Assembly: GCF_003815915.1 (NCBI RefSeq)
Contig: NZ_CP033929.1
Coordinates: forward strand, 1,426,001 to 1,490,000
From: Chryseobacterium indoltheticum
GTDB lineage: Bacteria > Bacteroidota > Bacteroidia > Flavobacteriales > Weeksellaceae
Direction: 5' to 3'
Length of the DNA stretch: 64,000 nt
Made by a program: the position numbers and the translations under genes. Below are positions 1 through 64,000 of the stretch, one piece after another (within the stretch, counting starts at the first letter, position 1; every line of letters begins with the position of its first letter). The notes beneath the pieces were generated by a model. The model had not been told where the DNA came from. It worked only from the letters and a program-made list of their open reading frames with translations, and did not search any database.

Positions 1-885
1 GTGTGGTGCTGTTTTATGGTCTTCAATTAAAGCATCAATTTCTTCTTTTCCTAAGAATGTGTAGAATTTAATAAATCTTTCAGCATCTGTATCGGTTGCA
101 TTCAACCAAAATTGATAGAATTTGTAAGGCGAAGTTTTCTTTTTGTCTAACCAGTAATTTTCTCCGCTTTCAGACTTTCCGAATTTCGAACCGTCAGCTT
201 TCGTAATCAAAGGAACAGTCAATGCAAATGCTTCTCCCTGTGCTTTTCTACGGATCAATTCTGTTCCTGTGGTAATATTTCCCCACTGATCAGAACCTCC
301 CATCTGAAGTTTTACATTATTATTCTGATATAAATGCAGGAAATCATATCCCTGAATCAATTGATAAGTAAACTCTGTAAAACTCATTCCGTCAACACCG
401 GCTTCTCCTGAAAGTCTTTTCTTTACAGAATCTTTCGCCATCATGTAATTAACGGTGATGTTTTTTCCAACATTTTTAGCAAAATCAAGGAAAGAAATTT
501 TCTTCATCCAGTCGTAATTGTTGACCAATTCGGCTTTGTTGGTTTCGTTTCCATCAAAATTTAAAAACGTTGAAAGTTGATTTTGCAGACAGTCAACATA
601 ATGCAATAGTGTTTCTTCATCCAAAAGATTTCTCTCTGCAGATTTTCCTGAAGGGTCACCAATCATTCCTGTAGCGCCACCTACCAAAGCGATTGGTTTA
701 TGACCATGTTGCTGAAAATGAGCCAAAATTTTAATCTGAATAAGACTTCCAATATGTAAAGAATCTGCGGTAGGATCAAAACCGATATAGGCAGTTGTCA
801 TTTCCTTATTCAGTTGTTCATCTGTTCCGGGCATCATATCGGCAAAAAGCCCACGCCATTTCAGTTCTTCAATAAAAGAGTTCAT
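1..885 (-). CDS. tyrS: Tyrosyl-tRNA synthetase, 3' end cut by window edge
   Basis: Charges tRNA-Tyr with tyrosine in the cytoplasm. The reading frame opens at ATG 885 and runs without a stop off the left edge, so the C-terminal part, including the S4-like anticodon-binding domain, is missing. Class I features are visible: the HIGH-type signature DSLHIGSL near residue 45, the [10 protein letters not shown] tyrosine-site block, and the KMSKS-type loop read as KFGKS. About 295 of roughly 430 residues are present. It is transcribed divergently from the sigma factor gene. Family assignment is very secure; only the missing 3' end is uncertain. Confidence 0.97.
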
Positions 886-1056
886 TATTTTTTTCAGTTT
901 AAAATTTAATACGCAAAGATAAGAAAAATCACCTGAGTTTCGGGTTTCAAGTTTTGGAATCGAAGTTTCTAGTTTCAAGATAGCTGTTAATACTTTTAGA
1001 GCGATGTTTTCAAAGTTGCAAACTTCCAACACCGATCATCCAACTTCCAGCGCTTA

Positions 1057-1087
1057 TTGTTTCATTAGCAAAATTCAATTATATTTG
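1057..1087 (+). promoter_or_regulatory. Bacteroidota promoter of the sigma factor gene
   Basis: TTG at 1057-1059 and TATATTTG at 1080-1087 are separated by 20 bp. They match the Bacteroidota -33 TTG and -7 TAnnTTTG elements. If transcription starts about 5 nt after the box, the transcript begins about 2 nt before ATG 1094, so the message is nearly leaderless. This also argues against the upstream in-frame ATG at 1004. Confidence 0.65.
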
Positions 1088-1093
1088 TTAGCA

Positions 1094-1654
1094 ATGAAAG
1101 ACGAGCAATTATTTCCTCTCATCCAAAAGGCAAAGGAAAAAGACCAGAAAGCGCAAACCAAACTGATCAATGTATTTTGGGTAGACGTTTTTTCTTTTGT
1201 GATGAAAAAAGTACACGACGAAAATGATGCAGATGAAATTACGGTCAATGTTTTTTCAAAAGTTTTATCGAAACTCGATTTATACGATCCTCATTTTCAG
1301 TTTAAAACCTGGATTCTAACGATTGCTCAAAATACAATTATTGATTTCTGGCGTAGAAAAAGCCGGGAAAATCAAGATCCTACAGAAAATTTAGATGAAG
1401 TAAAAAATCATTATGCAAAATCTCCTGAAGAGTTAATGATTTCTGACGAAGAGCAGCAAAAGATTATTAAAACCATCGAATCTTTAGATGGCAATTATCA
1501 GGATATTATTAAATTGAGATTCTTTGAAGAAAAAAGCATCAAAGAAATCGCCGAGGAGCTTGGGATTTCTGTTGCCAATACGAAAGTTCGTGTAATGAGA
1601 GCGAAAAAAGTTTTAGCAGAATTGCTGAAAAATAATGATTTTGAGGATAACTAG
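1094..1654 (+). CDS. RNA polymerase sigma factor, sigma-70/ECF type
   Basis: An alternative sigma factor that would direct RNA polymerase to a small promoter set. Region 2 is seen around residues 15-80 (DVFSFVMKK...TWILTIAQNTIIDFWRRK) and region 4 with its helix-turn-helix around residues 125-180 (SLDGNYQDIIKLRFFEEKSIKEIAEELGIS). I take ATG 1094 because the 30 upstream in-frame residues look non-coding and a good promoter box ends at 1087. At 186 residues it has normal ECF length. No anti-sigma gene adjoins it, so its stimulus cannot be inferred. Confidence 0.9.
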   Translation: MKDEQLFPLIQKAKEKDQKAQTKLINVFWVDVFSFVMKKVHDENDADEITVNVFSKVLSKLDLYDPHFQFKTWILTIAQNTIIDFWRRKSRENQDPTENLDEVKNHYAKSPEELMISDEEQQKIIKTIESLDGNYQDIIKLRFFEEKSIKEIAEELGISVANTKVRVMRAKKVLAELLKNNDFEDN

Positions 1655-1826
1655 TTTTTTAGATACTAATATTTTTGCCACAAATGCTCGAATAGTTTTT
1701 GATCTCCTACTTAAATTAAAAAATTCGTGCATTCGTGGCAAAAACAAATTATCATTTCCATCAATCTACATCGTAGATGAAGTCGATAAAAAAATCACTA
1801 ACTTTGAACCTCAATTTGAGAGATAA
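1655..1826 (+). promoter_or_regulatory. Sigma factor-lipA intergenic region with lipA promoter
   Basis: No convincing gene. A perfect 6-bp inverted repeat with a 3-nt loop lies at 1764-1778 (ATCTAC/GTAGAT), and a -7 box TAACTTTG lies at 1799-1806, placing the lipA start about 16 nt upstream of its ATG. The hairpin sits where a -33 region or operator would be. It could be a regulator site, but no regulator is identifiable. Confidence 0.5.
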
Positions 1827-2693
1827 ATGGAGAATTTAGTTCAAGATACTACCGTTCAAAAACCAAAATGGATTCGTGTAAAACTTCCTACCGGAAAGAA
1901 TTACAGAGAATTGAGAACTTTGGTAGATAAATATAAATTAAATACGATTTGCCAAAGTGGAAGCTGCCCAAATATGGGTGAATGTTGGGGAGAAGGAACG
2001 GCAACTTTCATGATTTTAGGAAATATCTGTACCAGAAGCTGTGGATTTTGCGGAGTGAAAACCGGAAAGCCAATGGATGTAAACTGGGACGAACCTGAAA
2101 AAGTAGCTCGTTCAATCAAATTAATGAAGATCAAACATGCTGTTTTAACATCTGTTGACCGTGACGATTTGAAAGATATGGGTTCTATTCTTTGGGGTGA
2201 AACCGTAAATGCCGTAAGAAGAATTTCTCCAGGAACCACGATGGAAACATTAATTCCTGACTTTCAAGGACTCACAAAGCATCTTGACAGAATGGTTGAT
2301 GTTGCTCCGGAAGTGATCTCTCACAACATGGAAACAGTAAAACGTCTGACAAGAGAAGTAAGAATTCAGGCTAAATATGAAAGAAGTCTTGAGGTTTTAA
2401 GATATTTAAAAGAAGCTGGACAAAATAGAACTAAAACTGGATTAATGCTTGGTTTAGGAGAAAACAGAGATGAAGTTTTCCAGACTATTGAAGACATCAG
2501 AAACGCCAATGTTGACGTTATAACAATGGGACAATATTTGCAGCCGACTAAAAAACATCTTCCTGTGAAAAAATTTATCACGCCAGAAGAGTTTGATGAA
2601 TTCGGAGATTTTGCAAGAAGCTTAGGTTTCAGACACGTTGAGAGTTCGCCTTTGGTGAGAAGTTCCTATCACGCTGAAAAACATATTCATTAA
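1827..2693 (+). CDS. lipA: Lipoyl synthase
   Basis: Radical-SAM enzyme that inserts two sulfurs into protein-bound octanoyl groups to make lipoate for 2-oxoacid dehydrogenases and the glycine cleavage system. Two iron-sulfur clusters are supported: the auxiliary-cluster cysteines in [12 protein letters not shown] (residues about 42-53) and the radical-[11 protein letters not shown] motif (about 68-75). The C-terminal RSSYHAE segment carries the conserved serine region. Length of 288 residues is typical. It has its own promoter and a strong terminator, so it is probably monocistronic. Confidence 0.97.
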
Positions 2694-2700
2694 AAATATA

Positions 2701-2731
2701 AATCGCTTCAAAAATTGAAGCGATTTTTTTT
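2701..2731 (+). terminator. Rho-independent terminator of lipA
   Basis: Perfect 11-bp stem (2701-2711 with 2715-2725), loop of three A, followed by a T tract. It lies 8 nt after the lipA stop codon. Confidence 0.9.
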
Positions 2732-2875
2732 GATTCAAAGATTGGTTAAGTTGATTTAATTATAGTTCTGATATAAAATTTATATCAAACCTTTCAACAT
2801 TTTCTTTCCAATTATAATTACTTTTGTGCTTTTAAAAGAAGCAATGGAAATATTGCTTTAAATAATTATTGATTA

Positions 2876-4078
2876 ATGATGTTTGATAAAAGAATTTTGC
2901 CTTTGGCAATCGGTGGTTTGGCCATTGGAACTACAGAATTTACGATTATGGGATTGCTTCCCGATATTGCAAATACACTGCAGATTACCATTCCACAAGC
3001 GGGACATTTAATTGCGGCGTACGCTTTGGGAGTTGTAATTGGCGCACCTATTTTAATTGGATATTCTGTAAAATTCCCTCCCAAAAAAGTGTTGCTTACT
3101 TTGATGGTGATCTTCACCATTTTTAATGCATTGTCTGCTATCGCTCCTGATTATAACTCGATGTTAATTATCAGATTTCTGTCTGGTTTACCACACGGAG
3201 CATTTTTCGGAGTCGGAACCGTAGTCGCATCAAGAATGGCCGGGAAAGGGAAGGAGGCATTATACATTTCACTTATGTTTACAGGATTAACGGTCGCTAA
3301 TTTGGCGATGGTTCCTTTAGTTACTTACATCGGACATGCTTTTCACTGGCGTTGGTATTTTGCCATTGTGGGAGTAATTGGGATTGCCACGTTATTGGCT
3401 TTAAAGCTTTGGCTTCCGGCAATGGAAAGAAAAGAAGACAGTCATTTTTTAGAAGAACTAAAATTTCTCAAAGGCAAACAATCGTGGTTGGTATTAATGA
3501 TTACAGCCATCGGTTTTGGTGGATTATTCACTTGGTTTAGTTACATCACGCCGTTGATGACGGTTGTCTCAAAAATTGAAAGTAGCTACATGGCGTATGT
3601 TATGATTCTTGCCGGTGGCGGAATGGTTGTGGGAAATTTAGCGGGAGGCTTTCTTTCAGATAAATTAGGCCCGGAAAAAACATGTGTATTGTTGTTATTC
3701 TTAATGATGTGTTCTTTATCAGGTGTATTTTTTCTTTCAGAATATCAAAGTATTTCTTTGGTGCTAACATTTATTTGTGGAGCTTTATCGATGTCAGTTG
3801 CAGCTCCAATTAATATTATGATGATGAAAGCAGCACCAAAAAGTGAAATGATGGCTGCAGCTTTTATGCAGGCTGCCTTTAATATTGCGAATGCAATGGG
3901 TGCTTTTTTAGGAGGTATTCCTTTAGAGCATGGTTTGCCTTACAATTATCCGTCGCTGGTAGGAGTAGGAATGACGGTTATTGGGTTAAGCATTAGTATT
4001 ATTTATTTTTATCTGTACAGATCGCCAAATATAAATGACAAGGAAATTGCGGTAGAATGTGCTACCTGTGACCAATAA
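2876..4078 (+). CDS. MFS transporter, DHA1/AraJ-like efflux permease
   Basis: Proton-coupled inner-membrane exporter of the major facilitator superfamily. The 400-residue hydrophobic protein has about 12 membrane segments. The first carries GTTEFTIMGLLPDIA, typical of the AraJ/YdhP-like sugar- or drug-efflux branch, and the loop 2-3 region reads GYSVKFPPKK. The substrate cannot be assigned. Start is one of two adjacent ATG codons (2876 or 2879). It is convergent with the next gene and shares a bidirectional terminator with it. Confidence 0.85.
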   Translation: MMFDKRILPLAIGGLAIGTTEFTIMGLLPDIANTLQITIPQAGHLIAAYALGVVIGAPILIGYSVKFPPKKVLLTLMVIFTIFNALSAIAPDYNSMLIIRFLSGLPHGAFFGVGTVVASRMAGKGKEALYISLMFTGLTVANLAMVPLVTYIGHAFHWRWYFAIVGVIGIATLLALKLWLPAMERKEDSHFLEELKFLKGKQSWLVLMITAIGFGGLFTWFSYITPLMTVVSKIESSYMAYVMILAGGGMVVGNLAGGFLSDKLGPEKTCVLLLFLMMCSLSGVFFLSEYQSISLVLTFICGALSMSVAAPINIMMMKAAPKSEMMAAAFMQAAFNIANAMGAFLGGIPLEHGLPYNYPSLVGVGMTVIGLSISIIYFYLYRSPNINDKEIAVECATCDQ

Positions 4079-4079
4079 A

Positions 4080-4107
4080 AAAAAGAGAAGCATTGCTTCT
4101 CTTTTTT
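4080..4107. terminator. Bidirectional terminator
   Basis: Perfect 8-bp stem (AGAGAAGC and GCTTCTCT, loop ATT) flanked by A and T tracts. It can stop transcription from both converging genes, the MFS exporter and the STAS-like gene. Confidence 0.85.
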
Positions 4108-4108
4108 G

Positions 4109-4492
4109 TTAATCGCTTTGAACTTCGTTCCCGTTTTGACACCAGTATAAAGCGTTATAAAGATTTTCTTTTGGGAAAGATTTAAATTCTCCAGGCATTA
4201 AAACACTGAAAATATCTGTGAAATTCTGCACGCCTTCTTTGTCTGTTACAATAGCTGCGCGGTTCCATTTTGTGATGTTTTTTATTCCTAAAAGTGCATC
4301 CTGAAGCCATGCTCCCATCGTGAAATTACCTAGATCGGTATCCAGATAAAGAAGGTAGTTTAATTCATCAAATTGTTCTACTTTACTCTTCACATAAGGG
4401 ATTACGAGATTCTCAAAATCTTCTTTGGTTACATCACCTGTTGCATTGAAAGCGGCAACATTTTCCGGAGCATCATTAAGTATTGTTATCAT
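4109..4492 (-). CDS. STAS/SEC14-like (SpoIIAA-like) protein
   Basis: A 127-residue soluble protein resembling the SpoIIAA-like/STAS-SEC14 family: a beta-alpha STAS-type layout with ATGDVTKEDFENLVIPYV near residue 16, LLYLDTDLG near 47 and AIVTDKEGVQNF near 80. Members are found in many bacteria without a settled role and may bind lipid or act as regulatory modules. Nothing in the neighbourhood fixes the function. The complete small ORF ends against the shared terminator. Confidence 0.7.
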   Translation of the reverse strand: MITILNDAPENVAAFNATGDVTKEDFENLVIPYVKSKVEQFDELNYLLYLDTDLGNFTMGAWLQDALLGIKNITKWNRAAIVTDKEGVQNFTDIFSVLMPGEFKSFPKENLYNALYWCQNGNEVQSD

Positions 4493-4602
4493 AATTTATA
4501 TTTTAATTGGTTTTGGTGATTTTATTTTATCAATAATTAAACCATAATTGGATAATCATCATGGTTAAGGCTCAATTATTGCTAATATTTTGAAAAAACT
4601 CT

Positions 4603-5808
4603 ATGGACTTGAAATCTAACGAACCTTTCTGGCTTTTGAAAAATGGTCTGTTATCTTCCTATCCGTCCCTGAAATCTGATGAAGAATGTGATGTTCTTAT
4701 TATTGGCGGCGGTATTACAGGAAGTCTTATTGCCCATCAAATGATAAAAGACGGATATCAAACCATTTTAATTGATAAGCGTGAAATTTGCAACGGAAGT
4801 ACCTCGGCAACAACTTCAATGTTGCAGTACGAAATTGATACTCCGCTATACGAGTTGATTGAAATGATTGGTGAAAAAGGTGCGGTAGAAAGTTACAAAG
4901 CCTGTTCAAAATCTATAGACGATATTGAAAAATTAACAAAAGAAATAAAAGCCCGGTCTGGTTTTAAAAGAAAACAATCTTTATATTTTGCTTCTAAAAA
5001 GAAAGATGCAATCTGGCTTGAAAAGGAATATATTGCGAGAAAAAAAGCTGGATTTGATGTGACTTGGTTAGGGGCTGAAGATATTGAAGAAAGATTCGGT
5101 TTCCAAAATACCTACGGTGGAATTTTATCTAAACAAGGTGCAAGTATAGATGCCTTTAAATTTGCTCACGAATTGCTGAGATTTAACTTAAATAAAGGCT
5201 TGAAAATTTTCGATAAAACAGAAATGAAGTCTGTAAAATACTTAAGAGATCATAATCTAGTATTAACAACGGACGGCTTTAATATTAAGGCCAAAAAAGT
5301 TATTTACTGTGTAGGCTACGAAAGTAAAACCATGATTAAAGAGGATTTTGTAGATCTTAAAAGTACATATGCAGTAGTTTCTGAAATTGATAAGAATAAA
5401 TTTAAAAATATTGAACATACGCTCGTCTGGAATACCGATCATCCTTACATTTATATGCGATCTACAGACGACGAAAGACTACTAATCGGCGGAGGTGATG
5501 AAGATTTTTCAGATCCTGAAAAAAGAGATTCTCTGTTAAATAAAAAAGAAAAAGAAATTCTGAAAAGCCTAAAAAGAATACAACCCGACTATCATTTTTA
5601 CACTGATTTTGTGTGGGCTGGAACATTTGGTGAAACAAAGGATGGACTTCCGTACATCGGCACTCACGAAAATTTCAAAAACTCGTATTTTATTTTAGGA
5701 TTTGGTGGAAACGGAATTACTTTTTCTGTGACCGGAATGGAAATGGCTTCAGCTTTTATGAAAAATAAAAAACATCAACTTTCTGAATATTTTAAATTTG
5801 GAAGATAA
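4603..5808 (+). CDS. FAD-dependent oxidoreductase, DAO family
   Basis: Probable amino-acid or amine oxidoreductase of the D-amino-acid oxidase/glycine oxidase fold. The FAD dinucleotide-binding motif is near residue 33 (LIIGGGITGSLIAHQM, GxGxxG), followed by an acidic residue in LIDKREI and the SATTSMLQYE segment. The C-terminal GLPYIGTHENFKNSYF and GFGGNGITFS match the second FAD-contact region. The 401-residue length is normal. The substrate is unknown, no Rieske domain is appended and the gene stands alone. Confidence 0.85.
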   Translation: MDLKSNEPFWLLKNGLLSSYPSLKSDEECDVLIIGGGITGSLIAHQMIKDGYQTILIDKREICNGSTSATTSMLQYEIDTPLYELIEMIGEKGAVESYKACSKSIDDIEKLTKEIKARSGFKRKQSLYFASKKKDAIWLEKEYIARKKAGFDVTWLGAEDIEERFGFQNTYGGILSKQGASIDAFKFAHELLRFNLNKGLKIFDKTEMKSVKYLRDHNLVLTTDGFNIKAKKVIYCVGYESKTMIKEDFVDLKSTYAVVSEIDKNKFKNIEHTLVWNTDHPYIYMRSTDDERLLIGGGDEDFSDPEKRDSLLNKKEKEILKSLKRIQPDYHFYTDFVWAGTFGETKDGLPYIGTHENFKNSYFILGFGGNGITFSVTGMEMASAFMKNKKHQLSEYFKFGR

Positions 5809-5850
5809 TTTTACTTTAAAATTTATCGTTTTAAAAGTTGACTGAAAAAG

Positions 5851-6002
5851 TTTGGGGTTCGGCAACGCCGAACTCCCAAACAAAATAAACAATACTAACA
5901 TTTACATCACTGTTTCACGGAACTGGTGTTTGAGACCAATTCTTTTGCTAATTTTTTTGATAGGATTTCATCCTATCCTTTATTAGGTCGTCCCTTTGGG
6001 AC
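5851..6002. repeat. Cluster of palindromic intergenic repeats
   Basis: This 250-bp convergent gap holds successive hairpins: GTTCGGC-AAC-GCCGAAC inside TTTGGG/CCCAAA arms (5851-5880), a weaker one near 5925-5940, GATAGGAT-TTC-ATCCTATC (5959-5977) and GTCCC-TTT-GGGAC (5990-6002). The last two form a unit that recurs, diverged, at 7480-7523. They look like REP-type dispersed elements rather than coding DNA. Confidence 0.65.
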
Positions 6003-6059
6003 TTTCGAACAATAAATAAAATAATTTCAATCTCGAATCCTATATCTCGGAACCCGAAA

Positions 6060-7253
6060 CTAAAAATTATATCCGTTCTTTTTCGCCAATTCCACAATCG
6101 ATTTTTCTATTGCTTTTCCTAAATCATCACCTTCAGAATTTCCTCGTTTTTTTGTTTCAACATCAATATATTCCTGTCTTTTTCTAGCAAGAACTTCAAT
6201 TTCTTTTTGAATCTTATCTCGGTCTGCAGATTTTTGAGCCACAATTTTTTTGATTTCATCTTTGCTTTTTCCTTTTAATTCAGAAGGTAATTCCTCCTCT
6301 TTTATTGATGAAATGTAGCTTTTGTCTTTTTCAACTTTATCCACCAAATCCCAATGATCATTTTTGTAAGCATTTTTCTTTGATTTACTTACGGTTCTTT
6401 CAACAGCATTAGAAGCGGATTGCATTTCTGCATTTGAATCTTGAGTTGTTTGCTTGTTTTTCATTTCAGAGCCACGTCGTCCGTAAGAGATATAAGTGTC
6501 ATTCAATTTAGAATTGTACTGCGAAATTTTCACATCATAAGGCGTTTCAATATAAATCACTTTTTGGTCGCTGTCGATATTAAAATACTTTCCGTCTCCT
6601 AAACTCGCTCCGTTTTGCCAATGCGACTGAATGCCTTCTTCACGGCTTCCACAAAAAATTGTATTGGTGTAAATATTTTTGGTTTTTGCTTTAGAAACCA
6701 CATCTTTATAACTGATTTTCCCCTGGTCAAAAGGTTCATTTCCGGCAATGTAAATAAGTTTCATACTTTTTTCGTTTCCGTCCCATTTCAAATTGGATGA
6801 TGCATCACGAATTACGGCTCCACAATATTCATTTCCGCCATTGGTTCTAAGAGCAAAAAGTTTTTCCGAAACCAAATCCAGATCCTGAGTAAGTGGAGTA
6901 ATCTGTTTGATGTAATTTTCATCTTTTAAGCCATCATTTCCGTATTCATAAAGAGCAATTTCCACTTGCGGAGCTTGTCCGTTGTATTTTAATGTCGTCA
7001 ACGTATTGACGATATTCCAAAGTCTTGATTTTGCCTGGTCTATTAACCCATCCATACTGTTTGAAGTGTCCAAAAGCAAAGCAACCTGAATTTTATTGTC
7101 TTTTGAACCCAAAATTTGTCGTTGATTTGAAATGTTACTTTCTACAATTTCTTTATCGTTGGCTTTGCTGCTGCAACGATTATCTGAAATTTTACCTGCA
7201 CTCAAAAAAGCGAATACGCTTGCTGTTACTGTTAAAACTTTTAATGTGTTCAT
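6060..7253 (-). CDS. Exported von Willebrand factor A domain protein
   Basis: A 397-residue protein with an N-terminal signal sequence (MNTLKVLTVTASVFAFLSAG) and a vWA domain over about residues 55-250. The metal-ion-dependent adhesion motif DTSNS is seen near residue 62, with the later Thr/Asp positions in RTNGGNEY and YIAGNEPFD. A Lys/Glu-rich charged tail with coiled-coil character fills the C-terminus. It probably acts in the periplasm or at the envelope in protein-protein contacts. It lies upstream of no obvious partner gene but sits next to the DUF4139/SIMPL block on the same strand. Confidence 0.8.
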   Translation of the reverse strand: MNTLKVLTVTASVFAFLSAGKISDNRCSSKANDKEIVESNISNQRQILGSKDNKIQVALLLDTSNSMDGLIDQAKSRLWNIVNTLTTLKYNGQAPQVEIALYEYGNDGLKDENYIKQITPLTQDLDLVSEKLFALRTNGGNEYCGAVIRDASSNLKWDGNEKSMKLIYIAGNEPFDQGKISYKDVVSKAKTKNIYTNTIFCGSREEGIQSHWQNGASLGDGKYFNIDSDQKVIYIETPYDVKISQYNSKLNDTYISYGRRGSEMKNKQTTQDSNAEMQSASNAVERTVSKSKKNAYKNDHWDLVDKVEKDKSYISSIKEEELPSELKGKSKDEIKKIVAQKSADRDKIQKEIEVLARKRQEYIDVETKKRGNSEGDDLGKAIEKSIVELAKKNGYNF

Positions 7254-7387
7254 ATTGTATGTTTTTAATGATTTTTACTAAATCTTTTTTGTTGGTATTC
7301 GCAAAGGCGCAAGAATTTTAATATAATTTAAAGGCGTAAGGATTTTATCTTCGAAAAAATTTATTAGCAATTTCTAAATGAAAATCT

Positions 7388-7523
7388 TACGTCACACTGA
7401 GCGAAGTCGAAGTAATCTTGCGCCTTAAAAACAACTGTTTTTACTAAACCTTCGCGACTTTGAGATTAATAACTTTTTTAATGGGACTTCATCCCATTCT
7501 TTAGAAAATCGTCCCTTCAGGAC
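7388..7523. repeat. Dispersed intergenic repeats
   Basis: The 310-bp gap between the vWA and DUF4139 genes contains a GTCACACTGAGCGAAGTCGA-type repeat (about 7391-7412), common in Bacteroidota intergenic DNA, and a two-hairpin unit: AATGGGA/TCCCATT (7480-7498) and GTCC/GGAC (7511-7523). This unit resembles the pair at 5959-6002 in order and spacing. No gene was found here. Confidence 0.6.
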
Positions 7524-7563
7524 TCTCTCAAATTCACTGAAACTCTCAAACCCTCAAACCTAA

Positions 7564-9159
7564 TTACCGACTGTAATACTGAATCTGCATTTCCTTCGGG
7601 TATTTTACTTCATAAGAGAAATTGATTTTTTCTGCAGCTCCGCTGTTGATTTTTCTGTTCCAAAGAATACTTCCTGTTTTTTCATCATAATTTCCGTCTC
7701 CGATATTTAAAGTTTTGATAGTGATTTTCTGATTTTCACTTAATGGAATTTGGTCTAAAATTTCCAGTTCTATACTTTCTTTCGTGTTATTTCTGATGGA
7801 TATTTCGTAAGATTCTGTTTCCCATTTATTAGAATTGAAAGATTTTTGAGCTGTTTTATCTTCAAGTTTGATACGTTTTACCACAATTCTTTCATCAACT
7901 CCAAGAGAAATTGGGAACTCATCTTTTACATAATTGCTTGTAATATTGGTTTTTCCGATATAATTATCTTCAAAATAAATATTCGCTTCACCTGAAATAA
8001 GATTTAAATTCTGCCAGTTTTTCACGAAAGCCATTAAGAAAACCTGATTGTTCAGTTTCGGAACGGTGTGATATTTGTAATTGGCTTCTACATTTTTCTT
8101 ATCTAAAATCACATATTGTTCTTTTTCCTGACTTACGATGGTTTGATTGTAATTCAATTCATATAAAATATTCATCTGATTATCCGAAACCGTTGCAACA
8201 GGGATTTGACTTATTGATGCAACTTCTGCTCTCATCTGATAAGAATTTGATATTTCTGCTTTCGCTTTTTGCATATAACCTACTTTTGCATCTTCATTAT
8301 TGTAAGCGGCATATTCAGCAACATATAAAGGCGATAAAATCGGTCTGTTTTGGTTGTAAGAAGGTCTGTAAGTAGACACAAAAAGTTTGATATTGTTCCA
8401 GTCTTGTCCGGTTTTTTGGTAGATTTTTCCTTTGTAGACAATTTCTAAAGGTTTCTTCGTAGACAAAGCTCTCAAATCATAAGATTGAACCCAGCCTGCA
8501 TTAGAAACGATATAGCTTAGTCCAAGATTCAGATTCATTTCATTTTCAGCGAGAATTTCAAGTAAAAGTTCTTTTCTATTTTGTGTTTTATGAGTTTGTT
8601 CTTCGGCAAATTGCTTGTTGATTTTAGCAATGCTTTCATCAAACGTAGTTTTTTGCTCGTTCAGAAGAAAAACCTGATTGTCGATTTCCAGCATTCTTTT
8701 TCTGTAAAATTCAGTCAGTTTTATCAACTGTTCCTGCGGAGTCGATTTATCATTCGTTGAAACTTTAAGATTATCATTAATAATATTTTGTTCACCCGTC
8801 AGATTTTTAATCTGAATATTCAATAAATTAATCTGTCTCTGAAATTTTTTTCTTTCATCATCCAGTTTTTTTTCGCCGTCGGTCAGTTCATCATTTTTGA
8901 GATAATTATTTTGTGGGGTAATTGATAAAAGCGTTGTGTTTTTTTCAAGATTGATTTTGTAAGTATTTTCATCTAAATCATTCGGAAGGTTAATGATTTT
9001 CACGGTGTTTCTACCTTTTTGGAGAGTAACGTTTGTACTTCCGAAAACTTTTGCGCCCTGCAGAAATACAGTGGCCTGTTTTACATCGATTTCTTTTTTA
9101 ATTTCCTGAGATTTAAAAAACGAAACCATCAAAATGAGTATTAAAATAGAGTGTCGCAT
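7564..9159 (-). CDS. DUF4139/DUF4140 (mucoidy-inhibitor-like) exported protein
   Basis: A 531-residue exported protein with signal peptide (MRHSILILILMVSFFKSQ), an N-terminal DUF4140 domain (residues 20-100, ATVFLQGAKVFGS), a coiled-coil (about 80-190) and a C-terminal DUF4139 beta domain (about 210-531, SYIVSNAGWVQSYDLRAL and TYRPSYNQNRPI). The family is common in Bacteroidota and eukaryotes; its biochemical role is unknown and the mucoidy name is historical. Its promoter carries the paired repeats proposed here as LytTR operators, linking it to the SIMPL genes upstream. Confidence 0.85.
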   Translation of the reverse strand: MRHSILILILMVSFFKSQEIKKEIDVKQATVFLQGAKVFGSTNVTLQKGRNTVKIINLPNDLDENTYKINLEKNTTLLSITPQNNYLKNDELTDGEKKLDDERKKFQRQINLLNIQIKNLTGEQNIINDNLKVSTNDKSTPQEQLIKLTEFYRKRMLEIDNQVFLLNEQKTTFDESIAKINKQFAEEQTHKTQNRKELLLEILAENEMNLNLGLSYIVSNAGWVQSYDLRALSTKKPLEIVYKGKIYQKTGQDWNNIKLFVSTYRPSYNQNRPILSPLYVAEYAAYNNEDAKVGYMQKAKAEISNSYQMRAEVASISQIPVATVSDNQMNILYELNYNQTIVSQEKEQYVILDKKNVEANYKYHTVPKLNNQVFLMAFVKNWQNLNLISGEANIYFEDNYIGKTNITSNYVKDEFPISLGVDERIVVKRIKLEDKTAQKSFNSNKWETESYEISIRNNTKESIELEILDQIPLSENQKITIKTLNIGDGNYDEKTGSILWNRKINSGAAEKINFSYEVKYPKEMQIQYYSR

Positions 9160-9184
9160 TGTTTATTGTTTTAAAGTTCTACAG

Positions 9185-9250
9185 TAAAATTACTTTGATT
9201 AGAAACCGAAAATCTGAAGACTTGGTGAACTTAGGTTTTCACTTGGTGAG
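9185..9250 (-). promoter_or_regulatory. Promoter and candidate LytTR operator of the DUF4139 gene
   Basis: Direct repeats ACTTGGTGAAC (9220-9230) and ACTTGGTGAG (9241-9250) start exactly 21 bp apart. A -7-like box TAATTTTA (minus strand, 9185-9192) follows after 27 bp. The operator centre is about 55 bp upstream of the predicted start, the usual place for an activator just upstream of -33. Binding by the LytTR regulator at 13697 is inference. Confidence 0.65.
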
Positions 9251-9299
9251 AGTTTTTAAGCGAAAAAAAGACAGCCATTTCTGACTGCCTCTTAAAAAA

Positions 9300-9974
9300 C
9301 TAAAGAATTTCGTATTTTGTTTTGATGCTGTATTTCAGCTTGATATTTTCGATGTTGTCGAACGAATAATCCATACTTTGGTCGGCTGCTTCCAACTGTA
9401 CATTCGCCATTTTGCTTCTGTAAGCAACGGGAAGAATAGAATCACTCATGTAATCTTCAATTTCTGTAATCTCAATCGCATCTCCGGCCTTTTTATTGAT
9501 GCTTCCCAAAAGATAATCTGCTTTCTCTTTCGCGGCTTTTAAGGCATTAATTTTAACCGTTTTTCTGAAATCTGCAATTTTTGTGTTTTTAATTTCTGCA
9601 ATATTCAGATTGCTTACCCATTTCTGATTAAGATCTTCAAAAAGCTTACTCACATTGGTTTTAGCATTTACTTTAAACTGAAAACTCTTGGTAAACTTCG
9701 TTGTTTTCGAATATAAATTCTGGTACATCGATTTAAATTTGATGTCTTCATTTTTTACGCCATTGTTTTTCAGTGTTTCAAATAAAAGTTTTTCGCTGTC
9801 TGCCAGTTGATTTTTGTTGTCGGCTTTTATACCGATACTAAAGATGATTTCATCCGGTTCTACTTCCATTTCGGCAACTCCTGTTACTTCAATTGCATTT
9901 TTCTTTACTTCCTGCGCATTCACCAAACTTCCTGCTGCAAAGATTCCTACTAATAAAAGGTGTTTCAGTTTCAT
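9300..9974 (-). CDS. SIMPL (DUF541) domain exported protein
   Basis: A 224-residue periplasmic or outer-membrane-facing protein with signal peptide (MKLKHLLLVGIFAAGSLVNAQ). The SIMPL/DUF541 hallmark is near residue 29 (IEVTGVAEMEVEPDEIIFSIGI), with a later AALKAAKEKADYL-like helix. The family forms oligomeric envelope proteins, BP26 of Brucella being the best known, of unclear function. The gene has its own operator-bearing promoter and lies between the DUF4139 gene and a longer SIMPL paralogue, all on the same strand. Confidence 0.88.
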   Translation of the reverse strand: MKLKHLLLVGIFAAGSLVNAQEVKKNAIEVTGVAEMEVEPDEIIFSIGIKADNKNQLADSEKLLFETLKNNGVKNEDIKFKSMYQNLYSKTTKFTKSFQFKVNAKTNVSKLFEDLNQKWVSNLNIAEIKNTKIADFRKTVKINALKAAKEKADYLLGSINKKAGDAIEITEIEDYMSDSILPVAYRSKMANVQLEAADQSMDYSFDNIENIKLKYSIKTKYEIL

Positions 9975-10022
9975 AATGTATGTATTTATTATTTTTTAAT
10001 TTCTTGTTTTTAATTTCTAAAG

Positions 10023-10088
10023 TAAAATTACCACGATTTGAAACTGAAATTTTGTAAACTTGGTGAACCGAGCATTTCACTTGGTGAA
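10023..10088 (-). promoter_or_regulatory. Promoter and candidate LytTR operator of the first SIMPL gene
   Basis: ACTTGGTGAAC (10058-10068) and ACTTGGTGAA (10079-10088) have a 21-bp period. TAATTTTA (minus strand, 10023-10030) lies 27 bp from the nearer repeat, identical spacing to the DUF4139 promoter. The box-flanking TAATTTTACTnTAGAA is also shared by the two promoters. Predicted leader is about 43 nt. Confidence 0.65.
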
Positions 10089-10092
10089 TGTT

Positions 10093-11049
10093 TTATTTAT
10101 TAGATTTAGGAATATTCAAATCTCGCATTTCTCCATTGGGAGTTATCAAAATATAAGATTTGCTTTCTTTGTTATCATTTTTTTTCTCTTTGTTAATTAC
10201 TAATTTCACTTCATACATCACCTGTATAACGGGTTCCAGAATTGTGGGATTAATCACAAAATCGAATTCTTTGTCAAAAACCGGTTGATAATACAAGGTC
10301 GTTGATTTATTTGCCTGATTTAAGTTTGCCAGTTTCGTCAAAGCCAGAGACGAACTGTTGTAAGCCTCATAAGATTTGTACATTTCTGTCGGAAGTTTTA
10401 GCTGAAATCCATCGTTAATTGATTTTTCACTGTTTGCAAAACTTTCTCCGAGAAGTGTTTCATAGTTTTTCACTTTTTCCTGAAGGGCAATTTTTGCTTT
10501 ATTCATCAAATCTTTTTTGATGGTTTCGAGGCTGTTTGCAAAATAATCTACCCTTACCAGATCATAAATTTCATTTTTTGATAAAACTGAAATAAACTCA
10601 TTCAACTGTGAAGGATCTGAGAATTGAATGTGCAGATTTTTTTTAAGTTCGAAACCGGTTGGCACTTCATTGTAAGTTTTTCGGCTGAAAATCTTTTTCT
10701 CTACCGCATATTGATAGACCGGCACAAAAGAAATCATGTCAACATACGTTTCAATTCCTTTATTAATTTTAATTTGATTTAATGCGGTGTTTAGACGTCT
10801 GTCCATCAGTGAATTCACTTCATCCGCTGTTTCTGCTACTTGTGTCAGACTAAAAATCGCAACGTATTTATCAGCCTTTACGTTGGCCATACCTTTTATG
10901 CTAATGACAATATGATTGTCTACAGGAACATTAATACTGATATTATTTTCCTGATAACGCACTTGATTTTGATAGTTAATATTTCCTGAGAACTGTGCAA
11001 AGGTAAATTGAAAAAAGAAAGCTGAAGTCAAAAATAAAATGTTTTTCAT
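10093..11049 (-). CDS. SIMPL-like exported protein, longer paralogue
   Basis: A 318-residue exported protein with signal peptide (MKNILFLTSAFFFQFTFAQ). The SIMPL-type entry strand is near residue 47 (IVISIKGMANVKADKYVAIFSLTQ), followed by helix-rich segments (NSLMDRRLNTALNQI; AKIALQEKVKNYETLLGES). The C-terminal 60 residues are Lys/Asn-rich. Similarity to SIMPL is weaker than for the preceding gene, so a diverged paralogue is the best call. It is divergent from the sensor kinase gene, sharing one operator with it. Confidence 0.7.
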   Translation of the reverse strand: MKNILFLTSAFFFQFTFAQFSGNINYQNQVRYQENNISINVPVDNHIVISIKGMANVKADKYVAIFSLTQVAETADEVNSLMDRRLNTALNQIKINKGIETYVDMISFVPVYQYAVEKKIFSRKTYNEVPTGFELKKNLHIQFSDPSQLNEFISVLSKNEIYDLVRVDYFANSLETIKKDLMNKAKIALQEKVKNYETLLGESFANSEKSINDGFQLKLPTEMYKSYEAYNSSSLALTKLANLNQANKSTTLYYQPVFDKEFDFVINPTILEPVIQVMYEVKLVINKEKKNDNKESKSYILITPNGEMRDLNIPKSNK

Positions 11050-11073
11050 GAGAATTAAGTTTAAATTATATCA

Positions 11074-11176
11074 CAAACTTATTGGTCTTTTAAAAGCTAT
11101 TTGAAGTCAACTTGGTCAACCTTGCTTTTCACTTGGTGAATAGTTTTTGGGTAAACTATATATATGTATATCTTTG
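11074..11176. promoter_or_regulatory. Divergent promoter pair with one shared LytTR-like operator
   Basis: Repeats ACTTGGTCAAC (11110-11120) and ACTTGGTGAA (11131-11140) have a 21-bp period. To the left lies TAAGTTTG (minus strand, 11074-11081) for the SIMPL-like gene; to the right lies TATCTTTG (11169-11176) for the kinase gene. Both boxes are 28 bp from the operator, so it is centred about 56 bp from each predicted start. The kinase start would fall on its ATG, giving a leaderless message. Positive autoregulation is the inference. Confidence 0.7.
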
Positions 11177-11180
11177 TTTT

Positions 11181-12950
11181 ATGAATTTAGTTCGGTTTTT
11201 TGTGTTGGTTTTTATGATGATTTCTGTGAATAATCTTTATTCGCAAAGTAAGGAGACGCAGGAAGTTGTAGCAGAAACGTCAAAACTGAAAAAAGCAGTC
11301 GAAACAAAAAACGAATCCGCAGAAGCCGAATCTTATTACAATATCGGCGAAACATTTTTTAATGATAGAAATTTTTCTAAAAGTGAAGAGTATTTTATAA
11401 AATCTAAAAATATCTACGAAAAGCTTAATGACAAGCAAAATCTCGAAAAAGTAATCCGAAAACTGGCGCAGTCTCAGGAAAATCAGAATAAGCTGAAATC
11501 TGCGCAAAGCAACTACCAAAAAGCTTCAAAAATTGGATATTCTAAATCAAAAAGAAATTTAAATGCCAATGACGCTTCAAGGCTTTCTTCTCCGGCGCCA
11601 GAAAATAAAGCTGAAGCTATTCAAAGTAACATTCAGATCAGCGAAAAAGAAAACAATAAACAAGATCTTGCCGCAAGCTACAGCCAAATGGCCGATGTAA
11701 ATATTGAAAATAAAAATATTCCGAAAGCCGAAGAAAACCTCAATACAGCCTATCAGATTTCAAAAGAACAAGCGCCTCAACAAGCTTTGGCAATCAATCA
11801 GAAACTGACCAATTTTTATGTTGACAATAAAGATTTTGACAAAGCAATAGAAGCCAAAAAATCTGTTTTAAAAGAAAATTTCGTTAAAGAAAATTCTCAG
11901 AAAAAAGTAGAGCAGATTCAGGAACTGGCAGAAATTTACATCAAAAAAAATGATCCGAAGGAAGCGATTGTTTTATTGAAAAATGCTTATGATATTGCTT
12001 TACAGAAAGGTCACACTTTGGAAGCTCAGAAAAGTGTAAAAAAACTTGACAGTCTTTATAATATTTCAGAAAATACAGATGCTTCTGTGTTGCTTTATCG
12101 TGATTTTCTTGGGAAATTACCTGATCTGGTTTCTAAAGACAGAAGTTTGGTAGATAATAAAATTCTTGAAGATACAGAGCAGAAAATTTCTCAACTTCTG
12201 CAAGAAAAGAAATTGAAAGACGAACTAATTCGCAAGAAAAATATTTTCAATTACAGTTTAATTGGAGTGTTGGTTTTACTGACGGGTTTAATAATTTTTA
12301 TTTTCAGAACTCTGAAAAAAGTTCAGATTAAAAACAAAAAAATTGCGTTGCAGTCGCTTCGTCGTGAGATGAATCCGCACTTTATTTTTAACAGTTTAAA
12401 TTCTGTCAATCATTTTATTGCAACCAATAATGAACTGGAAGCCAATCAATATTTAACCAAATTTTCAAAATTAATGCGTGGCGTTATGGAAAATTCCAGT
12501 GAAGATTTTATACCATTTCAGCAGGAACTAGATTTACTTCAGAATTATCTGGCTTTAGAAAAAACACGTTTTGCCGATAAATTTGACTACGAAATTGAAG
12601 TGGATGAAAGTTTAAATACTCAAAATCTAAAAGTTCCGGGAATGTTGATACAGCCATTTTTAGAAAATGCAGTTTGGCACGGCTTAAGATACAGAACTGA
12701 TAAGGGATTTTTAAGTTTAAAATTCACAAAAAACAACGATTTTCTGAAAATTACGATTAAAGATAACGGGATAGGAATAGAAGAAAGCAAAAAGCAAAAA
12801 ACAGAACACCAAAAAACACGTGAAGGACGCGGAATGAAAAATACTTTGGAAAGAATCAAACTGCTGAATGATTTGTACAAGAAAAATATTATCTGTACGG
12901 TAAAAGATTCTGAAAACGGAGTTTTTGTTGAAGTTTCAATGATAATTTAA
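11181..12950 (+). CDS. LytS-type sensor histidine kinase with TPR sensor region
   Basis: Membrane histidine kinase of the His_kinase (YehU/LytS) type. From ATG 11181: signal peptide (MNLVRFFVLVFMMISVNNLYSQ), a periplasmic helical region with TPR-like repeats (about residues 40-320), a coiled-coil, one membrane helix (about 357-378), the phospho-acceptor block MNPHFIFNSLN with His400, and a HATPase domain (QPFLENAVWHG, DNGIG, GRGMKNTLERI). A TTG 69 bp upstream is in frame but lies inside the operator. The ATG is favoured because a -7 box ends 5 nt before it. It forms an operon with the next two genes. Confidence 0.9.
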   Translation: MNLVRFFVLVFMMISVNNLYSQSKETQEVVAETSKLKKAVETKNESAEAESYYNIGETFFNDRNFSKSEEYFIKSKNIYEKLNDKQNLEKVIRKLAQSQENQNKLKSAQSNYQKASKIGYSKSKRNLNANDASRLSSPAPENKAEAIQSNIQISEKENNKQDLAASYSQMADVNIENKNIPKAEENLNTAYQISKEQAPQQALAINQKLTNFYVDNKDFDKAIEAKKSVLKENFVKENSQKKVEQIQELAEIYIKKNDPKEAIVLLKNAYDIALQKGHTLEAQKSVKKLDSLYNISENTDASVLLYRDFLGKLPDLVSKDRSLVDNKILEDTEQKISQLLQEKKLKDELIRKKNIFNYSLIGVLVLLTGLIIFIFRTLKKVQIKNKKIALQSLRREMNPHFIFNSLNSVNHFIATNNELEANQYLTKFSKLMRGVMENSSEDFIPFQQELDLLQNYLALEKTRFADKFDYEIEVDESLNTQNLKVPGMLIQPFLENAVWHGLRYRTDKGFLSLKFTKNNDFLKITIKDNGIGIEESKKQKTEHQKTREGRGMKNTLERIKLLNDLYKKNIICTVKDSENGVFVEVSMII

Positions 12951-12957
12951 TAAAAAA

Positions 12958-13683
12958 ATGATGGAATTATATAAAAAAACAGCAGCATTTTTATTGCTAT
13001 TGATGACGTTTTCTTTGTCGGCTCAGCAATATGATGATGCGAGATACGGAGTTGTTTTGAAACAATTACAGCTTAATTCTTCTGAGGTTCACAATGAATT
13101 CTATACCGAAAAGAAAATGCCCAATATTGAAAATTCTTATATTATTGTGGTGCCTGTTTTGTTTGGGAAACTTGAAGATGACGGATTTACTGTAAAAAAC
13201 ACTATACTAATTACCGATGATCAGGGGAAAATCAAAAACAAATATATTGAGGATACCGAAATTATATCAGATGCAGTGATGTTAGATGGTTTTTCAATAG
13301 ATACCGGGCTTTATAAGCTGAATTCGAGTATTCGGGCTTTTGGAATTACTGCAAATTATCACGGAAGCAGCAATCCCAATCCGTATTCTTCTTCCGATAT
13401 ATCATTGTATTATCCTGAAGATAAAACTTTGAAAAAAGTTCTTGATGGCTATAACCTAAGAAGATACGGCGGAGAATGGGATATGAAATGTTCCGGAGAA
13501 TTTGACGAAGATAATTCGGTCATTATTGTTGATCAAGTGAAAACGAATGGTTTTAACAATCTTAAAATTAAAACTGAAAGTAATCATATAATAAGCAAAA
13601 AGGTAAATGGAGAATGTACCGAAGATAAAACTTCAAAAATTTCTTATAAAACCTTGAAATTTAATAAATCTGTTTACAAATAA
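12958..13683 (+). CDS. Small exported protein between kinase and regulator
   Basis: A 241-residue exported protein with signal peptide (MMELYKKTAAFLLLLMTFSLSAQ) and no domain I recognise. The body looks beta-rich with many Asn/Asp/Tyr residues (IIVVPVLFGKLEDDGFTVKN; ISLYYPEDKTLKKVL). It starts 7 nt after the kinase stop and ends 13 nt before the response regulator, so the three are very probably co-transcribed. Its location inside a two-component operon suggests an accessory periplasmic role, perhaps in signal perception. That is inference only. Confidence 0.75.
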   Translation: MMELYKKTAAFLLLLMTFSLSAQQYDDARYGVVLKQLQLNSSEVHNEFYTEKKMPNIENSYIIVVPVLFGKLEDDGFTVKNTILITDDQGKIKNKYIEDTEIISDAVMLDGFSIDTGLYKLNSSIRAFGITANYHGSSNPNPYSSSDISLYYPEDKTLKKVLDGYNLRRYGGEWDMKCSGEFDEDNSVIIVDQVKTNGFNNLKIKTESNHIISKKVNGECTEDKTSKISYKTLKFNKSVYK

Positions 13684-13696
13684 AACCTGAATTAAG

Positions 13697-14431
13697 ATGA
13701 AAATAAAATCAGTAATCGTAGACGACGAAAAAATTGCAAGAGAAGTTCTGAGGAATTATCTCACAAAATACTGTCCGCAAATCGAGATTCTGGGAGAAGC
13801 TGAAAATATAAAAGATGCTGTTCCTCTGATCGCAGAAATGCAGCCGCAACTGGTTTTTTTGGATGTTGAAATGCCTTTCGGGAATGCTTTTGATGTATTG
13901 GAAGCAACGAAAGAATTTTCTTACGAAACTATTTTTATTACTGCTTTTTCTCAATATTCTTTGCAGGCCTTAAATAAATCTGCAAGTTATTATATTTTAA
14001 AACCGATTGATATTCAGGAGCTTATTTTGGCGGTAAATAAGGTTGCAGAAAGTATTGAAAAGAAAGACGAATTAAACCGAAACAAAATCCTCCTCGAAAA
14101 TTTAAAATTAAAACCCGAAAAACAACAATTGATCCTTCCGACATTACAAGGTTTTGACGTCGTAAAAACGGAAGACATTGTAAGACTTCAGGCCGATGGA
14201 AATTTTACGCAGGTTTATCTTACAGACGGTTCAAAAAAGATGGTTTGCAGGTTTTTAAAGCATTTTGATGATTTGCTCGAAAGTCCTTTTGTAAGGGTGC
14301 ATCGTTCGCATATTATCAATACCAATTTTGTGAAATCTTATCATAAAAGCGGTACGGCAACTTTGTCTGATAACTCCGAAATTGAAGTTTCAGGAAGTTT
14401 TAAAGAACAGTTTCTTAAAGTTTTTTCTTAA
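13697..14431 (+). CDS. LytTR-family response regulator
   Basis: A 244-residue cytoplasmic response regulator. The receiver domain (1-120) has the acidic pair VDDE near residue 9, phospho-acceptor Asp56 in LVFLDVEMP, and the conserved Lys in YILKPID. The LytTR DNA-binding domain (about 140-244) shows VKTEDIVRLQADGNFTQVYL and FVRVHRSHIINTNFV. LytTR proteins bind pairs of short direct repeats about two helical turns apart, as found at 9220, 10058 and 11110. It is the cognate partner of the kinase at 11181. Confidence 0.93.
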   Translation: MKIKSVIVDDEKIAREVLRNYLTKYCPQIEILGEAENIKDAVPLIAEMQPQLVFLDVEMPFGNAFDVLEATKEFSYETIFITAFSQYSLQALNKSASYYILKPIDIQELILAVNKVAESIEKKDELNRNKILLENLKLKPEKQQLILPTLQGFDVVKTEDIVRLQADGNFTQVYLTDGSKKMVCRFLKHFDDLLESPFVRVHRSHIINTNFVKSYHKSGTATLSDNSEIEVSGSFKEQFLKVFS

Positions 14432-14676
14432 ATATTTAATTTTAACAATTAAGAAGATTGGCGTTAAGTTTCATTAAGAAAATTCAAATAATTTTTTATT
14501 GTGTAGTTACTTAAAGCGAAGCTCGACTTAACTTTTCTCAACTTTTTAATAAACCTTAATGGTTAAAATTCAAATTTCTGAAATCTGAAAATTATAGTAA
14601 TACATGTTTTCAGTTAAATCCTAAAATCTTATTAAGGCATCATTTTTGAATTTTAATATTATCAAAATTTTATATT
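14432..14676. other. Intergenic stretch without clear features
   Basis: AT-rich 245-bp gap between the response regulator and the lipocalin. I see no terminator with a convincing T tract, no consensus TAnnTTTG box and no small gene. The lipocalin promoter must be degenerate. Confidence 0.4.
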
Positions 14677-15216
14677 ATGAAAACTTTTAAGAAAATAGCC
14701 ATTCCAGTTTCATTAGGTATTATTGGTTTCTTAATCTTAAATTCATGCTCGGTTGGAATTCCAAAAGGAGCAACGGCAGTCAAAAATTTTAATTCAGAAA
14801 AATATCTTGGTAAATGGTACGAAATTGCCCGTTTCGATTATAAATTTGAGAAAAATATGGATAATGTAACCGCTACTTATTCACTCAATCCCGACGGAAC
14901 AATTAAAGTGCAAAACAGAGGCTATGATTATGTAAAGAAAGAATGGAAGGAATCGATCGGAGAAGCAGAATTTGTTAATGATAAATCTGAGGCGAGACTG
15001 AAGGTTTCCTTTTTCAAACCTATTTGGGCTGGCTATAATGTGATTGATATTGATGATGATTATCAAAATGCTTTAGTTGTAGGAAACAGCACAAAATATA
15101 TCTGGATTTTATCCCGAAACAAAGAAATACCAAACAGTATTAAAGAAAGATTCTTAGCAAAAGCGCAGAAATTAGGTTATAATACCGATGATTTAATTTG
15201 GGTAAAGCACGATTAG
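14677..15216 (+). CDS. blc: Lipocalin-family lipoprotein
   Basis: Outer-membrane-type bacterial lipocalin that binds lipids or lysophospholipids. A lipoprotein signal ends at the lipobox LILNSC with Cys25. The lipocalin signature appears as YLGKWYEIARFDYKFEK (near residue 44), followed by ATYSLNPDGTIKVQNRGYD and the C-terminal YIWILSRNKEI typical of Blc. The 179-residue length is right for the family. No partner gene adjoins it. The symbol follows E. coli blc by family resemblance. Confidence 0.9.
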   Translation: MKTFKKIAIPVSLGIIGFLILNSCSVGIPKGATAVKNFNSEKYLGKWYEIARFDYKFEKNMDNVTATYSLNPDGTIKVQNRGYDYVKKEWKESIGEAEFVNDKSEARLKVSFFKPIWAGYNVIDIDDDYQNALVVGNSTKYIWILSRNKEIPNSIKERFLAKAQKLGYNTDDLIWVKHD

Positions 15217-15457
15217 TCATTGCGATAATCTAGACAACGAAGCAATCTTAAAATCGACATAGGAAAATGGAGCGTTAAGAAAATTTGGAATTAATCCGTT
15301 AAAAAATTACCACTGTTCGAAGTGCCATAAACCTTGTGAAATAAAGATTTAATTTTGAATTCGCACAAGTTTGGGGATTTTAGGATTAATTCTAAATTTT
15401 TAGCGGAAGTTTCCAAGTCTTGAATTTTTGTCTCTTTTGTTTCAAGACAAAAGAGAA
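15217..15457. repeat. Intergenic DNA with degenerate repeat and hairpin
   Basis: The first part resembles a decayed CATTGCGA...GAAGCAATCT repeat, frequent between Bacteroidota genes. A 9-bp stem CTCTTTTGT/ACAAAAGAG at 15432-15455 lies just beyond the stop of the next minus-strand gene and may serve as its terminator, although the downstream U tract is weak. No gene is seen. Confidence 0.5.
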
Positions 15458-15934
15458 TTATTTTAAGATTTTATACTCCTTCCACTCCTGAAAACGGTAA
15501 TCGATAATTTGCATCATCATATCATAATTTTCGTACGTATCTTCAATATGATAAAAAGTTTCGTATTCAAAATCATTTTCTTCTGCTACAGTATCAAAAA
15601 TATTAATGTAATCGGTAGCAAATGAGCTGAATTTATCTGCGAAATCGGTTTCGTCGGCATAATAATCTTTGGCAAAACTGTTTCCCATATCATTAAGATC
15701 ATATTCAGAAAATTTTCCGTCACAGGCATCGATAACAAAGTCTGCACCGGTTATTTCACGTTTTATTAGGCTTTCAATTTCATTTTCGCAATCTTCTTTC
15801 AATTCATCAGAATGCAGATTTTTGTTGATACACCAGTTAATAAACATTCCGGTGTGTGTAGCGCCGTTTTTTTCCGGAAGTCCTTCAGGAAAATCTCCGC
15901 CATAATGCCACGAAGCATCATCATATTTAGTCAT
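15458..15934 (-). CDS. Acidic cytoplasmic protein, DUF7832-like
   Basis: A 158-residue, strongly acidic, soluble protein beginning MTKYDDASWHYGG with GLPEKNGATHTGMFINWCI near residue 20. That N-terminal pattern is shared by a family of small uncharacterised proteins (DUF7832) that resemble immunity or SMI1-neighbour proteins in composition. There is no signal peptide. It stands alone, divergent from cinA, with no toxin gene beside it, so an immunity role is unsupported here. Confidence 0.65.
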   Translation of the reverse strand: MTKYDDASWHYGGDFPEGLPEKNGATHTGMFINWCINKNLHSDELKEDCENEIESLIKREITGADFVIDACDGKFSEYDLNDMGNSFAKDYYADETDFADKFSSFATDYINIFDTVAEENDFEYETFYHIEDTYENYDMMMQIIDYRFQEWKEYKILK

Positions 15935-16047
15935 AATCTTTATTATAGTTTCAGACAGTTTAAATCAAAGATATAAAAAATCATTTTCTTTTGTTCACTA
16001 CAGAGATTTTCACGTCATTTGTAGTGAATTTATTCAAAATTAAACGC

Positions 16048-17298
16048 ATGCAAAACGCAGTTCTTATCACCATTGGTGACGAAATTCTTTCAGGAAATAC
16101 GGTTGATACCAATTCAAATTTTATTGCTACCGAACTTAAAAATATAGGGATAAAAGTTTCTCAGATCATTACCATTTCAGACGAAATAGAAACAATAAAA
16201 GAGACTTTAAAATCAGCTTTTGAAATTGGAGACCTGATTATTACAACAGGAGGTTTGGGGCCAACGAGAGATGATAAAACAAAAAAAGCTTTAGCCGAAT
16301 TTTTTGATGATGAAATTGCTTTGGATGAACCCACTTTCGAACATCTAAAAGCCTATATGGAAAAACGCGGACGTATAGAAATTCTAGAAAGAAACCGTGA
16401 ACAGGCTTTTGTGCCTACAAAATCTACAGTTTTTCAAAATCATTTCGGAACTGCACCTTGTATGATGATGCAGCAAAACGGAAAACTTTCTTTCAGTTTA
16501 CCCGGCGTTCCGTATGAAGTAAAACCTTTGATAAAAGACCAGATTATTCCTTATTTAAAAGAAAAATTTAATCTTAATTATATTTCCACACGCATCGTTT
16601 CGGTGGTTGGAATTCCCGAGAGTATTTTGGCAGATCAGATTGAAAACTGGGAATTGGCGCTGCCGGAAAACCTTGCACTGTCTTATCTTCCCGTTGGTAC
16701 CAGAGTGAAACTGAGATTGACAGCAACTGGAATTGATGAAGATATGTTGCAGATTCAGCTCGAAAACGAAATTCAAAAGCTATTCCCCATCATCGGTGAA
16801 AATATTATTGCGACTTCAGAAGATAAAATTGAAAAGATTTTAGGTGAGATATTACACGAAAAAGATCTTACGATTTCTACCGCAGAAAGTTGTACCGGCG
16901 GAGAATTATCTATTTTGTTAACTTCAAATCCGGGTAGTTCAAAGTATTTTATCGGTGGAATGGTAGCTTATGCAACGGAAATGAAAATTAATATTTTACA
17001 TGTTTCTGAAAGCACCGTTGAGCGTTTTACCGTAGTAAGCGAAGAGGTTTCAAGAGAAATGGCAGAAGGTTGCCAGAATTTATTTAAAACAGATATTTCA
17101 CTTTCTACAACAGGCGTTGCAGGTCCCGGAAAGGGCGAGGATGGTAAAGATGTGGGAACTGTTTACTATACAATCAGAGTCAAAAACCATTCTGAATCTT
17201 TTAAACTACATCTTCCGCATTTAGACCGACAGGATTTTGCATTTTTCGTATCTCAGAAAATTCTTCAGGATTTGGTAGGGATTTTAATAAAAAAATAA
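16048..17298 (+). CDS. cinA: CinA-family nicotinamide-nucleotide amidase
   Basis: Two-domain protein of pyridine-nucleotide recycling. An N-terminal MoCF/COG1058 domain (1-165: LITIGDEILSGNTVDTN, TTGGLGPTRDDKT) is followed by a C-terminal NMN deamidase domain (about 255-416: STAESCTGGELS, GGMVAYATEMKI, STTGVAGPGKGEDGK). I choose ATG 16048 because the family consensus begins right after it and the 19 residues upstream look unrelated. At 416 residues it is complete. Monocistronic by spacing. Confidence 0.95.
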   Translation: MQNAVLITIGDEILSGNTVDTNSNFIATELKNIGIKVSQIITISDEIETIKETLKSAFEIGDLIITTGGLGPTRDDKTKKALAEFFDDEIALDEPTFEHLKAYMEKRGRIEILERNREQAFVPTKSTVFQNHFGTAPCMMMQQNGKLSFSLPGVPYEVKPLIKDQIIPYLKEKFNLNYISTRIVSVVGIPESILADQIENWELALPENLALSYLPVGTRVKLRLTATGIDEDMLQIQLENEIQKLFPIIGENIIATSEDKIEKILGEILHEKDLTISTAESCTGGELSILLTSNPGSSKYFIGGMVAYATEMKINILHVSESTVERFTVVSEEVSREMAEGCQNLFKTDISLSTTGVAGPGKGEDGKDVGTVYYTIRVKNHSESFKLHLPHLDRQDFAFFVSQKILQDLVGILIKK

Positions 17299-17342
17299 GC
17301 TTAGCTTAAAACGAAGGAAATTGTAATAAAGTAAATCTTTAT

Positions 17343-17430
17343 AATTTTGCTGAGTGAAACGCCTTTGCGACCTTTAAAACAGTGAATATTTATAAATAGC
17401 TTTGCGAACTTTGCGTTTAAAAATCTAATG
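17343..17430. repeat. Dispersed TTTGCG-type intergenic repeat
   Basis: The 225-bp gap before the first M13 peptidase has the spaced words CCTTTGCGACCTTT, CTTTGCGAACTTTGCG and flanking A/T blocks. The same vocabulary occurs near 7310 and 7420-7465. It looks like a degenerate dispersed repeat. A 7/8 -7 box (TAACTTTA, about 17465) lies further downstream. Confidence 0.45.
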
Positions 17431-17523
17431 TTTTTTTTCCAAAAATTCAATTCACAAAATAAATTAACTTTACCGTAACAAAATTAAATTTAAATATACT
17501 TATTGTATAAATTATTATTTACA

Positions 17524-19578
17524 ATGAAAAAATTAACGCTTTCTTTGTTTTTATTAGCAGGGGTTTGTTCACAAAATACGTTGAACGCTCAGACTAAATC
17601 TACTCAATCAGCATCTACAACAGATAAAGGTTTAGACATCAGTTTGATGGATAAATCTGTTCGTCCACAGGATGATTTCTATAATTATGTAAGCGGAACT
17701 TGGATGAAAACTGCCAAAATCCCTTCTGATAAACCAACTTGGGGAAGCTTCAACAAATTGGCGGATGATACCGATAACAATTCGATGACGATTCTTAACT
17801 CGCTTCTGAAAGATAAATTCGCAGAAGGAAGTGAAGGTAAAAAAATCCAGGATTTGTACGCAACGTACATGAATATGGAGAAGAGAAATGCAGACGGAAT
17901 CAAGCCTATTCAGGAAAACATCAACAAAATTGATGCAATCAAAAATCTGAATGATCTTCAGAATTATTTAACATCAGTTACCAAAGACGGAGAAAATAAT
18001 TTCTACGGATGGGGTGTTTATTCTGATCTGAAAAACTCTAATATGAATGCAGTTTACCTTGGTGACGCTTCATTAGGGATGGGTAGAGATTACTATCAGA
18101 AAGTTGATGCCAAAAACACAGAAGCTCTTGCAGAATACCAAAAGTATGTAGCTTCTATGTTGAAAGAATTAGGCTACAAAAATGCTGATGCAGCTGCGAA
18201 AGGTATTGTAGATTACGAAAAAAGCATTGCAAAACATTTATTAACGAATGAGCAAAGCCGTGACAATACGCTTCAGTACAACCCAAAAACAATGACTGAA
18301 CTTAAAACTTTGGTTAAAAATGTAGATCTTCCTGCTTATCTTAAGAAAGTTGGGGTAGATACAGACCGAGTGATTATTGGGGAGCTGGATTACTATAAAA
18401 ACTTTGATAAATTGGTAAATGCCAAAACATTACCTGTAATTAAAGATTATCTGAAATTCCACATGATCAATGGAAGCGCTTCTTATTTAAGTGAAAAATT
18501 AGGAGATGCAAAATTTGCTTTTTATGGTAAATATTTAAGAGGTCAGCAAGAGCAGAGAGCTTTAAACAAAAGAGGATATGAGTTGATCAATGGTTCTTTG
18601 GGTGAAGCTTTCGGAAAATTATATGTTGAAAAATACTTCCCGGCTGAGGCAAAAGCTCAGATGGTTGAGCTGATCGATTATTTAAAGAAAAGTTTTGCAG
18701 TTCACATCAACGGTTTAGCGTGGATGTCTGCTACTACAAAAGAAAAAGCAACGGCTAAGCTAAATAAATTTACAGTAAAAGTTGCTTATCCTGATACTTG
18801 GAAAGATTATTCTAAATTAAATATCGTTCCTGAATCTAAAGGTGGTAATTTATATGCAAACCTTCAGAACATTTCTGAATGGCAGTATAATAAAGATTTA
18901 GCAAAAATCGGAAAACCGGTTGATAAAACAGAATGGGGAATGACTCCACAAACTGTAAATGCGTATTACAACCCGGTTTACAACGAGATCGTGTTCCCTG
19001 CTGCAATTCTTCAGCCGCCATTCTTTAATCCTAAAGCAGATGCTGCGGTTAATTTTGGAGGAATCGGTGCTGTTATCGGTCACGAAATGAGTCATGGTTT
19101 TGATGATTCCGGAGCTCAGTTTGATGCAGAAGGAAACTTAGTGGACTGGTGGACTCCTGAAGACAAGGCTAACTTCGAAAAAGCAACTAAAGCTTTAGCC
19201 TCTCAATATGATAAGTATGAGCCTGTAAAAGGAACTTTCGTAAACGGTACGTTCACAAATGGTGAAAATATTGCCGATCTTGGTGGTGTAAACATTGCTT
19301 ACGACGCTTTACAAATGTATTTAAAAGATAAAGGAAATCCTGGCATGATCAGCGGTTATACACAAGATCAGAGATTTTTCCTAAGCTGGGCAACCGTTTG
19401 GAGAACTTTATCAAGCGAAAAATATATGGTGAACCAAGTAAAAACAGATCCGCATTCTCCTGGATATTTCAGAAGTTTCGGTCCGTTGACAAACGTAGAT
19501 GCTTTCTACAAAGCATTTGATGTGAAACCTGGTGATAAACTATACAAAAAACCAGAAGACAGAATTAAAATCTGGTAA
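17524..19578 (+). CDS. M13-family zinc metallopeptidase, secreted
   Basis: Neprilysin/PepO-type endopeptidase cleaving short peptides. Signal peptide MKKLTLSLFLLAGVCSQNTLNAQ, M13 N-terminal helical domain opening with RPQDDFYNYVSGTWMK, then the catalytic domain with HEMSH (residues 520-524), the ENIADLGG third-ligand motif, and the C-terminal PHSPGYFRSFGPLTN block. I start at ATG 17524, seven codons after the longest frame, as it begins the signal peptide. It is 684 residues long and closely related to the next gene, with its own terminator between them. Confidence 0.93.
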   Translation: MKKLTLSLFLLAGVCSQNTLNAQTKSTQSASTTDKGLDISLMDKSVRPQDDFYNYVSGTWMKTAKIPSDKPTWGSFNKLADDTDNNSMTILNSLLKDKFAEGSEGKKIQDLYATYMNMEKRNADGIKPIQENINKIDAIKNLNDLQNYLTSVTKDGENNFYGWGVYSDLKNSNMNAVYLGDASLGMGRDYYQKVDAKNTEALAEYQKYVASMLKELGYKNADAAAKGIVDYEKSIAKHLLTNEQSRDNTLQYNPKTMTELKTLVKNVDLPAYLKKVGVDTDRVIIGELDYYKNFDKLVNAKTLPVIKDYLKFHMINGSASYLSEKLGDAKFAFYGKYLRGQQEQRALNKRGYELINGSLGEAFGKLYVEKYFPAEAKAQMVELIDYLKKSFAVHINGLAWMSATTKEKATAKLNKFTVKVAYPDTWKDYSKLNIVPESKGGNLYANLQNISEWQYNKDLAKIGKPVDKTEWGMTPQTVNAYYNPVYNEIVFPAAILQPPFFNPKADAAVNFGGIGAVIGHEMSHGFDDSGAQFDAEGNLVDWWTPEDKANFEKATKALASQYDKYEPVKGTFVNGTFTNGENIADLGGVNIAYDALQMYLKDKGNPGMISGYTQDQRFFLSWATVWRTLSSEKYMVNQVKTDPHSPGYFRSFGPLTNVDAFYKAFDVKPGDKLYKKPEDRIKIW

Positions 19579-19597
19579 TCAGTATTTAAAATATTCA

Positions 19598-19626
19598 AAA
19601 CCGTTCAGAAATGAGCGGTTTTTTTT
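19598..19626 (+). terminator. Terminator between the M13 peptidase genes
   Basis: 8-bp stem AACCGTTC/GAGCGGTT with one G-T pair, loop AGAAAT, then eight T. It separates the two paralogous peptidases into independent units. Confidence 0.8.
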
Positions 19627-19750
19627 ATTCAATAGAAGCGGGATTTAGCACGTTTTCTTAATAAACTCTTCAAATGGCTTTAGCCAAATCATACTATTTT
19701 TCATTTCAGGAATGTAAAAAAACGCATAAAATTAATTTAACATTAATTGC

Positions 19751-19758
19751 TATATTTG
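19751..19758 (+). promoter_or_regulatory. -7 promoter box of the second M13 peptidase
   Basis: TATATTTG matches TAnnTTTG and lies 32 nt upstream of ATG 19791. No exact -33 TTG at the usual distance. It argues that the in-frame ATG at 19674, which lies upstream of it, is not used. Confidence 0.55.
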
Positions 19759-19790
19759 ATCAAACTGTTTTACACATCAAAATTATTTTA

Positions 19791-21890
19791 ATGAAAAAGC
19801 TAAATATTGCAGTACTTGCATTCTCAGGTATTGTATTCTTAAATTCTTGTGGTACTACCAAAAATACAACTGCAACTGTGGAAAAAGCTCCTACAAATAT
19901 CGTTGTTGAGAATTCTTCAATGACTATTTATCCTGAAAACGGAATTAATTTATCTTATATGGATAAAACGATTCGTCCGCAGGATGATTTCTTCAGTTAT
20001 GTCAACGGGAATTGGGTAAAAGAAACTCAGATTCCTTCTGATAAAGCAAGTTGGGGATCTTTCAATGCGTTGAGAGAAAATGTAGATGATGCTTCGCTAG
20101 GTATTTTAAATAAAATTTTAACCGAGAAATACGCTGAAGGTTCTGAAGGACAAAAAATTCAGAATCTGTATGCATCTTTTATGGATGTCAGCAAAAGAAA
20201 TGCAGATGGTATCAATCCAATTAAAGGAGATTTAGCAAAAGTTGATGCCATTAAAAATGTAAATGATCTTCAGAAGTATCTTTTAGAAGCGACAAAATTG
20301 GGAGATAACTCTTTCTATGGTTGGAGAGTAAGCGCAGACATGAAAAACTCTAAGATGAATGCGGTTTATCTTGGTGGTCCAGATCTTGGTTTAGGAAGAG
20401 ATTATTATCAAAAAGTAAATGAAGCCAATACCAAAACTTTAGCTGAATATCAAAATTATGTTGCTAAATTGTTTGTCGTTTTAGGATATAAAAATTCTGA
20501 TGCAACAGCTAAAAATGTAGTTGATTTTGAAAAGCAACTGGCCAATTATTTATTGACTTTAGAGCAAAACAGAGATGCTAATTTAAGATACAATCCTAAA
20601 AATGTTACTGAGCTTTCTGGCTTGGTAAAAAATGTAAATTTGGCTAAATATCTGAAAGATGCAGGCGTAAATACTGATAAAGTAATCGTGGGTGAACTGA
20701 AATATTACCAAAATATGGATCAGTTTATCAATCAGAAAAATCTTCCGTTGTTGAAAGATTATTTGAAATATCATATCATCAATGGGAATGCAAGTAATTT
20801 GGGCGATAATCTAGACAATATCCGTTTCGATTTTTACTCTAAATATCTTCAGGGACAGAAAGAACAGCGAGCGATGGACAAAAGAGGTTTAGCGCTTGTA
20901 AACGGAGTTTTGGGTGAAGCATTCGGAAAATTGTATGTTGACAAATATTTTACGCCGGAATCAAAGCAACAAATGGAAATGTACATCGACTACATTTTAA
21001 AATCATTCAAAAAACATATCCATGATATGGATTGGATGTCGCCGGAAACCAAAGTAAAAGCTCAGGAAAAACTATCAAAATTCTCTGTGAAAATCGCTTA
21101 TCCGGATCAGTGGAAAGATTATTCTAAACTAAAAGTAGAAGCTCCGGCTCAAGGGGCTACGTTATATTCCAACTTACAAAATGTTTCCGCTTGGCAATAT
21201 CAGAAAAGCTTAGAAAAAGTAGGAAAACCTGTTGATAAAACGGAATGGGGAATGTCTCCACAAACCGTAAATGCATATTACAGCGGTTCAAATAACGAAA
21301 TTGTTTTCCCAGCAGCGATTCTTCAGCCACCTTTTTACAATCCTAAAGCTGATGCTGCAGTGAATTTCGGAGGAATCGGAGCAGTGATTGGTCATGAAAT
21401 CTCACACGGTTTTGATGATAGCGGTTCAAGATTCGATGGCGACGGAAATCTAAATAATTGGTGGACTGATCAGGATCGTAAGAATTTTGATGCAAAAGTG
21501 GGACAATTGGCAGCTCAATACAACGCTTACGAACCAGTAAAAGGAAGTTTTGTAAACGGAAAATTTACCAGCGGTGAAAATATTGGGGATTTAGGTGGCG
21601 TAGCGGTTGCTTATGATGCTTTACAGATGTATTTAAAAGATAAAGGAAATGTAGGTTTGATTAGCGGGTTTACTCAGGATCAGCGGTTTTTTATGAGCTG
21701 GGCAACAGTTTGGAGAACAAAATCTACCGATCAGTATATGATGAATCAGGTGAAAACAGATCCGCATTCACCGGGATATTTCCGAGCTTTCGGGCCTTTG
21801 GTAAACCAGGATTCTTTTATGAAAGCATTCGATATTAAGCCTGGAGACAAGCTTTATAAAGCTCCGGCTGAGAGAATTAAAATTTGGTAA
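19791..21890 (+). CDS. M13-family zinc metallopeptidase, lipoprotein paralogue
   Basis: Second neprilysin-like peptidase of 699 residues, parallel to the preceding gene along its whole length. It differs in targeting: the N-terminus MKKLNIAVLAFSGIVFLNSC is a lipoprotein signal with Cys20, so this copy is membrane-anchored. Catalytic HEISH is at residues 535-539, with ENIGDLGG and PHSPGYFRAFGPL following. Start is ATG 19791, behind a consensus -7 box. A tandem gene duplication with diverging cell location is the simplest reading. Confidence 0.93.
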   Translation: MKKLNIAVLAFSGIVFLNSCGTTKNTTATVEKAPTNIVVENSSMTIYPENGINLSYMDKTIRPQDDFFSYVNGNWVKETQIPSDKASWGSFNALRENVDDASLGILNKILTEKYAEGSEGQKIQNLYASFMDVSKRNADGINPIKGDLAKVDAIKNVNDLQKYLLEATKLGDNSFYGWRVSADMKNSKMNAVYLGGPDLGLGRDYYQKVNEANTKTLAEYQNYVAKLFVVLGYKNSDATAKNVVDFEKQLANYLLTLEQNRDANLRYNPKNVTELSGLVKNVNLAKYLKDAGVNTDKVIVGELKYYQNMDQFINQKNLPLLKDYLKYHIINGNASNLGDNLDNIRFDFYSKYLQGQKEQRAMDKRGLALVNGVLGEAFGKLYVDKYFTPESKQQMEMYIDYILKSFKKHIHDMDWMSPETKVKAQEKLSKFSVKIAYPDQWKDYSKLKVEAPAQGATLYSNLQNVSAWQYQKSLEKVGKPVDKTEWGMSPQTVNAYYSGSNNEIVFPAAILQPPFYNPKADAAVNFGGIGAVIGHEISHGFDDSGSRFDGDGNLNNWWTDQDRKNFDAKVGQLAAQYNAYEPVKGSFVNGKFTSGENIGDLGGVAVAYDALQMYLKDKGNVGLISGFTQDQRFFMSWATVWRTKSTDQYMMNQVKTDPHSPGYFRAFGPLVNQDSFMKAFDIKPGDKLYKAPAERIKIW

Positions 21891-21913
21891 TTCTCGTATA
21901 ATAAGTTATTATT

Positions 21914-21941
21914 AAAACGCATCATTTTGGTGCGTTTTTTT
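21914..21941 (+). terminator. Terminator after the second M13 peptidase
   Basis: Stem AAAACGCA/TGCGTTTT with loop TCATTTTGG and a continuing T tract, 23 nt after the stop codon. Confidence 0.85.
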
Positions 21942-22132
21942 GTTTATTTTTCATAGATTAGTGACACCAAAACATATTAACAATCATTCGGTTATCAATA
22001 GAGAATTGAATTATTTTAAGAAAAATCTTCACAAAATTTTGTATGTTACAGTTTTTTTATAAATTTAAACAATGGATTGGTCAAAAATTTGCTAATCCAA
22101 ACCAAAATCAACAATCTCAAAATAATAATAAT

Positions 22133-22579
22133 ATGGCAATGTTTAATTATGGTGTTGGCGGAAACGAAGTCAAGGTCGACGCTAATGAAGCTATTCAGGA
22201 AATTCAGGAAAACAAATCGCTCATCGTAAGCCAGCTTACCACAGACGAAACTTATGTTCCCGAAATCGTTACAGGATTAAAAACCGTAGATGATGTTTTC
22301 AGACATTTTCAGCCTTCCGTCGCTGTACAGCATGAGACAGAAGATGGAAGTGTGGTAGAAGAAGAATTCCGTTTTCAGAATCTTGCAGACTTTACTCCCA
22401 AAAATCTTGTTCAGAAATCAGATTATCTTCAGCAGCTCAGCATGGAGCAGGAGCAGTACAATAAAATTGTACGTCAGCTGAAAACCAATAAGATTCTTCG
22501 CAATATGTTGGAAAACGAGCAGACCAGAGCTGCTTTTATTGAGGCATTAAAAGATGTTGCACAAGAACTTGAAAAATAA
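22133..22579 (+). CDS. tssB: T6SS contractile sheath small subunit
   Basis: Small subunit of the contractile sheath of a Bacteroidota-type (T6SS-iii) type VI secretion system. The C-terminal helices (FRFQNLADFTPKNLVQKS; LSMEQEQYNKIVRQLKTNK) match TssB, which pairs with TssC in each sheath ring. Start is probably ATG 22133 (MAMFNYGVGGNEVKV). The frame is open to ATG 22043, but the extra 30 residues are Asn/Gln-rich and unlike the family. The TssC gene follows 23 nt downstream. No other T6SS gene is in the window. Confidence 0.85.
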   Translation: MAMFNYGVGGNEVKVDANEAIQEIQENKSLIVSQLTTDETYVPEIVTGLKTVDDVFRHFQPSVAVQHETEDGSVVEEEFRFQNLADFTPKNLVQKSDYLQQLSMEQEQYNKIVRQLKTNKILRNMLENEQTRAAFIEALKDVAQELEK

Positions 22580-22602
22580 TCTAAATTACCTACACAAATA
22601 TT

Positions 22603-23964
22603 ATGGATAGTAAATTACAGGCTGCAGAAAGTCAACAGCATAATCAACAACAACAGGCGGGCAGACCGAAAAGCAATCCGCTAGAAGAACTAAATAAAAT
22701 CGGAGGCTTTGGCTTTATAGAATCTGTCGTAGACGGGATTGCCAATATGAACCCAACCAGAAAAGCAAGAAAAGAAATCTTCCTGAATGATGGTAATAAA
22801 ACCGATGAGAGAAAAGAGCTGCTACAGAAAATTAATCTCTGGGTAGAGCTTTTAAGCAGTAACGAATCTGCTGAAAAAATGGCAGAAACCTGCAAAAATA
22901 AAGCACAAAATGCAGATCAGAATTTAAAGTTAAATCTTAAAAATTCTCTTGATGCTGTTCGTCAATTGGAAACTTCATACAGAACTGTTGCTCAGTTTTA
23001 TAAAAATACAGAACTAGACAAGGTAGATAATGTAAGCATCGTAAATGCAACGTTAGAGCAGGTTTCAGATTTAGATAACCCGTTATTTATCGATGCTATT
23101 TCTGATGAGTTTAAAAATTATTACGACCGTTTAGATCTAAGAGATAACTATTCTATTTTGGCGATTCCGGGATATTTGGGATCGAATAAAGTAATTGAAA
23201 AATGGGCAAAAATCTGTAACGAAAACAAAGTAATGATGGTTACCGATTTTGCCAATCTTGATAAGCCTGATGATGTAGTCGATCTATTTCACTCTGCAAA
23301 TCTTACGGGTGGCGAATTGCACCGAAGTAATGTCATTATGACATGTAACTGGCTTGTTGGTCGTGGTAGAGCAGAAGAAGTAGGTGAAGAAGAAAACGTA
23401 GAACTTCCACCTTCAACTTCGTTGGCAGGAAAAATTCACAAAACATTAATGTCACAGGTTGCTGCCGGTAAAAAACACGGTAATATCAACGAAGTAGATG
23501 CTGTGAAATTTGAATTAAAGAAAAGTGAAATTTCCCAGTTAGAAAAAATGGGATTGGTTCCTATGGTGAACGAGTACGGAAAAATCATGGCATTCTCTGC
23601 AAAAACATTGTTTACAGGAGATAACATCGGTCTTCAGACGTATTCTGTAGTTCGTGTATTCGATTATGTAACTAAAGTTTTATTGGATTTCTTAAACAGA
23701 AGAGCCTTTGAAAACTGGAATGCAAGAAACGAAGATGATTTGAGAAAGCAGATTGTAAGTTTCTTAGACGGTATAAAAGGTGCTGATAAATTAATAGAAA
23801 AGTTCAAAATTGTACGTTTTGAGCAGGATAAAGTAAATAAAGACAGAGTTTGGCTAGATATCAGATTGACTCCATATTTCCCGACAAAAAGTTTTGTGAT
23901 CAAGCTTGACGGCCACAAAGGTGATGACGGTAACGAGTGGGATGCAGAATATATCCAGGATTAA
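22603..23964 (+). CDS. tssC: T6SS contractile sheath large subunit (DUF5458)
   Basis: Large sheath subunit of the Bacteroidota T6SS, known as the DUF5458 family. Features include the Gln-rich N-terminus, NPLEELNKIGGFGFIESVVDGI near residue 25, DNYSILAIPGYLGSNKVIEKWA (about 185) and the C-terminal WLDIRLTPYFPTKSFVIKLDGH, which forms the inter-subunit strand. At 453 residues it is full length. It is co-transcribed with tssB and followed by its own terminator, so the sheath pair forms a stand-alone two-gene unit here. Confidence 0.9.
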   Translation: MDSKLQAAESQQHNQQQQAGRPKSNPLEELNKIGGFGFIESVVDGIANMNPTRKARKEIFLNDGNKTDERKELLQKINLWVELLSSNESAEKMAETCKNKAQNADQNLKLNLKNSLDAVRQLETSYRTVAQFYKNTELDKVDNVSIVNATLEQVSDLDNPLFIDAISDEFKNYYDRLDLRDNYSILAIPGYLGSNKVIEKWAKICNENKVMMVTDFANLDKPDDVVDLFHSANLTGGELHRSNVIMTCNWLVGRGRAEEVGEEENVELPPSTSLAGKIHKTLMSQVAAGKKHGNINEVDAVKFELKKSEISQLEKMGLVPMVNEYGKIMAFSAKTLFTGDNIGLQTYSVVRVFDYVTKVLLDFLNRRAFENWNARNEDDLRKQIVSFLDGIKGADKLIEKFKIVRFEQDKVNKDRVWLDIRLTPYFPTKSFVIKLDGHKGDDGNEWDAEYIQD

Positions 23965-23985
23965 TATTCTCAATATTTAATATAG

Positions 23986-24018
23986 AAACCGGTGCGTCAA
24001 AAACATCGGTTTTTTTTC
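23986..24018 (+). terminator. Terminator of tssBC
   Basis: Stem AAACCGGTG/CATCGGTTT (one G-T pair), loop of about nine bases, T tract of eight. It lies inside the longest open frame of the next gene, which is one reason to place that gene's start at 24042. Confidence 0.8.
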
Positions 24019-24041
24019 TAATTATTTTTAAAAGCGGTTTA

Positions 24042-24515
24042 ATGAAAAAGTTTACGTTTTATACTTTGTTAGCTTCTCTGTTATTTGCTGTTTTAAGTTG
24101 TGAAAAAGAATATCAGCGCCCCCGAAAATATGAAGTTGATCTTTTCAAAAACGAAAAAAAAGATAGCAATCAGGCTTATATAATGTCGGAAGATGAAGCT
24201 TACGGAATCAGCGATATGGTCGTGGCAAGTTCAGATATTTCTGTTACCGACAGTTCTTCAGGTCGTGGCAAAGCAATTTATATCTACAGCATCAATTCGG
24301 GAGATTTGTTATTCAGCAAAAGAGATTCTGTAATTTCGTATCCTTACCGGTTTCTTTCCAATCAGAGATTAAATCTTAAAAAAGAAGAAAATGATTCGGT
24401 ATACGTCTTTTTAGAAAAACTTAAAGGCTATAAATCTATTGCAGAAGTGAAACAAATCAAATATCAATGGTTGAAAGGTGCGCCAGTTTACCTTCTTGAT
24501 AACGCAAAAAAATAA
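24042..24515 (+). CDS. Uncharacterised lipoprotein
   Basis: A 157-residue lipoprotein with signal MKKFTFYTLLASLLFAVLSC (Cys20) followed by a short, strongly polar domain rich in Ser, Asp and Lys. I do not recognise the domain. The start is placed at ATG 24042, because upstream in-frame sequence overlaps the tssC 3' end and its terminator. It precedes mutY and gldD, the neighbourhood in which flavobacteria often keep gliding-motility and envelope genes, but nothing ties it to motility directly. Confidence 0.75.
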   Translation: MKKFTFYTLLASLLFAVLSCEKEYQRPRKYEVDLFKNEKKDSNQAYIMSEDEAYGISDMVVASSDISVTDSSSGRGKAIYIYSINSGDLLFSKRDSVISYPYRFLSNQRLNLKKEENDSVYVFLEKLKGYKSIAEVKQIKYQWLKGAPVYLLDNAKK

Positions 24516-24518
24516 TTT

Positions 24519-24526
24519 TATCTTTG
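24519..24526 (+). promoter_or_regulatory. -7 promoter box of mutY
   Basis: TATCTTTG, an exact TAnnTTTG match, just after the lipoprotein stop. Predicted transcription start is about 24531, six bases before an out-of-frame ATG (24537) and 19 bases before the TTG proposed as the mutY start. Confidence 0.55.
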
Positions 24527-24549
24527 CCTCACTAAAATGAATTGGTTTT

Positions 24550-25596
24550 TTGGAAAAGAATAAAAAAAGTTCAGACTTTCTTCACATCGGGAACAAGTTG
24601 CTGAAGTGGTATGATAAAAATGCGAGAGATTTACCGTTCAGAAAAACCAAAGATCCTTATAAAATCTGGATTTGCGAGATCGTTTTTCAGCAAACCCGAA
24701 TTGCTCAGGGAATAAATCACTACAATAATTTTATCGAAAGATTTCCCGACGTAAAAACTTTGGCAGAATCTTCTGAAGATGAGGTTTTGCTGTATTGGAA
24801 AGGTTTGGGGTATTACTCCCGTGCTATCAACATTCATAAAGCTTCACAACAAATTATCCACGATTATAACGGGATTTTTCCTTCTGATTACGAAGAAATT
24901 TTAAAACTAAAAGGTATAGGTAAATATACTGCTGCTGCCGTTTCAAGTATTTGTTTTAATGGAAAAATGCCTGCAGTTGACGGAAATTTCTACAGAGTTT
25001 TAAGCCGGATTTTTGCAGATGATTTTGATATTTCAAATTCGAGAGCTTTTAATTATTTTTCGGAATTATCAGCTTTGATTATGCCTGAAAATGTAGGCGA
25101 TTTTAATCAGGCAATGATGGATTTGGGTTCTGAAATCTGCAAACCAAAAAATCCTTTGTGCGGAGAATGTCCTGTAAATGCTGATTGTCTTGCTTTTTCT
25201 TTACATAAAACTTCACAATTTCCTGTTAAAACCAAGAAAGTGAAAGCAGAAGATTTACACTTAAAATATTATTTCGTTCATCGGAACGGACAGTTTTTAA
25301 TTCAGCAAAGAAGAGATGATTTTATCTGGAAGAAATTATTTGAATTTCCACTGAGTATTTCTGATGATTTAAATACATTTATTAAAAGTGTAAAAACCGT
25401 CAATCATAAGCTTACCCACAAAAATTTAAGCATAGAAATTTTTAATGTTGAGGTTGATTCTGAATCGGCTTGGGAAGATTTTATTGCTCAAAACAATTAC
25501 ATAATTACGGATGTTGAAGGTTCTCATGAAAGATCATTTCCAAAACCTTTAGAAAATTATATTCAAAATTACGATATAGCATATAAAATTTTTTAA
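24550..25596 (+). CDS. mutY: A/G-specific adenine DNA glycosylase
   Basis: Removes adenine mispaired with 8-oxoguanine. An HhH-GPD domain (residues about 30-190, ELKGIGKYTAAAVSSICF-like with LKLKGIGKYTA, NQAMMDLGSEICK), a [4Fe-4S] loop CKPKNPLCGECPVNADC (about 197-213), and a C-terminal NUDIX-like 8-oxoG recognition domain (from about 230). The only in-frame start is TTG 24550. An ATG 13 bases upstream is in another frame and would join this one if a run of six T were one base shorter. Length 348 is normal. Confidence 0.95.
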   Translation: MEKNKKSSDFLHIGNKLLKWYDKNARDLPFRKTKDPYKIWICEIVFQQTRIAQGINHYNNFIERFPDVKTLAESSEDEVLLYWKGLGYYSRAINIHKASQQIIHDYNGIFPSDYEEILKLKGIGKYTAAAVSSICFNGKMPAVDGNFYRVLSRIFADDFDISNSRAFNYFSELSALIMPENVGDFNQAMMDLGSEICKPKNPLCGECPVNADCLAFSLHKTSQFPVKTKKVKAEDLHLKYYFVHRNGQFLIQQRRDDFIWKKLFEFPLSISDDLNTFIKSVKTVNHKLTHKNLSIEIFNVEVDSESAWEDFIAQNNYIITDVEGSHERSFPKPLENYIQNYDIAYKIF

Positions 25597-25629
25597 TGTT
25601 AAATATGAAAAATCTCCAACATAATTATA

Positions 25630-25705
25630 ATTCCCTAGGAATCGAAGCACTGTTTTTTTTATTTATTGTTTATTAAATGAGTTGAGATTCCTACGGACTG
25701 ACAAA
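25630..25705. repeat. Dispersed intergenic repeat
   Basis: ATTCCCTAGGAATCGAAG followed about 40 bp later by GAGATTCCTACGGACTGACA. The two are partly inverted copies of a GGAATC word and resemble the dispersed GATTCCTACGGAATGACA repeats common in chryseobacterial intergenic DNA. No gene lies in this 219-bp gap. Confidence 0.5.
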
Positions 25706-25803
25706 CTTTATGGATATGGGCATTGAAAGAAACTCTTGTAATCTAAATTTCAAAACTCATTGAAATGCTGAAATTTGTGTCCTCAAATCTAAAATCTAAT
25801 TTG

Positions 25804-25811
25804 TATTTTTG
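25804..25811 (+). promoter_or_regulatory. -7 promoter box of gldD
   Basis: TATTTTTG ends 4 nt before ATG 25816, so the predicted transcription start coincides with the start codon. It rules out the longer frame from 25765. Confidence 0.6.
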
Positions 25812-25815
25812 CAAA

Positions 25816-26373
25816 ATGATTAAAAAAGTCATTTTTATTTTTCTTTCAATGTTGATTATTTCGTGCGAAAAAGAATCTACTCCAAAGCCTTACGGTGAAT
25901 TGAGATTAGAGTATCCTGCACCAAAATATAAGAAATTTGAGCCCAATTGTCTGTATTCTTTTGAAGTTTCAGATTATGCTAAAATTTATGATGCAAAAAA
26001 ACCTTGTTGGTATTATCTTAATTACCCGAAAATGAAGGCTAAGATTTTCCTGACGTATTACCCAATCAACAACGATTTTGCCCAGCAGATCATGGAAACC
26101 GAAAAAATGGTTTATAAACATACTGTAAAAGCGAGTTCTATCGATACAAAATCTTTCGAATATCCTGAGAAAAAAGTCTACGGAAATTTTTATGAACTGA
26201 AAGGTCAGGCTGCATCCAATCTGCAGTTTTATGCAACCGACAGTACAAAACATTTTGTGACAGGGTATTTATATTTCAATTCCAGACCAAAACCAGATTC
26301 TTTAGCGCCTGCAATCGATTATATCAAAAAAGATATGATGCATTTGCTGGATACTTTTGAATGGAAAAAATAA
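25816..26373 (+). CDS. gldD: Gliding motility lipoprotein GldD
   Basis: Lipoprotein required for gliding and type IX secretion in Flavobacterium. Lipoprotein signal MIKKVIFIFLSMLIISC (Cys17), then the GldD hallmark YGELRLEYPAPKYKKFE and the paired cysteines of KPCWYYLNYPKMKAKIFLTY. The C-terminal FVTGYLYFNSRPKPDS is also typical. It is 185 residues from the chosen start. The usual partner gldE is not beside it; mutY lies upstream and a PfkB kinase gene downstream. Its presence agrees with the T9SS cargo at 38893. Confidence 0.95.
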   Translation: MIKKVIFIFLSMLIISCEKESTPKPYGELRLEYPAPKYKKFEPNCLYSFEVSDYAKIYDAKKPCWYYLNYPKMKAKIFLTYYPINNDFAQQIMETEKMVYKHTVKASSIDTKSFEYPEKKVYGNFYELKGQAASNLQFYATDSTKHFVTGYLYFNSRPKPDSLAPAIDYIKKDMMHLLDTFEWKK

Positions 26374-26437
26374 ACATAATAAATTACATATGAATCGGTA
26401 AGATTACATATAATTAAAAAAATAGATAAAAATACAT

Positions 26438-27361
26438 ATGAAACTTTTAGTCGTAGGAAGCGTGGCATTTGATGCAATTGAGACGCCGTTTGGTAAAACA
26501 GATAAAATTTTGGGTGGTGCAGCTACTTACATTGGGATTACATCTTCTATTTTGGGTGTAAAGTCTGGAATTGTATCGGTAGTTGGTGGAGATTTCCCAC
26601 AAGAATATCTTGATATGTTTACCGACAGAGATGTGAACATTGAAGGAATAGAAATTGTAAAAGAAGGAAAAACTTTTTTCTGGGCCGGAAAATATCATAA
26701 TGATTTAAATACAAGAGATACTTTAGCTACTGAAGTGAATGTTTTGGAAAATTTTGATCCAAAAATTCCAGCTTCTATGCAAGATGCAGAGATTTTGTTA
26801 TTAGGAAACCTTCACCCTGGAGTTCAGCTTTCAGTTCTTGAAAAAATGAATAAGCGTCCAAAATTGGTTATTTTAGATACCATGAATTTCTGGATGGATT
26901 CTGCAATGGATATTTTGAAAGATATGATTGCTAAAACTGACGTAATCAGCATCAATGACGAAGAAGCTAGACAGCTTTCCGGGGAATATTCTTTAGTGAA
27001 AGCAGCTAAAAAGATCCATACAATGGGGCCTGAATATGTGATTATCAAAAAAGGAGAGCACGGAGCTTTATTGTTCCATGATAATAAAGTATTCGCAATT
27101 CCTGCACTTCCTTTAGAAGAAGTTTTCGATCCGACTGGAGCGGGTGATACTTTTGCAGGCGGTTTTGCAGCTTATCTTGCTAAAAAAGGAACCTTTGATT
27201 TTGAAACCATGAAGTCTGCATTAATCGTAGGTTCTGCAATGGCATCTTTCACCGTAGAAAAATTCGGAACAGAAAGAATTCAGGAGGTAAATGAAGCAGA
27301 TATTACAAACAGATTGAAGCAATTTAAAGAATTGACAACTTTTAATGTAGAATTGCAATAA
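26438..27361 (+). CDS. PfkB-family carbohydrate kinase
   Basis: Ribokinase-like sugar or nucleoside kinase of 307 residues. The N-terminal substrate region (GSVAFDAIETPFG...GGAATYIG) and the C-terminal PfkB signature DPTGAGDTFAGGFAAYL with catalytic Asp near residue 235 are present. The substrate cannot be read from sequence; adenosine- or ribokinase-type activity is likely. Sixty-four bases separate it from gldD. It is conserved as a neighbour of surA-like genes in related genomes only as far as I recall, which is weak evidence. Confidence 0.9.
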   Translation: MKLLVVGSVAFDAIETPFGKTDKILGGAATYIGITSSILGVKSGIVSVVGGDFPQEYLDMFTDRDVNIEGIEIVKEGKTFFWAGKYHNDLNTRDTLATEVNVLENFDPKIPASMQDAEILLLGNLHPGVQLSVLEKMNKRPKLVILDTMNFWMDSAMDILKDMIAKTDVISINDEEARQLSGEYSLVKAAKKIHTMGPEYVIIKKGEHGALLFHDNKVFAIPALPLEEVFDPTGAGDTFAGGFAAYLAKKGTFDFETMKSALIVGSAMASFTVEKFGTERIQEVNEADITNRLKQFKELTTFNVELQ

Positions 27362-27420
27362 ATCATCTCTTTTTAAGAAATATTTATAATAAAAAATTGA
27401 GTGCAATTCATTAAGAATTC

Positions 27421-27428
27421 TAAATTTG
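27421..27428 (+). promoter_or_regulatory. -7 promoter box of the SurA-like gene
   Basis: TAAATTTG ends 21 nt before ATG 27450. Predicted leader is about 17 nt. Confidence 0.55.
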
Positions 27429-27449
27429 CAACTTGTTTAAAATAGTATA

Positions 27450-28817
27450 ATGACAAATAAACTAAAAATCACTTTCCTTCTTGCAGTCTTCACGATGTTG
27501 TTCTCAGGAAACATCAATGCTCAGCTAAAGAAAGGTCAGTTGGTAGACGGTATTGCGGCAGTAATTGGTGATGAGATCGTTTTGGAATCTGATGTTGAAG
27601 AGCAGATGAATTACGGAAAACAGCAGGGTGCTTCAACAACCGACAGATGTGAGTTTTTGGAAAACTTAATCAATAATAAACTTCTGGTATACGAAGCTAA
27701 AAGAGATACCTTGATCGAAAACCGTTCTGCGGCAATTAAAGATGGGGCAAATGCAAAGTACAACCAATTGCTTTCTCAGTTTCCGGACGAAAAGTCGATG
27801 CTTACTGCGTATAAGTTCAGAAATCAGTTTGAGATGAAAAATGCCATCGAAAAAATTGATACCGATCAATATTACGGACAGGCAAAATATGGAAGAATTA
27901 CAGAAAAAGCCGATGTTACTCCGAATGAAGTAACCGATTTTTTCAATTTGTATAAATCTCAGCTTCCTGAAATAAAAGATGAAGTTTCTCTTTCTCAGAT
28001 TATGATGTATCCTAAATTGACGGAGGCTCATAAAGAAGAGTTAATAAGCAAATTAAAGAAAATCAAAGCTGATATTGTAGGTGGAGAGAGTTTCGAAAGT
28101 CAGGCAAGAATTTATTCTGAAGACCAGGGAACAGCACCAAATGGAGGTTTGATGAAAAATATCTTTAAAGGGCAAATGGTAAAGCCTTTCGAAGCTGCAG
28201 CATTAAACTTACAGGAAGGTGAAATTTCAGACCCTGTAGAATCTGAGTTTGGATACCATATTATTCAGTTGGTGAAAAAATCAGGGAAAGCCTATGATGC
28301 AAGACATATTCTTTTAATGGCAACACCTACAGATGCCGAAATTACTACTGCAAAACAAAAATTAGACAGTATCAGAGGTTTAGTCTTAGCTGAAAAATTG
28401 AGTTTTAAAGATGCTGCATTTAAGTTTTCCGATGATAAAAAAACTAAATTCAATGCGGGTGTTATTACCGGTGGAGATGGTTCTAGTAAAATCGAAAGAG
28501 AAAGTATTCCGGGAGTGATTAGTTACGAGCTTGCCGGTCTTAATAAAAATGATATTACAACTGCTTTTGATGATGAAGATGACAGAAAGAGAAAAGTTGT
28601 AAAAATCATTAAAATTGAAGATGTTATTCCTGCGCACCAGATTACTCTTGAAACAGATTATGACAGAATAAAGCAGATGGCTCTCAACAAGAAAAAAAGT
28701 GAAATGATTGAGAAGTTTGTCAATTCAAAACTTCCAACCACATTTATTTCTATAGACGGTCGATATGACAGTTGTGATTTTAAAGGGAACTGGAAAAAAG
28801 AATCTCTTAAAAAATAA
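27450..28817 (+). CDS. SurA-like periplasmic peptidyl-prolyl isomerase
   Basis: Periplasmic foldase assisting outer-membrane protein biogenesis. Signal peptide MTNKLKITFLLAVFTMLFSGNINAQ, a SurA N-terminal chaperone region (residues 30-165: VDGIAAVIGDEIVLESDVEEQM), then a parvulin domain (about 175-275: EVSLSQIMMYPK...FGYHIIQLVKKSG) and a second, weaker parvulin-like region (from about 280: DARHILLMATPTDAEI). At 455 residues it matches the SurA architecture. Own promoter and strong terminator make it a single-gene unit. Confidence 0.92.
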   Translation: MTNKLKITFLLAVFTMLFSGNINAQLKKGQLVDGIAAVIGDEIVLESDVEEQMNYGKQQGASTTDRCEFLENLINNKLLVYEAKRDTLIENRSAAIKDGANAKYNQLLSQFPDEKSMLTAYKFRNQFEMKNAIEKIDTDQYYGQAKYGRITEKADVTPNEVTDFFNLYKSQLPEIKDEVSLSQIMMYPKLTEAHKEELISKLKKIKADIVGGESFESQARIYSEDQGTAPNGGLMKNIFKGQMVKPFEAAALNLQEGEISDPVESEFGYHIIQLVKKSGKAYDARHILLMATPTDAEITTAKQKLDSIRGLVLAEKLSFKDAAFKFSDDKKTKFNAGVITGGDGSSKIERESIPGVISYELAGLNKNDITTAFDDEDDRKRKVVKIIKIEDVIPAHQITLETDYDRIKQMALNKKKSEMIEKFVNSKLPTTFISIDGRYDSCDFKGNWKKESLKK

Positions 28818-28820
28818 TAC

Positions 28821-28852
28821 AAAAACCTTCAGAACTTTCTGAAGGTTTTTTT
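28821..28852 (+). terminator. Terminator of the SurA-like gene
   Basis: Stem AAACCTTCAGA/TCTGAAGGTTT with a short loop and T tract, beginning a few bases after the stop codon. Confidence 0.9.
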
Positions 28853-28907
28853 GTGAAAATAGTTCTCACATGTATTATAGAATCTACGTTTTTAGTATTT
28901 TTACCTT

Positions 28908-29897
28908 ATGAGTAATTTTATAGATTTCAACTCCGCTAAAAAGCTTCATGAAATGAACGAAAACAAAAATAGAGTCACAGAACTTTTCAATATAAAATAT
29001 CCCATTATTCAGGCCGGTATGATTTGGCATTCAGGTTGGAAGTTGGCTTCGGCAGTTTCCAATTGTGGTGGATTGGGGTTGATTGGTTCGGCAAGTATGT
29101 ATCCAGATATTTTAAGGGAAAATATTCAGAAATGTAAGAAAGCTACCGATCAACCTTTTGGGGTAAATATCGCCTTGCTGTACCCCAATTTAGAAGAAAT
29201 CATCAATATTATTCTGGAAGAAGGTGTGAAGATAGTCTTCACTTCTGCCGGAAGTCCTAAAACATATACCGAAACGCTTCAGAAAGAAGGTTTAAAAGTC
29301 GCTCATGTAGTTTCTTCAACCAAGTTTGCCGTTAAATGTGAAGAAGCAGGAGTTGATGCTGTTGTAGCGGAAGGCTTTGAAGCAGGAGGTCACAACGGAA
29401 GAGACGAAACAACAACTTTTTGCCTGATTCCGAATGTTAAAAAACATATTTCTAAACCATTGATTGCTGCAGGAGGAATTGCTTTAGGTTCCCAAATGAA
29501 AGCTGCCATGATTTTAGGAGCAGACGGAGTTCAGATAGGAAGTCGTTTTGCGGCTACACAAGAAGCAAGTGCTCACGAAAACTGGAAAAAGAAAATTACA
29601 GAACTGAATGAAGGTGATACGCTTCTTACTTTAAAAGAATTGGCGCCCGTAAGAATGGTTAAAAACAAGTTTTTCAACGAGCTTGAGGAAATATATAATG
29701 TGGGAAGAAATGCGGAAGCTTTGGTCGCTTCATTAGGTAGAGCAAGGGCTAAGAAAGGAATGTTTGAAGGTGATATGGAAGAAGGTGAATTGGAAATCGG
29801 TCAGGTTTCAGCTTTGATTGACGAAGTTCTTCCTGTGGAAACGGTTTTTGCTAACCTTTTAAAAGAATTTAATGAAACAAAAAATCCGAGCTTATAA
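28908..29897 (+). CDS. Nitronate monooxygenase-like flavoprotein (NPD/FabK-like)
   Basis: TIM-barrel FMN oxidoreductase of the 2-nitropropane dioxygenase/FabK group. Seen are YPIIQAGMIWHSGWKLASAVSNCGGLGLIGS (split across residues 28-60), AEGFEAGGHNGRDETT with the catalytic-region His, and the FMN-phosphate loop AAGGIALGSQMKAAMILGADGVQIGSRF. It could act on nitronates or as enoyl-ACP reductase; the sequence does not decide. ATG 28908 follows a 7/8 -7 box (TATTTTTA); an internal ATG at 28953 is possible. The hydrolase gene follows after 3 nt. Confidence 0.88.
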   Translation: MSNFIDFNSAKKLHEMNENKNRVTELFNIKYPIIQAGMIWHSGWKLASAVSNCGGLGLIGSASMYPDILRENIQKCKKATDQPFGVNIALLYPNLEEIINIILEEGVKIVFTSAGSPKTYTETLQKEGLKVAHVVSSTKFAVKCEEAGVDAVVAEGFEAGGHNGRDETTTFCLIPNVKKHISKPLIAAGGIALGSQMKAAMILGADGVQIGSRFAATQEASAHENWKKKITELNEGDTLLTLKELAPVRMVKNKFFNELEEIYNVGRNAEALVASLGRARAKKGMFEGDMEEGELEIGQVSALIDEVLPVETVFANLLKEFNETKNPSL

Positions 29898-29900
29898 ATA

Positions 29901-30674
29901 ATGATTGAAGAGGTAATTGATGTAAAAGGTCAAAACTTATTTATAAAATTTAATAATTCATTCGAAAATAAACCAACAATTGTTTTTCTGCATGATTCTT
30001 TAGGTTCGGTTCAGCTTTGGAGAGATTTTCCTGAAAAATTGGCGGAAGCTACCCAATGTAATGTTTTGGTATATGACCGCTTAGGATATGGCAAGTCTTT
30101 TCCAATGATTACCCATGAAAGAGAAAACAATTACATGGAACTGGAAGCAGATGTATTGAATGACTTGCTTTCTGAATTAGATATAAACGATGCAATTCTT
30201 TTCGGGCACAGCGATGGCGGAACGATTGCCTTAATTGCCGCATCAAAATATCCTGAAAAAGTGAAAGCTGTAATCTGTGAAGCCGGACATATTTTTGTTG
30301 AAGATATTACAGTGAAAGGTGTGGAAGAAGCATTAAGTGCTTACAACACCACAAATCTACCTCAACGTCTCGAAAAATATCACGGTGATAAAGTGGAAAT
30401 AATTGTCAAAGCATGGACTGAAATCTGGCTTAGCGACAAGTTCAGAAGCTGGAATATTGAGTATTTATTGAAAAATATTAAAAGTCCTCTTTTGTTTATT
30501 CAAGGAGAAGCTGATGAATACGGAACTTTAGATCAAGTTGAAAGAACGGTTTCGCAGGTTGCAGGAAGATCGGAGAAATTCATCATTCCAAATGTTGAAC
30601 ATACACCGCACAAAGAATCTCCGGAAATAGTTTTAAATAAATCAATTGAATTTATAAACTCCGTAATAAATTAA
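29901..30674 (+). CDS. Alpha/beta hydrolase
   Basis: A 257-residue serine hydrolase. The oxyanion region HDSLGSVQLWRDFP is near residue 31, the nucleophile elbow GHSDGG near 98 (Ser99), the acid in FIQGEADEYGT and the catalytic His in NVEHTPHKE near the C-terminus. It starts three bases after the flavoprotein stop, so the two are co-transcribed. The substrate is unknown; the pairing hints at a small detoxification or ester-cleavage pathway. No signal peptide. Confidence 0.9.
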   Translation: MIEEVIDVKGQNLFIKFNNSFENKPTIVFLHDSLGSVQLWRDFPEKLAEATQCNVLVYDRLGYGKSFPMITHERENNYMELEADVLNDLLSELDINDAILFGHSDGGTIALIAASKYPEKVKAVICEAGHIFVEDITVKGVEEALSAYNTTNLPQRLEKYHGDKVEIIVKAWTEIWLSDKFRSWNIEYLLKNIKSPLLFIQGEADEYGTLDQVERTVSQVAGRSEKFIIPNVEHTPHKESPEIVLNKSIEFINSVIN

Positions 30675-30686
30675 TTCGCTACAATT

Positions 30687-30739
30687 CCCCTCCTCTGGAG
30701 GGGTGGCGAAAATTTAAAGAATTTTTGACGGGGTGGTTT
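30687..30739. repeat. CCCCTCC/GGAGGGG dispersed repeat
   Basis: Perfect 7-bp stem CCCCTCC-TCT-GGAGGGG (30687-30703), then GTGGCGAAAATTTAAAG and GACGGGGTGGTTT. The composite matches a repeat often seen between Flavobacteriaceae genes. It lies between convergent genes and could double as a transcription barrier. Confidence 0.65.
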
Positions 30740-30755
30740 ATAAAATAAGAAAAAC

Positions 30756-31382
30756 CTACAAACTTCTCAATTCAAATTCTATATTCTCCCTCGCTTGAGA
30801 TTCATATTTATTCTTAAAATACTCAGTTTTAAAAATATTTTCCAGTGCTAGAAAATATTGTAAAACCTTTTTCCTTCCCGGTTTATAAAGGAAATCCGGA
30901 TAAATAGAATATTCTTTTCTGATTTGTTTGATATACTCTAAATAAACTTGCGGGCTTTTCCCAAGAATCGATAAATCTGCATCTAAAAGAAAATTAGTGT
31001 CTTCATCATCCGATTTTTTGTGTGATTTTGTAGCTAAAATCTGCTCGTAAATTTGTTGTACATCTTCATTATTCAAACCTATAACTCCAAGGTTTTCTTT
31101 CGCAAGATCTGCACTTTTTTCTTCATTTAATTTTGAAGTCGCATCATAAATTAAATCATGATAAAAAATAGAAAATGAAATAGTATTGAAATTTTTGATT
31201 TTATCTTTTACATGTTCAATTTCTTCAAATAGAGTTTCTAAATGTTGAAGATTGTGATAATGCCTGTTTTTCCCTGAATAATTTTTCTCAATTTTGATCC
31301 AAAATTTTTCAATTAAAATTTTATCTTCAGTAAAGTTTAGACAAAGCGATTCAAATCTATCTTTTAAAATCATAAATATCAT
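30756..31382 (-). CDS. HD-domain metal-dependent phosphohydrolase-like protein
   Basis: A 208-residue cytoplasmic protein of the COG4339-type HD superfamily. Metal-ligand candidates are the His residues in NRHYHNLQHLETLF (near residue 40) and the HD pair in FYHDLIYDA (near 73), with a later Asp in LLDADLSILG. Substrate is unknown. Two in-frame ATGs (31382 and 31373) precede the domain; either could be the start. It is separated from the rhodanese gene upstream by a terminator. Confidence 0.85.
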   Translation of the reverse strand: MIFMILKDRFESLCLNFTEDKILIEKFWIKIEKNYSGKNRHYHNLQHLETLFEEIEHVKDKIKNFNTISFSIFYHDLIYDATSKLNEEKSADLAKENLGVIGLNNEDVQQIYEQILATKSHKKSDDEDTNFLLDADLSILGKSPQVYLEYIKQIRKEYSIYPDFLYKPGRKKVLQYFLALENIFKTEYFKNKYESQARENIEFELRSL

Positions 31383-31392
31383 TAAAGTTAAA

Positions 31393-31420
31393 TAAAAAAA
31401 GGAACTTAAAAAAGTTCCTT
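31393..31420 (-). terminator. Terminator of the rhodanese gene
   Basis: Perfect 9-bp stem AAGGAACTT/AAGTTCCTT with loop AAAA, followed in the minus direction by a T tract. Six bases beyond the rhodanese stop. Confidence 0.85.
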
Positions 31421-31426
31421 CTGTTC

Positions 31427-31705
31427 TTATAAGCTTGCTTTCAAATCAGCCCAGCCACCGCCGTTGTAGCCATCTTGTAAGCCTTGAGAATTCAGATATT
31501 CTAATGCCTTTCCACTTCTGTTTCCGCTTCTGCAGAACAAAACAACAGGCTTTTCGATAGATAAGATTTCGTCTTTTCTGTCTTCAACTTCTCCCAAAGG
31601 AATATTGACTGCTCCTTCTATATTTCCGTCCATTTCAAGCTCCATTGGCTCGCGAACGTCGATTAATGCATAATTTCCTGATTGTAATACATCTGCTAAT
31701 GACAT
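31427..31705 (-). CDS. Single-domain rhodanese-like protein
   Basis: A 92-residue single rhodanese domain with the active-site loop CRSGNRSGKA (Cys near residue 58), preceded by LIDVREPMELEMDGNIEGAVNIP. Such proteins carry persulfide sulfur in thiol metabolism. It is complete, cytoplasmic and monocistronic with its own terminator. The partner is unknown. Confidence 0.92.
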   Translation of the reverse strand: MSLADVLQSGNYALIDVREPMELEMDGNIEGAVNIPLGEVEDRKDEILSIEKPVVLFCRSGNRSGKALEYLNSQGLQDGYNGGGWADLKASL

Positions 31706-31793
31706 AATATTTAATTTTTTTGAGTTAAATTACAAAATAAATGTATGAAGTATTTTCACACATCCAAACTTCAACAAATTTATAAAATAATCT

Positions 31794-31801
31794 TAGTTTT
31801 G
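31794..31801 (+). promoter_or_regulatory. -7 promoter box of queG
   Basis: TAGTTTTG, an exact TAnnTTTG match, ends 13 nt before ATG 31815. Predicted leader is about 9 nt. Confidence 0.55.
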
Positions 31802-31814
31802 CAATGCGAAATCT

Positions 31815-32759
31815 ATGAATTCAACTGCTGAAAAATATTCCCAATTAATCAAATCTAAAGCTAAAAGTTTTGGGTTTCAGAATTGTGGAATTTCGAAAGC
31901 AGATTTTCTGGAAGAAGATGCACGTCATTTGGAAAAATGGCTCAAAAATAATTTTCATGGCGAAATGAAATACATGGAAAATCATTTCGATAAAAGATTA
32001 GATCCTAGATTGTTGGTAGAAGGTTCCAAATCTGTGATTTCGCTTTCCTATAACTATTTTCCTGAAGAGAAAATTTCTGTATTAGAGAATTTTAAAATCT
32101 CAAAATATGCGTATGCTGAAGATTATCATGAAGTAGTAAAAGAAATTCTTCGTGATTTGGTTGCTGAATTACAAGAAGAAATCGGAGATTTCGAATTCCG
32201 TGTTTTCGTAGATTCAGCTCCGGTTTTGGAAAGAAGTTGGGCAAAAAAATCAGGAATTGGCTGGGTTGGGAAAAATGCGAACTTAATCACCAAACAAAGT
32301 GGTTCTTTTTATTTTTTAGCTGAAATTATTTGTGATTTAGATTTAATTCCTGATCATGAAACAACCGATCATTGCGGAAGCTGCAGAAAATGTATCGATG
32401 CTTGTCCAACTGATGCGATTGTTTCGGAGAAAATTGTTGACGGAAGCAAATGTATTTCCTATGCAACGATTGAATTGAAAACTGAAATTCCCGATTACTT
32501 TAAAGATAAAATGGAAGACTGGATGTTTGGCTGCGATATTTGTCAGGATGTTTGTCCTTGGAACCGTTTTTCCGCACCGAATCTTCAGGCTAAATTTAAA
32601 CCTAACGAAGCGTTAAAAAGTTTCAAAAAAGGTGAATGGAAAGAATTGACTCAGGAAATATTCTCCGAAATATTCCGAAAATCACCTGTGAAGCGCACAA
32701 AATTTGCCGGTTTGAAAAGAAATATTGAGTTTTTGAATCAATCGTCAGAGAAATTATAG
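31815..32759 (+). CDS. queG: Epoxyqueuosine reductase
   Basis: Last step of queuosine tRNA modification: cobalamin- and iron-sulfur-dependent reduction of epoxyqueuosine. The N-terminal region ([11 protein letters not shown]...[15 protein letters not shown]) and the central [25 protein letters not shown] contain the conserved Asp. Two [4Fe-4S] motifs follow: [12 protein letters not shown] (about residues 192-203) and [10 protein letters not shown] (about 240-249). Length 314 is typical for the short form lacking the C-terminal HEAT extension. Confidence 0.95.
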
Positions 32760-33125
32760 CAAAATATAAAAGGTGAAAAAACCTGTTCGGAAATTATAGT
32801 TTCCAAAAATAATATGGGTATTGTACCATTCCTTAAAACTTTAGTTCTAAAGAAATAAAAGATTCCAATTCATAAAAATTAAAAAAGCCTTTCCTACAAA
32901 AGAAAAATTGACTTTCAAAAAGAGAATATCTTTAAGAAAATCAACGTTTTTTCTGAGTTCTTTTAGGAGCTGTTTTTACTCTTACTTTAAATCTTTTTTG
33001 AGATTTCGTGTTTTTAAGCATATTTGTGAATGTTTGTTAGCTAAATTTAATTAATTTTTGAATTAAAATAAATACTTTTAGAAAAAATTTAGATTAAATT
33101 TTATTAAACTTCAATATCTGAAAAC
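32760..33125. other. Intergenic region holding one microprotein gene
   Basis: 366-bp AT-rich gap. Apart from the minus-strand microprotein at 32941-33021, I see no clear terminator or promoter consensus. The stretch at 32880-32940 is A/T-rich without coding character. Confidence 0.4.
32941..33021 (-). CDS. 26-residue Lys/Arg-rich microprotein
   Basis: A small complete frame, ATG 33021 to TGA 32941, too short for ordinary gene calling. Of 26 residues 12 are Lys or Arg and none is acidic, with core KRFKVRVKTAPKRTQKKR. The composition is that of very small ribosomal proteins or ribosomal tails that thread through rRNA, and codons are the A/T-ending ones used by neighbouring genes. Bacteroidota ribosomes are known to contain small proteins missed by annotation. 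That this is one of them is inference. No clear promoter was found. Confidence 0.45.
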   Translation of the reverse strand: MLKNTKSQKRFKVRVKTAPKRTQKKR

Positions 33126-33809
33126 ATGAGTGTGAAAATTATACTGATCTATTTCCTGAAAACCCTCGGAATAATCCTCGGAATCATTGTGCTGTACGCT
33201 ATCCTAGGTTATCTGCTTCCTTTTATCGAAGTTTCGGCAAAGGATGATGGTGAGCAAAAAGAAATTCCGATTTACATTTATACCAACGGTGTTCATACCG
33301 ATATTGTAATGCCTGTGAAAAATGAATTGCACGATTGGAGCGCAAAAATTCCGTTTGCAAATACAACATCAAAAAAGTCAGATTACAATTATGTAGGAAT
33401 CGGGTGGGGAGACAAAGGTTTTTATCTGGATACACCAACTTGGTCAGACCTGAAATTTTCTACGGCTGTAAAAGCTGCATTTTGGATGAGTGAATCTGCA
33501 ATGCACGCTTCATTCTACAAAACGATGACCGAAGCTGCTGACTGCAAAAAAATAATGATCAGCAAAAAACAATATTTAGAATTAGTGAAGTTTATCGATG
33601 CTAAATTTGACAGAGATACAAACGGTAGTTATATATTGATTCCAACTAAAGCTGTTTACAGCGATAATGATGCGTTTTATGATGCGAAAGGAAGTTATAG
33701 TTTTCTGAATACCTGCAACACCTGGGCAAACGATGCACTAAAAGCTGCCGGACAAAAAGCAGCATGGTGGACGCCAACAGATTATGGAATTTTCTTACAC
33801 TATAAATAA
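33126..33809 (+). CDS. TIGR02117/DUF2459 family membrane-anchored protein
   Basis: A 227-residue protein with one N-terminal membrane helix (IILIYFLKTLGIILGIIVLY) and an exposed domain of the TIGR02117/DUF2459 family: NGVHTDIVMPV near residue 57, YVGIGWGDKGFYLDTPTW near 92 and NTCNTWANDALKAAG near 198. The pattern His...Cys is reminiscent of cysteine-peptidase-like folds. Function is undetermined. The L,D-transpeptidase gene begins 5 nt later, suggesting a shared cell-wall role. Confidence 0.85.
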   Translation: MSVKIILIYFLKTLGIILGIIVLYAILGYLLPFIEVSAKDDGEQKEIPIYIYTNGVHTDIVMPVKNELHDWSAKIPFANTTSKKSDYNYVGIGWGDKGFYLDTPTWSDLKFSTAVKAAFWMSESAMHASFYKTMTEAADCKKIMISKKQYLELVKFIDAKFDRDTNGSYILIPTKAVYSDNDAFYDAKGSYSFLNTCNTWANDALKAAGQKAAWWTPTDYGIFLHYK

Positions 33810-33814
33810 ATCTT

Positions 33815-34471
33815 GTGAGAAATTTTTATTTGATTTTCCTAGTTGTCATTTTTTTGTCTTGCAAACACGAGTCGAAAAACCTTACTGATAATGATGTTTT
33901 TGAAAATAAAAAATCCAATGAAGTCAAAAAGCCCGAATTAGATTTAAATAAAACAAAAAAGAAAGCTGCGGAAGCCTATGCATTTTGCAAAAGCAAAAAA
34001 ATGAATACTGAGTTTTGTATTTTAATTGATATGAGCCTGCATTCCGGATTGAGCCGTTTTATCATCTGGGATTTTAAAGAGCAGAAAATTTCAAATAAAT
34101 ATTTGGTAGGTCATGGATGTGGAAGCAATAGTTGGAGCAGCGATGAATCAAAAGACAATCCTCAATTTAGTAATGAAGACGGAAGCCATCTTTCGGCTTT
34201 GGGGAAATATCAATTAGGCGAAAGAGGAAGAAGCGATTGGGGAATTCATGTGAAATATTTAATGCACGGTCTCGAAAAAACCAATAACAATGCGCTACAA
34301 AGATTCATTGTTTTTCATTCATGGGAATTGATGAGTGATGATGAAGTTTACCCAAAAGGCTCGCCGGAAGGTTGGGGTTGTCCTACAATTTCCAATAATG
34401 CGATGAAAGAATTAGACCCGATTATTCAAAACTCTGAAAAACCTTTATTGATGTGGATTTATAATGAATAA
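33815..34471 (+). CDS. Murein L,D-transpeptidase-family lipoprotein
   Basis: A 218-residue lipoprotein of the L,D-transpeptidase catalytic family (YkuD_2-like). Lipobox LVVIFLSC places the lipid Cys near residue 16. The catalytic region shows FIVFHSWELMSDDEVYPKGSPEGWGCPTISN, with the His and the catalytic Cys in GWGCPT near residue 189. The start codon is GTG 33815, five bases after the previous stop; no ATG is available before the signal sequence. It probably modifies peptidoglycan cross-links, or anchors proteins to it. Confidence 0.88.
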   Translation: MRNFYLIFLVVIFLSCKHESKNLTDNDVFENKKSNEVKKPELDLNKTKKKAAEAYAFCKSKKMNTEFCILIDMSLHSGLSRFIIWDFKEQKISNKYLVGHGCGSNSWSSDESKDNPQFSNEDGSHLSALGKYQLGERGRSDWGIHVKYLMHGLEKTNNNALQRFIVFHSWELMSDDEVYPKGSPEGWGCPTISNNAMKELDPIIQNSEKPLLMWIYNE

Positions 34472-34662
34472 TTTTTTAGTAATGACAAAAATATTTTACC
34501 TCAAAAGAATCAAAAGAAAAGATTGAAAAAATAAGAATTCAAAAGTTTACGAAACGCAAAGAGCTGAGTTGTTAATCGTTTTGAAAACTTTTGCTTAACT
34601 TAAACTATAGAAAGTCTTTTGATTCTTTTGCGGTTAAAAAATGTCATATACTAAAGAAAGAT

Positions 34663-35181
34663 TTATAAATTTTTTAAATCTAATTCATAAATGGATGATG
34701 GAAGATTGAAGGGTTCTGAAACCGTATCTTTCACAAAAACAAAGTTTTGATCTTTAAAAAAATGAATTTGTGAATCGTTTTCTCTGATATTGATCCAAAG
34801 ACTGTCTGCAAATTGAATTGCCGATTTTACTTTATTCCAAAGAGAAAGTCTCACTTCTGGCAAATCATATTCCTGAAGAATAGAAAACTCTTTAATAGCT
34901 GTTGTTTTTTGATTTTCATCAGCTTCCGGATAAAAGTTTCCTGTTTGAAAAAAGCAATATCCTACAGGTTGTTGATCTGCAAACACCATAATTAATTGAT
35001 TAGAAAAGTCATTTAAAACATTGATCATTTTTCTATGATCAAAATATTCTTTAATGTAGTTGTCTATAATTTCGGGTGCAATAATCTCTTGATACGAATT
35101 TCTAATAAAAGCTTTTTTAACATCAAAAAATTCATCAACTCCCTGATCTGAACCTACTACAAATTTTGAAACAATCTCCAT
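34663..35181 (-). CDS. GNAT-like acetyltransferase
   Basis: A 172-residue protein with a GNAT-like fold outline: QLIMVFADQQPVGYCFFQTG (central beta strands), LQEYDLPEVRLSLWNKVKSAIQFA (acetyl-CoA-side helix) and IHFFKDQNFVFVKDTV at the end. The Q/RxxGxG/A loop is not canonical, so confidence is limited. I start at ATG 35181, because the TTG at 35196 lies inside the promoter box TAGCTTTG (minus strand, 35194-35201). Divergent from the MocR gene, and perhaps controlled by it. Confidence 0.7.
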   Translation of the reverse strand: MEIVSKFVVGSDQGVDEFFDVKKAFIRNSYQEIIAPEIIDNYIKEYFDHRKMINVLNDFSNQLIMVFADQQPVGYCFFQTGNFYPEADENQKTTAIKEFSILQEYDLPEVRLSLWNKVKSAIQFADSLWINIRENDSQIHFFKDQNFVFVKDTVSEPFNLPSSIYELDLKNL

Positions 35182-35193
35182 TCTTATTTTTTT

Positions 35194-35274
35194 CAAAGCT
35201 AAGTTATTTATGAATGATAATATCGGTACAGTTTTAAACTAATCAAACGGTACAGTTTTGCTTTTTGTAAATTT
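35194..35274. promoter_or_regulatory. Divergent promoters with direct-repeat MocR operator
   Basis: Two identical 12-bp words CGGTACAGTTTT at 35223-35234 and 35247-35258, 24 bp apart, lie between the GNAT and MocR genes. The MocR -7 box TAAATTTG is at 35267-35274, so the second copy covers its -33/-7 spacer, the position of an autorepressor. The GNAT -7 box TAGCTTTG is at 35194-35201 (minus). Confidence 0.65.
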
Positions 35275-35294
35275 GTGCAGAACAGATTGGGATT

Positions 35295-36722
35295 ATGCAG
35301 AATTTTAAATATCAAATATTCACTTCGGTCATCGAGGAACAGATCAAAAATGGAATTCTTGTTTCAGGCGATCGGTTACCTTCTATAAGAGAAATTAAAG
35401 AAAAATATAAACTGAGCATTACTTCGGTGCAAAGTGGTTATGATTATCTTGTTATGAAAGGCTGTGTTATAAATCGTCCTCGCTCAGGATTTTTTGTTAT
35501 TATAAAAGTAAATGAAGACATTCCTGAAGATTTACCAACATTTTCGCCAGTTGTAAGCAATGTGGATTTTGATAAAAAAGTAAGACTTACTTCAAAATCG
35601 GATAAGTCTTCTGAACAAATTTCATTTAATACCGCTGCACCGACAGATTTGCTCGTTCCTCAAAAATTGATCTTAAGGAAAATGCAGGAAGTAATTCGGA
35701 AAAAAGGATCATCAATTCTCAGATATTATTCTGCGAACGGATCAGAAATATTAAGAAATCAAATTGCTGCACGGGCAACAAAATTTGGTTGTAAAATAAA
35801 TGCAGAACAACTCATCATCACAGATGGAGCTTTGCAGGCGCTTTACATTGCGCTGTCTTCAGTAACTCAATCAGGAGATGTGATTGCGGTAGAAAGTCCG
35901 TGTATTTTTTCTGTTTTGGAAGTGATTTCAAACTTAAAACTGAAGGTAATCGAAATTCCGGTACAATACAAAACAGGATTTAATATTGATTTTTTAAAAG
36001 ATATTTTAACTGAAAATAATATTCGTGCTGTTGTATTGACTCCAAATTTTCATAATCCCACAGGGATTTTAATGTCAGATGAAGCAAAAGAAGAACTTGT
36101 TTCGATTGCGCAAAGTAATGAGATTCCGATTATTGAAAATGATATTTATGGAGACCTTTATTTTGATGGAGAAAGACCGTCGACAATCCGTAATTTTGAT
36201 ACGGAAGGTTGGGTAATGACCTATTCGTCATTTTCAAAAACTTTGGCGCCGGGAATTCGTCTGGGATGGCTGAATACAGGTCGATTTTTTGAGCAGGCTG
36301 AAAGAATTAAGTTTTCTTTGGGAAGGTCTGTAGCACCTATTTTTCAGGAACTAATGATACAATTGTTAGACGAAAATTCTTATGACCGACATCTTCGTTT
36401 TTTTCGAAAACAATTAGAAATTCAATGCGTAGAACTTCTTAATGCATTAAGATTATACTTTCCAAAAGAATGTTACTTTCACAGGCCTCATGGCGGTTAC
36501 AGCATTTGGGGAAGACTTCCTAAAAAAGTGAATATGCCTGATTTCTATAAATTTTGTGAAAATCAAAAAATCGCTTTTACACCTGGAGATACATTTTCAT
36601 ACACCGATGCATACAGTCATCATTTCAGAATCATATTTGCAGACAGAATCACCTGTGAAAGTATTGTGAGGCTGAAAATAATTGGAGAAAAAGTGCAAAG
36701 TATTTTAGATGAACCAAATTAA
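35295..36722 (+). CDS. MocR-type regulator (GntR HTH plus aminotransferase domain)
   Basis: A 475-residue transcription factor. The N-terminal GntR winged helix (residues 1-72: GDRLPSIREIKEKYKLSITSVQSGYDYL, RPRSGFFV) is joined to a class I aminotransferase domain (from about 105). PLP lysine lies in TYSSFSKTLAPGIRLGWL, with ENDIYGDLYFDG and TPNFHNPTG before it. MocR proteins use PLP or amino-acid ligands to regulate, often PdxR- or GabR-like. The paired repeats upstream suggest autoregulation. No pdx or gab gene is in view. Confidence 0.93.
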   Translation: MQNFKYQIFTSVIEEQIKNGILVSGDRLPSIREIKEKYKLSITSVQSGYDYLVMKGCVINRPRSGFFVIIKVNEDIPEDLPTFSPVVSNVDFDKKVRLTSKSDKSSEQISFNTAAPTDLLVPQKLILRKMQEVIRKKGSSILRYYSANGSEILRNQIAARATKFGCKINAEQLIITDGALQALYIALSSVTQSGDVIAVESPCIFSVLEVISNLKLKVIEIPVQYKTGFNIDFLKDILTENNIRAVVLTPNFHNPTGILMSDEAKEELVSIAQSNEIPIIENDIYGDLYFDGERPSTIRNFDTEGWVMTYSSFSKTLAPGIRLGWLNTGRFFEQAERIKFSLGRSVAPIFQELMIQLLDENSYDRHLRFFRKQLEIQCVELLNALRLYFPKECYFHRPHGGYSIWGRLPKKVNMPDFYKFCENQKIAFTPGDTFSYTDAYSHHFRIIFADRITCESIVRLKIIGEKVQSILDEPN

Positions 36723-36798
36723 AATCTGCAAAGCATAAAATGAGAGATTCGTTTACAAAAATAGTCTTTTTGGCTTTTTGTATTCATAATAATGGGAA

Positions 36799-36810
36799 AC
36801 GTACAGTTTG
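36799..36810 (+). promoter_or_regulatory. Possible third MocR half-site
   Basis: ACGTACAGTTTG between the MocR gene and the peroxidase gene resembles the 12-bp repeats upstream of MocR (TACAGTTT is identical). Single copy, about 62 bp before the next -7 box, so weaker evidence. Confidence 0.35.
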
Positions 36811-36871
36811 TCGGATGCAAATTGTAAACATTATTTAATTTATGCGTAAAATACCTGTAATCTAATCAGGC

Positions 36872-36879
36872 TACTTTTG
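36872..36879 (+). promoter_or_regulatory. -7 promoter box of the peroxidase gene
   Basis: TACTTTTG matches TAnnTTTG and ends 11 nt before GTG 36891, supporting that start with a leader of about 7 nt. Confidence 0.55.
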
Positions 36880-36890
36880 CGATTAAAACT

Positions 36891-38732
36891 GTGAGATATT
36901 ATCTTTTACTGCTTATTCCATGCGCTTTCATTTTTTCTGTGATGTCTTTTAACTCCGTTGATGAGGGTGTACAAAATGATAATAAATTTATAAACAGAGG
37001 TTTACGTGATTTTAAAATTGAGTTAGAATATCTGAAAAATGATGTAGAACTTTATTCTCAAGAAAAAATTTCCTTAGAAAAGCTTCAGCAAACTTTAAGG
37101 AATACCAGAAATTCTTTTAAAGAAATAGAATTTTTCGTCGCTTATCATTATCCTGAATTTACCAAAACTCATCTTAATGCAGCGCCGCTTTTTCATATAG
37201 AAGCAGCGGGAACTTCAGCCTATACTTTGCCTCCCGAAGGACTACAGGTTTTAGATGAGCTTATTTTTTTGGAGGAAGCCAATGAAAAAAAAGAAGAAAT
37301 AAGTACAATTACCAATTTCCTTTACAATAGTTATGCAAACTTTTATTTAAGTGCTTTGAACAATGGTTTAAGCTCAGGAAATAATAAAACTTTGCCTTTG
37401 CGAATAGAACTTATTAGAATTTACAGTTTGGGTGTGACAGGTTTTGATACTCCGGGTTCGCTTAATATTTCCGAGGAAGCTGCTCATGCTTTTAAAGGAA
37501 TGAGTGAATACATCAACGATGAAGCTTATTTTAAAAATTTTAAAACAGAAAAAGCTAATTTAATTATTCAACAGGCAATTACTTATCTTGGGAAGAATAC
37601 CGATTTTGAGTCTTTCGACAGAATAGAGTTTTATAAACAATTTGTTCAGCCTTTATATGAAGAATTAGGTAGTTGGGATGGTAATCCTGATGATCTCAAG
37701 AATTTTTCGGGCTGGAATGTTTCGAATAAAGATTTCTTTAAAGCAGATTTTCTTGATCCTTATTTTTATACCATTTTAAAACCTTCTGAAGATTCTGAAG
37801 AACTGAAAAATTTAGGTGAAAAGATTTTTTATGATCAAAACTTCAGTGCTAATGGAACGATGAGTTGCGCCAGCTGTCACCTTCCAGAAAATGCGTATAC
37901 CGATCTAAAACAGAAATCTGCAAGTAATGTAGAGGGAAAAACCGTCTTGAGAAATTCTCCTTCTTTGTATAATGCAGTTTTTGCAAAAAGGTTTTTTTAT
38001 GATATGAGAGCTTTTTATCTTGAGCAACAGGCGGAACACGTGATTTATAATCAGGATGAATTCAATACCGATTATCAAAAAATTGTACAAAAGTTGAATG
38101 ACAACAAAGAGTATAAAAAAGAATTCAAAAAAGTTTTTAAAGACGGAAAAATCAACAAACAGAATTTTTCCAAAGCATTAAGTTCGTTTGTAGCCTCTCT
38201 TTATTCGTTTGAAAGTGATTTTGACTGTTTTATGAGAAATGAAAAAGAAATTTCTGAAGATGCTAAAAAAGGCTTTAATTTATTCATGGGAAAAGCCAAT
38301 TGTGCAACATGTCATTTTGCTCCTCATTTTTCAGGACTTGTTCCGCCGTTCTTTAATGAAAATGAATCTGAAGTTTTAGGAGTGACCAAAAAACCAATCA
38401 CAAATTTACCGATAGAACTTGATGGTGACAGAGGAAGAATAAATTCTAATGTGAAAAAAGAAAATTCATGGATTTACGAGAATTCTTTCAAAACCATGAC
38501 GGTGAGAAATGTTGCGTTAACAAAACCCTATTTCCATAACGGAGCTTTTAATACGCTTGAAGAAGTGATTGATTTTTATAATGAAGGTGGAGGAGAAGGT
38601 TTAGGTTTACCCATGAAAAATCAGACGCTTCCTGCAGATAAGCTTGATCTGACGGAAATTGAAAAAAAACAACTTATCGCTTTTCTGAATACTTTGACAG
38701 ACATCAGTAAGGCTAAGAAATTAGCGAAATAA
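36891..38732 (+). CDS. Di-haem cytochrome-c peroxidase family protein with N-terminal extension
   Basis: Periplasmic peroxidase of the CcpA/MauG family, 613 residues. It has a GTG start, a hydrophobic N-terminus (LLLLIPCAFIFSVM) and an additional helical domain of about 280 residues that resembles imelysin-type helical repeats. The di-haem part follows, with first haem motif CASCH (near residue 328) and second CATCH (near 470). The distal loop GALTKPYFHNGAF-like segment reads VALTKPYFHNGAF. Known members reduce H2O2 or carry out MauG-like oxidations. The extension makes it longer than E. coli or Pseudomonas enzymes. Confidence 0.88.
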   Translation: MRYYLLLLIPCAFIFSVMSFNSVDEGVQNDNKFINRGLRDFKIELEYLKNDVELYSQEKISLEKLQQTLRNTRNSFKEIEFFVAYHYPEFTKTHLNAAPLFHIEAAGTSAYTLPPEGLQVLDELIFLEEANEKKEEISTITNFLYNSYANFYLSALNNGLSSGNNKTLPLRIELIRIYSLGVTGFDTPGSLNISEEAAHAFKGMSEYINDEAYFKNFKTEKANLIIQQAITYLGKNTDFESFDRIEFYKQFVQPLYEELGSWDGNPDDLKNFSGWNVSNKDFFKADFLDPYFYTILKPSEDSEELKNLGEKIFYDQNFSANGTMSCASCHLPENAYTDLKQKSASNVEGKTVLRNSPSLYNAVFAKRFFYDMRAFYLEQQAEHVIYNQDEFNTDYQKIVQKLNDNKEYKKEFKKVFKDGKINKQNFSKALSSFVASLYSFESDFDCFMRNEKEISEDAKKGFNLFMGKANCATCHFAPHFSGLVPPFFNENESEVLGVTKKPITNLPIELDGDRGRINSNVKKENSWIYENSFKTMTVRNVALTKPYFHNGAFNTLEEVIDFYNEGGGEGLGLPMKNQTLPADKLDLTEIEKKQLIAFLNTLTDISKAKKLAK

Positions 38733-38859
38733 AGCTTCAGTTTTACATAAATTTCAAATTTAATAATAAGTTAAAATTCGTAACATTTACTTTCAGTTAT
38801 CTTAATATTCATCGGGGTTTAATTAAAGATAGCGTAACGCAATGCCGAAGCAAAAAAAA

Positions 38860-38867
38860 TAGTTTTG
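38860..38867 (+). promoter_or_regulatory. -7 promoter box of the PhoX-like gene
   Basis: TAGTTTTG ends one base before the in-frame ATG 38869, so that ATG would lie upstream of the predicted transcription start (about 38872). The true start must be downstream, at GTG 38893. Confidence 0.6.
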
Positions 38868-38892
38868 CATGGTAAATGAAATTTTAATAAAA

Positions 38893-41040
38893 GTGAAAAG
38901 AAAACTACTTAGTATCGCAGCTTTGGCATTGATGACGACATCGATGATCCAGGCACAGACGACAATTTTTGCATTGCAGAGTGCATGGAAGTATAACGAC
39001 GCAGATGTGGCATTGCCCGCAACCTGGAAAAGTTCCAATTATGATGTTTCAAACTGGGCTGTAGGAAATGGTCCGTTAGGTTACGGTGACCCTGTTACGA
39101 CTTCTTTTATTTCTGGTGTAGATACTGCTTATCTTATCAAAGATTTCACAGTAAATCTGGTAGATCTTTCGAATACGATGGAATTTGGCGTGAGGAGAGA
39201 TGACGGAATCATTGTTTATCTAAACGGTGAAGAGGTGATAAGAGATAATATGCCATCCGGAGCCATTACTCATGGTACTTTTTCGAGTACAATTGTTGAT
39301 GGGGCTGCAGAAACGGCTATTAACATATTCTCTATTCCCAAAAACAAATTTGTACAGGGAACTAACAGAATTTCAATTGAGCTTCATAATAGAAGTGCTA
39401 CAAGCTCAGATTTAACAATAGACGCATATCTTAAAACAACAACAACGGTAACTCCACCGGTTTCCAACTGTACCGGTACACATATTAGCTGTTTTACATC
39501 AATTGTTCCTACAACACAGACTGCAAAATTGATTATCCCTGCTGAACATAAATATCAGTTGATCCTAAAAGAAGGTGATAACTACACAGAAGGCGGCGGA
39601 TTGGTTGGTGGCCTTAATGATTTTACCGCCTATGTTGCTAAAAATAACAGCAGTATGGACGGATATCTTTCTGTAAACCATGAAACAAACCCGGGAGGTG
39701 TTACCATGGCAGAAATTAATTACAATACTTCAACCAAACTTTGGCAGTTAACAAAATCAAGAGCGGTGAGTTTTTCGGCACCGAGCCTTGTGCAGACGAT
39801 CAGAAACTGCTCGGGAGGTATTACACCTTGGGGAACGGTGGTAACGGCTGAAGAATCTGTTACGTCAAACGATATTAATGCCGATGGATACAAAGATTAT
39901 GGCTGGTTGGTAGAGATAGACCCTGTCACAGCGCAAGTAATGTCTCATAACCAGGCAGGAACTAAAGATAAGCTTTGGCAGATGGGAATCATGAATCATG
40001 AAAATGTAGTGATTAACGATGCAGGAACAACAGCTTATTATGGCGAAGATGGCGGAACTCATATGGTTTATAAATATGTGATGGATACTCCAAACAATCT
40101 GGCTTCAGGAAATTTATATGTTTTGAAGCTTGATCAGGGATTAAGTGGTGGAAATCCGGTAGCAACAACCGGACAGTGGATTCAGGTGCCAAATAAACTT
40201 CAGGCAGATCAAAATAATACGGCTGCTTTAGCTTTGTCATTAGGCGGTACTTCCTTCAATGGAGTAGAAGATATAGAAATAAGTCCACTTGACGATAAAG
40301 TTTATTTTACGGCAAAAGGATTAGATAAAGTATACAGAATGACAGATAACGGAATGACGCTTTCAAACGTTGAAACTTTCGTAGGCGGAGCATCAACAGC
40401 TTATACATTCAACACCGCGCAGGGAATGAAAACTGAATCTTGGGGGGACGGAAACGATAACCTTACTTTCGATGAACTTGGAAACCTTTGGGTGCTGCAG
40501 GATGGTGGTAAAAACTATATTTGGGTGATTGGTCCCGATCATACACAGGCAAATCCTAATGTAAGATTATTTGCGTCAATGCCTGCAGGATCAGAGCCAA
40601 CAGGTCTTACTTTTACACCGGATAAGAAATTTGGTTTCTTTTCAATTCAGCATCCTAATTCTACGATTTCTACTGATGTAGATGCAACGGGGAATACAAT
40701 AGATTATAGAGGAAAATCGGCTACTATTGTAGTTGCTTTACAACAGTTTTTAGGGACTTCAGGAAGTTTGGGAACAGTAGAAGTTGTTAATGAAAATGAT
40801 GTAACGGTAGCTCCGAACCCTACTTCTGGTATTGTGAAAATCAATTCGCCAAAAGCACTGAAAAATCTTGAAGTTACTGCGTACAGCATTGACGGAAAAG
40901 TTGTCTATAAAAAGAAAGTAAATGGATCTACAACTAGTCTGGACTTAGATTTCACAAGCCAGCTTCAGGTTTCAAGAGTTTTAATATTAAATATTGAAGC
41001 AGACGGATTCCAGAAAACAGCTAAGATTTTCAAAAAATAA
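38893..41040 (+). CDS. PhoX-like (DUF839) secreted phosphatase with T9SS sorting domain
   Basis: Secreted protein of 715 residues: signal peptide starting at GTG 38893 (MKRKLLSIAALALMTTSMIQAQ), a beta-sandwich module (about 25-185), a PhoX/DUF839 beta-propeller-like domain (about 200-620: VNHETNPGGVT, TPWGTVVTAEES, MNHENVVINDAGTTAYYGEDGG, FNGVEDIEISPLDDKVYF), and a C-terminal type IX sorting domain (VAPNPTSGIVKINS to the terminal KIFKK). Acidic clusters fit the Ca/Fe site of PhoX phosphatases. Phosphatase activity is predicted, not proven. It follows the peroxidase gene but has its own promoter. Confidence 0.85.
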   Translation: MKRKLLSIAALALMTTSMIQAQTTIFALQSAWKYNDADVALPATWKSSNYDVSNWAVGNGPLGYGDPVTTSFISGVDTAYLIKDFTVNLVDLSNTMEFGVRRDDGIIVYLNGEEVIRDNMPSGAITHGTFSSTIVDGAAETAINIFSIPKNKFVQGTNRISIELHNRSATSSDLTIDAYLKTTTTVTPPVSNCTGTHISCFTSIVPTTQTAKLIIPAEHKYQLILKEGDNYTEGGGLVGGLNDFTAYVAKNNSSMDGYLSVNHETNPGGVTMAEINYNTSTKLWQLTKSRAVSFSAPSLVQTIRNCSGGITPWGTVVTAEESVTSNDINADGYKDYGWLVEIDPVTAQVMSHNQAGTKDKLWQMGIMNHENVVINDAGTTAYYGEDGGTHMVYKYVMDTPNNLASGNLYVLKLDQGLSGGNPVATTGQWIQVPNKLQADQNNTAALALSLGGTSFNGVEDIEISPLDDKVYFTAKGLDKVYRMTDNGMTLSNVETFVGGASTAYTFNTAQGMKTESWGDGNDNLTFDELGNLWVLQDGGKNYIWVIGPDHTQANPNVRLFASMPAGSEPTGLTFTPDKKFGFFSIQHPNSTISTDVDATGNTIDYRGKSATIVVALQQFLGTSGSLGTVEVVNENDVTVAPNPTSGIVKINSPKALKNLEVTAYSIDGKVVYKKKVNGSTTSLDLDFTSQLQVSRVLILNIEADGFQKTAKIFKK

Positions 41041-41057
41041 TTTTAATACTTTATAAC

Positions 41058-41090
41058 GGTCGTCGGATTTTTTCCGGCGACCTTTTTTTG
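41058..41090 (+). terminator. Terminator of the PhoX-like gene
   Basis: 10-bp stem GGTCGTCGGA/TCCGGCGACC (one G-T pair), loop of T, T tract to 41089. It ends five bases before the ATG of the LRR gene. Confidence 0.85.
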
Positions 41091-41094
41091 TTTT

Positions 41095-41991
41095 ATGAAA
41101 AAATATATTTGCCTTTTTTGTTTACTGTGTATTGCCAGAATAAATGCCCAGATTGATCCTGTAAAATATCCTACTTATACAGATATGGAGGCTGCTTTGA
41201 TGTCGAAAGAAACTGTTTATAGCTTAAGTTTCAGAGATAAAGGTCTGTTTAATCTGCCTCCTGATATTACGAAAATGAATTCTGTTTTTTTTCTGAACAT
41301 TATGGGGAATAATCTTGAAAAGCTAGATGATGCACTATTTTCACTTTCAGAACTTCAGATTCTTAATATTAACGAGAACAGCATAAAATATATTCCGGAC
41401 GAAATCAGCAAACTTAAAAAGTTAAACACTTTTTCTATGAATCTTAATCAGTTGACGGATCTTAATCCTGAGTTTGCCAAACTTCAAAAGCTTAAAGTTG
41501 TACAACTCGATGCCAATAACCTCAGCGTTTTTCCAAAAGCTCTGACAGAAATTTCGGGACTCGAAGAAATTAATTTACACAGCAATCAAATCAGTATGGT
41601 TTCTGATGTTGAAAAAATAAAAAGTCTTAAATTTTTGAATCTTTCATCCAATCAGATTAATGATCTTAATGAAACAGGATTTCCAAATAAGCTCAAATAT
41701 CTTGAGCTGCAAAAAAATATGCTACTTACACTCTCAAAAAATATTTTAGCATTAAAAAATCTGGAGTTCCTTAATGTAGGTGAGAATAAAATATCTGAGA
41801 TTTCGCCTCAAATAAAGAATCTAAAGAACATCATCAGTCTTAATCTGGCCAATAATCAGCTACAATCATTACCAAAAGAAATTGCTGATTTAAAACATTT
41901 GAAAACACTTATTCTCACAGGAAATCCTATCAATATTTCAGAAGTTGAGGATCTAAGAAAAAAAATGCCTGAGACTCAGATTTATTTTTGA
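41095..41991 (+). CDS. Exported leucine-rich repeat protein
   Basis: A 298-residue protein with signal peptide (MKKYICLFCLLCIARINAQ) followed by about nine leucine-rich repeats of roughly 22-23 residues, for example LQILNINENSIKYIPDEISKL, LKFLNLSSNQI and IISLNLANNQLQSLPKEIADL. The LPxEI-type repeats form a curved binding scaffold. There is no sorting domain, so a periplasmic or surface location is possible. The start codon lies immediately downstream of a terminator T tract; how it is transcribed is unclear. Confidence 0.88.
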   Translation: MKKYICLFCLLCIARINAQIDPVKYPTYTDMEAALMSKETVYSLSFRDKGLFNLPPDITKMNSVFFLNIMGNNLEKLDDALFSLSELQILNINENSIKYIPDEISKLKKLNTFSMNLNQLTDLNPEFAKLQKLKVVQLDANNLSVFPKALTEISGLEEINLHSNQISMVSDVEKIKSLKFLNLSSNQINDLNETGFPNKLKYLELQKNMLLTLSKNILALKNLEFLNVGENKISEISPQIKNLKNIISLNLANNQLQSLPKEIADLKHLKTLILTGNPINISEVEDLRKKMPETQIYF

Positions 41992-42196
41992 TGGCATTAT
42001 AAATACTTTAGAACTCTTTCTTTTAACCATCAAGTTGTACAAATAAAATATAAAATGTTATTACTCTAAAATAAAAATCTCTGAAAATATTTAGAGGTTT
42101 ATTGTACCTATAATCGAATATGAAATAAAAAAAATAATTGTTTTTTACAAAAAAGGGCTAAAATTATTTCGCATTGCGAAGTTGTGGTTTTATAAT
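41992..42196. other. Intergenic stretch without a gene
   Basis: 205-bp convergent gap. A weak hairpin with T-rich end lies near 42078-42107 (TCTCT/AGAGG) and TTCGC/GCGAA occurs near 42169. These might act as terminators; nothing else is visible. Confidence 0.4.
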
Positions 42197-43156
42197 TCAC
42201 AACCATTTTTTTTTCTTAAAATAAATATAAGGCAAAATAGCCGGAACGACCATTATCATGACGGTTATAGGATACCCATATATTGTATCCAGTCCGGGGA
42301 TATTTTTAAAATTCATCCCGTATATTCCGGCAATTAAAGCAGGAAGTGAAACGCATAAAGTGATTACTGTAAGTACCTTGAATATATAATTCTGCTCCAG
42401 ATCTATTTTGTTTTTTATATTTCCCCTCAGATTATCCAAACGCTCAAAATTGAACTGAATATAGTCAGAAATCACGGCAAGATCATCTAATTCTGATTCT
42501 ATGCGCTCTTTTATATGTGAATCCTGATCTTGGATATTTTTCTTATACAGGTTAAAAACTCTTATCGTTTCGATTAAAGATTCTTTTAATAGCAAACTGT
42601 TGAAACTATAAGTCGTTATCTGATCTGTAATTTTTTTAGAAGATTCATTTTTCAATAATATCGAATTTGCAAGGTCTTTTATTTTTTTTGCTTCGCTTTC
42701 TGTAATATCAGCATAATAGTCAGAAATAAATTCAAGTTGAAACATCAGGATTTCTATCATATCTGATATTTCGTGCAACTCGTTGAGTTTATAAGTGTAT
42801 TTTAAATTAAAAAATCGATCAATGGAAGAGTTTGAAAAGAAAAAAAGACCGCTATCACTCATTATAAAGAATATTGGCGATTCCACAAGTTTATTTTCTT
42901 CTTTTGAACAATAATAGGGGATAGAGATGTGGAATGCCGTCTGATTGTTTTTTACTAAAAAATGCGAACTGATTTCGATATCTTCATACCGCTTCATAAG
43001 TGAACAATTAATCCCGAAGTTTTCTCCGGCCCAATTTATTTGCTGATCAGTATAATCAATGAATTGAATGGCATAAAAGTCCATCTGTTCAGGTAAAATT
43101 TCGTTCGTGCTACTTACCTTAATAATTTCTTTGTTTTTAAGTAATATTTCAATCAT
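42197..43156 (-). CDS. corA: CorA-family divalent cation transporter
   Basis: Homopentameric inner-membrane magnesium (or cobalt/nickel) channel. A long cytoplasmic funnel (1-250) with helical coiled-coil character ends in two C-terminal membrane helices. The signature GMNF is at the end of the first (IAGIYGMNFKNIPG, near residue 284), and the basic tail FKKKKWL follows the second. Length 319 is normal. A TAATTTTA -7-like box (minus, 43203-43210) may be its promoter. Convergent with the LRR gene. Confidence 0.92.
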   Translation of the reverse strand: MIEILLKNKEIIKVSSTNEILPEQMDFYAIQFIDYTDQQINWAGENFGINCSLMKRYEDIEISSHFLVKNNQTAFHISIPYYCSKEENKLVESPIFFIMSDSGLFFFSNSSIDRFFNLKYTYKLNELHEISDMIEILMFQLEFISDYYADITESEAKKIKDLANSILLKNESSKKITDQITTYSFNSLLLKESLIETIRVFNLYKKNIQDQDSHIKERIESELDDLAVISDYIQFNFERLDNLRGNIKNKIDLEQNYIFKVLTVITLCVSLPALIAGIYGMNFKNIPGLDTIYGYPITVMIMVVPAILPYIYFKKKKWL

Positions 43157-43300
43157 TTGTGATACGTTATTTTATCTTGCGGTATGATGCTACCTAATAT
43201 AGTAAAATTATCATAAATAAAGCTGTTAGTTTTTTGATTTTCAAATGGATAAAACCTTTTGGTGTCAATATAATTGTTACGATTTATTCAGAAATCTACT

Positions 43301-43336
43301 AAAAAAATCACCCCATAGAAATTTATAGGGTGATTT
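43301..43336 (-). terminator. Terminator of the msrA operon end
   Basis: Stem AATCACCCTATA/TATGGGGTGATT (one G-T pair) followed in minus direction by seven T. It lies three bases beyond the msrA stop codon and marks the left end of the stress island. Confidence 0.85.
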
Positions 43337-43339
43337 GTA

Positions 43340-43837
43340 TTATTTGTCTAGAAAAGTTCCAAATCGCTCGAAGTGGCAGGTATATCCGTTAGGGTTTTTC
43401 ACCAGATAATCTTGATGATAATCCTCGGCGGGCCAAAATTTGGTGTAAGGTTCCAGTGTGGTTACTACTTTTCCTTCCCATTTGTTTGATTTGTTGACGA
43501 TAGCTATTACTTCTTCGGCTATTTGTTTTTCCTCGTCATTTTGGAAAAAAATAGCTGATCGGTAGCTCGAGCCTCTATCGTTACCTTGTCTGTCAACTGT
43601 AGTAGGATTGTGAATACGGAAAAAATAATCTACTATTTCTTTAAAATCAGTTTCGGTCGTGTCGTATGTTATCTCAATGCCTTCTGCGTGACCGGGATGG
43701 TTGCCATAGGTGGGGTTTTCGTTTTCCCCTCCGATATAGCCTACTTCGGTGTCAATAATTCCTTTTCTTGTTCTGAACAGATCTTCCATTCCCCAGAAGC
43801 ATCCGCCTGCGATATATACTTTTTTACTGTTTGCCAT
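43340..43837 (-). CDS. msrA: Peptide-methionine (S)-S-oxide reductase
   Basis: Repairs the S epimer of oxidised methionine in proteins. The catalytic motif GGCFWGMEDLFR places the nucleophilic Cys at residue 13. HAEGIEITYD, the RSAIFFQNDEE segment and EDYHQDYLVKNP follow as in the family. Length 165 is typical for cytoplasmic MsrA. It is the last gene before a strong terminator, downstream of a redoxin and msrB on the same strand, forming a repair set with them. Two further MsrA-family genes lie in the island. Confidence 0.96.
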   Translation of the reverse strand: MANSKKVYIAGGCFWGMEDLFRTRKGIIDTEVGYIGGENENPTYGNHPGHAEGIEITYDTTETDFKEIVDYFFRIHNPTTVDRQGNDRGSSYRSAIFFQNDEEKQIAEEVIAIVNKSNKWEGKVVTTLEPYTKFWPAEDYHQDYLVKNPNGYTCHFERFGTFLDK

Positions 43838-43901
43838 ATTGTAATTGTTTTCTTTATATAATTTATTTTCCTTTTTTGCCCACCTTATCGTTAGATTTTC
43901 A

Positions 43902-44384
43902 TCATTTCGTTACTTCTTTTAAGTACTTTATTGTACCATCCACATTGATGTGAAAATCTGCGAATACGACATTGTTTTCTTGATCTATAAAAATAAACCA
44001 GGGCGTTCCGCCGGTGTTGTAATCTTCCATTATGGTAGATCTTCCTTTTCCAGGATCGTGCCCGAACGGAATCTCTAATCCATATTTTTTCTGTGTTTCC
44101 AAAATTTTATCGTACGTATTGGCGTGTACTCCTTCAAAAACAGTTTGAACAGCAAGAAACGCAATCCTATCGCTGTCTTTGAATGCATCAACTAGCTTTT
44201 TCAAAGACGGGAGCCCTACACTATGACAACCGGGGCACCAATGCTGGAAACAATATATAACTTTATATTTTCCTTCATAATCGGATAATTTGATGGGATT
44301 TTCCAGTTTGGAACCTTGCGAATTTATCCATTGTTCTACTCTTAATTCCGGAGCTTTTATTGATTGATTTTGTGTATTATCCAT
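43902..44384 (-). CDS. Redoxin (thioredoxin/peroxiredoxin fold) with CPGC motif
   Basis: A 160-residue cytoplasmic thioredoxin-fold protein with active site CPGC in FQHWCPGCHSVGLPSLK (Cys near residues 50 and 53), a cis-Pro loop GTPWFIFIDQ and no signal peptide. It may supply electrons to the flanking MsrA and MsrB or act as a peroxidase. A second redoxin with the same motif and the shared EGVHAN/EGVDFT block is at 50860. Their presence in one island suggests duplication. Confidence 0.85.
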   Translation of the reverse strand: MDNTQNQSIKAPELRVEQWINSQGSKLENPIKLSDYEGKYKVIYCFQHWCPGCHSVGLPSLKKLVDAFKDSDRIAFLAVQTVFEGVHANTYDKILETQKKYGLEIPFGHDPGKGRSTIMEDYNTGGTPWFIFIDQENNVVFADFHINVDGTIKYLKEVTK

Positions 44385-44469
44385 TGCTTTTGTTTTTTAT
44401 GCTAAACCTTTGAAAACAGTAATAGTTATCATTACGATCAAAGTTTCGGCGATTGGTAATGGTCTATTT

Positions 44470-44928
44470 TTAGTTTGAAGCTACTGTTCTTATCAAATCA
44501 ATTGATTCTGAATTGATACAATACCTCAATCCGCTTGGTTCTGGGCCATCCGGGAAAATGTGTCCCAAATGTCCGTCGCAATTATTGCACATTACTTCCA
44601 CCCGAATCATTCCGTAGGAACTATCTTTGTGATACTTTATTGCATTTTCTCTGATAGGTTGCGTAAAGCTTGGCCATCCTGTTCCCGACTCAAATTTTAT
44701 AGTAGAGTCGAATAGTTCATTTTCACAACAAATGCATTTGTATTTTCCGGCTTCGTGAGAGGTACAAAAAGCGCCACTTCCGGCTCGTTCCGTCCCTTTT
44801 AGACGGGTAATTCTAAATTGTTCCGGGGTAAGGATTTTTTTCCATTCTTCCTCTGTTTTTTCTACTCTTCTATCGGGTGTAGGGTTTCCGTGTGTTGCGA
44901 ATTTTATAACATTATTCCAGTTTATCAT
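44470..44928 (-). CDS. msrB: Peptide-methionine (R)-S-oxide reductase
   Basis: Repairs the R epimer of methionine sulfoxide, complementing MsrA. The zinc site is formed by CICC (in GKYKCICCENELF) and CNNC (in VEVMCNNCDGHLGH). The catalytic Cys is in GLRYCINSESI near the C-terminus. The substrate-binding block SGTGWPSFTQPI is present. At 152 residues it is complete. It is the first gene of a msrB-redoxin-msrA unit, and its upstream region shares a ~30-bp block with the aldo-keto reductase promoter. Confidence 0.96.
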   Translation of the reverse strand: MINWNNVIKFATHGNPTPDRRVEKTEEEWKKILTPEQFRITRLKGTERAGSGAFCTSHEAGKYKCICCENELFDSTIKFESGTGWPSFTQPIRENAIKYHKDSSYGMIRVEVMCNNCDGHLGHIFPDGPEPSGLRYCINSESIDLIRTVASN

Positions 44929-44950
44929 AATTTTTTTATTTTAATTTATT

Positions 44951-44983
44951 ATACAATTTACTTTAAATAGAATCCGTTTAATT
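44951..44983 (-). promoter_or_regulatory. Promoter-region block shared with the aldo-keto reductase gene
   Basis: On the minus strand the block reads AATTAAACGGATTCTA then TTTAAAGTAAATTGTA. It aligns with 58878-58909 with only a few differences and one gap. Both copies lie 25-40 bp upstream of a start codon at the heads of the two outer transcription units of the island. Shared regulation is inferred. Confidence 0.55.
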
Positions 44984-45037
44984 GCCTTCATCACTGGTTG
45001 TTTTGTTTTCTGATTGATGAAAATTTTGTAATTCTTA

Positions 45038-45262
45038 TCAATTTGCCAACCATAGATATATAATGATCCCAAGCATAATAATGGTTTTGACATTGCACAA
45101 GCTAAGCCTGAATTTTGGGGTTAATCTTTTACAGCTTTCTGTTGAGCAATCTGCTTTATACGCACTATTTTCTTTTTGTTTTGCTTTTAGTTCTTCTAAA
45201 AATTTGTTGGAAGTAAGTTTATCAAAGGTCTCAAATCTTACCTGAGCATTTCGATTTTCCAT
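45038..45262 (-). CDS. Small tail-anchored protein, 74 residues
   Basis: I do not recognise the family. The protein has a charged helical N-terminal part (FDKLTSNKFLEELKAKQKE), two cysteines in ADCSTESCKRL, a third in SLCNV, and a C-terminal membrane helix (TIIMLGIIIYLWLAN), so it is probably tail-anchored in the inner membrane. It is supported as a real gene by an exact -7 box TAAATTTG (minus, 45292-45299) and by paired operator-like repeats just upstream. An antisense frame at 45063-45245 is its shadow. A redox-sensing role via the cysteines is possible but unsupported. Confidence 0.6.
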   Translation of the reverse strand: MENRNAQVRFETFDKLTSNKFLEELKAKQKENSAYKADCSTESCKRLTPKFRLSLCNVKTIIMLGIIIYLWLAN

Positions 45263-45291
45263 ATACTTATGTGTTTAGTTCTTACTTATAC

Positions 45292-45352
45292 AAATTTACC
45301 TCAAATGAAAATCGTTCCAGTGTTTGTCTTTCAGAAATTGGTGTTTAGTTTT
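45292..45352 (-). promoter_or_regulatory. Promoter with AraC-type paired repeats, module 1
   Basis: GTGTTTGTCTTTC (from 45320) and GTGTTTAGTTTTA (from 45341) start 21 bp apart; the -7 box TAAATTTG (minus) is at 45292-45299, 20 bp away. The operator lies just upstream of the -33 position, as for AraC-family activators. The second repeat sits in AATTGGTGTTTAGTTTT, nearly identical to module 2. Confidence 0.55.
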
Positions 45353-45370
45353 ACGATTTACAAAACAATT

Positions 45371-45436
45371 TTAAGAACTTGGTATTATTAAAAGGTGAAA
45401 TAAATACTTGAAAGAACTCAAAAGAAATATAGGCAT
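45371..45436 (-). CDS. Possible 21-residue hydrophobic peptide
   Basis: ATG 45436 to TAA 45371 encodes MPIFLLSSFKYLFHLLIIPS plus one Ser. It lies about 15 nt after a predicted transcription start from module 2 (-7 box TATCTTTG, minus, 45456-45463). The mostly hydrophobic sequence could be a small membrane peptide, or the frame may be accidental in a long untranslated leader. Confidence 0.2.
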   Translation of the reverse strand: MPIFLLSSFKYLFHLLIIPSS

Positions 45437-45455
45437 TTTTTTCTCTTTTATTACA

Positions 45456-45518
45456 CAAAGATAACAAGCGATGAGACGGAATAGGGTGTTTGGAAATGTC
45501 TAATTGGTGTTTGGTTTT
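45456..45518 (-). promoter_or_regulatory. Promoter with AraC-type paired repeats, module 2
   Basis: GTGTTTGGAAATG (from 45486) and GTGTTTGGTTTTC (from 45507) start 21 bp apart, with an exact -7 box TATCTTTG (minus, 45456-45463) 22 bp away. The arrangement copies module 1 at a distance of 166 bp. It lies just after the AraC stop codon. Confidence 0.5.
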
Positions 45519-45536
45519 CAGGGGATTAAAGAAAAA

Positions 45537-46367
45537 CTAAACAGTTTTGCTATTAGTCCGGAATTCATCCGGCGTCATTTTGTTTTGTTTTTTAAAGAAA
45601 TGTGAAAATGCCTGCGAATCTGAAAAATTCAATTCGTAAGCAATGTTTTTTATCAATTCATCGGTGTGCATCAATTGGCGTTTGGCGTATAGATTTCTCC
45701 GGTCGGCAATCAGTTCGCTTGCTTTTTTATTGTAGCAACAGCCAAATACTTCAGCGATTTTTTTTGGAGAAATTTTTAAGATGCTTGCATAATCGGAAAC
45801 CTTCATTAGGTCTTTAAAGTTAGTGTTTACCAAATATTGAAATTCGCGGATCAGCCTCAAATCTTTAAAATCAATCGGGATATCAAATTCGGTTACTGCG
45901 TGGTTTTTTTGACTGAGTAACAGGAAACGCTGAAAAGAATTTCTCGTCAACGCTTCTGAGATAGGATTGTTTATATTTTTTATCTCCAAAAGTAGTTCCT
46001 GCCATAGTGTTTCAAAAATAATAACTTCTTTTTCGTTTAACATAATTTTTGGCAAATGATCCACTGTGTGAAGTCCATAAAAAATCATTAAATATTCCCC
46101 CGTATTTTTGAGCGAGTCGATAGGATTGATAAATGTTTTATTGAACTTAATTACCCGAAATGTTCCTGATAGAGCCTCGAGCTTCATATAAAATTCTGAA
46201 ACAAATAATATACAGTTTTTGCCTATTTCAATTTCGTGGCCATCCACTTTTACATTGCTTATTGCTCCTATATTCCATATAATGGTTAATTCCTCATCCA
46301 AATCATTTGGCATAAGTGTAAAAGGGGTTTGCAGTCTGTCGATGACGTTTATATTTTGTGTAAACAT
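45537..46367 (-). CDS. AraC-family transcriptional regulator
   Basis: A 276-residue regulator with a cupin-like N-terminal sensory domain (1-170) and two C-terminal helix-turn-helix motifs (about 185-270: DYASILKISPKKIAEVFGCC; NIAYELNFSDSQAFSHFFKKQNKMTPDEFR). One Cys lies in the sensor part (KNCILF) and a Cys pair in the DNA-binding part (FGCCYNK). Redox control as in E. coli RclR is conceivable but the cysteine positions are not shown to match. It lies between the msr unit and the BCCT-to-AKR run and is the natural candidate regulator of both. Confidence 0.9.
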   Translation of the reverse strand: MFTQNINVIDRLQTPFTLMPNDLDEELTIIWNIGAISNVKVDGHEIEIGKNCILFVSEFYMKLEALSGTFRVIKFNKTFINPIDSLKNTGEYLMIFYGLHTVDHLPKIMLNEKEVIIFETLWQELLLEIKNINNPISEALTRNSFQRFLLLSQKNHAVTEFDIPIDFKDLRLIREFQYLVNTNFKDLMKVSDYASILKISPKKIAEVFGCCYNKKASELIADRRNLYAKRQLMHTDELIKNIAYELNFSDSQAFSHFFKKQNKMTPDEFRTNSKTV

Positions 46368-46410
46368 AGTTTACTAAAGATTTGATTTAATTAAAATGGT
46401 GAGAATTATT

Positions 46411-47904
46411 CTAGTCTTTATCTTCAAATTGTTTTTCGCTGTTTTCATTTACTATTGTTATGAAAAATCTACAAATAATATACAGGTACAGCAAGCTGAA
46501 TGGCAGCGCCATAATAATCAGCAGGTTGCTAATGGCGTTTAGTAAATCGCTCGTGCCGGATGCCGAAATACCAAAGGCTGTGGCGGTAATGATGCCTCCC
46601 CAGATGAGTTTGTGATTTTTTGAAGGGTTTTCATTTCCATTGTCACTCAACATTCCCAATACAAAAACGGCGGAGTCAACCGAGTTGATAATGGAAATGA
46701 GCACCAATAATATGGCGATAATAAAAGTGAGCTGATAGAATGGGTAATTTTCCAAAAACACAAACAGCGAAGTGTATAAATTGTCAAACTGCCCGGTGTT
46801 GCTTTGGCTCAATACATCAAAGGCGTTGTTGGCAAAAACCGAAAACCAAATGAGCGTAGCAAAAGTGGGCACCAAAATGGTGGCAATTATAAATTCTCTT
46901 ACCGTTCTTCCTTTTGAGATACGGGCGATAAATATGCCTGTAAAGGGAACCCACGCCAGCCAAAATGCCCAATAAAAAACCGTCCACCCTTTGGTGAAAC
47001 TTTCACTTGTTACATAACCGCCAATAGACAAACTCATTTCAAAAAAATGAATGACGTATTGATACATTGCGGTAAATAGATTCGAAAAAAATGGGGCAAA
47101 ATCTAAAAACAAGGCAATGAACAACATCAGTAAAATGGAAAAGCCAAAGTCAAAATCAGCTAAATATTTGATGACTTTTTGGATGCCCGTTAACGCTGAA
47201 AAAGTGGCTATAAGACCGATAAGCAGCACCATTGCCAACAGCGTGTAGTTGCCCAGTTCTATATTAAAAGTGTGGTTAAGTCCACCGACAAGTTGTGCTG
47301 AACCCAGCCCCAATGAAGCTATAACACCGGTTATGGTAATCAATACAATAAATACAATGGTTATATTTTTTAAATAATTGTTGTTAGATGCAGGAACAAG
47401 AGCGTGCAGCAAATTGGGCACTTTTCTGACATAAAGATTGTAGGCTACAATCAACCCGAATAAACTGTACATCGCCCAAGGCGTAAAACCCCAATGGAAA
47501 AAAGTGTATTGCAACGCCAGCACTTCTGCATTGGTAGTGGCAACAGGCGGATTGTTTAAATAATAGACCGGCTCCTGCACGGCTCTTAACAGCAAGCCGG
47601 AACCCATACCAGTACTGTACAACAAGGCTATCCAGCTAAAATAAGAGTATTCGGGTTTTTTATTGCCCAGCCTTTTTTTACCCAGCGGCAGAAATAAAAT
47701 AACGAGCGATACCACTACAATAAAAGCTCCAACGAACAAATAATAATTGCTGAATACAGACAGCAAGCTGTTATTTCCGGCATTTAAAAAATGAATTAAC
47801 GCCTCTGAATTGACCATACCAGCGATAAGGAAAAATAGCCCGAATAGCATTCCGTAAAACAATAATTTGTTTTTCAGCAGTCTATGGAATGTTCTTTTTA
47901 TCAA
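46411..47904 (-). CDS. BCCT-family betaine/choline/carnitine transporter
   Basis: Inner-membrane secondary transporter of 497 residues with about 12 helices. Family signature around residue 300: GWTVFYWAFWLAWVPFTGIFIARISKGRTVREFI, containing the tryptophan-rich substrate region, with the EP motif in AVQEPVYYLNNPP. Likely substrates are glycine betaine, choline or carnitine. The in-frame start is TTG 47904, 16 nt after the upstream flavoprotein stop, so it is co-transcribed. A compatible-solute importer is an unusual companion for redox-repair genes. Confidence 0.9.
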   Translation of the reverse strand: MIKRTFHRLLKNKLLFYGMLFGLFFLIAGMVNSEALIHFLNAGNNSLLSVFSNYYLFVGAFIVVVSLVILFLPLGKKRLGNKKPEYSYFSWIALLYSTGMGSGLLLRAVQEPVYYLNNPPVATTNAEVLALQYTFFHWGFTPWAMYSLFGLIVAYNLYVRKVPNLLHALVPASNNNYLKNITIVFIVLITITGVIASLGLGSAQLVGGLNHTFNIELGNYTLLAMVLLIGLIATFSALTGIQKVIKYLADFDFGFSILLMLFIALFLDFAPFFSNLFTAMYQYVIHFFEMSLSIGGYVTSESFTKGWTVFYWAFWLAWVPFTGIFIARISKGRTVREFIIATILVPTFATLIWFSVFANNAFDVLSQSNTGQFDNLYTSLFVFLENYPFYQLTFIIAILLVLISIINSVDSAVFVLGMLSDNGNENPSKNHKLIWGGIITATAFGISASGTSDLLNAISNLLIIMALPFSLLYLYIICRFFITIVNENSEKQFEDKD

Positions 47905-47920
47905 AATATATTGTTATTGT

Positions 47921-49288
47921 TTAATTCAATGGTGTTAAATCTTCCAGCGCAGTGGGCAGCAATTCGCTTACTGTAGGATGAATGTGTACGGCATCCCGCA
48001 AAACGGTGTAAGGCTGTTTGGCATACATTAAGTTGGTGAGGGCGCTGATAATTTCATCACCGCCAACGCCCAGTACGCAAGCACCTAAAAAGAGTTGAGT
48101 GTCGGCATCTATAATCGCCTGCATAAATCCTTTTGTTTCTCCTTTTGCCTTAGCCCTGTTTATTTTGGTCATTGGTCGGTGCGCCAACAAAATCTTGTAT
48201 CCTTTTTGTAAAGCTTCTTTTTTTGTCATTCCAACTCTGCCCAATGGCGGATCGGTAAACAAACCATAAGTGGTAATTCTGTCGCTGATTTTTCTTGTTT
48301 TTGATCCGGATAAAAAACTTTGTACCACTTGATAATCGTGGTAAGAGGTATGTGTAAAAGCGCCTTTTCCATTGCAATCGCCCATAGCGAAAATGCCTGC
48401 TACATTGGTTTGACCATAATCATCTACCTCAACAAAGCCTCTTTCATTTACTTTTATATTGGTGTTTTGCAACTGCAAAGTATCGGTATTGGGCATACGG
48501 CCAATGGCAAGTAAAATATGTGACCCTGTTACCGAAACCGATTTGTCTTTGGTGGCATTGACGGTAATAGAGCTGTCCTTATTCTGCAAAGTTTGTATGT
48601 CATCAGCGTTAAGAATAATATCGATGCCGTCTGATTTTAAAATATCAGCAACCGCCTGACTGATGTCTTCATCTTCAACTTTTATCAATCGGGGTCCACG
48701 CTCTACAATGGTTACTTTACTACCAAAGCGTTTAAACATTTGTGCAAATTCAACACCGATAAAGCTGCCACCGATAATGATCAAGTGCTCGGGCAATTCG
48801 GTGGTTTGCAAAATATTTTCATTGGTGAAATAAGGCGTATGCTGATACATTTCCGGTACACGCGGTCGGCTGCCTACATTGATAAAAATATTTTTGGCGG
48901 TTAATGTTTCGCCGTTTACAGCTATTTCGTAATCGTTTACAAAATGTGCTTCACCTCTGTAAAGCGTGATGTTTTTATCGTCCTGAAACCCTTTTTCTAT
49001 GCCGTTGCGGTCTACTCCGATAATGGCTTCTTTGCGTTCTTTTATTTTTCGCATATTCGCCTTTCCGGACTGCGGAATGTCCACCCCGTAATCTTCGGCG
49101 TGTGAGATATCCCACATTTTGCGGGCACTTGCTATATACGTCTTTGTGGGAATACAGCCGTTGTTGACACAATTTCCGCCCAATTGACCTTTCTCAATAA
49201 TGGCAACACGTCCGCTTTTGGCAAGACTGAAAGCCAACGGTGTACCGGCCTGACCGGAACCTATTATAATGTAATCGTATTGAATCAT
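47921..49288 (-). CDS. RclA-like pyridine nucleotide-disulfide oxidoreductase
   Basis: FAD-dependent disulfide oxidoreductase of 455 residues. FAD motif DYIIIGSGQAGTPLAFSLA is at the N-terminus; the redox-active pair Cys40/Cys45 is in GGNCVNNGCIPTK; the NAD(P) motif IIGGSFIGVEFAQMF is near residue 175; FAMGDCNGKGAFTHTSYHDY and the C-terminal IHPTVSELLPTAL follow. No mercury-binding C-terminal cysteines, so it is not a mercuric reductase. Resemblance to E. coli RclA, a flavoprotein protecting from hypochlorous acid and reducing Cu(II), is supported by neighbouring DUF417 and AraC genes. ATG 49288 is the likely start. Confidence 0.85.
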   Translation of the reverse strand: MIQYDYIIIGSGQAGTPLAFSLAKSGRVAIIEKGQLGGNCVNNGCIPTKTYIASARKMWDISHAEDYGVDIPQSGKANMRKIKERKEAIIGVDRNGIEKGFQDDKNITLYRGEAHFVNDYEIAVNGETLTAKNIFINVGSRPRVPEMYQHTPYFTNENILQTTELPEHLIIIGGSFIGVEFAQMFKRFGSKVTIVERGPRLIKVEDEDISQAVADILKSDGIDIILNADDIQTLQNKDSSITVNATKDKSVSVTGSHILLAIGRMPNTDTLQLQNTNIKVNERGFVEVDDYGQTNVAGIFAMGDCNGKGAFTHTSYHDYQVVQSFLSGSKTRKISDRITTYGLFTDPPLGRVGMTKKEALQKGYKILLAHRPMTKINRAKAKGETKGFMQAIIDADTQLFLGACVLGVGGDEIISALTNLMYAKQPYTVLRDAVHIHPTVSELLPTALEDLTPLN

Positions 49289-49384
49289 TTTTTGTTTTTT
49301 TAACCACTTTACCACATACGGACATAGTTTTTTTCCGGTGTAGCCTATGTCTCTATGTGTTTAAAATTTATATATTTTTAAGTT

Positions 49385-49666
49385 TTACTCGCTCACTTTT
49401 ACGCCTTTCCAAAAAGCAACGTGGTCTTTTATTTCCTTTGCGGCTTCTGATGGCGATTTATAATACCAACCGGCATCGGTTTCTGTTTTTCCGTCCACAT
49501 TTACAGAGTAATACGAGGCTGATCCTTTCCACGGACAAGTGCTTTTGTGGTCGGATACTGTAAAATATTCCTTTTTTAAACTTTGTGGTGGGAAATAATG
49601 GTTGCCTTCTACTACAACGGTGTTGTCACTTTCTGCGATAATTACATTGTTAAATACTGCTTTCAT
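49385..49666 (-). CDS. DUF427 domain protein
   Basis: A 93-residue single-domain DUF427 protein: MKAVFNNVIIAESDNTVVVEGNHYFP at the N-terminus and STCPWKGSASYYSV with the conserved CPWKG motif near residue 44. The small beta-rich fold is widespread in bacteria and fungi and of unknown biochemical role. It lies in the stress-island run between the RclA-like gene and an uncharacterised two-part protein. Confidence 0.92.
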   Translation of the reverse strand: MKAVFNNVIIAESDNTVVVEGNHYFPPQSLKKEYFTVSDHKSTCPWKGSASYYSVNVDGKTETDAGWYYKSPSEAAKEIKDHVAFWKGVKVSE

Positions 49667-49730
49667 AATGCTGTTTTTTAATTATTTTGATGATGCTTTC
49701 AACCACATTGTTTTTTTAAAAGAATCAATT

Positions 49731-50270
49731 TTAATACTGCTTTCGTACCAATCTATTGTCCTTTATAATACTTGAAACCAGCCATACATACTTCTCATCT
49801 TTTGTATCCCAACCAAGTGCCTCAAATTTATTGCCAAATGGACAGGCCGGAAAATCGGGAAAACCAATGCGGAATATATACCGCTCAGGTGACTTATTGA
49901 ATACTTCTTTTTTCACACGAGGTAAGCCGTATTTGGTTTCTGCATCACTTAAATGATGAATATGTGCATTGTTGGCATTAAACTTTTCTCGTACTTCGCT
50001 TGCTTCTACAGTTTCGAGGGCAGAATAGGCATCTACCAAAAATCCTTTGATGTTTTCGCCCATAAGTGTGATAGCAAACAAGAGTTCACTTCCATCGTTT
50101 TCTCCGTCTGTGCTAAACGTGTACGAATCATCAATGCTAAAGGCTTCCATTGCAAATCCTTTATTTAGTTGGTCGGAAAATAATTGTTTGTTTTTAATTC
50201 TGAACTCGTGTGTATAGCCTTGCCTGTTTAAATCGGCAATGGTGCTTACTAAATCTTTTGGATTATTCAT
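49731..50270 (-). CDS. Uncharacterised two-part protein
   Basis: A 179-residue cytoplasmic protein. The N-terminal half (LVSTIADLNRQGYTHEFRI; FSIDDSYTFSTDGENDGSELLFAI) resembles small Bacteroidota proteins of about 100 residues often labelled phosphoribosylpyrophosphate synthetase, a label not backed by any PRPP-synthase motif here. The second half (HHLSDAETKYGLPRVKK; RIGFPDFPACPFGNKFEALGW) is unfamiliar. It looks like a fusion of two small domains. No catalytic motif is evident. Co-transcribed with neighbours on the minus strand. Confidence 0.6.
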   Translation of the reverse strand: MNNPKDLVSTIADLNRQGYTHEFRIKNKQLFSDQLNKGFAMEAFSIDDSYTFSTDGENDGSELLFAITLMGENIKGFLVDAYSALETVEASEVREKFNANNAHIHHLSDAETKYGLPRVKKEVFNKSPERYIFRIGFPDFPACPFGNKFEALGWDTKDEKYVWLVSSIIKDNRLVRKQY

Positions 50271-50290
50271 AATTCTTTTTTTTTATTGAA

Positions 50291-50815
50291 TTAATAATTT
50301 TCGTTCAAATGTTGCAGTTTCTCTTTATCTGTCACATCAGCAAATTCTTTTAGCAGCAACTTCAATTTCGGGTCAATATTATTTTTGCAAAAGGGCTTTT
50401 GGGGATTTGAATAGTAATAATCAAGTATCTCCTGACGAGAGCGTTTAAAGGCTCCGAACGGAAACACTTGGGTAATGATTTGTTTTGAAAACCCGCTTTG
50501 CAGATTTTTCAGTATTGCCTTAGCCTCCGATTCCTGATTCGCAGAAAAGGTATAAACAGCTGATCGGTAAAGGTTTCTCCTGCTGTGCATCACGGTGCTG
50601 CTATGCGTTCTTAAATGTATTTCAATGAGAACTTTAAGTGAAATTTCCTCCGGGCTGAAATGCACAATTACCGCTTCGGAAAAATCTTCCAAACCGGTAT
50701 TGGTCGCTACAAAACCTTGTTCTACCACTTTTACCCCAATCAACGATTGAAAAATGGCTTCTGTACACCAGTGGCAGCTTCCTCCAAATGCTATTTTTTC
50801 GTCTGGTTTTTCCAT
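50291..50815 (-). CDS. MsrA-family protein with CHWC motif
   Basis: A 174-residue MsrA-fold protein. The active-site segment is FGGSCHWCTEAIFQSLIGV (Cys14 and Cys17) instead of the usual GGCFWG, giving a CxxC pair at the catalytic loop. Downstream RRNLYRSAVYTFSANQE matches the family but the YHQ-type motif is altered. It may be a reductase variant or have changed substrate. The start is ATG 50815; the frame is open to a TTG at 50830. Confidence 0.75.
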   Translation of the reverse strand: MEKPDEKIAFGGSCHWCTEAIFQSLIGVKVVEQGFVATNTGLEDFSEAVIVHFSPEEISLKVLIEIHLRTHSSTVMHSRRNLYRSAVYTFSANQESEAKAILKNLQSGFSKQIITQVFPFGAFKRSRQEILDYYYSNPQKPFCKNNIDPKLKLLLKEFADVTDKEKLQHLNENY

Positions 50816-50859
50816 TTTTTTGTTAATCAATTTACTTCAATTTTTTAATTGTGCTTTTC

Positions 50860-51360
50860 TTATTGCTTCTTCTCAGATGGATCCTCTTCTGTTAATTCAT
50901 CTATCAAATACCCCAAACGGAGCAGTGCATTATTAGGGTCAGAGCCAAAAATTGAATACTCCACAATGCCATTTTTATTAACTACTACCCAATGTGGTGT
51001 TCCGCCCGCACCATATTCCAAAAATGTGGTATTAAACTTAAAATCTTTATAAAATGGAAAGCGGATAAACAAATCCTCTTTATGTTTTTGAAATTGTGCT
51101 GCAGTAAAATCAACCCCCTCAAAATTGCTGTGAATGCCCAATACATTCAGCTTTTCTCCATTTTCGTACACATTACGATTGGCAAAGGGAATGGCTCTGC
51201 CCACACATCCGGGACAACCGAAACTAAATATCAAAATCAACAAAGGTTTTCCAATAAAGTCTGCTTTATCGGGAACGGCATCTCCAAAAATGCTTTCCAG
51301 AGTCCAATCGGGAAGTGGTTTTCCAATACTGATTTGATTTAGGTCTGAATTATTTTCCAT
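50860..51360 (-). CDS. Redoxin with CPGC motif, second copy
   Basis: A 166-residue thioredoxin-fold protein with active site FSFGCPGCVGRAIPFAN, cis-Pro loop GTPHWVVVNK, and EGVDFTAAQFQKH matching the other redoxin at 43902. ATG 51360 is the likely start, 11 nt after the AhpD-like stop; the open frame extends to 51408 but overlaps that gene. A thiol-disulfide or peroxidase role alongside the AhpD-like protein is expected, since AhpD-type proteins reduce peroxiredoxins in other bacteria. Confidence 0.82.
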   Translation of the reverse strand: MENNSDLNQISIGKPLPDWTLESIFGDAVPDKADFIGKPLLILIFSFGCPGCVGRAIPFANRNVYENGEKLNVLGIHSNFEGVDFTAAQFQKHKEDLFIRFPFYKDFKFNTTFLEYGAGGTPHWVVVNKNGIVEYSIFGSDPNNALLRLGYLIDELTEEDPSEKKQ

Positions 51361-51370
51361 CACTATCCGT

Positions 51371-51958
51371 TTATTGGGTATAATAAGGTGTGTTGCCCTG
51401 TACCGCAAATATTCTTGCCCAAATATCCATTAAAAGCGTACACATAATAATGGTTTCAATTTCGGCTTCGTTAAAATATTTATTTACTTCGGCAGTTGCG
51501 GCTGGCAGTTTTTCATAATCCACATACGAAATGGCGGAAGCATAATTCAGCGCTGCTTTTTCTTTGGCAGAAAAAAGATCACTTTGGTTATAAGCCATAA
51601 TATTGTCAACTTTATGAGTATCCATTCCCGTATTTCTTGCATCGTTAGTGTGAAAAATGGTGCAATAACTGCATTTGTAGCGAATTGAAGCCCAAAGACG
51701 AACCTGCTCGGCAATTTGACGGTCGAGCGGCAAATCGGCATAACTGAACGAACCGTATTTTTTGGCAATTTGTGTAGGCAGATCCAAATAATTGGTTACG
51801 TTTTCCGCATAAAGTTTTTTCTTAAAATCGATTTTACCAAAGGACTGGTTGACGATGTTTTTCTTCTCGGTTTTGTTTTTCTCGCTCATATCATTTTGTG
51901 CTTTTGTAGTGATGCTTAAAGCCATAAAAATTAGTGTAAATAACATTAATTTATTCAT
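51371..51958 (-). CDS. Exported AhpD-like carboxymuconolactone decarboxylase family protein
   Basis: A 195-residue protein with a signal peptide (MNKLMLFTLIFMALSITTKAQ) and a CMD/AhpD-like helical domain. The active-site signature YKCSYCTIFHTNDAR (CxxCxxxH) lies near residue 97, as in the alkylhydroperoxidase AhpD core. It would act in the periplasm. The following cytoplasmic redoxin has no signal peptide, so direct electron transfer between them is not obvious. Confidence 0.85.
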   Translation of the reverse strand: MNKLMLFTLIFMALSITTKAQNDMSEKNKTEKKNIVNQSFGKIDFKKKLYAENVTNYLDLPTQIAKKYGSFSYADLPLDRQIAEQVRLWASIRYKCSYCTIFHTNDARNTGMDTHKVDNIMAYNQSDLFSAKEKAALNYASAISYVDYEKLPAATAEVNKYFNEAEIETIIMCTLLMDIWARIFAVQGNTPYYTQ

Positions 51959-51975
51959 AATTTGTTTGCTTAAGA

Positions 51976-52311
51976 TTATTCTTGTTCTGTATATTTTTCA
52001 ATAATATCCTGCCTTGCCGGGGTCCAAACCGTAACCATTTCGCCGGTGGGCGACAAGCATTCCATGTTGTGCTCAAAATTGGAAGGTACCTTTACCGCTT
52101 GTCCGGGATATACTTTTATTCTTTCGGTACCGTTCGTAGCTTCAAACTCGCCACCAGTTACGATGTTTACTTCCTGGTTGCCGTGGTGGTGCGTACTGTC
52201 GAAGCCTTTGCCGATAAACCATAATTTGACCACCATCATTTCGTCCGTATAAGAAAGCACTTGTAGTGTTACGAATTCGTTTAGTTTATACTTTTTATAT
52301 TGTTTTTCCAT
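51976..52311 (-). CDS. Small cupin-domain protein
   Basis: A 111-residue single cupin. Metal-ligand candidates are in DSTHHHGNQEVNIVTGGEFE (motif 1, near residue 40) and VPSNFEHNMECLSPTG (motif 2, near 73). Start is ATG 52311. It may be a metal-dependent sensor or enzyme. In the island it sits directly between the AhpD-like and DUF417 genes with 12-17 nt spacing, so it is part of the run. Confidence 0.88.
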   Translation of the reverse strand: MEKQYKKYKLNEFVTLQVLSYTDEMMVVKLWFIGKGFDSTHHHGNQEVNIVTGGEFEATNGTERIKVYPGQAVKVPSNFEHNMECLSPTGEMVTVWTPARQDIIEKYTEQE

Positions 52312-52323
52312 TGCTTATTTTTT

Positions 52324-52782
52324 TTAAATTGATTGTTTATTTTTAGGAAAATTAATCAGCATCAGTCCAAAACCTAAAAACATAATGTCTTTCAATCTAT
52401 TGGCATTAGGCATCGGCAATCCGTCAACTATTTTTAGCCACCCATCAGGGGCAGGGGTGGTAAACCAAAAACTGATCGTTACCAAAAACATAGCCGTCAT
52501 ACCAAGTGTAGCATAAATTCTGAGTTTTGAAAACCAGATACTTAAAATAATTAAGATAACGATTATGATTTCTGAAATACCGATAATTTTAGCTGTTGTT
52601 GAAACAGACCATACATCATACATCCACGAAGTGAAAGGACTGTTTTCTACCAATAGCTTAATTCCATTTGCTTCCGGGGGCGTAAATTTTAAAAGTGCTA
52701 TCCAAAGCAAAATCGCTACCGTTCCTAAAAGTGAGATGTAATATCCAACTTTATATATTTTTGATTGTAATGTTCCATTCAT
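52324..52782 (-). CDS. DUF417 inner-membrane protein, RclC-like
   Basis: A 152-residue protein with four hydrophobic segments. The family core is visible as LLWIALLKFTPPEANGIKLLVENSPFTSW near residue 25 and the C-terminal LKDIMFLGFGLMLINFP. DUF417 includes E. coli RclC (YkgB), a membrane protein of the reactive-chlorine regulon. With the RclA-like flavoprotein and AraC regulator nearby, this is the second Rcl-type component of the island. Its molecular function is unknown. Confidence 0.85.
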   Translation of the reverse strand: MNGTLQSKIYKVGYYISLLGTVAILLWIALLKFTPPEANGIKLLVENSPFTSWMYDVWSVSTTAKIIGISEIIIVILIILSIWFSKLRIYATLGMTAMFLVTISFWFTTPAPDGWLKIVDGLPMPNANRLKDIMFLGFGLMLINFPKNKQSI

Positions 52783-53018
52783 AGCTTTATTTTTTTAAAT
52801 TGATTTTTTATTATACTATTGGCTTACTCCACACCAGTAAGCAAACCGGCGAATTTATCAATTGATATTCAGCATAGTTTGAGTCGAGGGCTTATTTTCA
52901 GTGGTTGATGTTTCCTGTTTCGTTTTGTTGTTTGCAGGAAAAAAATATAATTGTTGTTATCATGATAAATAATAATTTATTCATTCTTAAAAGTGCTATT
53001 TATTGATAACCAATTCAG
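52783..53018. promoter_or_regulatory. Intergenic region splitting the island run
   Basis: 236-bp gap between minus-strand genes. It has a perfect 12-bp palindrome TTATCATGATAA at 52957-52968 and A/T-rich DNA that could hold a promoter for the DUF417-to-AraC genes. No exact TAnnTTTG box or terminator was found, and no gene. Confidence 0.35.
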
Positions 53019-53498
53019 TTAAAACTCAAACGCCAAGTGCAGCCCGCCATACAGTTCTGTTCTTTTAGAAAGGACTGAACCGACAACGGGACCAAAAGAA
53101 AACCACTTTTTGGGTCTGAAATTAATTTCAGCTTCATTATAAATACCGAAAAAACCATTCTCTCCTTCTTTTTTAGGAATAGTGTAATTCAGTCCTAAAT
53201 GAAGTGTGAGAAAACGATTGGCATTCCATGAGCCAATCAAGGCTAAATCATCATTAACTTCTGCCGAGTTGATAAATTTATGCGTGTAAGAAAGCCCACC
53301 GCCCCATTCTTCATTAACCCAATACGTAACGTGAAACTCTGTTTTGAGCAAGCCTTCTGACAGAGAGGGGGCGTAACTGTATATTATAGATGGACTGAAT
53401 TCCCAAATACCTTTTTCAAATTCTTCCTTTTTTTCTTGTTGTGAAAATCCTGTAAGCGGGAGGCTCAACATAATTAAAAATAGAACTATTTTTCTCAT
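53019..53498 (-). CDS. Small exported, probably outer-membrane beta-barrel-like protein
   Basis: A 159-residue protein with signal peptide (MRKIVLFLIMLSLPLTGFSQ) and a series of amphipathic strands (EFHVTYWVNEEWGGGLSYTHKF; LTLHLGLNYTIPK; INFRPKKWFSFGPVVGS) ending in Phe (HLAFEF), as outer-membrane barrels do. No family is recognised with certainty. It lies in the stress run and may be a small porin-like protein or a lipid-facing sensor. Confidence 0.65.
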   Translation of the reverse strand: MRKIVLFLIMLSLPLTGFSQQEKKEEFEKGIWEFSPSIIYSYAPSLSEGLLKTEFHVTYWVNEEWGGGLSYTHKFINSAEVNDDLALIGSWNANRFLTLHLGLNYTIPKKEGENGFFGIYNEAEINFRPKKWFSFGPVVGSVLSKRTELYGGLHLAFEF

Positions 53499-53551
53499 AT
53501 TACCGTTTTGATCCGTTCAATTATTTCAAGTATATAATCGTTAATGTATCC

Positions 53552-54361
53552 TTACAGCACCATATCTCCTCCATCAACCACCAGCATACTTCCCGTCATA
53601 AAAGCTGCCATATCCGATGCGGCAAACAGTACCACCCTTGCAATATCATCCGGCTCAGCAGCCCTTCCTAACGGGATATTTAGCCTGATGTGTTCCAAGG
53701 CTTCTTCAGCTCCTTTGCTGTCGTGCTCTAAATGTTCAACGGCGGGGGTTTGCACCAGCGTGGGCGCAACGGCCAGCACACGGATGTTGGATGAGGCCAA
53801 ATCACGTGCAAACGCTTTGGTAAAACCGTAAATAGCGTGTTTGGAAGCCACATAATGTGCCGAGTTGGTGGCCGCTTTTAAACCCGAAATAGAATTCATA
53901 TTGATAATTACACCGCCGTCGCTGTTGTGCTGCATCAGTTTTGCAGCCTCCCTTGCACCGGCAAAGGCTCCACGCAAGTTGATGTTCATCAAAAAGTCAT
54001 ATTCCTTATCGCCAATATCCAAAGCACTCATTACGGGAAAAACGCCTGCATTATTTACCCAAATATCCAGTTGCCCCCATTCTTTTTGAGCAAGCGCGGC
54101 AATTTCAGTGGCTTTAGCCGTGTCGGCAACGTTGTAGGCAACGCCTATTGTTTTTACGCCGTTTACTTTTGCAAGATCGGTTGCTGCCTTTTTAACCACA
54201 TCTTCCTGTAAGTCGGTAAGTATTACATTGGCGCCTGCTTCTGCCAGCCGTTTTGCAATAGCTAGACCAATTCCTTGTGCAGCACCTGTTACTACGGCGT
54301 TTCTGCCTTTTAACGAGTATAATTCGTGTAGCGATTTATCAGCGAAATTAATTTTTTGCAT
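53552..54361 (-). CDS. Short-chain dehydrogenase/reductase
   Basis: NAD(P)-dependent classical SDR of 269 residues. Cofactor motif VVTGAAQGIGLAIAKRLAE (TGxxxGIG) near residue 22, NNAGVFP near 107, catalytic Ser-Tyr-Lys in NMNSISGLKAATNSAHYVASKHA (Tyr and Lys of YxxxK), and C-terminal GSMLVVDGGDMVL. The Asp in ILTDLQED suggests NAD preference. The substrate, an aldehyde or ketone, cannot be inferred. Part of the minus-strand island run. Confidence 0.93.
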   Translation of the reverse strand: MQKINFADKSLHELYSLKGRNAVVTGAAQGIGLAIAKRLAEAGANVILTDLQEDVVKKAATDLAKVNGVKTIGVAYNVADTAKATEIAALAQKEWGQLDIWVNNAGVFPVMSALDIGDKEYDFLMNINLRGAFAGAREAAKLMQHNSDGGVIINMNSISGLKAATNSAHYVASKHAIYGFTKAFARDLASSNIRVLAVAPTLVQTPAVEHLEHDSKGAEEALEHIRLNIPLGRAAEPDDIARVVLFAASDMAAFMTGSMLVVDGGDMVL

Positions 54362-54472
54362 AATTTATGTTTTTATTATTTGTTTATCTGTTTTAAATAT
54401 TATTTTGATGGATGATTTACTTCATTTCTAAATCTTAATTCATCAACATCATCCCTGAATTACAAGGTAATC

Positions 54473-54871
54473 TTACAATGCTAATGATCCGGCTTCGGCA
54501 ACTGCATGGTCATTTTCTACCGAACTTCCGCTTACGCCTATTGCTCCGATAATTTCTCCCGCAGTATTTTTAACAGGCACACCACCGGGAAAGGAAATCA
54601 ATCCTCCATTGGAAAGTTCAATATTGTATAATGAGGCTCCCGGTTGTGATAATGCTCCAATGTCGCCCGTATTTATATTGAATAACTTTGCCGTTTTTGC
54701 TTTCTTTATGGCGATATCCAAAGAGCCCAGCCATGCACCATCCATCCTTGCAAATGCCACGAGGTGCACACCACGATCTACTACGGCAATATTCATTAAT
54801 GTATCAATTTCTTTAGCCTTTGTTTTAGCAGCGGCTACTATTTTTTCTGCTTGTTCTAATGTAATGTCCAT
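54473..54871 (-). CDS. GlcG/HbpS-family haem-binding-like protein
   Basis: A 132-residue protein of the GlcG/HbpS family: [43 protein letters not shown] at the N-terminus (two segments), [15 protein letters not shown] and the glycine-rich [20 protein letters not shown] at the end. Family members bind haem or cobalamin (HbpS protects Streptomyces from oxidative stress). No signal peptide here. Its role in this run may be haem sequestration during oxidant stress. Confidence 0.9.
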
Positions 54872-54892
54872 TTTTTTATGTTTTTAAGTTTA

Positions 54893-55228
54893 TCAAAGTG
54901 CATTTTTACACGCCTCAGCACATTTTCGGCAGGTTTCAGCACATTCCCGGCAATGGTCCATGTGGGGGTGCTTTTCACATTCGGTGGCGCAGGCTTCGCA
55001 TATTTCAATGCATTCTTTCAGCAAATGGGATGCGTGTGCGGAGTTTCGAGAGAGGTAAGATGCCAGTAGATTGCACATTTCTGAGCAGTCTAAATTGCTT
55101 TTGATAGATGAAACCATTGATTTTACGGTTTCTTCGTTAAGCGAGGCTACAGAACAAAAACGACAGGTAGCTGCACATTCATTTAATATAGCAATTAATT
55201 CTGCACTTTTTTGATTTTTGTATTTCAT
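54893..55228 (-). CDS. Four-helix-bundle copper-storage-like protein (Csp)
   Basis: A 111-residue helical protein with 14 cysteines, spaced CxxxC or CxxC along helices: NECAATCRFC, DCSEMC, KECIEICEACATEC, HCRECAETCRKCAEAC. This is the pattern of Csp copper-storage proteins, in which cysteines facing the core of a four-helix bundle bind many Cu(I) ions. No signal peptide, so a cytosolic Csp3-like form. The start is ATG 55228 (a TTG at 55258 is in frame). It lies between the GlcG-like gene and the hydrolase-OsmC gene. Confidence 0.88.
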   Translation of the reverse strand: MKYKNQKSAELIAILNECAATCRFCSVASLNEETVKSMVSSIKSNLDCSEMCNLLASYLSRNSAHASHLLKECIEICEACATECEKHPHMDHCRECAETCRKCAEACKNAL

Positions 55229-55300
55229 TATTATGTTTTTGTGTTTTAATTTAACCAAATAGAGACCTGATTTTTCTATTTATTACCTACCGATTTATCT

Positions 55301-55315
55301 ATCCCGATGTTCGGG
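55301..55315. repeat. Short perfect hairpin after the hydrolase-OsmC gene
   Basis: TCCCGA-TGT-TCGGGA, a 6-bp stem with 3-nt loop, 20 bp beyond the hydrolase-OsmC stop. No T tract follows, so it is more likely a processing site or dispersed repeat than a terminator. Confidence 0.45.
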
Positions 55316-55334
55316 ACAAGTAGTGGTTAAAATT

Positions 55335-56567
55335 TTAATGAACCTCATCCGCTTCCATTCTTTCTGTTTCAATTACCACATTGCCGGTTAAGGTTTTGTG
55401 TACGGGGCATTTAGCGGCTATTTCTGTTAATCGGATGCGTTGCTCTTCCGTTAAGTTTCCGATAAGTTTCAATTTTTTCGAAAGATGGTCTATGTTTCCC
55501 GGCTTTTCAACATCAATCATCAGGTCGTCGCTGTGCTTTTTAGAATACGTGATGTAGGCATACACTTCCTGCAAGTCCCAACCTTTTCTTTCTGCATACA
55601 ATTTCACGGTCAGCACCGAGCAAGAGGCCAAAGCCGCACTTAGAAAATCGTAAGGCGCTGGCCCCAAATCGTTACCTCCAAAGCTTTCTGGCTCATCAGC
55701 AATAAGGCTGTGCTTAAGGGTTTGCATAAAGGTGGTAAACTTATCTTCTTTTACATTTAAGTGCGCCACCAGTTGTTCGCCTTTTGTGTCGAGCATTTCG
55801 TTTTCTGCTTCTCCAAAATAACGCTGTGCCCATGTACCAATCATATCCCCCGCGTATTGACTGTCTTTGCTATTGGTCAATAAATGATCGGCCCCGTCTA
55901 AACTGATGAAGTTTTTTGGGTGAAAAGCAGCGTGGTACAATTTCCGTGCATTTTCAATACCCACGCTGTTGTCGAACGGTGCGTGCATGATGAGCAAGGG
56001 TTTGCGAAGCGATTTTACAATGGCCAATAAATCGGTTTTTTCAAAATCTTTTACAAATTGGGCATCAATTTTAAAGGGGCGTCCCTCAATTTTCACTTCA
56101 ACAGGCGCTTCGCTTTCCAAATCTATTTGTTCGGAAAACAGGCGTTTTGCGTGCGATACTGAAGCTGGCGCACCAATGGTGGCTACTGCTTTAATGTTTT
56201 CCAATTGGGATGCCGCCACAATGGCTGCTGCACCGCCCAAAGAATGTCCTACTAAAAGTGAGGGTGCCTTAAAGTGCTCGCCGAGGTAATCACTTACCGA
56301 AACAAGATCTTCTATATTGCCCGAAAAATGACTTTCTGCAAATTCGCCCTCGCTGTAGCCCAATCCCATAAAATCGAAGCGAACCACGCCAAAGCCGTAA
56401 TTGGTAAGGGTTCTGCTGATGTTGCGCACCGGGGCTAAAGTGCTGTTGCAGGTAAAGCAATGGGCAAAAATGGCATAAGAATGGGGCTTCTGGTTGGCCG
56501 GAAGTTCCAAGTAAGCGCAAAGCTTATTACCTCTTTTGTTGATGATTTCAAGTCTCGTTTTATTCAT
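55335..56567 (-). CDS. Alpha/beta hydrolase fused to OsmC domain
   Basis: A 410-residue bifunctional protein. Residues 1-255 form an alpha/beta hydrolase with nucleophile elbow [10 protein letters not shown] (Ser near 108), acid in HAPFDNSVG and His in GADHLLTN. Residues 270-410 form an OsmC/Ohr domain with the two reactive cysteines in [22 protein letters not shown] helix ([17 protein letters not shown]) and [12 protein letters not shown]. OsmC domains reduce organic hydroperoxides. The fusion is known in other bacteria. It may hydrolyse and detoxify oxidised lipids or esters. Confidence 0.9.
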
Positions 56568-56583
56568 GTTTTATCTTTTTGTT

Positions 56584-56707
56584 TCCCGCTGATTTCGCTG
56601 ATTTCATTTCTGCGTTTGTCTGCGTCATCTGCGGGAGTATATTTTTTTATTTCCCGCGGATTTCGCTGATTACGCTGATTTCTATTTCTGCGTTATCTGC
56701 GGGAGAC
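56584..56707. repeat. Composite palindromic repeat, left copy
   Basis: Two 53-bp units (56584-56636 and 56652-56704), each bounded by TCCCGC and GCGGGA, separated by the 15-bp spacer GTATATTTTTTTATT and ending in GAC. Inside are tandem GATTTCGCT and TCTGCG words. A second copy in the same orientation lies at 57106-57223. The last codons of the GxxExxY frame read into this copy. Confidence 0.8.
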
Positions 56708-57087
56708 TATTATAACCGTTTACTTTCCTAAATATGCCATCCTTAATATTTGCTACATTAAAATTTACTAAAATGCCCAGTTTTAACTTCGTTATTTTCA
56801 AATAAGTCAACACTTGTTTATGATGTACTTCTGCGAGGTTTTCTACGGATTTGACTTCAATAATTACTTTATTTTCTACTAATAAATCCAGTCTAAACCC
56901 CCAAGTCCATTTTAACTTCTTTGTAATGAACGGGAACAGGTACCTCACGTTTTACTTGTAGTCCTTGGTTTAGAAGTTCCCATTCCAAAGCAGCCACATA
57001 AACGCTTTCGAGCAAACCAGCACCCAACTCATTATAAATATCAAATATGGCTCCTCTTATTTTGTAGGAAATATCGGTTTCAGTCAT
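56682..57087 (-). pseudogene. GxxExxY protein (PD-(D/E)XK nuclease-like), frameshifted
   Basis: The two halves of a GxxExxY-family protein are in different frames. The N-terminal half from ATG 57087 carries IYNELGAGLLESVYVAALE, containing the GxxExxY motif, and stops shortly after KEVKMDLGV. The C-terminal half carries FRLDLLVENKVIIEVKSVENLAEVH, the D...ExK nuclease-like core, and ends in SLPQITQK. The switch falls at a run of five G (complement of 56898-56902); one G fewer restores a single frame of about 134 residues. Real inactivation, recoding or a sequencing error are all possible. Long repeats flank it. Confidence 0.8.
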
Positions 57088-57105
57088 TGTATTAGTCTTT
57101 TAATT

Positions 57106-57223
57106 TCCCGCTGATTTTATTTTCTGCGTTTATCTGTGCTATCTGCGGGAGTATATTTTTTTTATTTCCCGCGGATTTCGCGGATTTTCGCTGACTTGGT
57201 TTCTGCGTTTATCTGCGGGAGAC
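57106..57223. repeat. Composite palindromic repeat, right copy
   Basis: Units of 45 bp (57106-57150) and 54 bp (57167-57220), each bounded by TCCCGC and GCGGGA, with a 16-bp spacer GTATATTTTTTTTATT and terminal GAC. It parallels the left copy in order, orientation and spacer, and sits between the GxxExxY start and the end of the msrA gene upstream. Confidence 0.8.
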
Positions 57224-57225
57224 AT

Positions 57226-57888
57226 TTAACCTGTTCTGTATGCTTTTTGCAATTCCTGGGGTAAATTTTTAAGCCATTGCGAAGCATTGAAACCTTTCTT
57301 TCCGTCGCCATTTAGCTTCGTAAAATACAGATGCTCATCCCATCGGGCCCCAAATTCTAACCTGGCAAGTTTCACAAACTTTTCGTTCCTGCGGAGGCGA
57401 TGTTTTTGGTGATAGTCTTCGGCAGTCCAGAAATGACTTTTTTGGTCTCCGGCCTCAATCACTTCAGGAGCATTCTCCTTTCCAATTTCTTTAATCAGGT
57501 CTTCTACAACTTGCCGCTGCTCTTCATCAAAAACAAAAAGCAAAGGCCGGTATTGTCCTTGTTTATTGCCGGGAAAAGACCACGATGCGGGATCGCCCAG
57601 CAATTCTTTATAGCTGATCTTGTCTTTATCGTAGATGACTTTTACAACTTCTGCGTGCCCTTTTATGTACTGATAATTTGGCTCCAAAGTTGATGCGCCT
57701 GCGTAGCCAACACGGGTTTGCACCACTCCGGGCATACTTCCAAAATTAGAATCAGGACCCCAAAAGCAACTCATTCCGAAAATCGTTTGATTTAATTTTC
57801 CAGTTTTTACTGCTTCTTCGATTTCTTTAGGAGTGACAAACTTATAGTCTTCAATAAGGTCGTCCGCTTTCGTTTTATTGTCTATCAT
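57226..57888 (-). CDS. MsrA-family peptide-methionine sulfoxide reductase, long form
   Basis: A 220-residue MsrA-fold protein with catalytic Cys41 in QTIFGMSCFWGPDSNFG. It also has YIKGHAEVVKVIYDKDKIS, the RPLLFVFDEEQR segment and AEDYHQKHRLRRN, all family positions. The N-terminal 35 residues and C-terminal 40 residues extend beyond the usual domain. ATG 57888 follows the AKR stop by 22 nt; the open frame extends to 57960 but overlaps that gene. Third MsrA-type protein of the island. Confidence 0.9.
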   Translation of the reverse strand: MIDNKTKADDLIEDYKFVTPKEIEEAVKTGKLNQTIFGMSCFWGPDSNFGSMPGVVQTRVGYAGASTLEPNYQYIKGHAEVVKVIYDKDKISYKELLGDPASWSFPGNKQGQYRPLLFVFDEEQRQVVEDLIKEIGKENAPEVIEAGDQKSHFWTAEDYHQKHRLRRNEKFVKLARLEFGARWDEHLYFTKLNGDGKKGFNASQWLKNLPQELQKAYRTG

Positions 57889-57910
57889 TTTCGTCCTTTT
57901 TTTTATTAGT

Positions 57911-58864
57911 TTAATTCCACTCCAGTTTTTTTCTTTCGTTCCAATAATCTGTTTCGGCAATGTTGTGTTGGTATAACTGATCGATTTCTTCTGTAGTTAA
58001 TTTAAAATCATTTGCCCGTAAGTTGGCCTGTAAATGAGCCTTGTTGTTTGCACCGCTCAACACCTGGGCGTTGGGAAAATGATCCATACAAAAACGCATT
58101 GAAATGGCATCTGTTCCTACGTTATATTTTTTGGCCAGCCCCATCAAAAGGGCATACAGGTTTTCATATCGGGGATAGTGTCCATTTGGTATTAGGCGCC
58201 CGTTAGCCAACGCTTCTTTTATGATGAGCTGCGGCTGTTGCAATTGGTCTTTTATTTTCAGTATCGAGGTATCCAAAATATTAAAGGTCGATTGGTAGGA
58301 GCCGAACAAGGCTTCGCCGTTAACAGTAATTTCCATTGCCTTTTGTAAAACCTCGAGCTGGTTGCTGCCCGTGGTAGTTAGCCCGATAAGGAGGCTGTGC
58401 TCTTTTTTGAGTTGATGCAAACGGTTCAAAATTGCATGATTGTCGAGCACGCCCGTGTCGAGTGTTGCCGAGTGTATCTGATAAATTTTCAGAAATGGCA
58501 GCAACGTTTTGGAAAATGTCCATTGTTGGTTCAGTTTTTCCAGCGAATGTTCCTTTACTTCATGTACTTTGGCATTGGGGTCAAAATTGGCCACATAGGT
58601 ATAGCCCCACTTGGTGGAAACTACAATTTTGGGGTCGTTTTTCTTTTGAAGCCAGCTTGCCAAAAGTTCTTCCGCAAGTCCGTATCCCGGCGAGGTATCA
58701 AAAAAGCGAACGCCCCGGTTGTAAGCTTCATCAAACACCTGATTTCCTTTTTCAATGATTTTATCTAAGGAAAAGGTAACCTCCATATCGCTTTGCTTAA
58801 TATTGATGTACTGTGGCCGCCCAATGGCTGCAGTACCCAACCCTATTTGGTTTGTGCTTTTCAT
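57911..58864 (-). CDS. Aldo-keto reductase
   Basis: NADPH-dependent (alpha/beta)8-barrel oxidoreductase of 317 residues. The N-terminal IGLGTAAIGRPQYIN, the catalytic Asp/Tyr region GVRFFDTSPGYGLAEELLASWL, KWGYTYV with the Lys, and QIHSATLD with the His-type position are visible. Branch resembles D-threo-aldose 1-dehydrogenase/pyridoxal dehydrogenase relatives. It probably clears reactive aldehydes. It is the first gene of the long minus-strand run and its upstream region shares a block with the msrB promoter. Confidence 0.9.
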   Translation of the reverse strand: MKSTNQIGLGTAAIGRPQYINIKQSDMEVTFSLDKIIEKGNQVFDEAYNRGVRFFDTSPGYGLAEELLASWLQKKNDPKIVVSTKWGYTYVANFDPNAKVHEVKEHSLEKLNQQWTFSKTLLPFLKIYQIHSATLDTGVLDNHAILNRLHQLKKEHSLLIGLTTTGSNQLEVLQKAMEITVNGEALFGSYQSTFNILDTSILKIKDQLQQPQLIIKEALANGRLIPNGHYPRYENLYALLMGLAKKYNVGTDAISMRFCMDHFPNAQVLSGANNKAHLQANLRANDFKLTTEEIDQLYQHNIAETDYWNERKKLEWN

Positions 58865-58877
58865 TTGTTCGTTGTTT

Positions 58878-58909
58878 TAGAATTTATTTAAATTAGATTC
58901 CGTTTAATT
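58878..58909 (-). promoter_or_regulatory. Promoter-region block shared with msrB
   Basis: On the minus strand AATTAAACGGAATCTA then ATTTAAATAAATTCTA. It aligns with the block at 44951-44983. The copy lies about 14-45 bp upstream of the aldo-keto reductase ATG, so it may contain the promoter of the whole right part of the island. Confidence 0.55.
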
Positions 58910-59966
58910 TTAAGTGGGAACACTAATACTGAAAAGAAATCTATGACAATTAATAATATGGTGATCAATATTATAGATACAAGGATGGTTGCTTAACTTG
59001 ATTGCAATTTTAGTCCTGAGTTAGTATATTAGTTTTTGTGAAATAGCAGAATTCGCTAAATGGTTTTTATGAATATCATTTGTATCAATTAACTAAAATT
59101 GTAAGTAGTCGGATGATCAAACCTAATACTATTAAAAGTAATATATATTGTTGAAATGAGTTGAAATTAACTTTTTTTATCAACTTATTTTCTTTGAAGT
59201 TAGTGAATTATTTATAAATAGATTAAAATTTCAATAATTTTTTATCAATGTTTTAATAGATTAATGTTATGTAAAATTATCAACTTTGCTTTTATTTTAG
59301 AGAATTTAATGATGCTAGACTAGTATCAGTACAATATTTACGGGTTTTACTTTCACTATAATATCCTTTTCCATTTCTTAACTGGTCTTGTGATGGTTTC
59401 AATTTTTAGACCGATCAAATTTTCTATTTGCTGGCGGGTGAAAGGAAGTTCACAATCATATGGTTAGACTTTAAAACTAAAACCTGTAAGACTATATGAG
59501 AAAACTACGATCTGAAATTGTGGAAGTTATGAATATAGTGAATGAAAAGTAAGAAGAATGGGAGAAACTTCGCTTAAGTTACATTTTCCTGATCCGATTG
59601 CATTCAGATCGGGAAATGAAAATGAGAGAAATTTTTACTAAATAGAGGTCATTCAAAACAATTGAAGCGTCAGAGAACTTACCAGACAGTATATTCAGCC
59701 ATATACGACAGACTAGGTTTTAGTAAAGATAAGGAAAAGATAAAACAACTGGCACAAAAGGGCCAATTATAGAAAGGCCGTACGACGCTGCAATATCCTA
59801 TTATTCTTGCAAAATCTTATAGACCAATTTGGAATTACTATAAAACCCTTCAGTTAAATGTGATCCGAAAAATTCTATATCTTCATTTTATTTGGAATGT
59901 AATAGGTAAGTTTTATTGTATTTTAAAAGATTTCTTGCAATGATAAAGTGGGAAATAATAGAATTT
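58910..59966. other. Gene-poor region with decayed coding fragments
   Basis: About 1.05 kb without an intact gene. The left half is very AT-rich. In the right half, short open fragments occur: one from ATG 59496 (18 codons), one ending at 59772 that reads RQRTYQTVYSAIYDRLGFSK then DKEKIKQLAQKGQL (no start), and one at about 59791-59943. They look like remnants of one or more inactivated genes; I cannot name the family. No terminal repeats or integrase. Confidence 0.45.
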
Positions 59967-60611
59967 TTACTGATTATACAGCCTAAGAATCTCCACCAAT
60001 TCGGGTACGGATCGTATTTTCAGCTTCTCAAAAAGCCTGTTTTTGTAAGTGCTGATCGTCGATGAATGGAGATTAAGTTGATTAGAAATTTCTTTGAGGG
60101 GAAGACCTTCTGCAAGCTTATTGGCAATTTGCAATTCGCGGTCGGATAGTGCTTCAAAGGGTGAGTTTTTTGTCGCACCATTTAACGATTCTAAAAACAT
60201 CGCTTCTTTTACATCTTCACTTGCATACCGGCCTGTACTAAGCATCGCTGTCAGAGCAGTTTCAATTACTGCACTGGAGCTTTGTTTGCTAAGATAGCCA
60301 CCGGCACCCATCTTTAGATAACGCATTGCGTACAACTCTTCATCTTGAGAAGAAAATATGAGAATTTTTAATTGGGGTTTGTGGTTTTTGATGTAATCTA
60401 TCGCTTCCTGAATAGAACCATTAGGCATATTGACATCCATAATGGCCAGATCCAATTCTTCCTTCAAAATTGCTTTGTACAGTGATTTAAAATCCTCCAC
60501 TTCGGAGATTATAGCATCAGGTAAGAGGCGTTTGATAGTTTGTATTAAACCCATCCTCACAATACCGTGATCGTCTGCTACAATAATACGAACGTTTACT
60601 TTTAAGCCCAT
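59967..60611 (-). CDS. NarL/FixJ-type response regulator
   Basis: A 214-residue cytoplasmic regulator. Receiver domain (1-125) with the acidic pair in IIVADDHGIVR, phospho-acceptor Asp in DLAIMDVNMPNG (near residue 58) and Lys in GGYLSKQSS. LuxR-type HTH (about 150-212) with LSDRELQIANKLAEGLPLKEIS and STISTYKNRLFEKL. It is the last gene of a three-gene phosphorelay operon, 12 nt after the soluble kinase gene, and probably the transcriptional output. Confidence 0.94.
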   Translation of the reverse strand: MGLKVNVRIIVADDHGIVRMGLIQTIKRLLPDAIISEVEDFKSLYKAILKEELDLAIMDVNMPNGSIQEAIDYIKNHKPQLKILIFSSQDEELYAMRYLKMGAGGYLSKQSSSAVIETALTAMLSTGRYASEDVKEAMFLESLNGATKNSPFEALSDRELQIANKLAEGLPLKEISNQLNLHSSTISTYKNRLFEKLKIRSVPELVEILRLYNQ

Positions 60612-60623
60612 TATTCTATAAAT

Positions 60624-61346
60624 TTATGTAAAAAAAAGGGAAACTGTAGTGCCTTTATTTTCGGCGGAAATGATTTGGATGTTTCCATGCAGCAAGGATA
60701 TGAAATTTTTAACGATTTTCAAACTTAATCCGGCTCCTTTCTCGCCAGCAGTACCTTGAAATACGGGGTTATCATAGCTGAAGATTGTCGATAAATATTT
60801 TTCGTTCATTCCCGTTCCGAAGTCGATCACATTAAGTATGACCTGATCACCTGATGTAACTTCCTGTAAATAAATATCTTGCCCCGGCAAAGAGTATTTG
60901 ATCGCATTGTTGAAAATTTTGTCTAAAACATATTCGAGCAACAAGCGATCGGTTGTAAGAAATGAATCGGATTCTCCTTTAAAATAAAATTTGATGCTTT
61001 TTTCTTTTAATTTAGCAGCGTATTTTTCTTCTAAATGGTAAAAAAGATCCATCACCATAATTTTCACAGGTTTAATCTTAAATTCCCCGTATTGTGTTTT
61101 TAGCCAGGCGGTGCTATCCTGAACACTTTGCAGATTCTTCCGGGCATCGCTTTTTACCTGCGGCAACAATTTAAAAAAATCTTCCTCACTTATAGTTTTT
61201 TGCTCCAACGCTTCTATAAGCCACAGAAAATTTCCAAACAGTTCTTTTGAATCATGAGACAATATCGAGATGAGTCCGTTCTTAAAACTGATTTCGTTTT
61301 CCAGTTTTTCGATTTTTAATTGTAGTTCGTTGACAAGGTTATTCAT
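60624..61346 (-). CDS. Soluble sensor histidine kinase
   Basis: A 240-residue kinase without membrane segment or recognised sensor domain. A short coiled-coil (ELQLKIEKLENEISFKNG) precedes the dimerisation helix with the phospho-acceptor His in ISILSHDSKELF (near residue 30). The HATPase domain shows IFNNAIKYSLP (N box), VIDFGTGMNEKYL (G1) and GEKGAGLSLKIVKNF (G2). It may take signals from, or pass phosphate to, the hybrid kinase upstream and act on the NarL-type regulator downstream. Confidence 0.88.
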   Translation of the reverse strand: MNNLVNELQLKIEKLENEISFKNGLISILSHDSKELFGNFLWLIEALEQKTISEEDFFKLLPQVKSDARKNLQSVQDSTAWLKTQYGEFKIKPVKIMVMDLFYHLEEKYAAKLKEKSIKFYFKGESDSFLTTDRLLLEYVLDKIFNNAIKYSLPGQDIYLQEVTSGDQVILNVIDFGTGMNEKYLSTIFSYDNPVFQGTAGEKGAGLSLKIVKNFISLLHGNIQIISAENKGTTVSLFFT

Positions 61347-61406
61347 AAATTCAGTATCAATACTTTAAAAAATAGACTCCGGTATTTTTTCAGCATGGTT
61401 TATTAC

Positions 61407-63452
61407 TTATTTTTTTTCGATTTCTATACCAAACCATTTTTGAATCATATCAGACAGGATTTGTTTTAATAAAGGTTTGGTTAAAAAGTCTGACATTCCT
61501 GCTTGCAGACACTTTTCTTTCTCACCAGGAAAACTTCCTGCCGTTAGTGCAATAATAGGTATTTCTGTATTTTTTTCCAAGGCTCTTATTTTCTGAGTTG
61601 CTTCAATACCATTGAGATGAGGCATCTGAATATCCATTAAAATAAGATCAGGACTATCTTTTTGGTATTTTTCAACCGCTTCATTGCCATCTTTTGCCTC
61701 GATGATCAAAGCTTGAGGAATAATATCCTTTAAAAAAGTTTTGGTAAGAAGTAAATTGATAGCATTATCCTCAGCAATTAAAATTTTTATTTCGCGCTTA
61801 CTCACTTCACTTGCGACAGTTTTTATTTTCTCCGGTTCTTTCTTTTCAGAACTCTTTAAGGTGGATAAAAGCTGGTACATCTGTTTCATACGAATCGGTT
61901 TTACGAGTCGGTTTTCTATTTCTAATTCGTCACATGCTTCCTGTAAATTAGTATCATCGGAAGAGCTGCACAAAACAAAATAGGGCGCTGCATGAGTGAC
62001 GTCGGGAATGATATCCTTCATTTTCCTAATGGTTTCAATGCCATCCATAATAGGCATGTGATAATCCATAATGATCACATCGAATTCAGACTTCTCCATG
62101 ATCATTAGCAAAGCCTTCAGCCCGCTATCGCATTCCGTTACTTCGATATTTTTTCGTTTCAGCATCCTTTTCAGGATTTTTCGGTTGTTTTCATTATCGT
62201 CAACAATCAAAACTCTCTTAATATCAGTGAAGCTTACATCATGTTCCTCTTCCTCTGTATCAAACTGAATATCAAAGAAAAAATCACTGCCTTTTCCCTG
62301 ATCGCTTTCGACTTGTAAAACACTGCCGGCAAGTGCCAAGATTTGGTTCGAAATGGTAAGTCCCAAACCAGTACCACCATATCTTTTAGTAATACTGCCA
62401 TCTTCCTGTGAAAAAGCATTGAAAATCTCAGCTTGTTTTTCACTGTTAATTCCAATACCTGTATCGCGAACTCCAAACCGGATTTGTTTTTTTCCTTCTT
62501 CTAAATCATCTAAAACTTTAGCATATAAAGTAATCTCACCTTCCTCGGTAAATTTTATAGCGTTACTCAAAAGATTGACGAAAACCTGTTTTAAGCGCAT
62601 CTCATCAGTCCATATATATCTAGGAATGGTGTCGTCAATATCGATGAGCATTTCTAATTGCTTATTAGTATTACTGTACGCAACAATATTGAAGGCTTCT
62701 GAAACCATTTCCTCGACCTCTACTTTGTCGAGGTTTAGCTTCAGTTTTTGCTGTTCTAATTTTGAGAAGTCTAAAATATCGTTGATGATGCTGTGTAAAG
62801 AAACTCCCGATTGATTGATAATTTCCAAATACTGTCTCTGTGTTTCGTCCAGATTGGTATCCAAAAGGAGCTCTGTAAAGCCGATTATACCATTTAACGG
62901 GGTTCTGATCTCATGGCTCATATTGGCCACAAACTCCGATTTTAAAACATAGGCTTTTTCTGCTAGCTCTTTTGCTTGCAAGATTTTATTCTCCACGTTT
63001 TTTCTTTCGGTGATGTCAACTTCATTTACCAAAAACCATTTCGACGCTTGGTTCACTATTTTATTGACGAAATCTTCCTCTGCTTTATCTAAATTTTTCG
63101 CTTCCCTGTCAAATAAATTTAAATGAGCGATAAGATTGTCCTCAAGACCCGGTATAGCATAACTTCTATGAAATTTAAATTCCGATTTCTTAAACTCATA
63201 AACCGAAGTTTGATCATCAAAAAGAAATTGAGGATTCTGAGGATATATCTGATTGGGGGACGCGTCACTGGAAGCGAGAACATAAACTTGTCCTTCCGAG
63301 GCAATACTCATGGTACAAATCTCCATATTAGCCATCTGAGCAGCTGCGAACACTAAAAAATCAAAAACATTTGAATATTTTTTTTTCAATGCATTTAATT
63401 TGTCACTATACTGCTGATCCGGCGATTGATTATTGCTATTAAAGTGGTCCAT
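61407..63452 (-). CDS. Hybrid histidine kinase with GAF-like input and two receivers
   Basis: A 681-residue cytoplasmic hybrid kinase: GAF-like N-terminal domain (about 1-150), coiled-coil, HisKA with [19 protein letters not shown] (His near 183), HATPase ([26 protein letters not shown]), receiver 1 ([12 protein letters not shown]; Asp in [13 protein letters not shown]) and receiver 2 ([12 protein letters not shown]; Asp in [13 protein letters not shown]). No Hpt domain is attached, so phosphate transfer to the downstream regulator would need another carrier. The N-terminal domain lacks membrane segments, suggesting a cytosolic signal. Confidence 0.92.
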
Positions 63453-63479
63453 AGAGAAGAGTCTTTTTATAAGATATTG

Positions 63480-64000
63480 TTAAATTGCCGTAAAGCTATA
63501 ATAAACATTGATAGAGTAGGTCGTATTTTCTTTCCCGACCAAACTTTGGGCACCGGCAGATGGTATGGTGTATCGTACGTTCAGTTCGCGATCCAAAGCA
63601 GGTGTTCCGTTAAAGAGAATTTTTTGGGGAGTTTTGGATAAGGGAGCATTTACAGAACTTCCATCGATGCCAATTTGTAATATGTTGGAATTAATGTCGG
63701 TTTGCAGGCCGCCTTTCTTGAAATAATTTTCGTCAGATTTTACATACAGTTCAAAACTCTCATTATTGGACAAAATAATTTGGTTTGGAATCATTTGTGA
63801 CTGACCATTGGTGTATTGAGCAGCTGTATTAAAATTAAAGTTTACATTTCGCCCGGAACTGGGGATGGTGATCTCCGACCGAGGAAGCACCTTTAGCTGA
63901 ACAGCTGTATTTTGCAAACTGTTAATTGAATTATCTGTACTTATGGCATTAAAGTTCAATTCAAAAGTATAAGTTCCGGCTTCAAAAAAATTGTTCTTAA
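63480..64000 (-). CDS. C-terminal part of a beta-rich, probably secreted protein, cut by window edge
   Basis: The frame is open from the right edge to the stop at 63480, so only the last 173 codons are present. The sequence is rich in Asn, Ser, Thr and Ile with alternating hydrophobic positions (FEAGTYTFELNFNAIS; VNFNFNTAAQYTNGQSQ; ELNVRYTIPSAGAQSLVGK; YSINVYYSFTAI), as in extracellular or fimbrial-type beta sandwiches. I cannot assign a family. It ends 27 nt before the hybrid kinase gene on the same strand, so it may be co-transcribed with the phosphorelay. Confidence 0.7.
   Translation of the reverse strand, partial: KNNFFEAGTYTFELNFNAISTDNSINSLQNTAVQLKVLPRSEITIPSSGRNVNFNFNTAAQYTNGQSQMIPNQIILSNNESFELYVKSDENYFKKGGLQTDINSNILQIGIDGSSVNAPLSKTPQKILFNGTPALDRELNVRYTIPSAGAQSLVGKENTTYSINVYYSFTAI

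Follow-up and report, generated by a model that had tools for sequence, protein, structure and literature searches.

A candidate LytTR regulon of SIMPL, DUF4139 and VWA genes with a direct-repeat operator of 21-bp period in Chryseobacterium and relatives

The window, that is, the whole stretch of 64,000 nucleotides of Chryseobacterium indoltheticum DNA analysed here (contig NZ_CP033929.1, positions 1,426,001 to 1,490,000), contains a VWA-like and a DUF4139 gene on the reverse strand, followed by operator 1, a reverse-strand SIMPL gene, operator 2, a reverse-strand SIMPL-like gene and operator 3. Rightward of operator 3, genes for a histidine kinase, a PA3715-family protein and a LytTR response regulator are read on the forward strand (Table 1). 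Farther along, two consecutive PepO-like peptidase genes (window 17503-21890) were followed by a gene matching TssC of the type VI secretion sheath family (window 22603-23964).

Table 1. Coordinates of genes, candidate operators and predicted promoter boxes in the window.
Feature	Position	Strand	Context or basis
VWA-like protein P0007	6060..7253	-	downstream of DUF4139
DUF4140/DUF4139 protein P0006, MuiA family	7564..9159	-	Pfam; TIGR02231 244.3 bits
Predicted -7 box TAATTTTA, DUF4139	9185..9192	-	sequence reading and offset rule
Operator 1, direct repeat pair, 21-bp period	9220..9250	+	upstream of DUF4139
SIMPL protein P0005	9300..9974	-	PF04402 70.2 bits
Predicted -7 box TAATTTTA, SIMPL	10023..10030	-	sequence reading and offset rule
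Operator 2	10058..10088	+	upstream of SIMPL
Second SIMPL-type protein P0004 (SIMPL-like)	10093..11049	-	PF04402 38.5 bits
Predicted -7 box TAAGTTTG, SIMPL-like gene	11074..11081	-	sequence reading and offset rule
Operator 3, divergent	11110..11140	+	between SIMPL-like (-) and kinase (+)
Predicted -7 box TATCTTTG, kinase operon	11169..11176	+	sequence reading and offset rule
TPR histidine kinase P0002	11181..12950	+	PF06580 77.2 bits, TPR_12 53.5 bits
PA3715-family protein P0003	12958..13683	+	in kinase operon; NF052451 203 bits
LytTR response regulator P0001	13697..14431	+	PF00072 61.5 bits (cut-off 30.2), PF04397 46.4 bits (cut-off 22.6)

The regulator P0001 was 99 percent identical to a LytTR protein of C. 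balustinum, and 78 of its 80 named relatives were titled Chryseobacterium. A recognised DNA-binding domain was present in no other scanned protein of the module, and P0001 is the proposed binder of the operators. Most of the best 60 of its 128 matches in the PDB fell on the receiver domain; the LytTR-domain alignment comprised 15 sequences. The kinase adjoined the regulator in the regulator loci that were fetched, while P0003 was present at only some relatives' loci. By-eye reading of the kinase P0002 found, from the N-terminus on, a hydrophobic stretch, TPR repeats, a single membrane span at about residue 355 and the kinase domain, and its TPR sensor part is probably extracytoplasmic. Read in the same way, the N-termini of the effector proteins had signal-peptide-like stretches, and the SIMPL, SIMPL-like, DUF4139 and VWA proteins are probably secreted. 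The VWA assignment of P0007 came from a match to PF13519 of 21.6 bits, under the cut-off of 27, and from a relative that passed PF00092 (26.6 versus 23.8 bits).

The initial annotation had described a pair of direct ACTTGGT-containing repeats at 9220, 10058 and 11110, and all three 31-mers matched at these coordinates with 0 mismatches, with the 21-bp repeat period and the TTTC at the end of the spacer in every copy. As operator 3 is divergent and serves two genes, the three operators serve four starts. The pair is not a random feature of this genome: exact ACTTGGT-N14-ACTTGGT occurred three times in 4,253,895 bases, all inside the window, and the next best genomic places carried 2 mismatches. 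Moreover, the 31-base pattern was absent from 100 dinucleotide shuffles of the window, even with 3 mismatches permitted. The loose motif (3 or fewer mismatches) was not enriched genome-wide, with 305 places versus 505 for the reversed control, so that only the tight motif is meaningful.

The half-site repeat is ACTTGGTGAA, and the pair, ACTTGGTGAA-N11-ACTTGGTGAA, places the two repeats two helical turns apart. Across 183 distinct sites (1 or no mismatch) the consensus was [AG]ACTTGGTGAA-N7-TTT[CG]-ACTTGGTGAA, in which the repeats were conserved far better than the N7 spacer. The spacer TTT, of which the search pattern contained only the middle base, was nearly invariant in the genus; given this near-invariance of TTT[CG], the second repeat is longer than the first. 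The TTT[CG] preceding the second repeat (e.g., window 10075-10078) was also seen in another family, and TTCAC-TTG-GTGAA forms an odd palindrome within the operator. Direct half-site pairs numbered 180 at period 21 and 4 at every other period from 8 to 60 together, while inverted pairs numbered 3. With 10-bp repeats, a period of 21 and a gap of 11, the site has the form of LytTR targets, namely two direct repeats, each 9-11 bp long, separated by 10-13 bp.

The -7-like boxes expected from the initial annotation were present at all four starts, their first bases 27-29 bp away from the closer end of the 30-base core. Taking the flavobacterial -7 box, TAnnTTTG, to lie at -12 to -5 (PMC9723704), the operator centre is predicted to fall at about -55/-56, in agreement with the initial annotation. 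As predicted from the positions of the -7 boxes, the operator would lie upstream of the -35/-33 element, as LytTR regulons require. This geometry was repeated in the fetched regions: TANNTTTG (1 or no mismatch) began 57-59 bp from the far edge of the site, on the gene side, in 73/79 kinase cases and 145/148 effector cases, with a background rate of 370/7840 and with 3/116 on the forward side of non-kinase sites (the site before a broken kinase left out). For DUF4139, the box stood at offset 57 in all of 34 cases, and for SIMPL in 66 of 71.

Of the 196 sites of the fetched set, 32 lay between a kinase and a SIMPL-type gene, and both boxes were present at 23 of these shared sites. Where no recognised target lay behind a kinase site (47 cases), a reverse box was present in 17, and in 15 of the 17 a reading frame of at least 80 codons started 55-76 bp away; of the 30 without a reverse box, 17 had a frame of at least 80 codons within 40-130 bp, the frames there being mostly a 583-587 residue protein that is perhaps no target. 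In four loci (L128, L165, L169 and L171), the kinase site had on its reverse side, at the distance usual for effectors, a gene for a putative secreted protein of 456-461 residues. The distance from site to start was 41-42 bp in 46/79 kinase cases. In the window, the predicted +1 of the kinase operon coincides with the start codon (11169-11183), and the kinase mRNA may therefore be leaderless; predicted leaders are about 20 nt for DUF4139 and SIMPL-like and about 44 nt for SIMPL.

The set of 196 sites (2 or fewer mismatches; the genus counts below allow 1 or none) came from 80 fetched regions plus the window. The regions were taken from 76 chosen genomes, special cases first, four of which (G142, G053, G078 and G150) gave two regions each; 68 of the 76 belonged to the 148-genome draw of the genus, 3 more to the genus and 5 to other genera of the family. 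In these relatives, too, the pair precedes the genes of the module, with 180/196 sites before kinase, SIMPL, SIMPL-like or DUF4139 genes. The remaining 16 preceded VWA genes (10, one interrupted), a 191-residue protein (4), a rhodanese-like gene (1) and a broken kinase (1). Thus, VWA relatives had an operator of their own in 10 cases among the fetched regions; within the window P0007 has none of its own, and we place this gene in the module as a further member, an addition to the initial annotation. A kinase-side site was found in 73/81 fetched stretches, some of the other 8 being target-only stretches, and no site was found upstream of the kinase in G150 (L103). Paralogues of DUF4139 (25-30 percent identity) were rejected as extra targets, since no site was found in 9/9 of their loci, where the best candidates had 4-6 mismatches of 17.

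The site was oriented in the same way throughout. Of the starts within 260 bp of it, all 79 of kinases lay on its forward side and all 133 of SIMPL or DUF4139 genes on its reverse side, without exception; the 15 other effector sites agreed, as did the placements in the other family (9 kinase, 14 VWA). The kinase operon thus stands on the ACTTGGT-forward side and the effectors on the reverse side, including at targets apart from the regulator. A single forward DUF4139 match with 1 mismatch, in L288, looks like chance.

Across the genus, 140 of the 148 genomes carried the motif (1 or no mismatch), with 366 matches versus 9 for the reversed pattern. An orthologue of P0001 was intact in 137 of the 148 and split in G062, and all 138 of these genomes carried the motif. 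Motif and orthologue were both present in 138 genomes, the motif without an orthologue found in 2, neither in 8, and the orthologue without the motif in 0 (Fisher p 1e-11, not corrected for kinship). Absence of the motif tracks that of the regulator: the 8 motif-less genomes are 8 of the 10 in which no regulator orthologue was found. In the other two, G056 and G123, contigs end inside the kinase gene, so the regulator may merely be missing from the assembly. Because close SIMPL, DUF4139 and VWA orthologues were likewise not found in the 8 motif-less genomes, regulator, sites and targets go together, and at least four independent changes are needed to explain their joint loss on the rpoB-region tree, which covered 30 chosen genomes and had an unsettled bootstrap. 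Each of the 8 still had 9-19 weaker matches to P0001, taken together as putative LytTR proteins, and those in G086 and G102 included matches of 37-38 percent that spanned almost the full length; other putative regulators of this sort do not, then, maintain the motif. Two loci appeared to be decaying: G298 (L120) had an in-frame stop in the regulator and truncated SIMPL and kinase genes, and in G062 (L113) kinase and regulator were in pieces, which is either a decaying regulon or possibly an assembly error.

Since the regulator sits beside most targets and disappears with them, joint loss by itself cannot identify the binder. A better test than loss of the whole locus comes from targets separate from the regulator, and all four that we found keep the upstream site: in G142 SIMPL lies about 2 Mb along the contig and in G053 about 210 kb away, and DUF4139 lies about 19 kb away in G078 and on another contig of a draft assembly in G150. 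Membership of the target set varied, in that SIMPL was not found in G031, G063, G078 and G089, though regulator and motif were kept, while a VWA orthologue was present in 114/148 genomes and missing in 26 besides the 8 motif-less ones. For 4 of these 8, the lack of VWA was taken from the genomes listed as having no match, and for the other 4 from their not being among the 114. Close DUF4139 orthologues, sought in 17 chosen genomes, were present in 4 of the 9 motif-bearing genomes searched.

A draw of 197 genomes of the family included 147 from outside the genus, of which 5 had the orthologue (E 1e-50 or better) and 4 of these 5 the motif. The fifth, G224, with a regulator 64 percent identical, had a diverged pair, GAATGGGTAAAT repeated at 21 bp. 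Among the 142 family genomes outside the genus without the orthologue, 3 had a single motif match (G151, G154 and G260); these matches, which carry 1 mismatch apiece and fall outside the consensus spacer, look like chance. At the level of the order, 80 of 395 genomes had a match to P0001 at E 1e-55 or better. From outside the family we fetched 35 of the 44 listed matches, including all 15 of genus g35 of another family (which we infer to be Flavobacterium), as well as 5 paralogue loci. In g35 a 21-bp pair, mostly AATGGTGAAAC then ACTTGGTGAAA, stood before VWA or kinase genes in 15/15 loci fetched, while across 41 loci the same half-site was placed near such genes 0, 0, 1 and 2 times at periods 19, 20, 22 and 23. 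A motif-free search for repeats upstream of module genes covered loci with a usable upstream region, which was not found for the paralogue group (6 loci). In three groups the commonest period was 21, with 9, 11 and 6 repeats; no other period in the range 12 to 40 gave more than 2, and neither did 30 shuffles at period 21. The 19 distant loci contributed only 6 unaided 21-bp repeats.

Published LytTR regulators recognise repeats that are 9-11 bp long and separated by 11-13 bp (PMC4847170) or by 10-13 bp, mostly upstream of -35 as activators (PMC11347149). Their sites have been described as having no common consensus (PMC4847170) versus a broad one (PMC6193735). Because the site described here fits LytTR targets in repeat length, gap and place, we interpret it as a site from which P0001 activates transcription, with the kinase operon under positive feedback. 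That it is the operator of P0001 we hold to be very probable. To the fuller reading, in which P0001 activates the SIMPL, SIMPL-like, DUF4139 and VWA genes together with its own kinase operon, we give a probability of roughly 0.8. This reading was built from sequence comparison, namely the motif, its spacing, the distance to the -7 box, the target set, the joint loss with the regulator, the conservation at targets apart from the regulator and the 21-bp pair conserved beyond the genus. The proposal of the initial annotation, that the LytTR protein drives the envelope genes and its own operon, agreed with the comparative checks; P0001 as the binder, activation, the signal and any envelope function are inferences.

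Mechanistically, the kinase P0002, with its probably extracytoplasmic TPR sensor, would phosphorylate P0001, two molecules of which would sit side by side on the ACTTGGTGAA-N11-ACTTGGTGAA direct repeats. Bound P0001 would recruit RNA polymerase to promoters whose -7 box starts 27-29 bp from the operator edge and would thereby switch on the SIMPL, SIMPL-like, DUF4139 and VWA proteins, while the divergent operator copy would also turn on the kinase operon as positive feedback. A role of the regulon in envelope stress is a guess made from its targets.

It is the position of the site that favours activation over the opposite sign of control. The same LytTR operators might instead serve mainly in repression or as an autoregulatory brake, the effectors being de-repressed on signal, and one LytTR repressor, CoxC, has direct-repeat sites overlapping the -35 box (PMC11347149). 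In the present loci, however, the pair appears to precede the core promoter, at a spacing that is constant both ways, like that of most LytTR activators (PMC11347149), and the -7 boxes of SIMPL and DUF4139 have A rather than G as the final base, which would suit a weak promoter needing help, so that we consider repression improbable.

It is less probable still, and in our view quite unlikely, that the motif is owned by another DNA-binding protein lost with the gene block, with the LytTR protein a bystander. Regulator, sites and targets do vanish together, as such an owner would have it, and because the parts of the module are lost jointly, co-occurrence alone cannot separate the candidates for the binder. 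Against this, no other scanned protein of the module has a recognised DNA-binding domain, the site precedes the kinase-regulator operon itself, and LytTR regulators bind repeats of this length and gap (9-11 bp and 11-13 bp; PMC4847170, PMC6193735). That the three copies, which lie within 2 kb, are a functionless local duplication has a negligible probability, as the site is kept across the genus and in another family at its exact period and promoter distance with repeats far better conserved than the N7 spacer, and an origin by chance or duplication was rejected on genome uniqueness, the 21-bp period and this conservation in the other family.

The fixed orientation of the site may be functional or may have been inherited from one ancestral divergent site. 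We suggest only tentatively, and with some doubt, that one asymmetric direct-repeat operator drives both flanking promoters at equal distance with a meaningful polarity. If so, a LytTR dimer would contact RNA polymerase with two different faces, and sensor and effectors could get different outputs from one kind of site.

SIMPL (DUF541) and DUF4139 are Pfam families of unknown function, and we know of no assigned role for the VWA-like family of P0007. Linking SIMPL, DUF4139 and VWA proteins to a single sensor and to an operator recognisable in the sequence opens their shared trigger and their function to direct testing. Additionally, the order-wide series of operators, in which the motif drifts at a constant 21-bp period, is a data set on how LytTR domains choose their DNA. 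Among the listed matches of a search of the open-licence PMC literature there was no report of a LytTR operator in Bacteroidota or of the present regulon, which we take to be new, and of the already known LytTR two-component kind.

On the features compared, the system appears to work like the LytTR two-component regulons and to belong with them: P0001 has receiver and LytTR domains, and a PF06580 kinase is encoded in the same operon. LRS regulators are not known to have a kinase or a receiver, and in an LRS they are paired with an inhibitory membrane protein; with kinase and receiver both present here, this system is not an LRS. AgrA of Staphylococcus aureus, which acts at the P2/P3 promoters, has a receiver domain, as P0001 does, and a LytTR domain with a site at the promoter of its own operon, also as here. 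Its repeat sequence is other than the one described here and its partner kinase is AgrC, in contrast to the TPR kinase, flavobacterial -7 promoters and SIMPL/DUF4139/VWA targets of the present system. The AgrA site is centred at about -60 (PMC4227749). A Riemerella system considered as an orthologue is described in its abstract as PhoP/PhoR, and the text makes no mention of LytTR (PMC5399024), so we do not equate it with the present one. Escherichia coli YpdA/YpdB is a two-component system of the LytS/LytTR type whose regulator binds a tandem direct repeat, as is proposed here, but it has a single named target, yhjX (PMC4847170), whereas the present module has several targets and a TPR sensor. 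Finally, the LRS (HdrRM, BrsRM) resemble the system described here in their positive autoregulation and in having direct repeats upstream of -35, the gap being 12 bp in most, and differ from it in pairing the regulator with an inhibitory membrane protein (PMC6193735), where the present operon pairs a receiver-bearing regulator with a histidine kinase.
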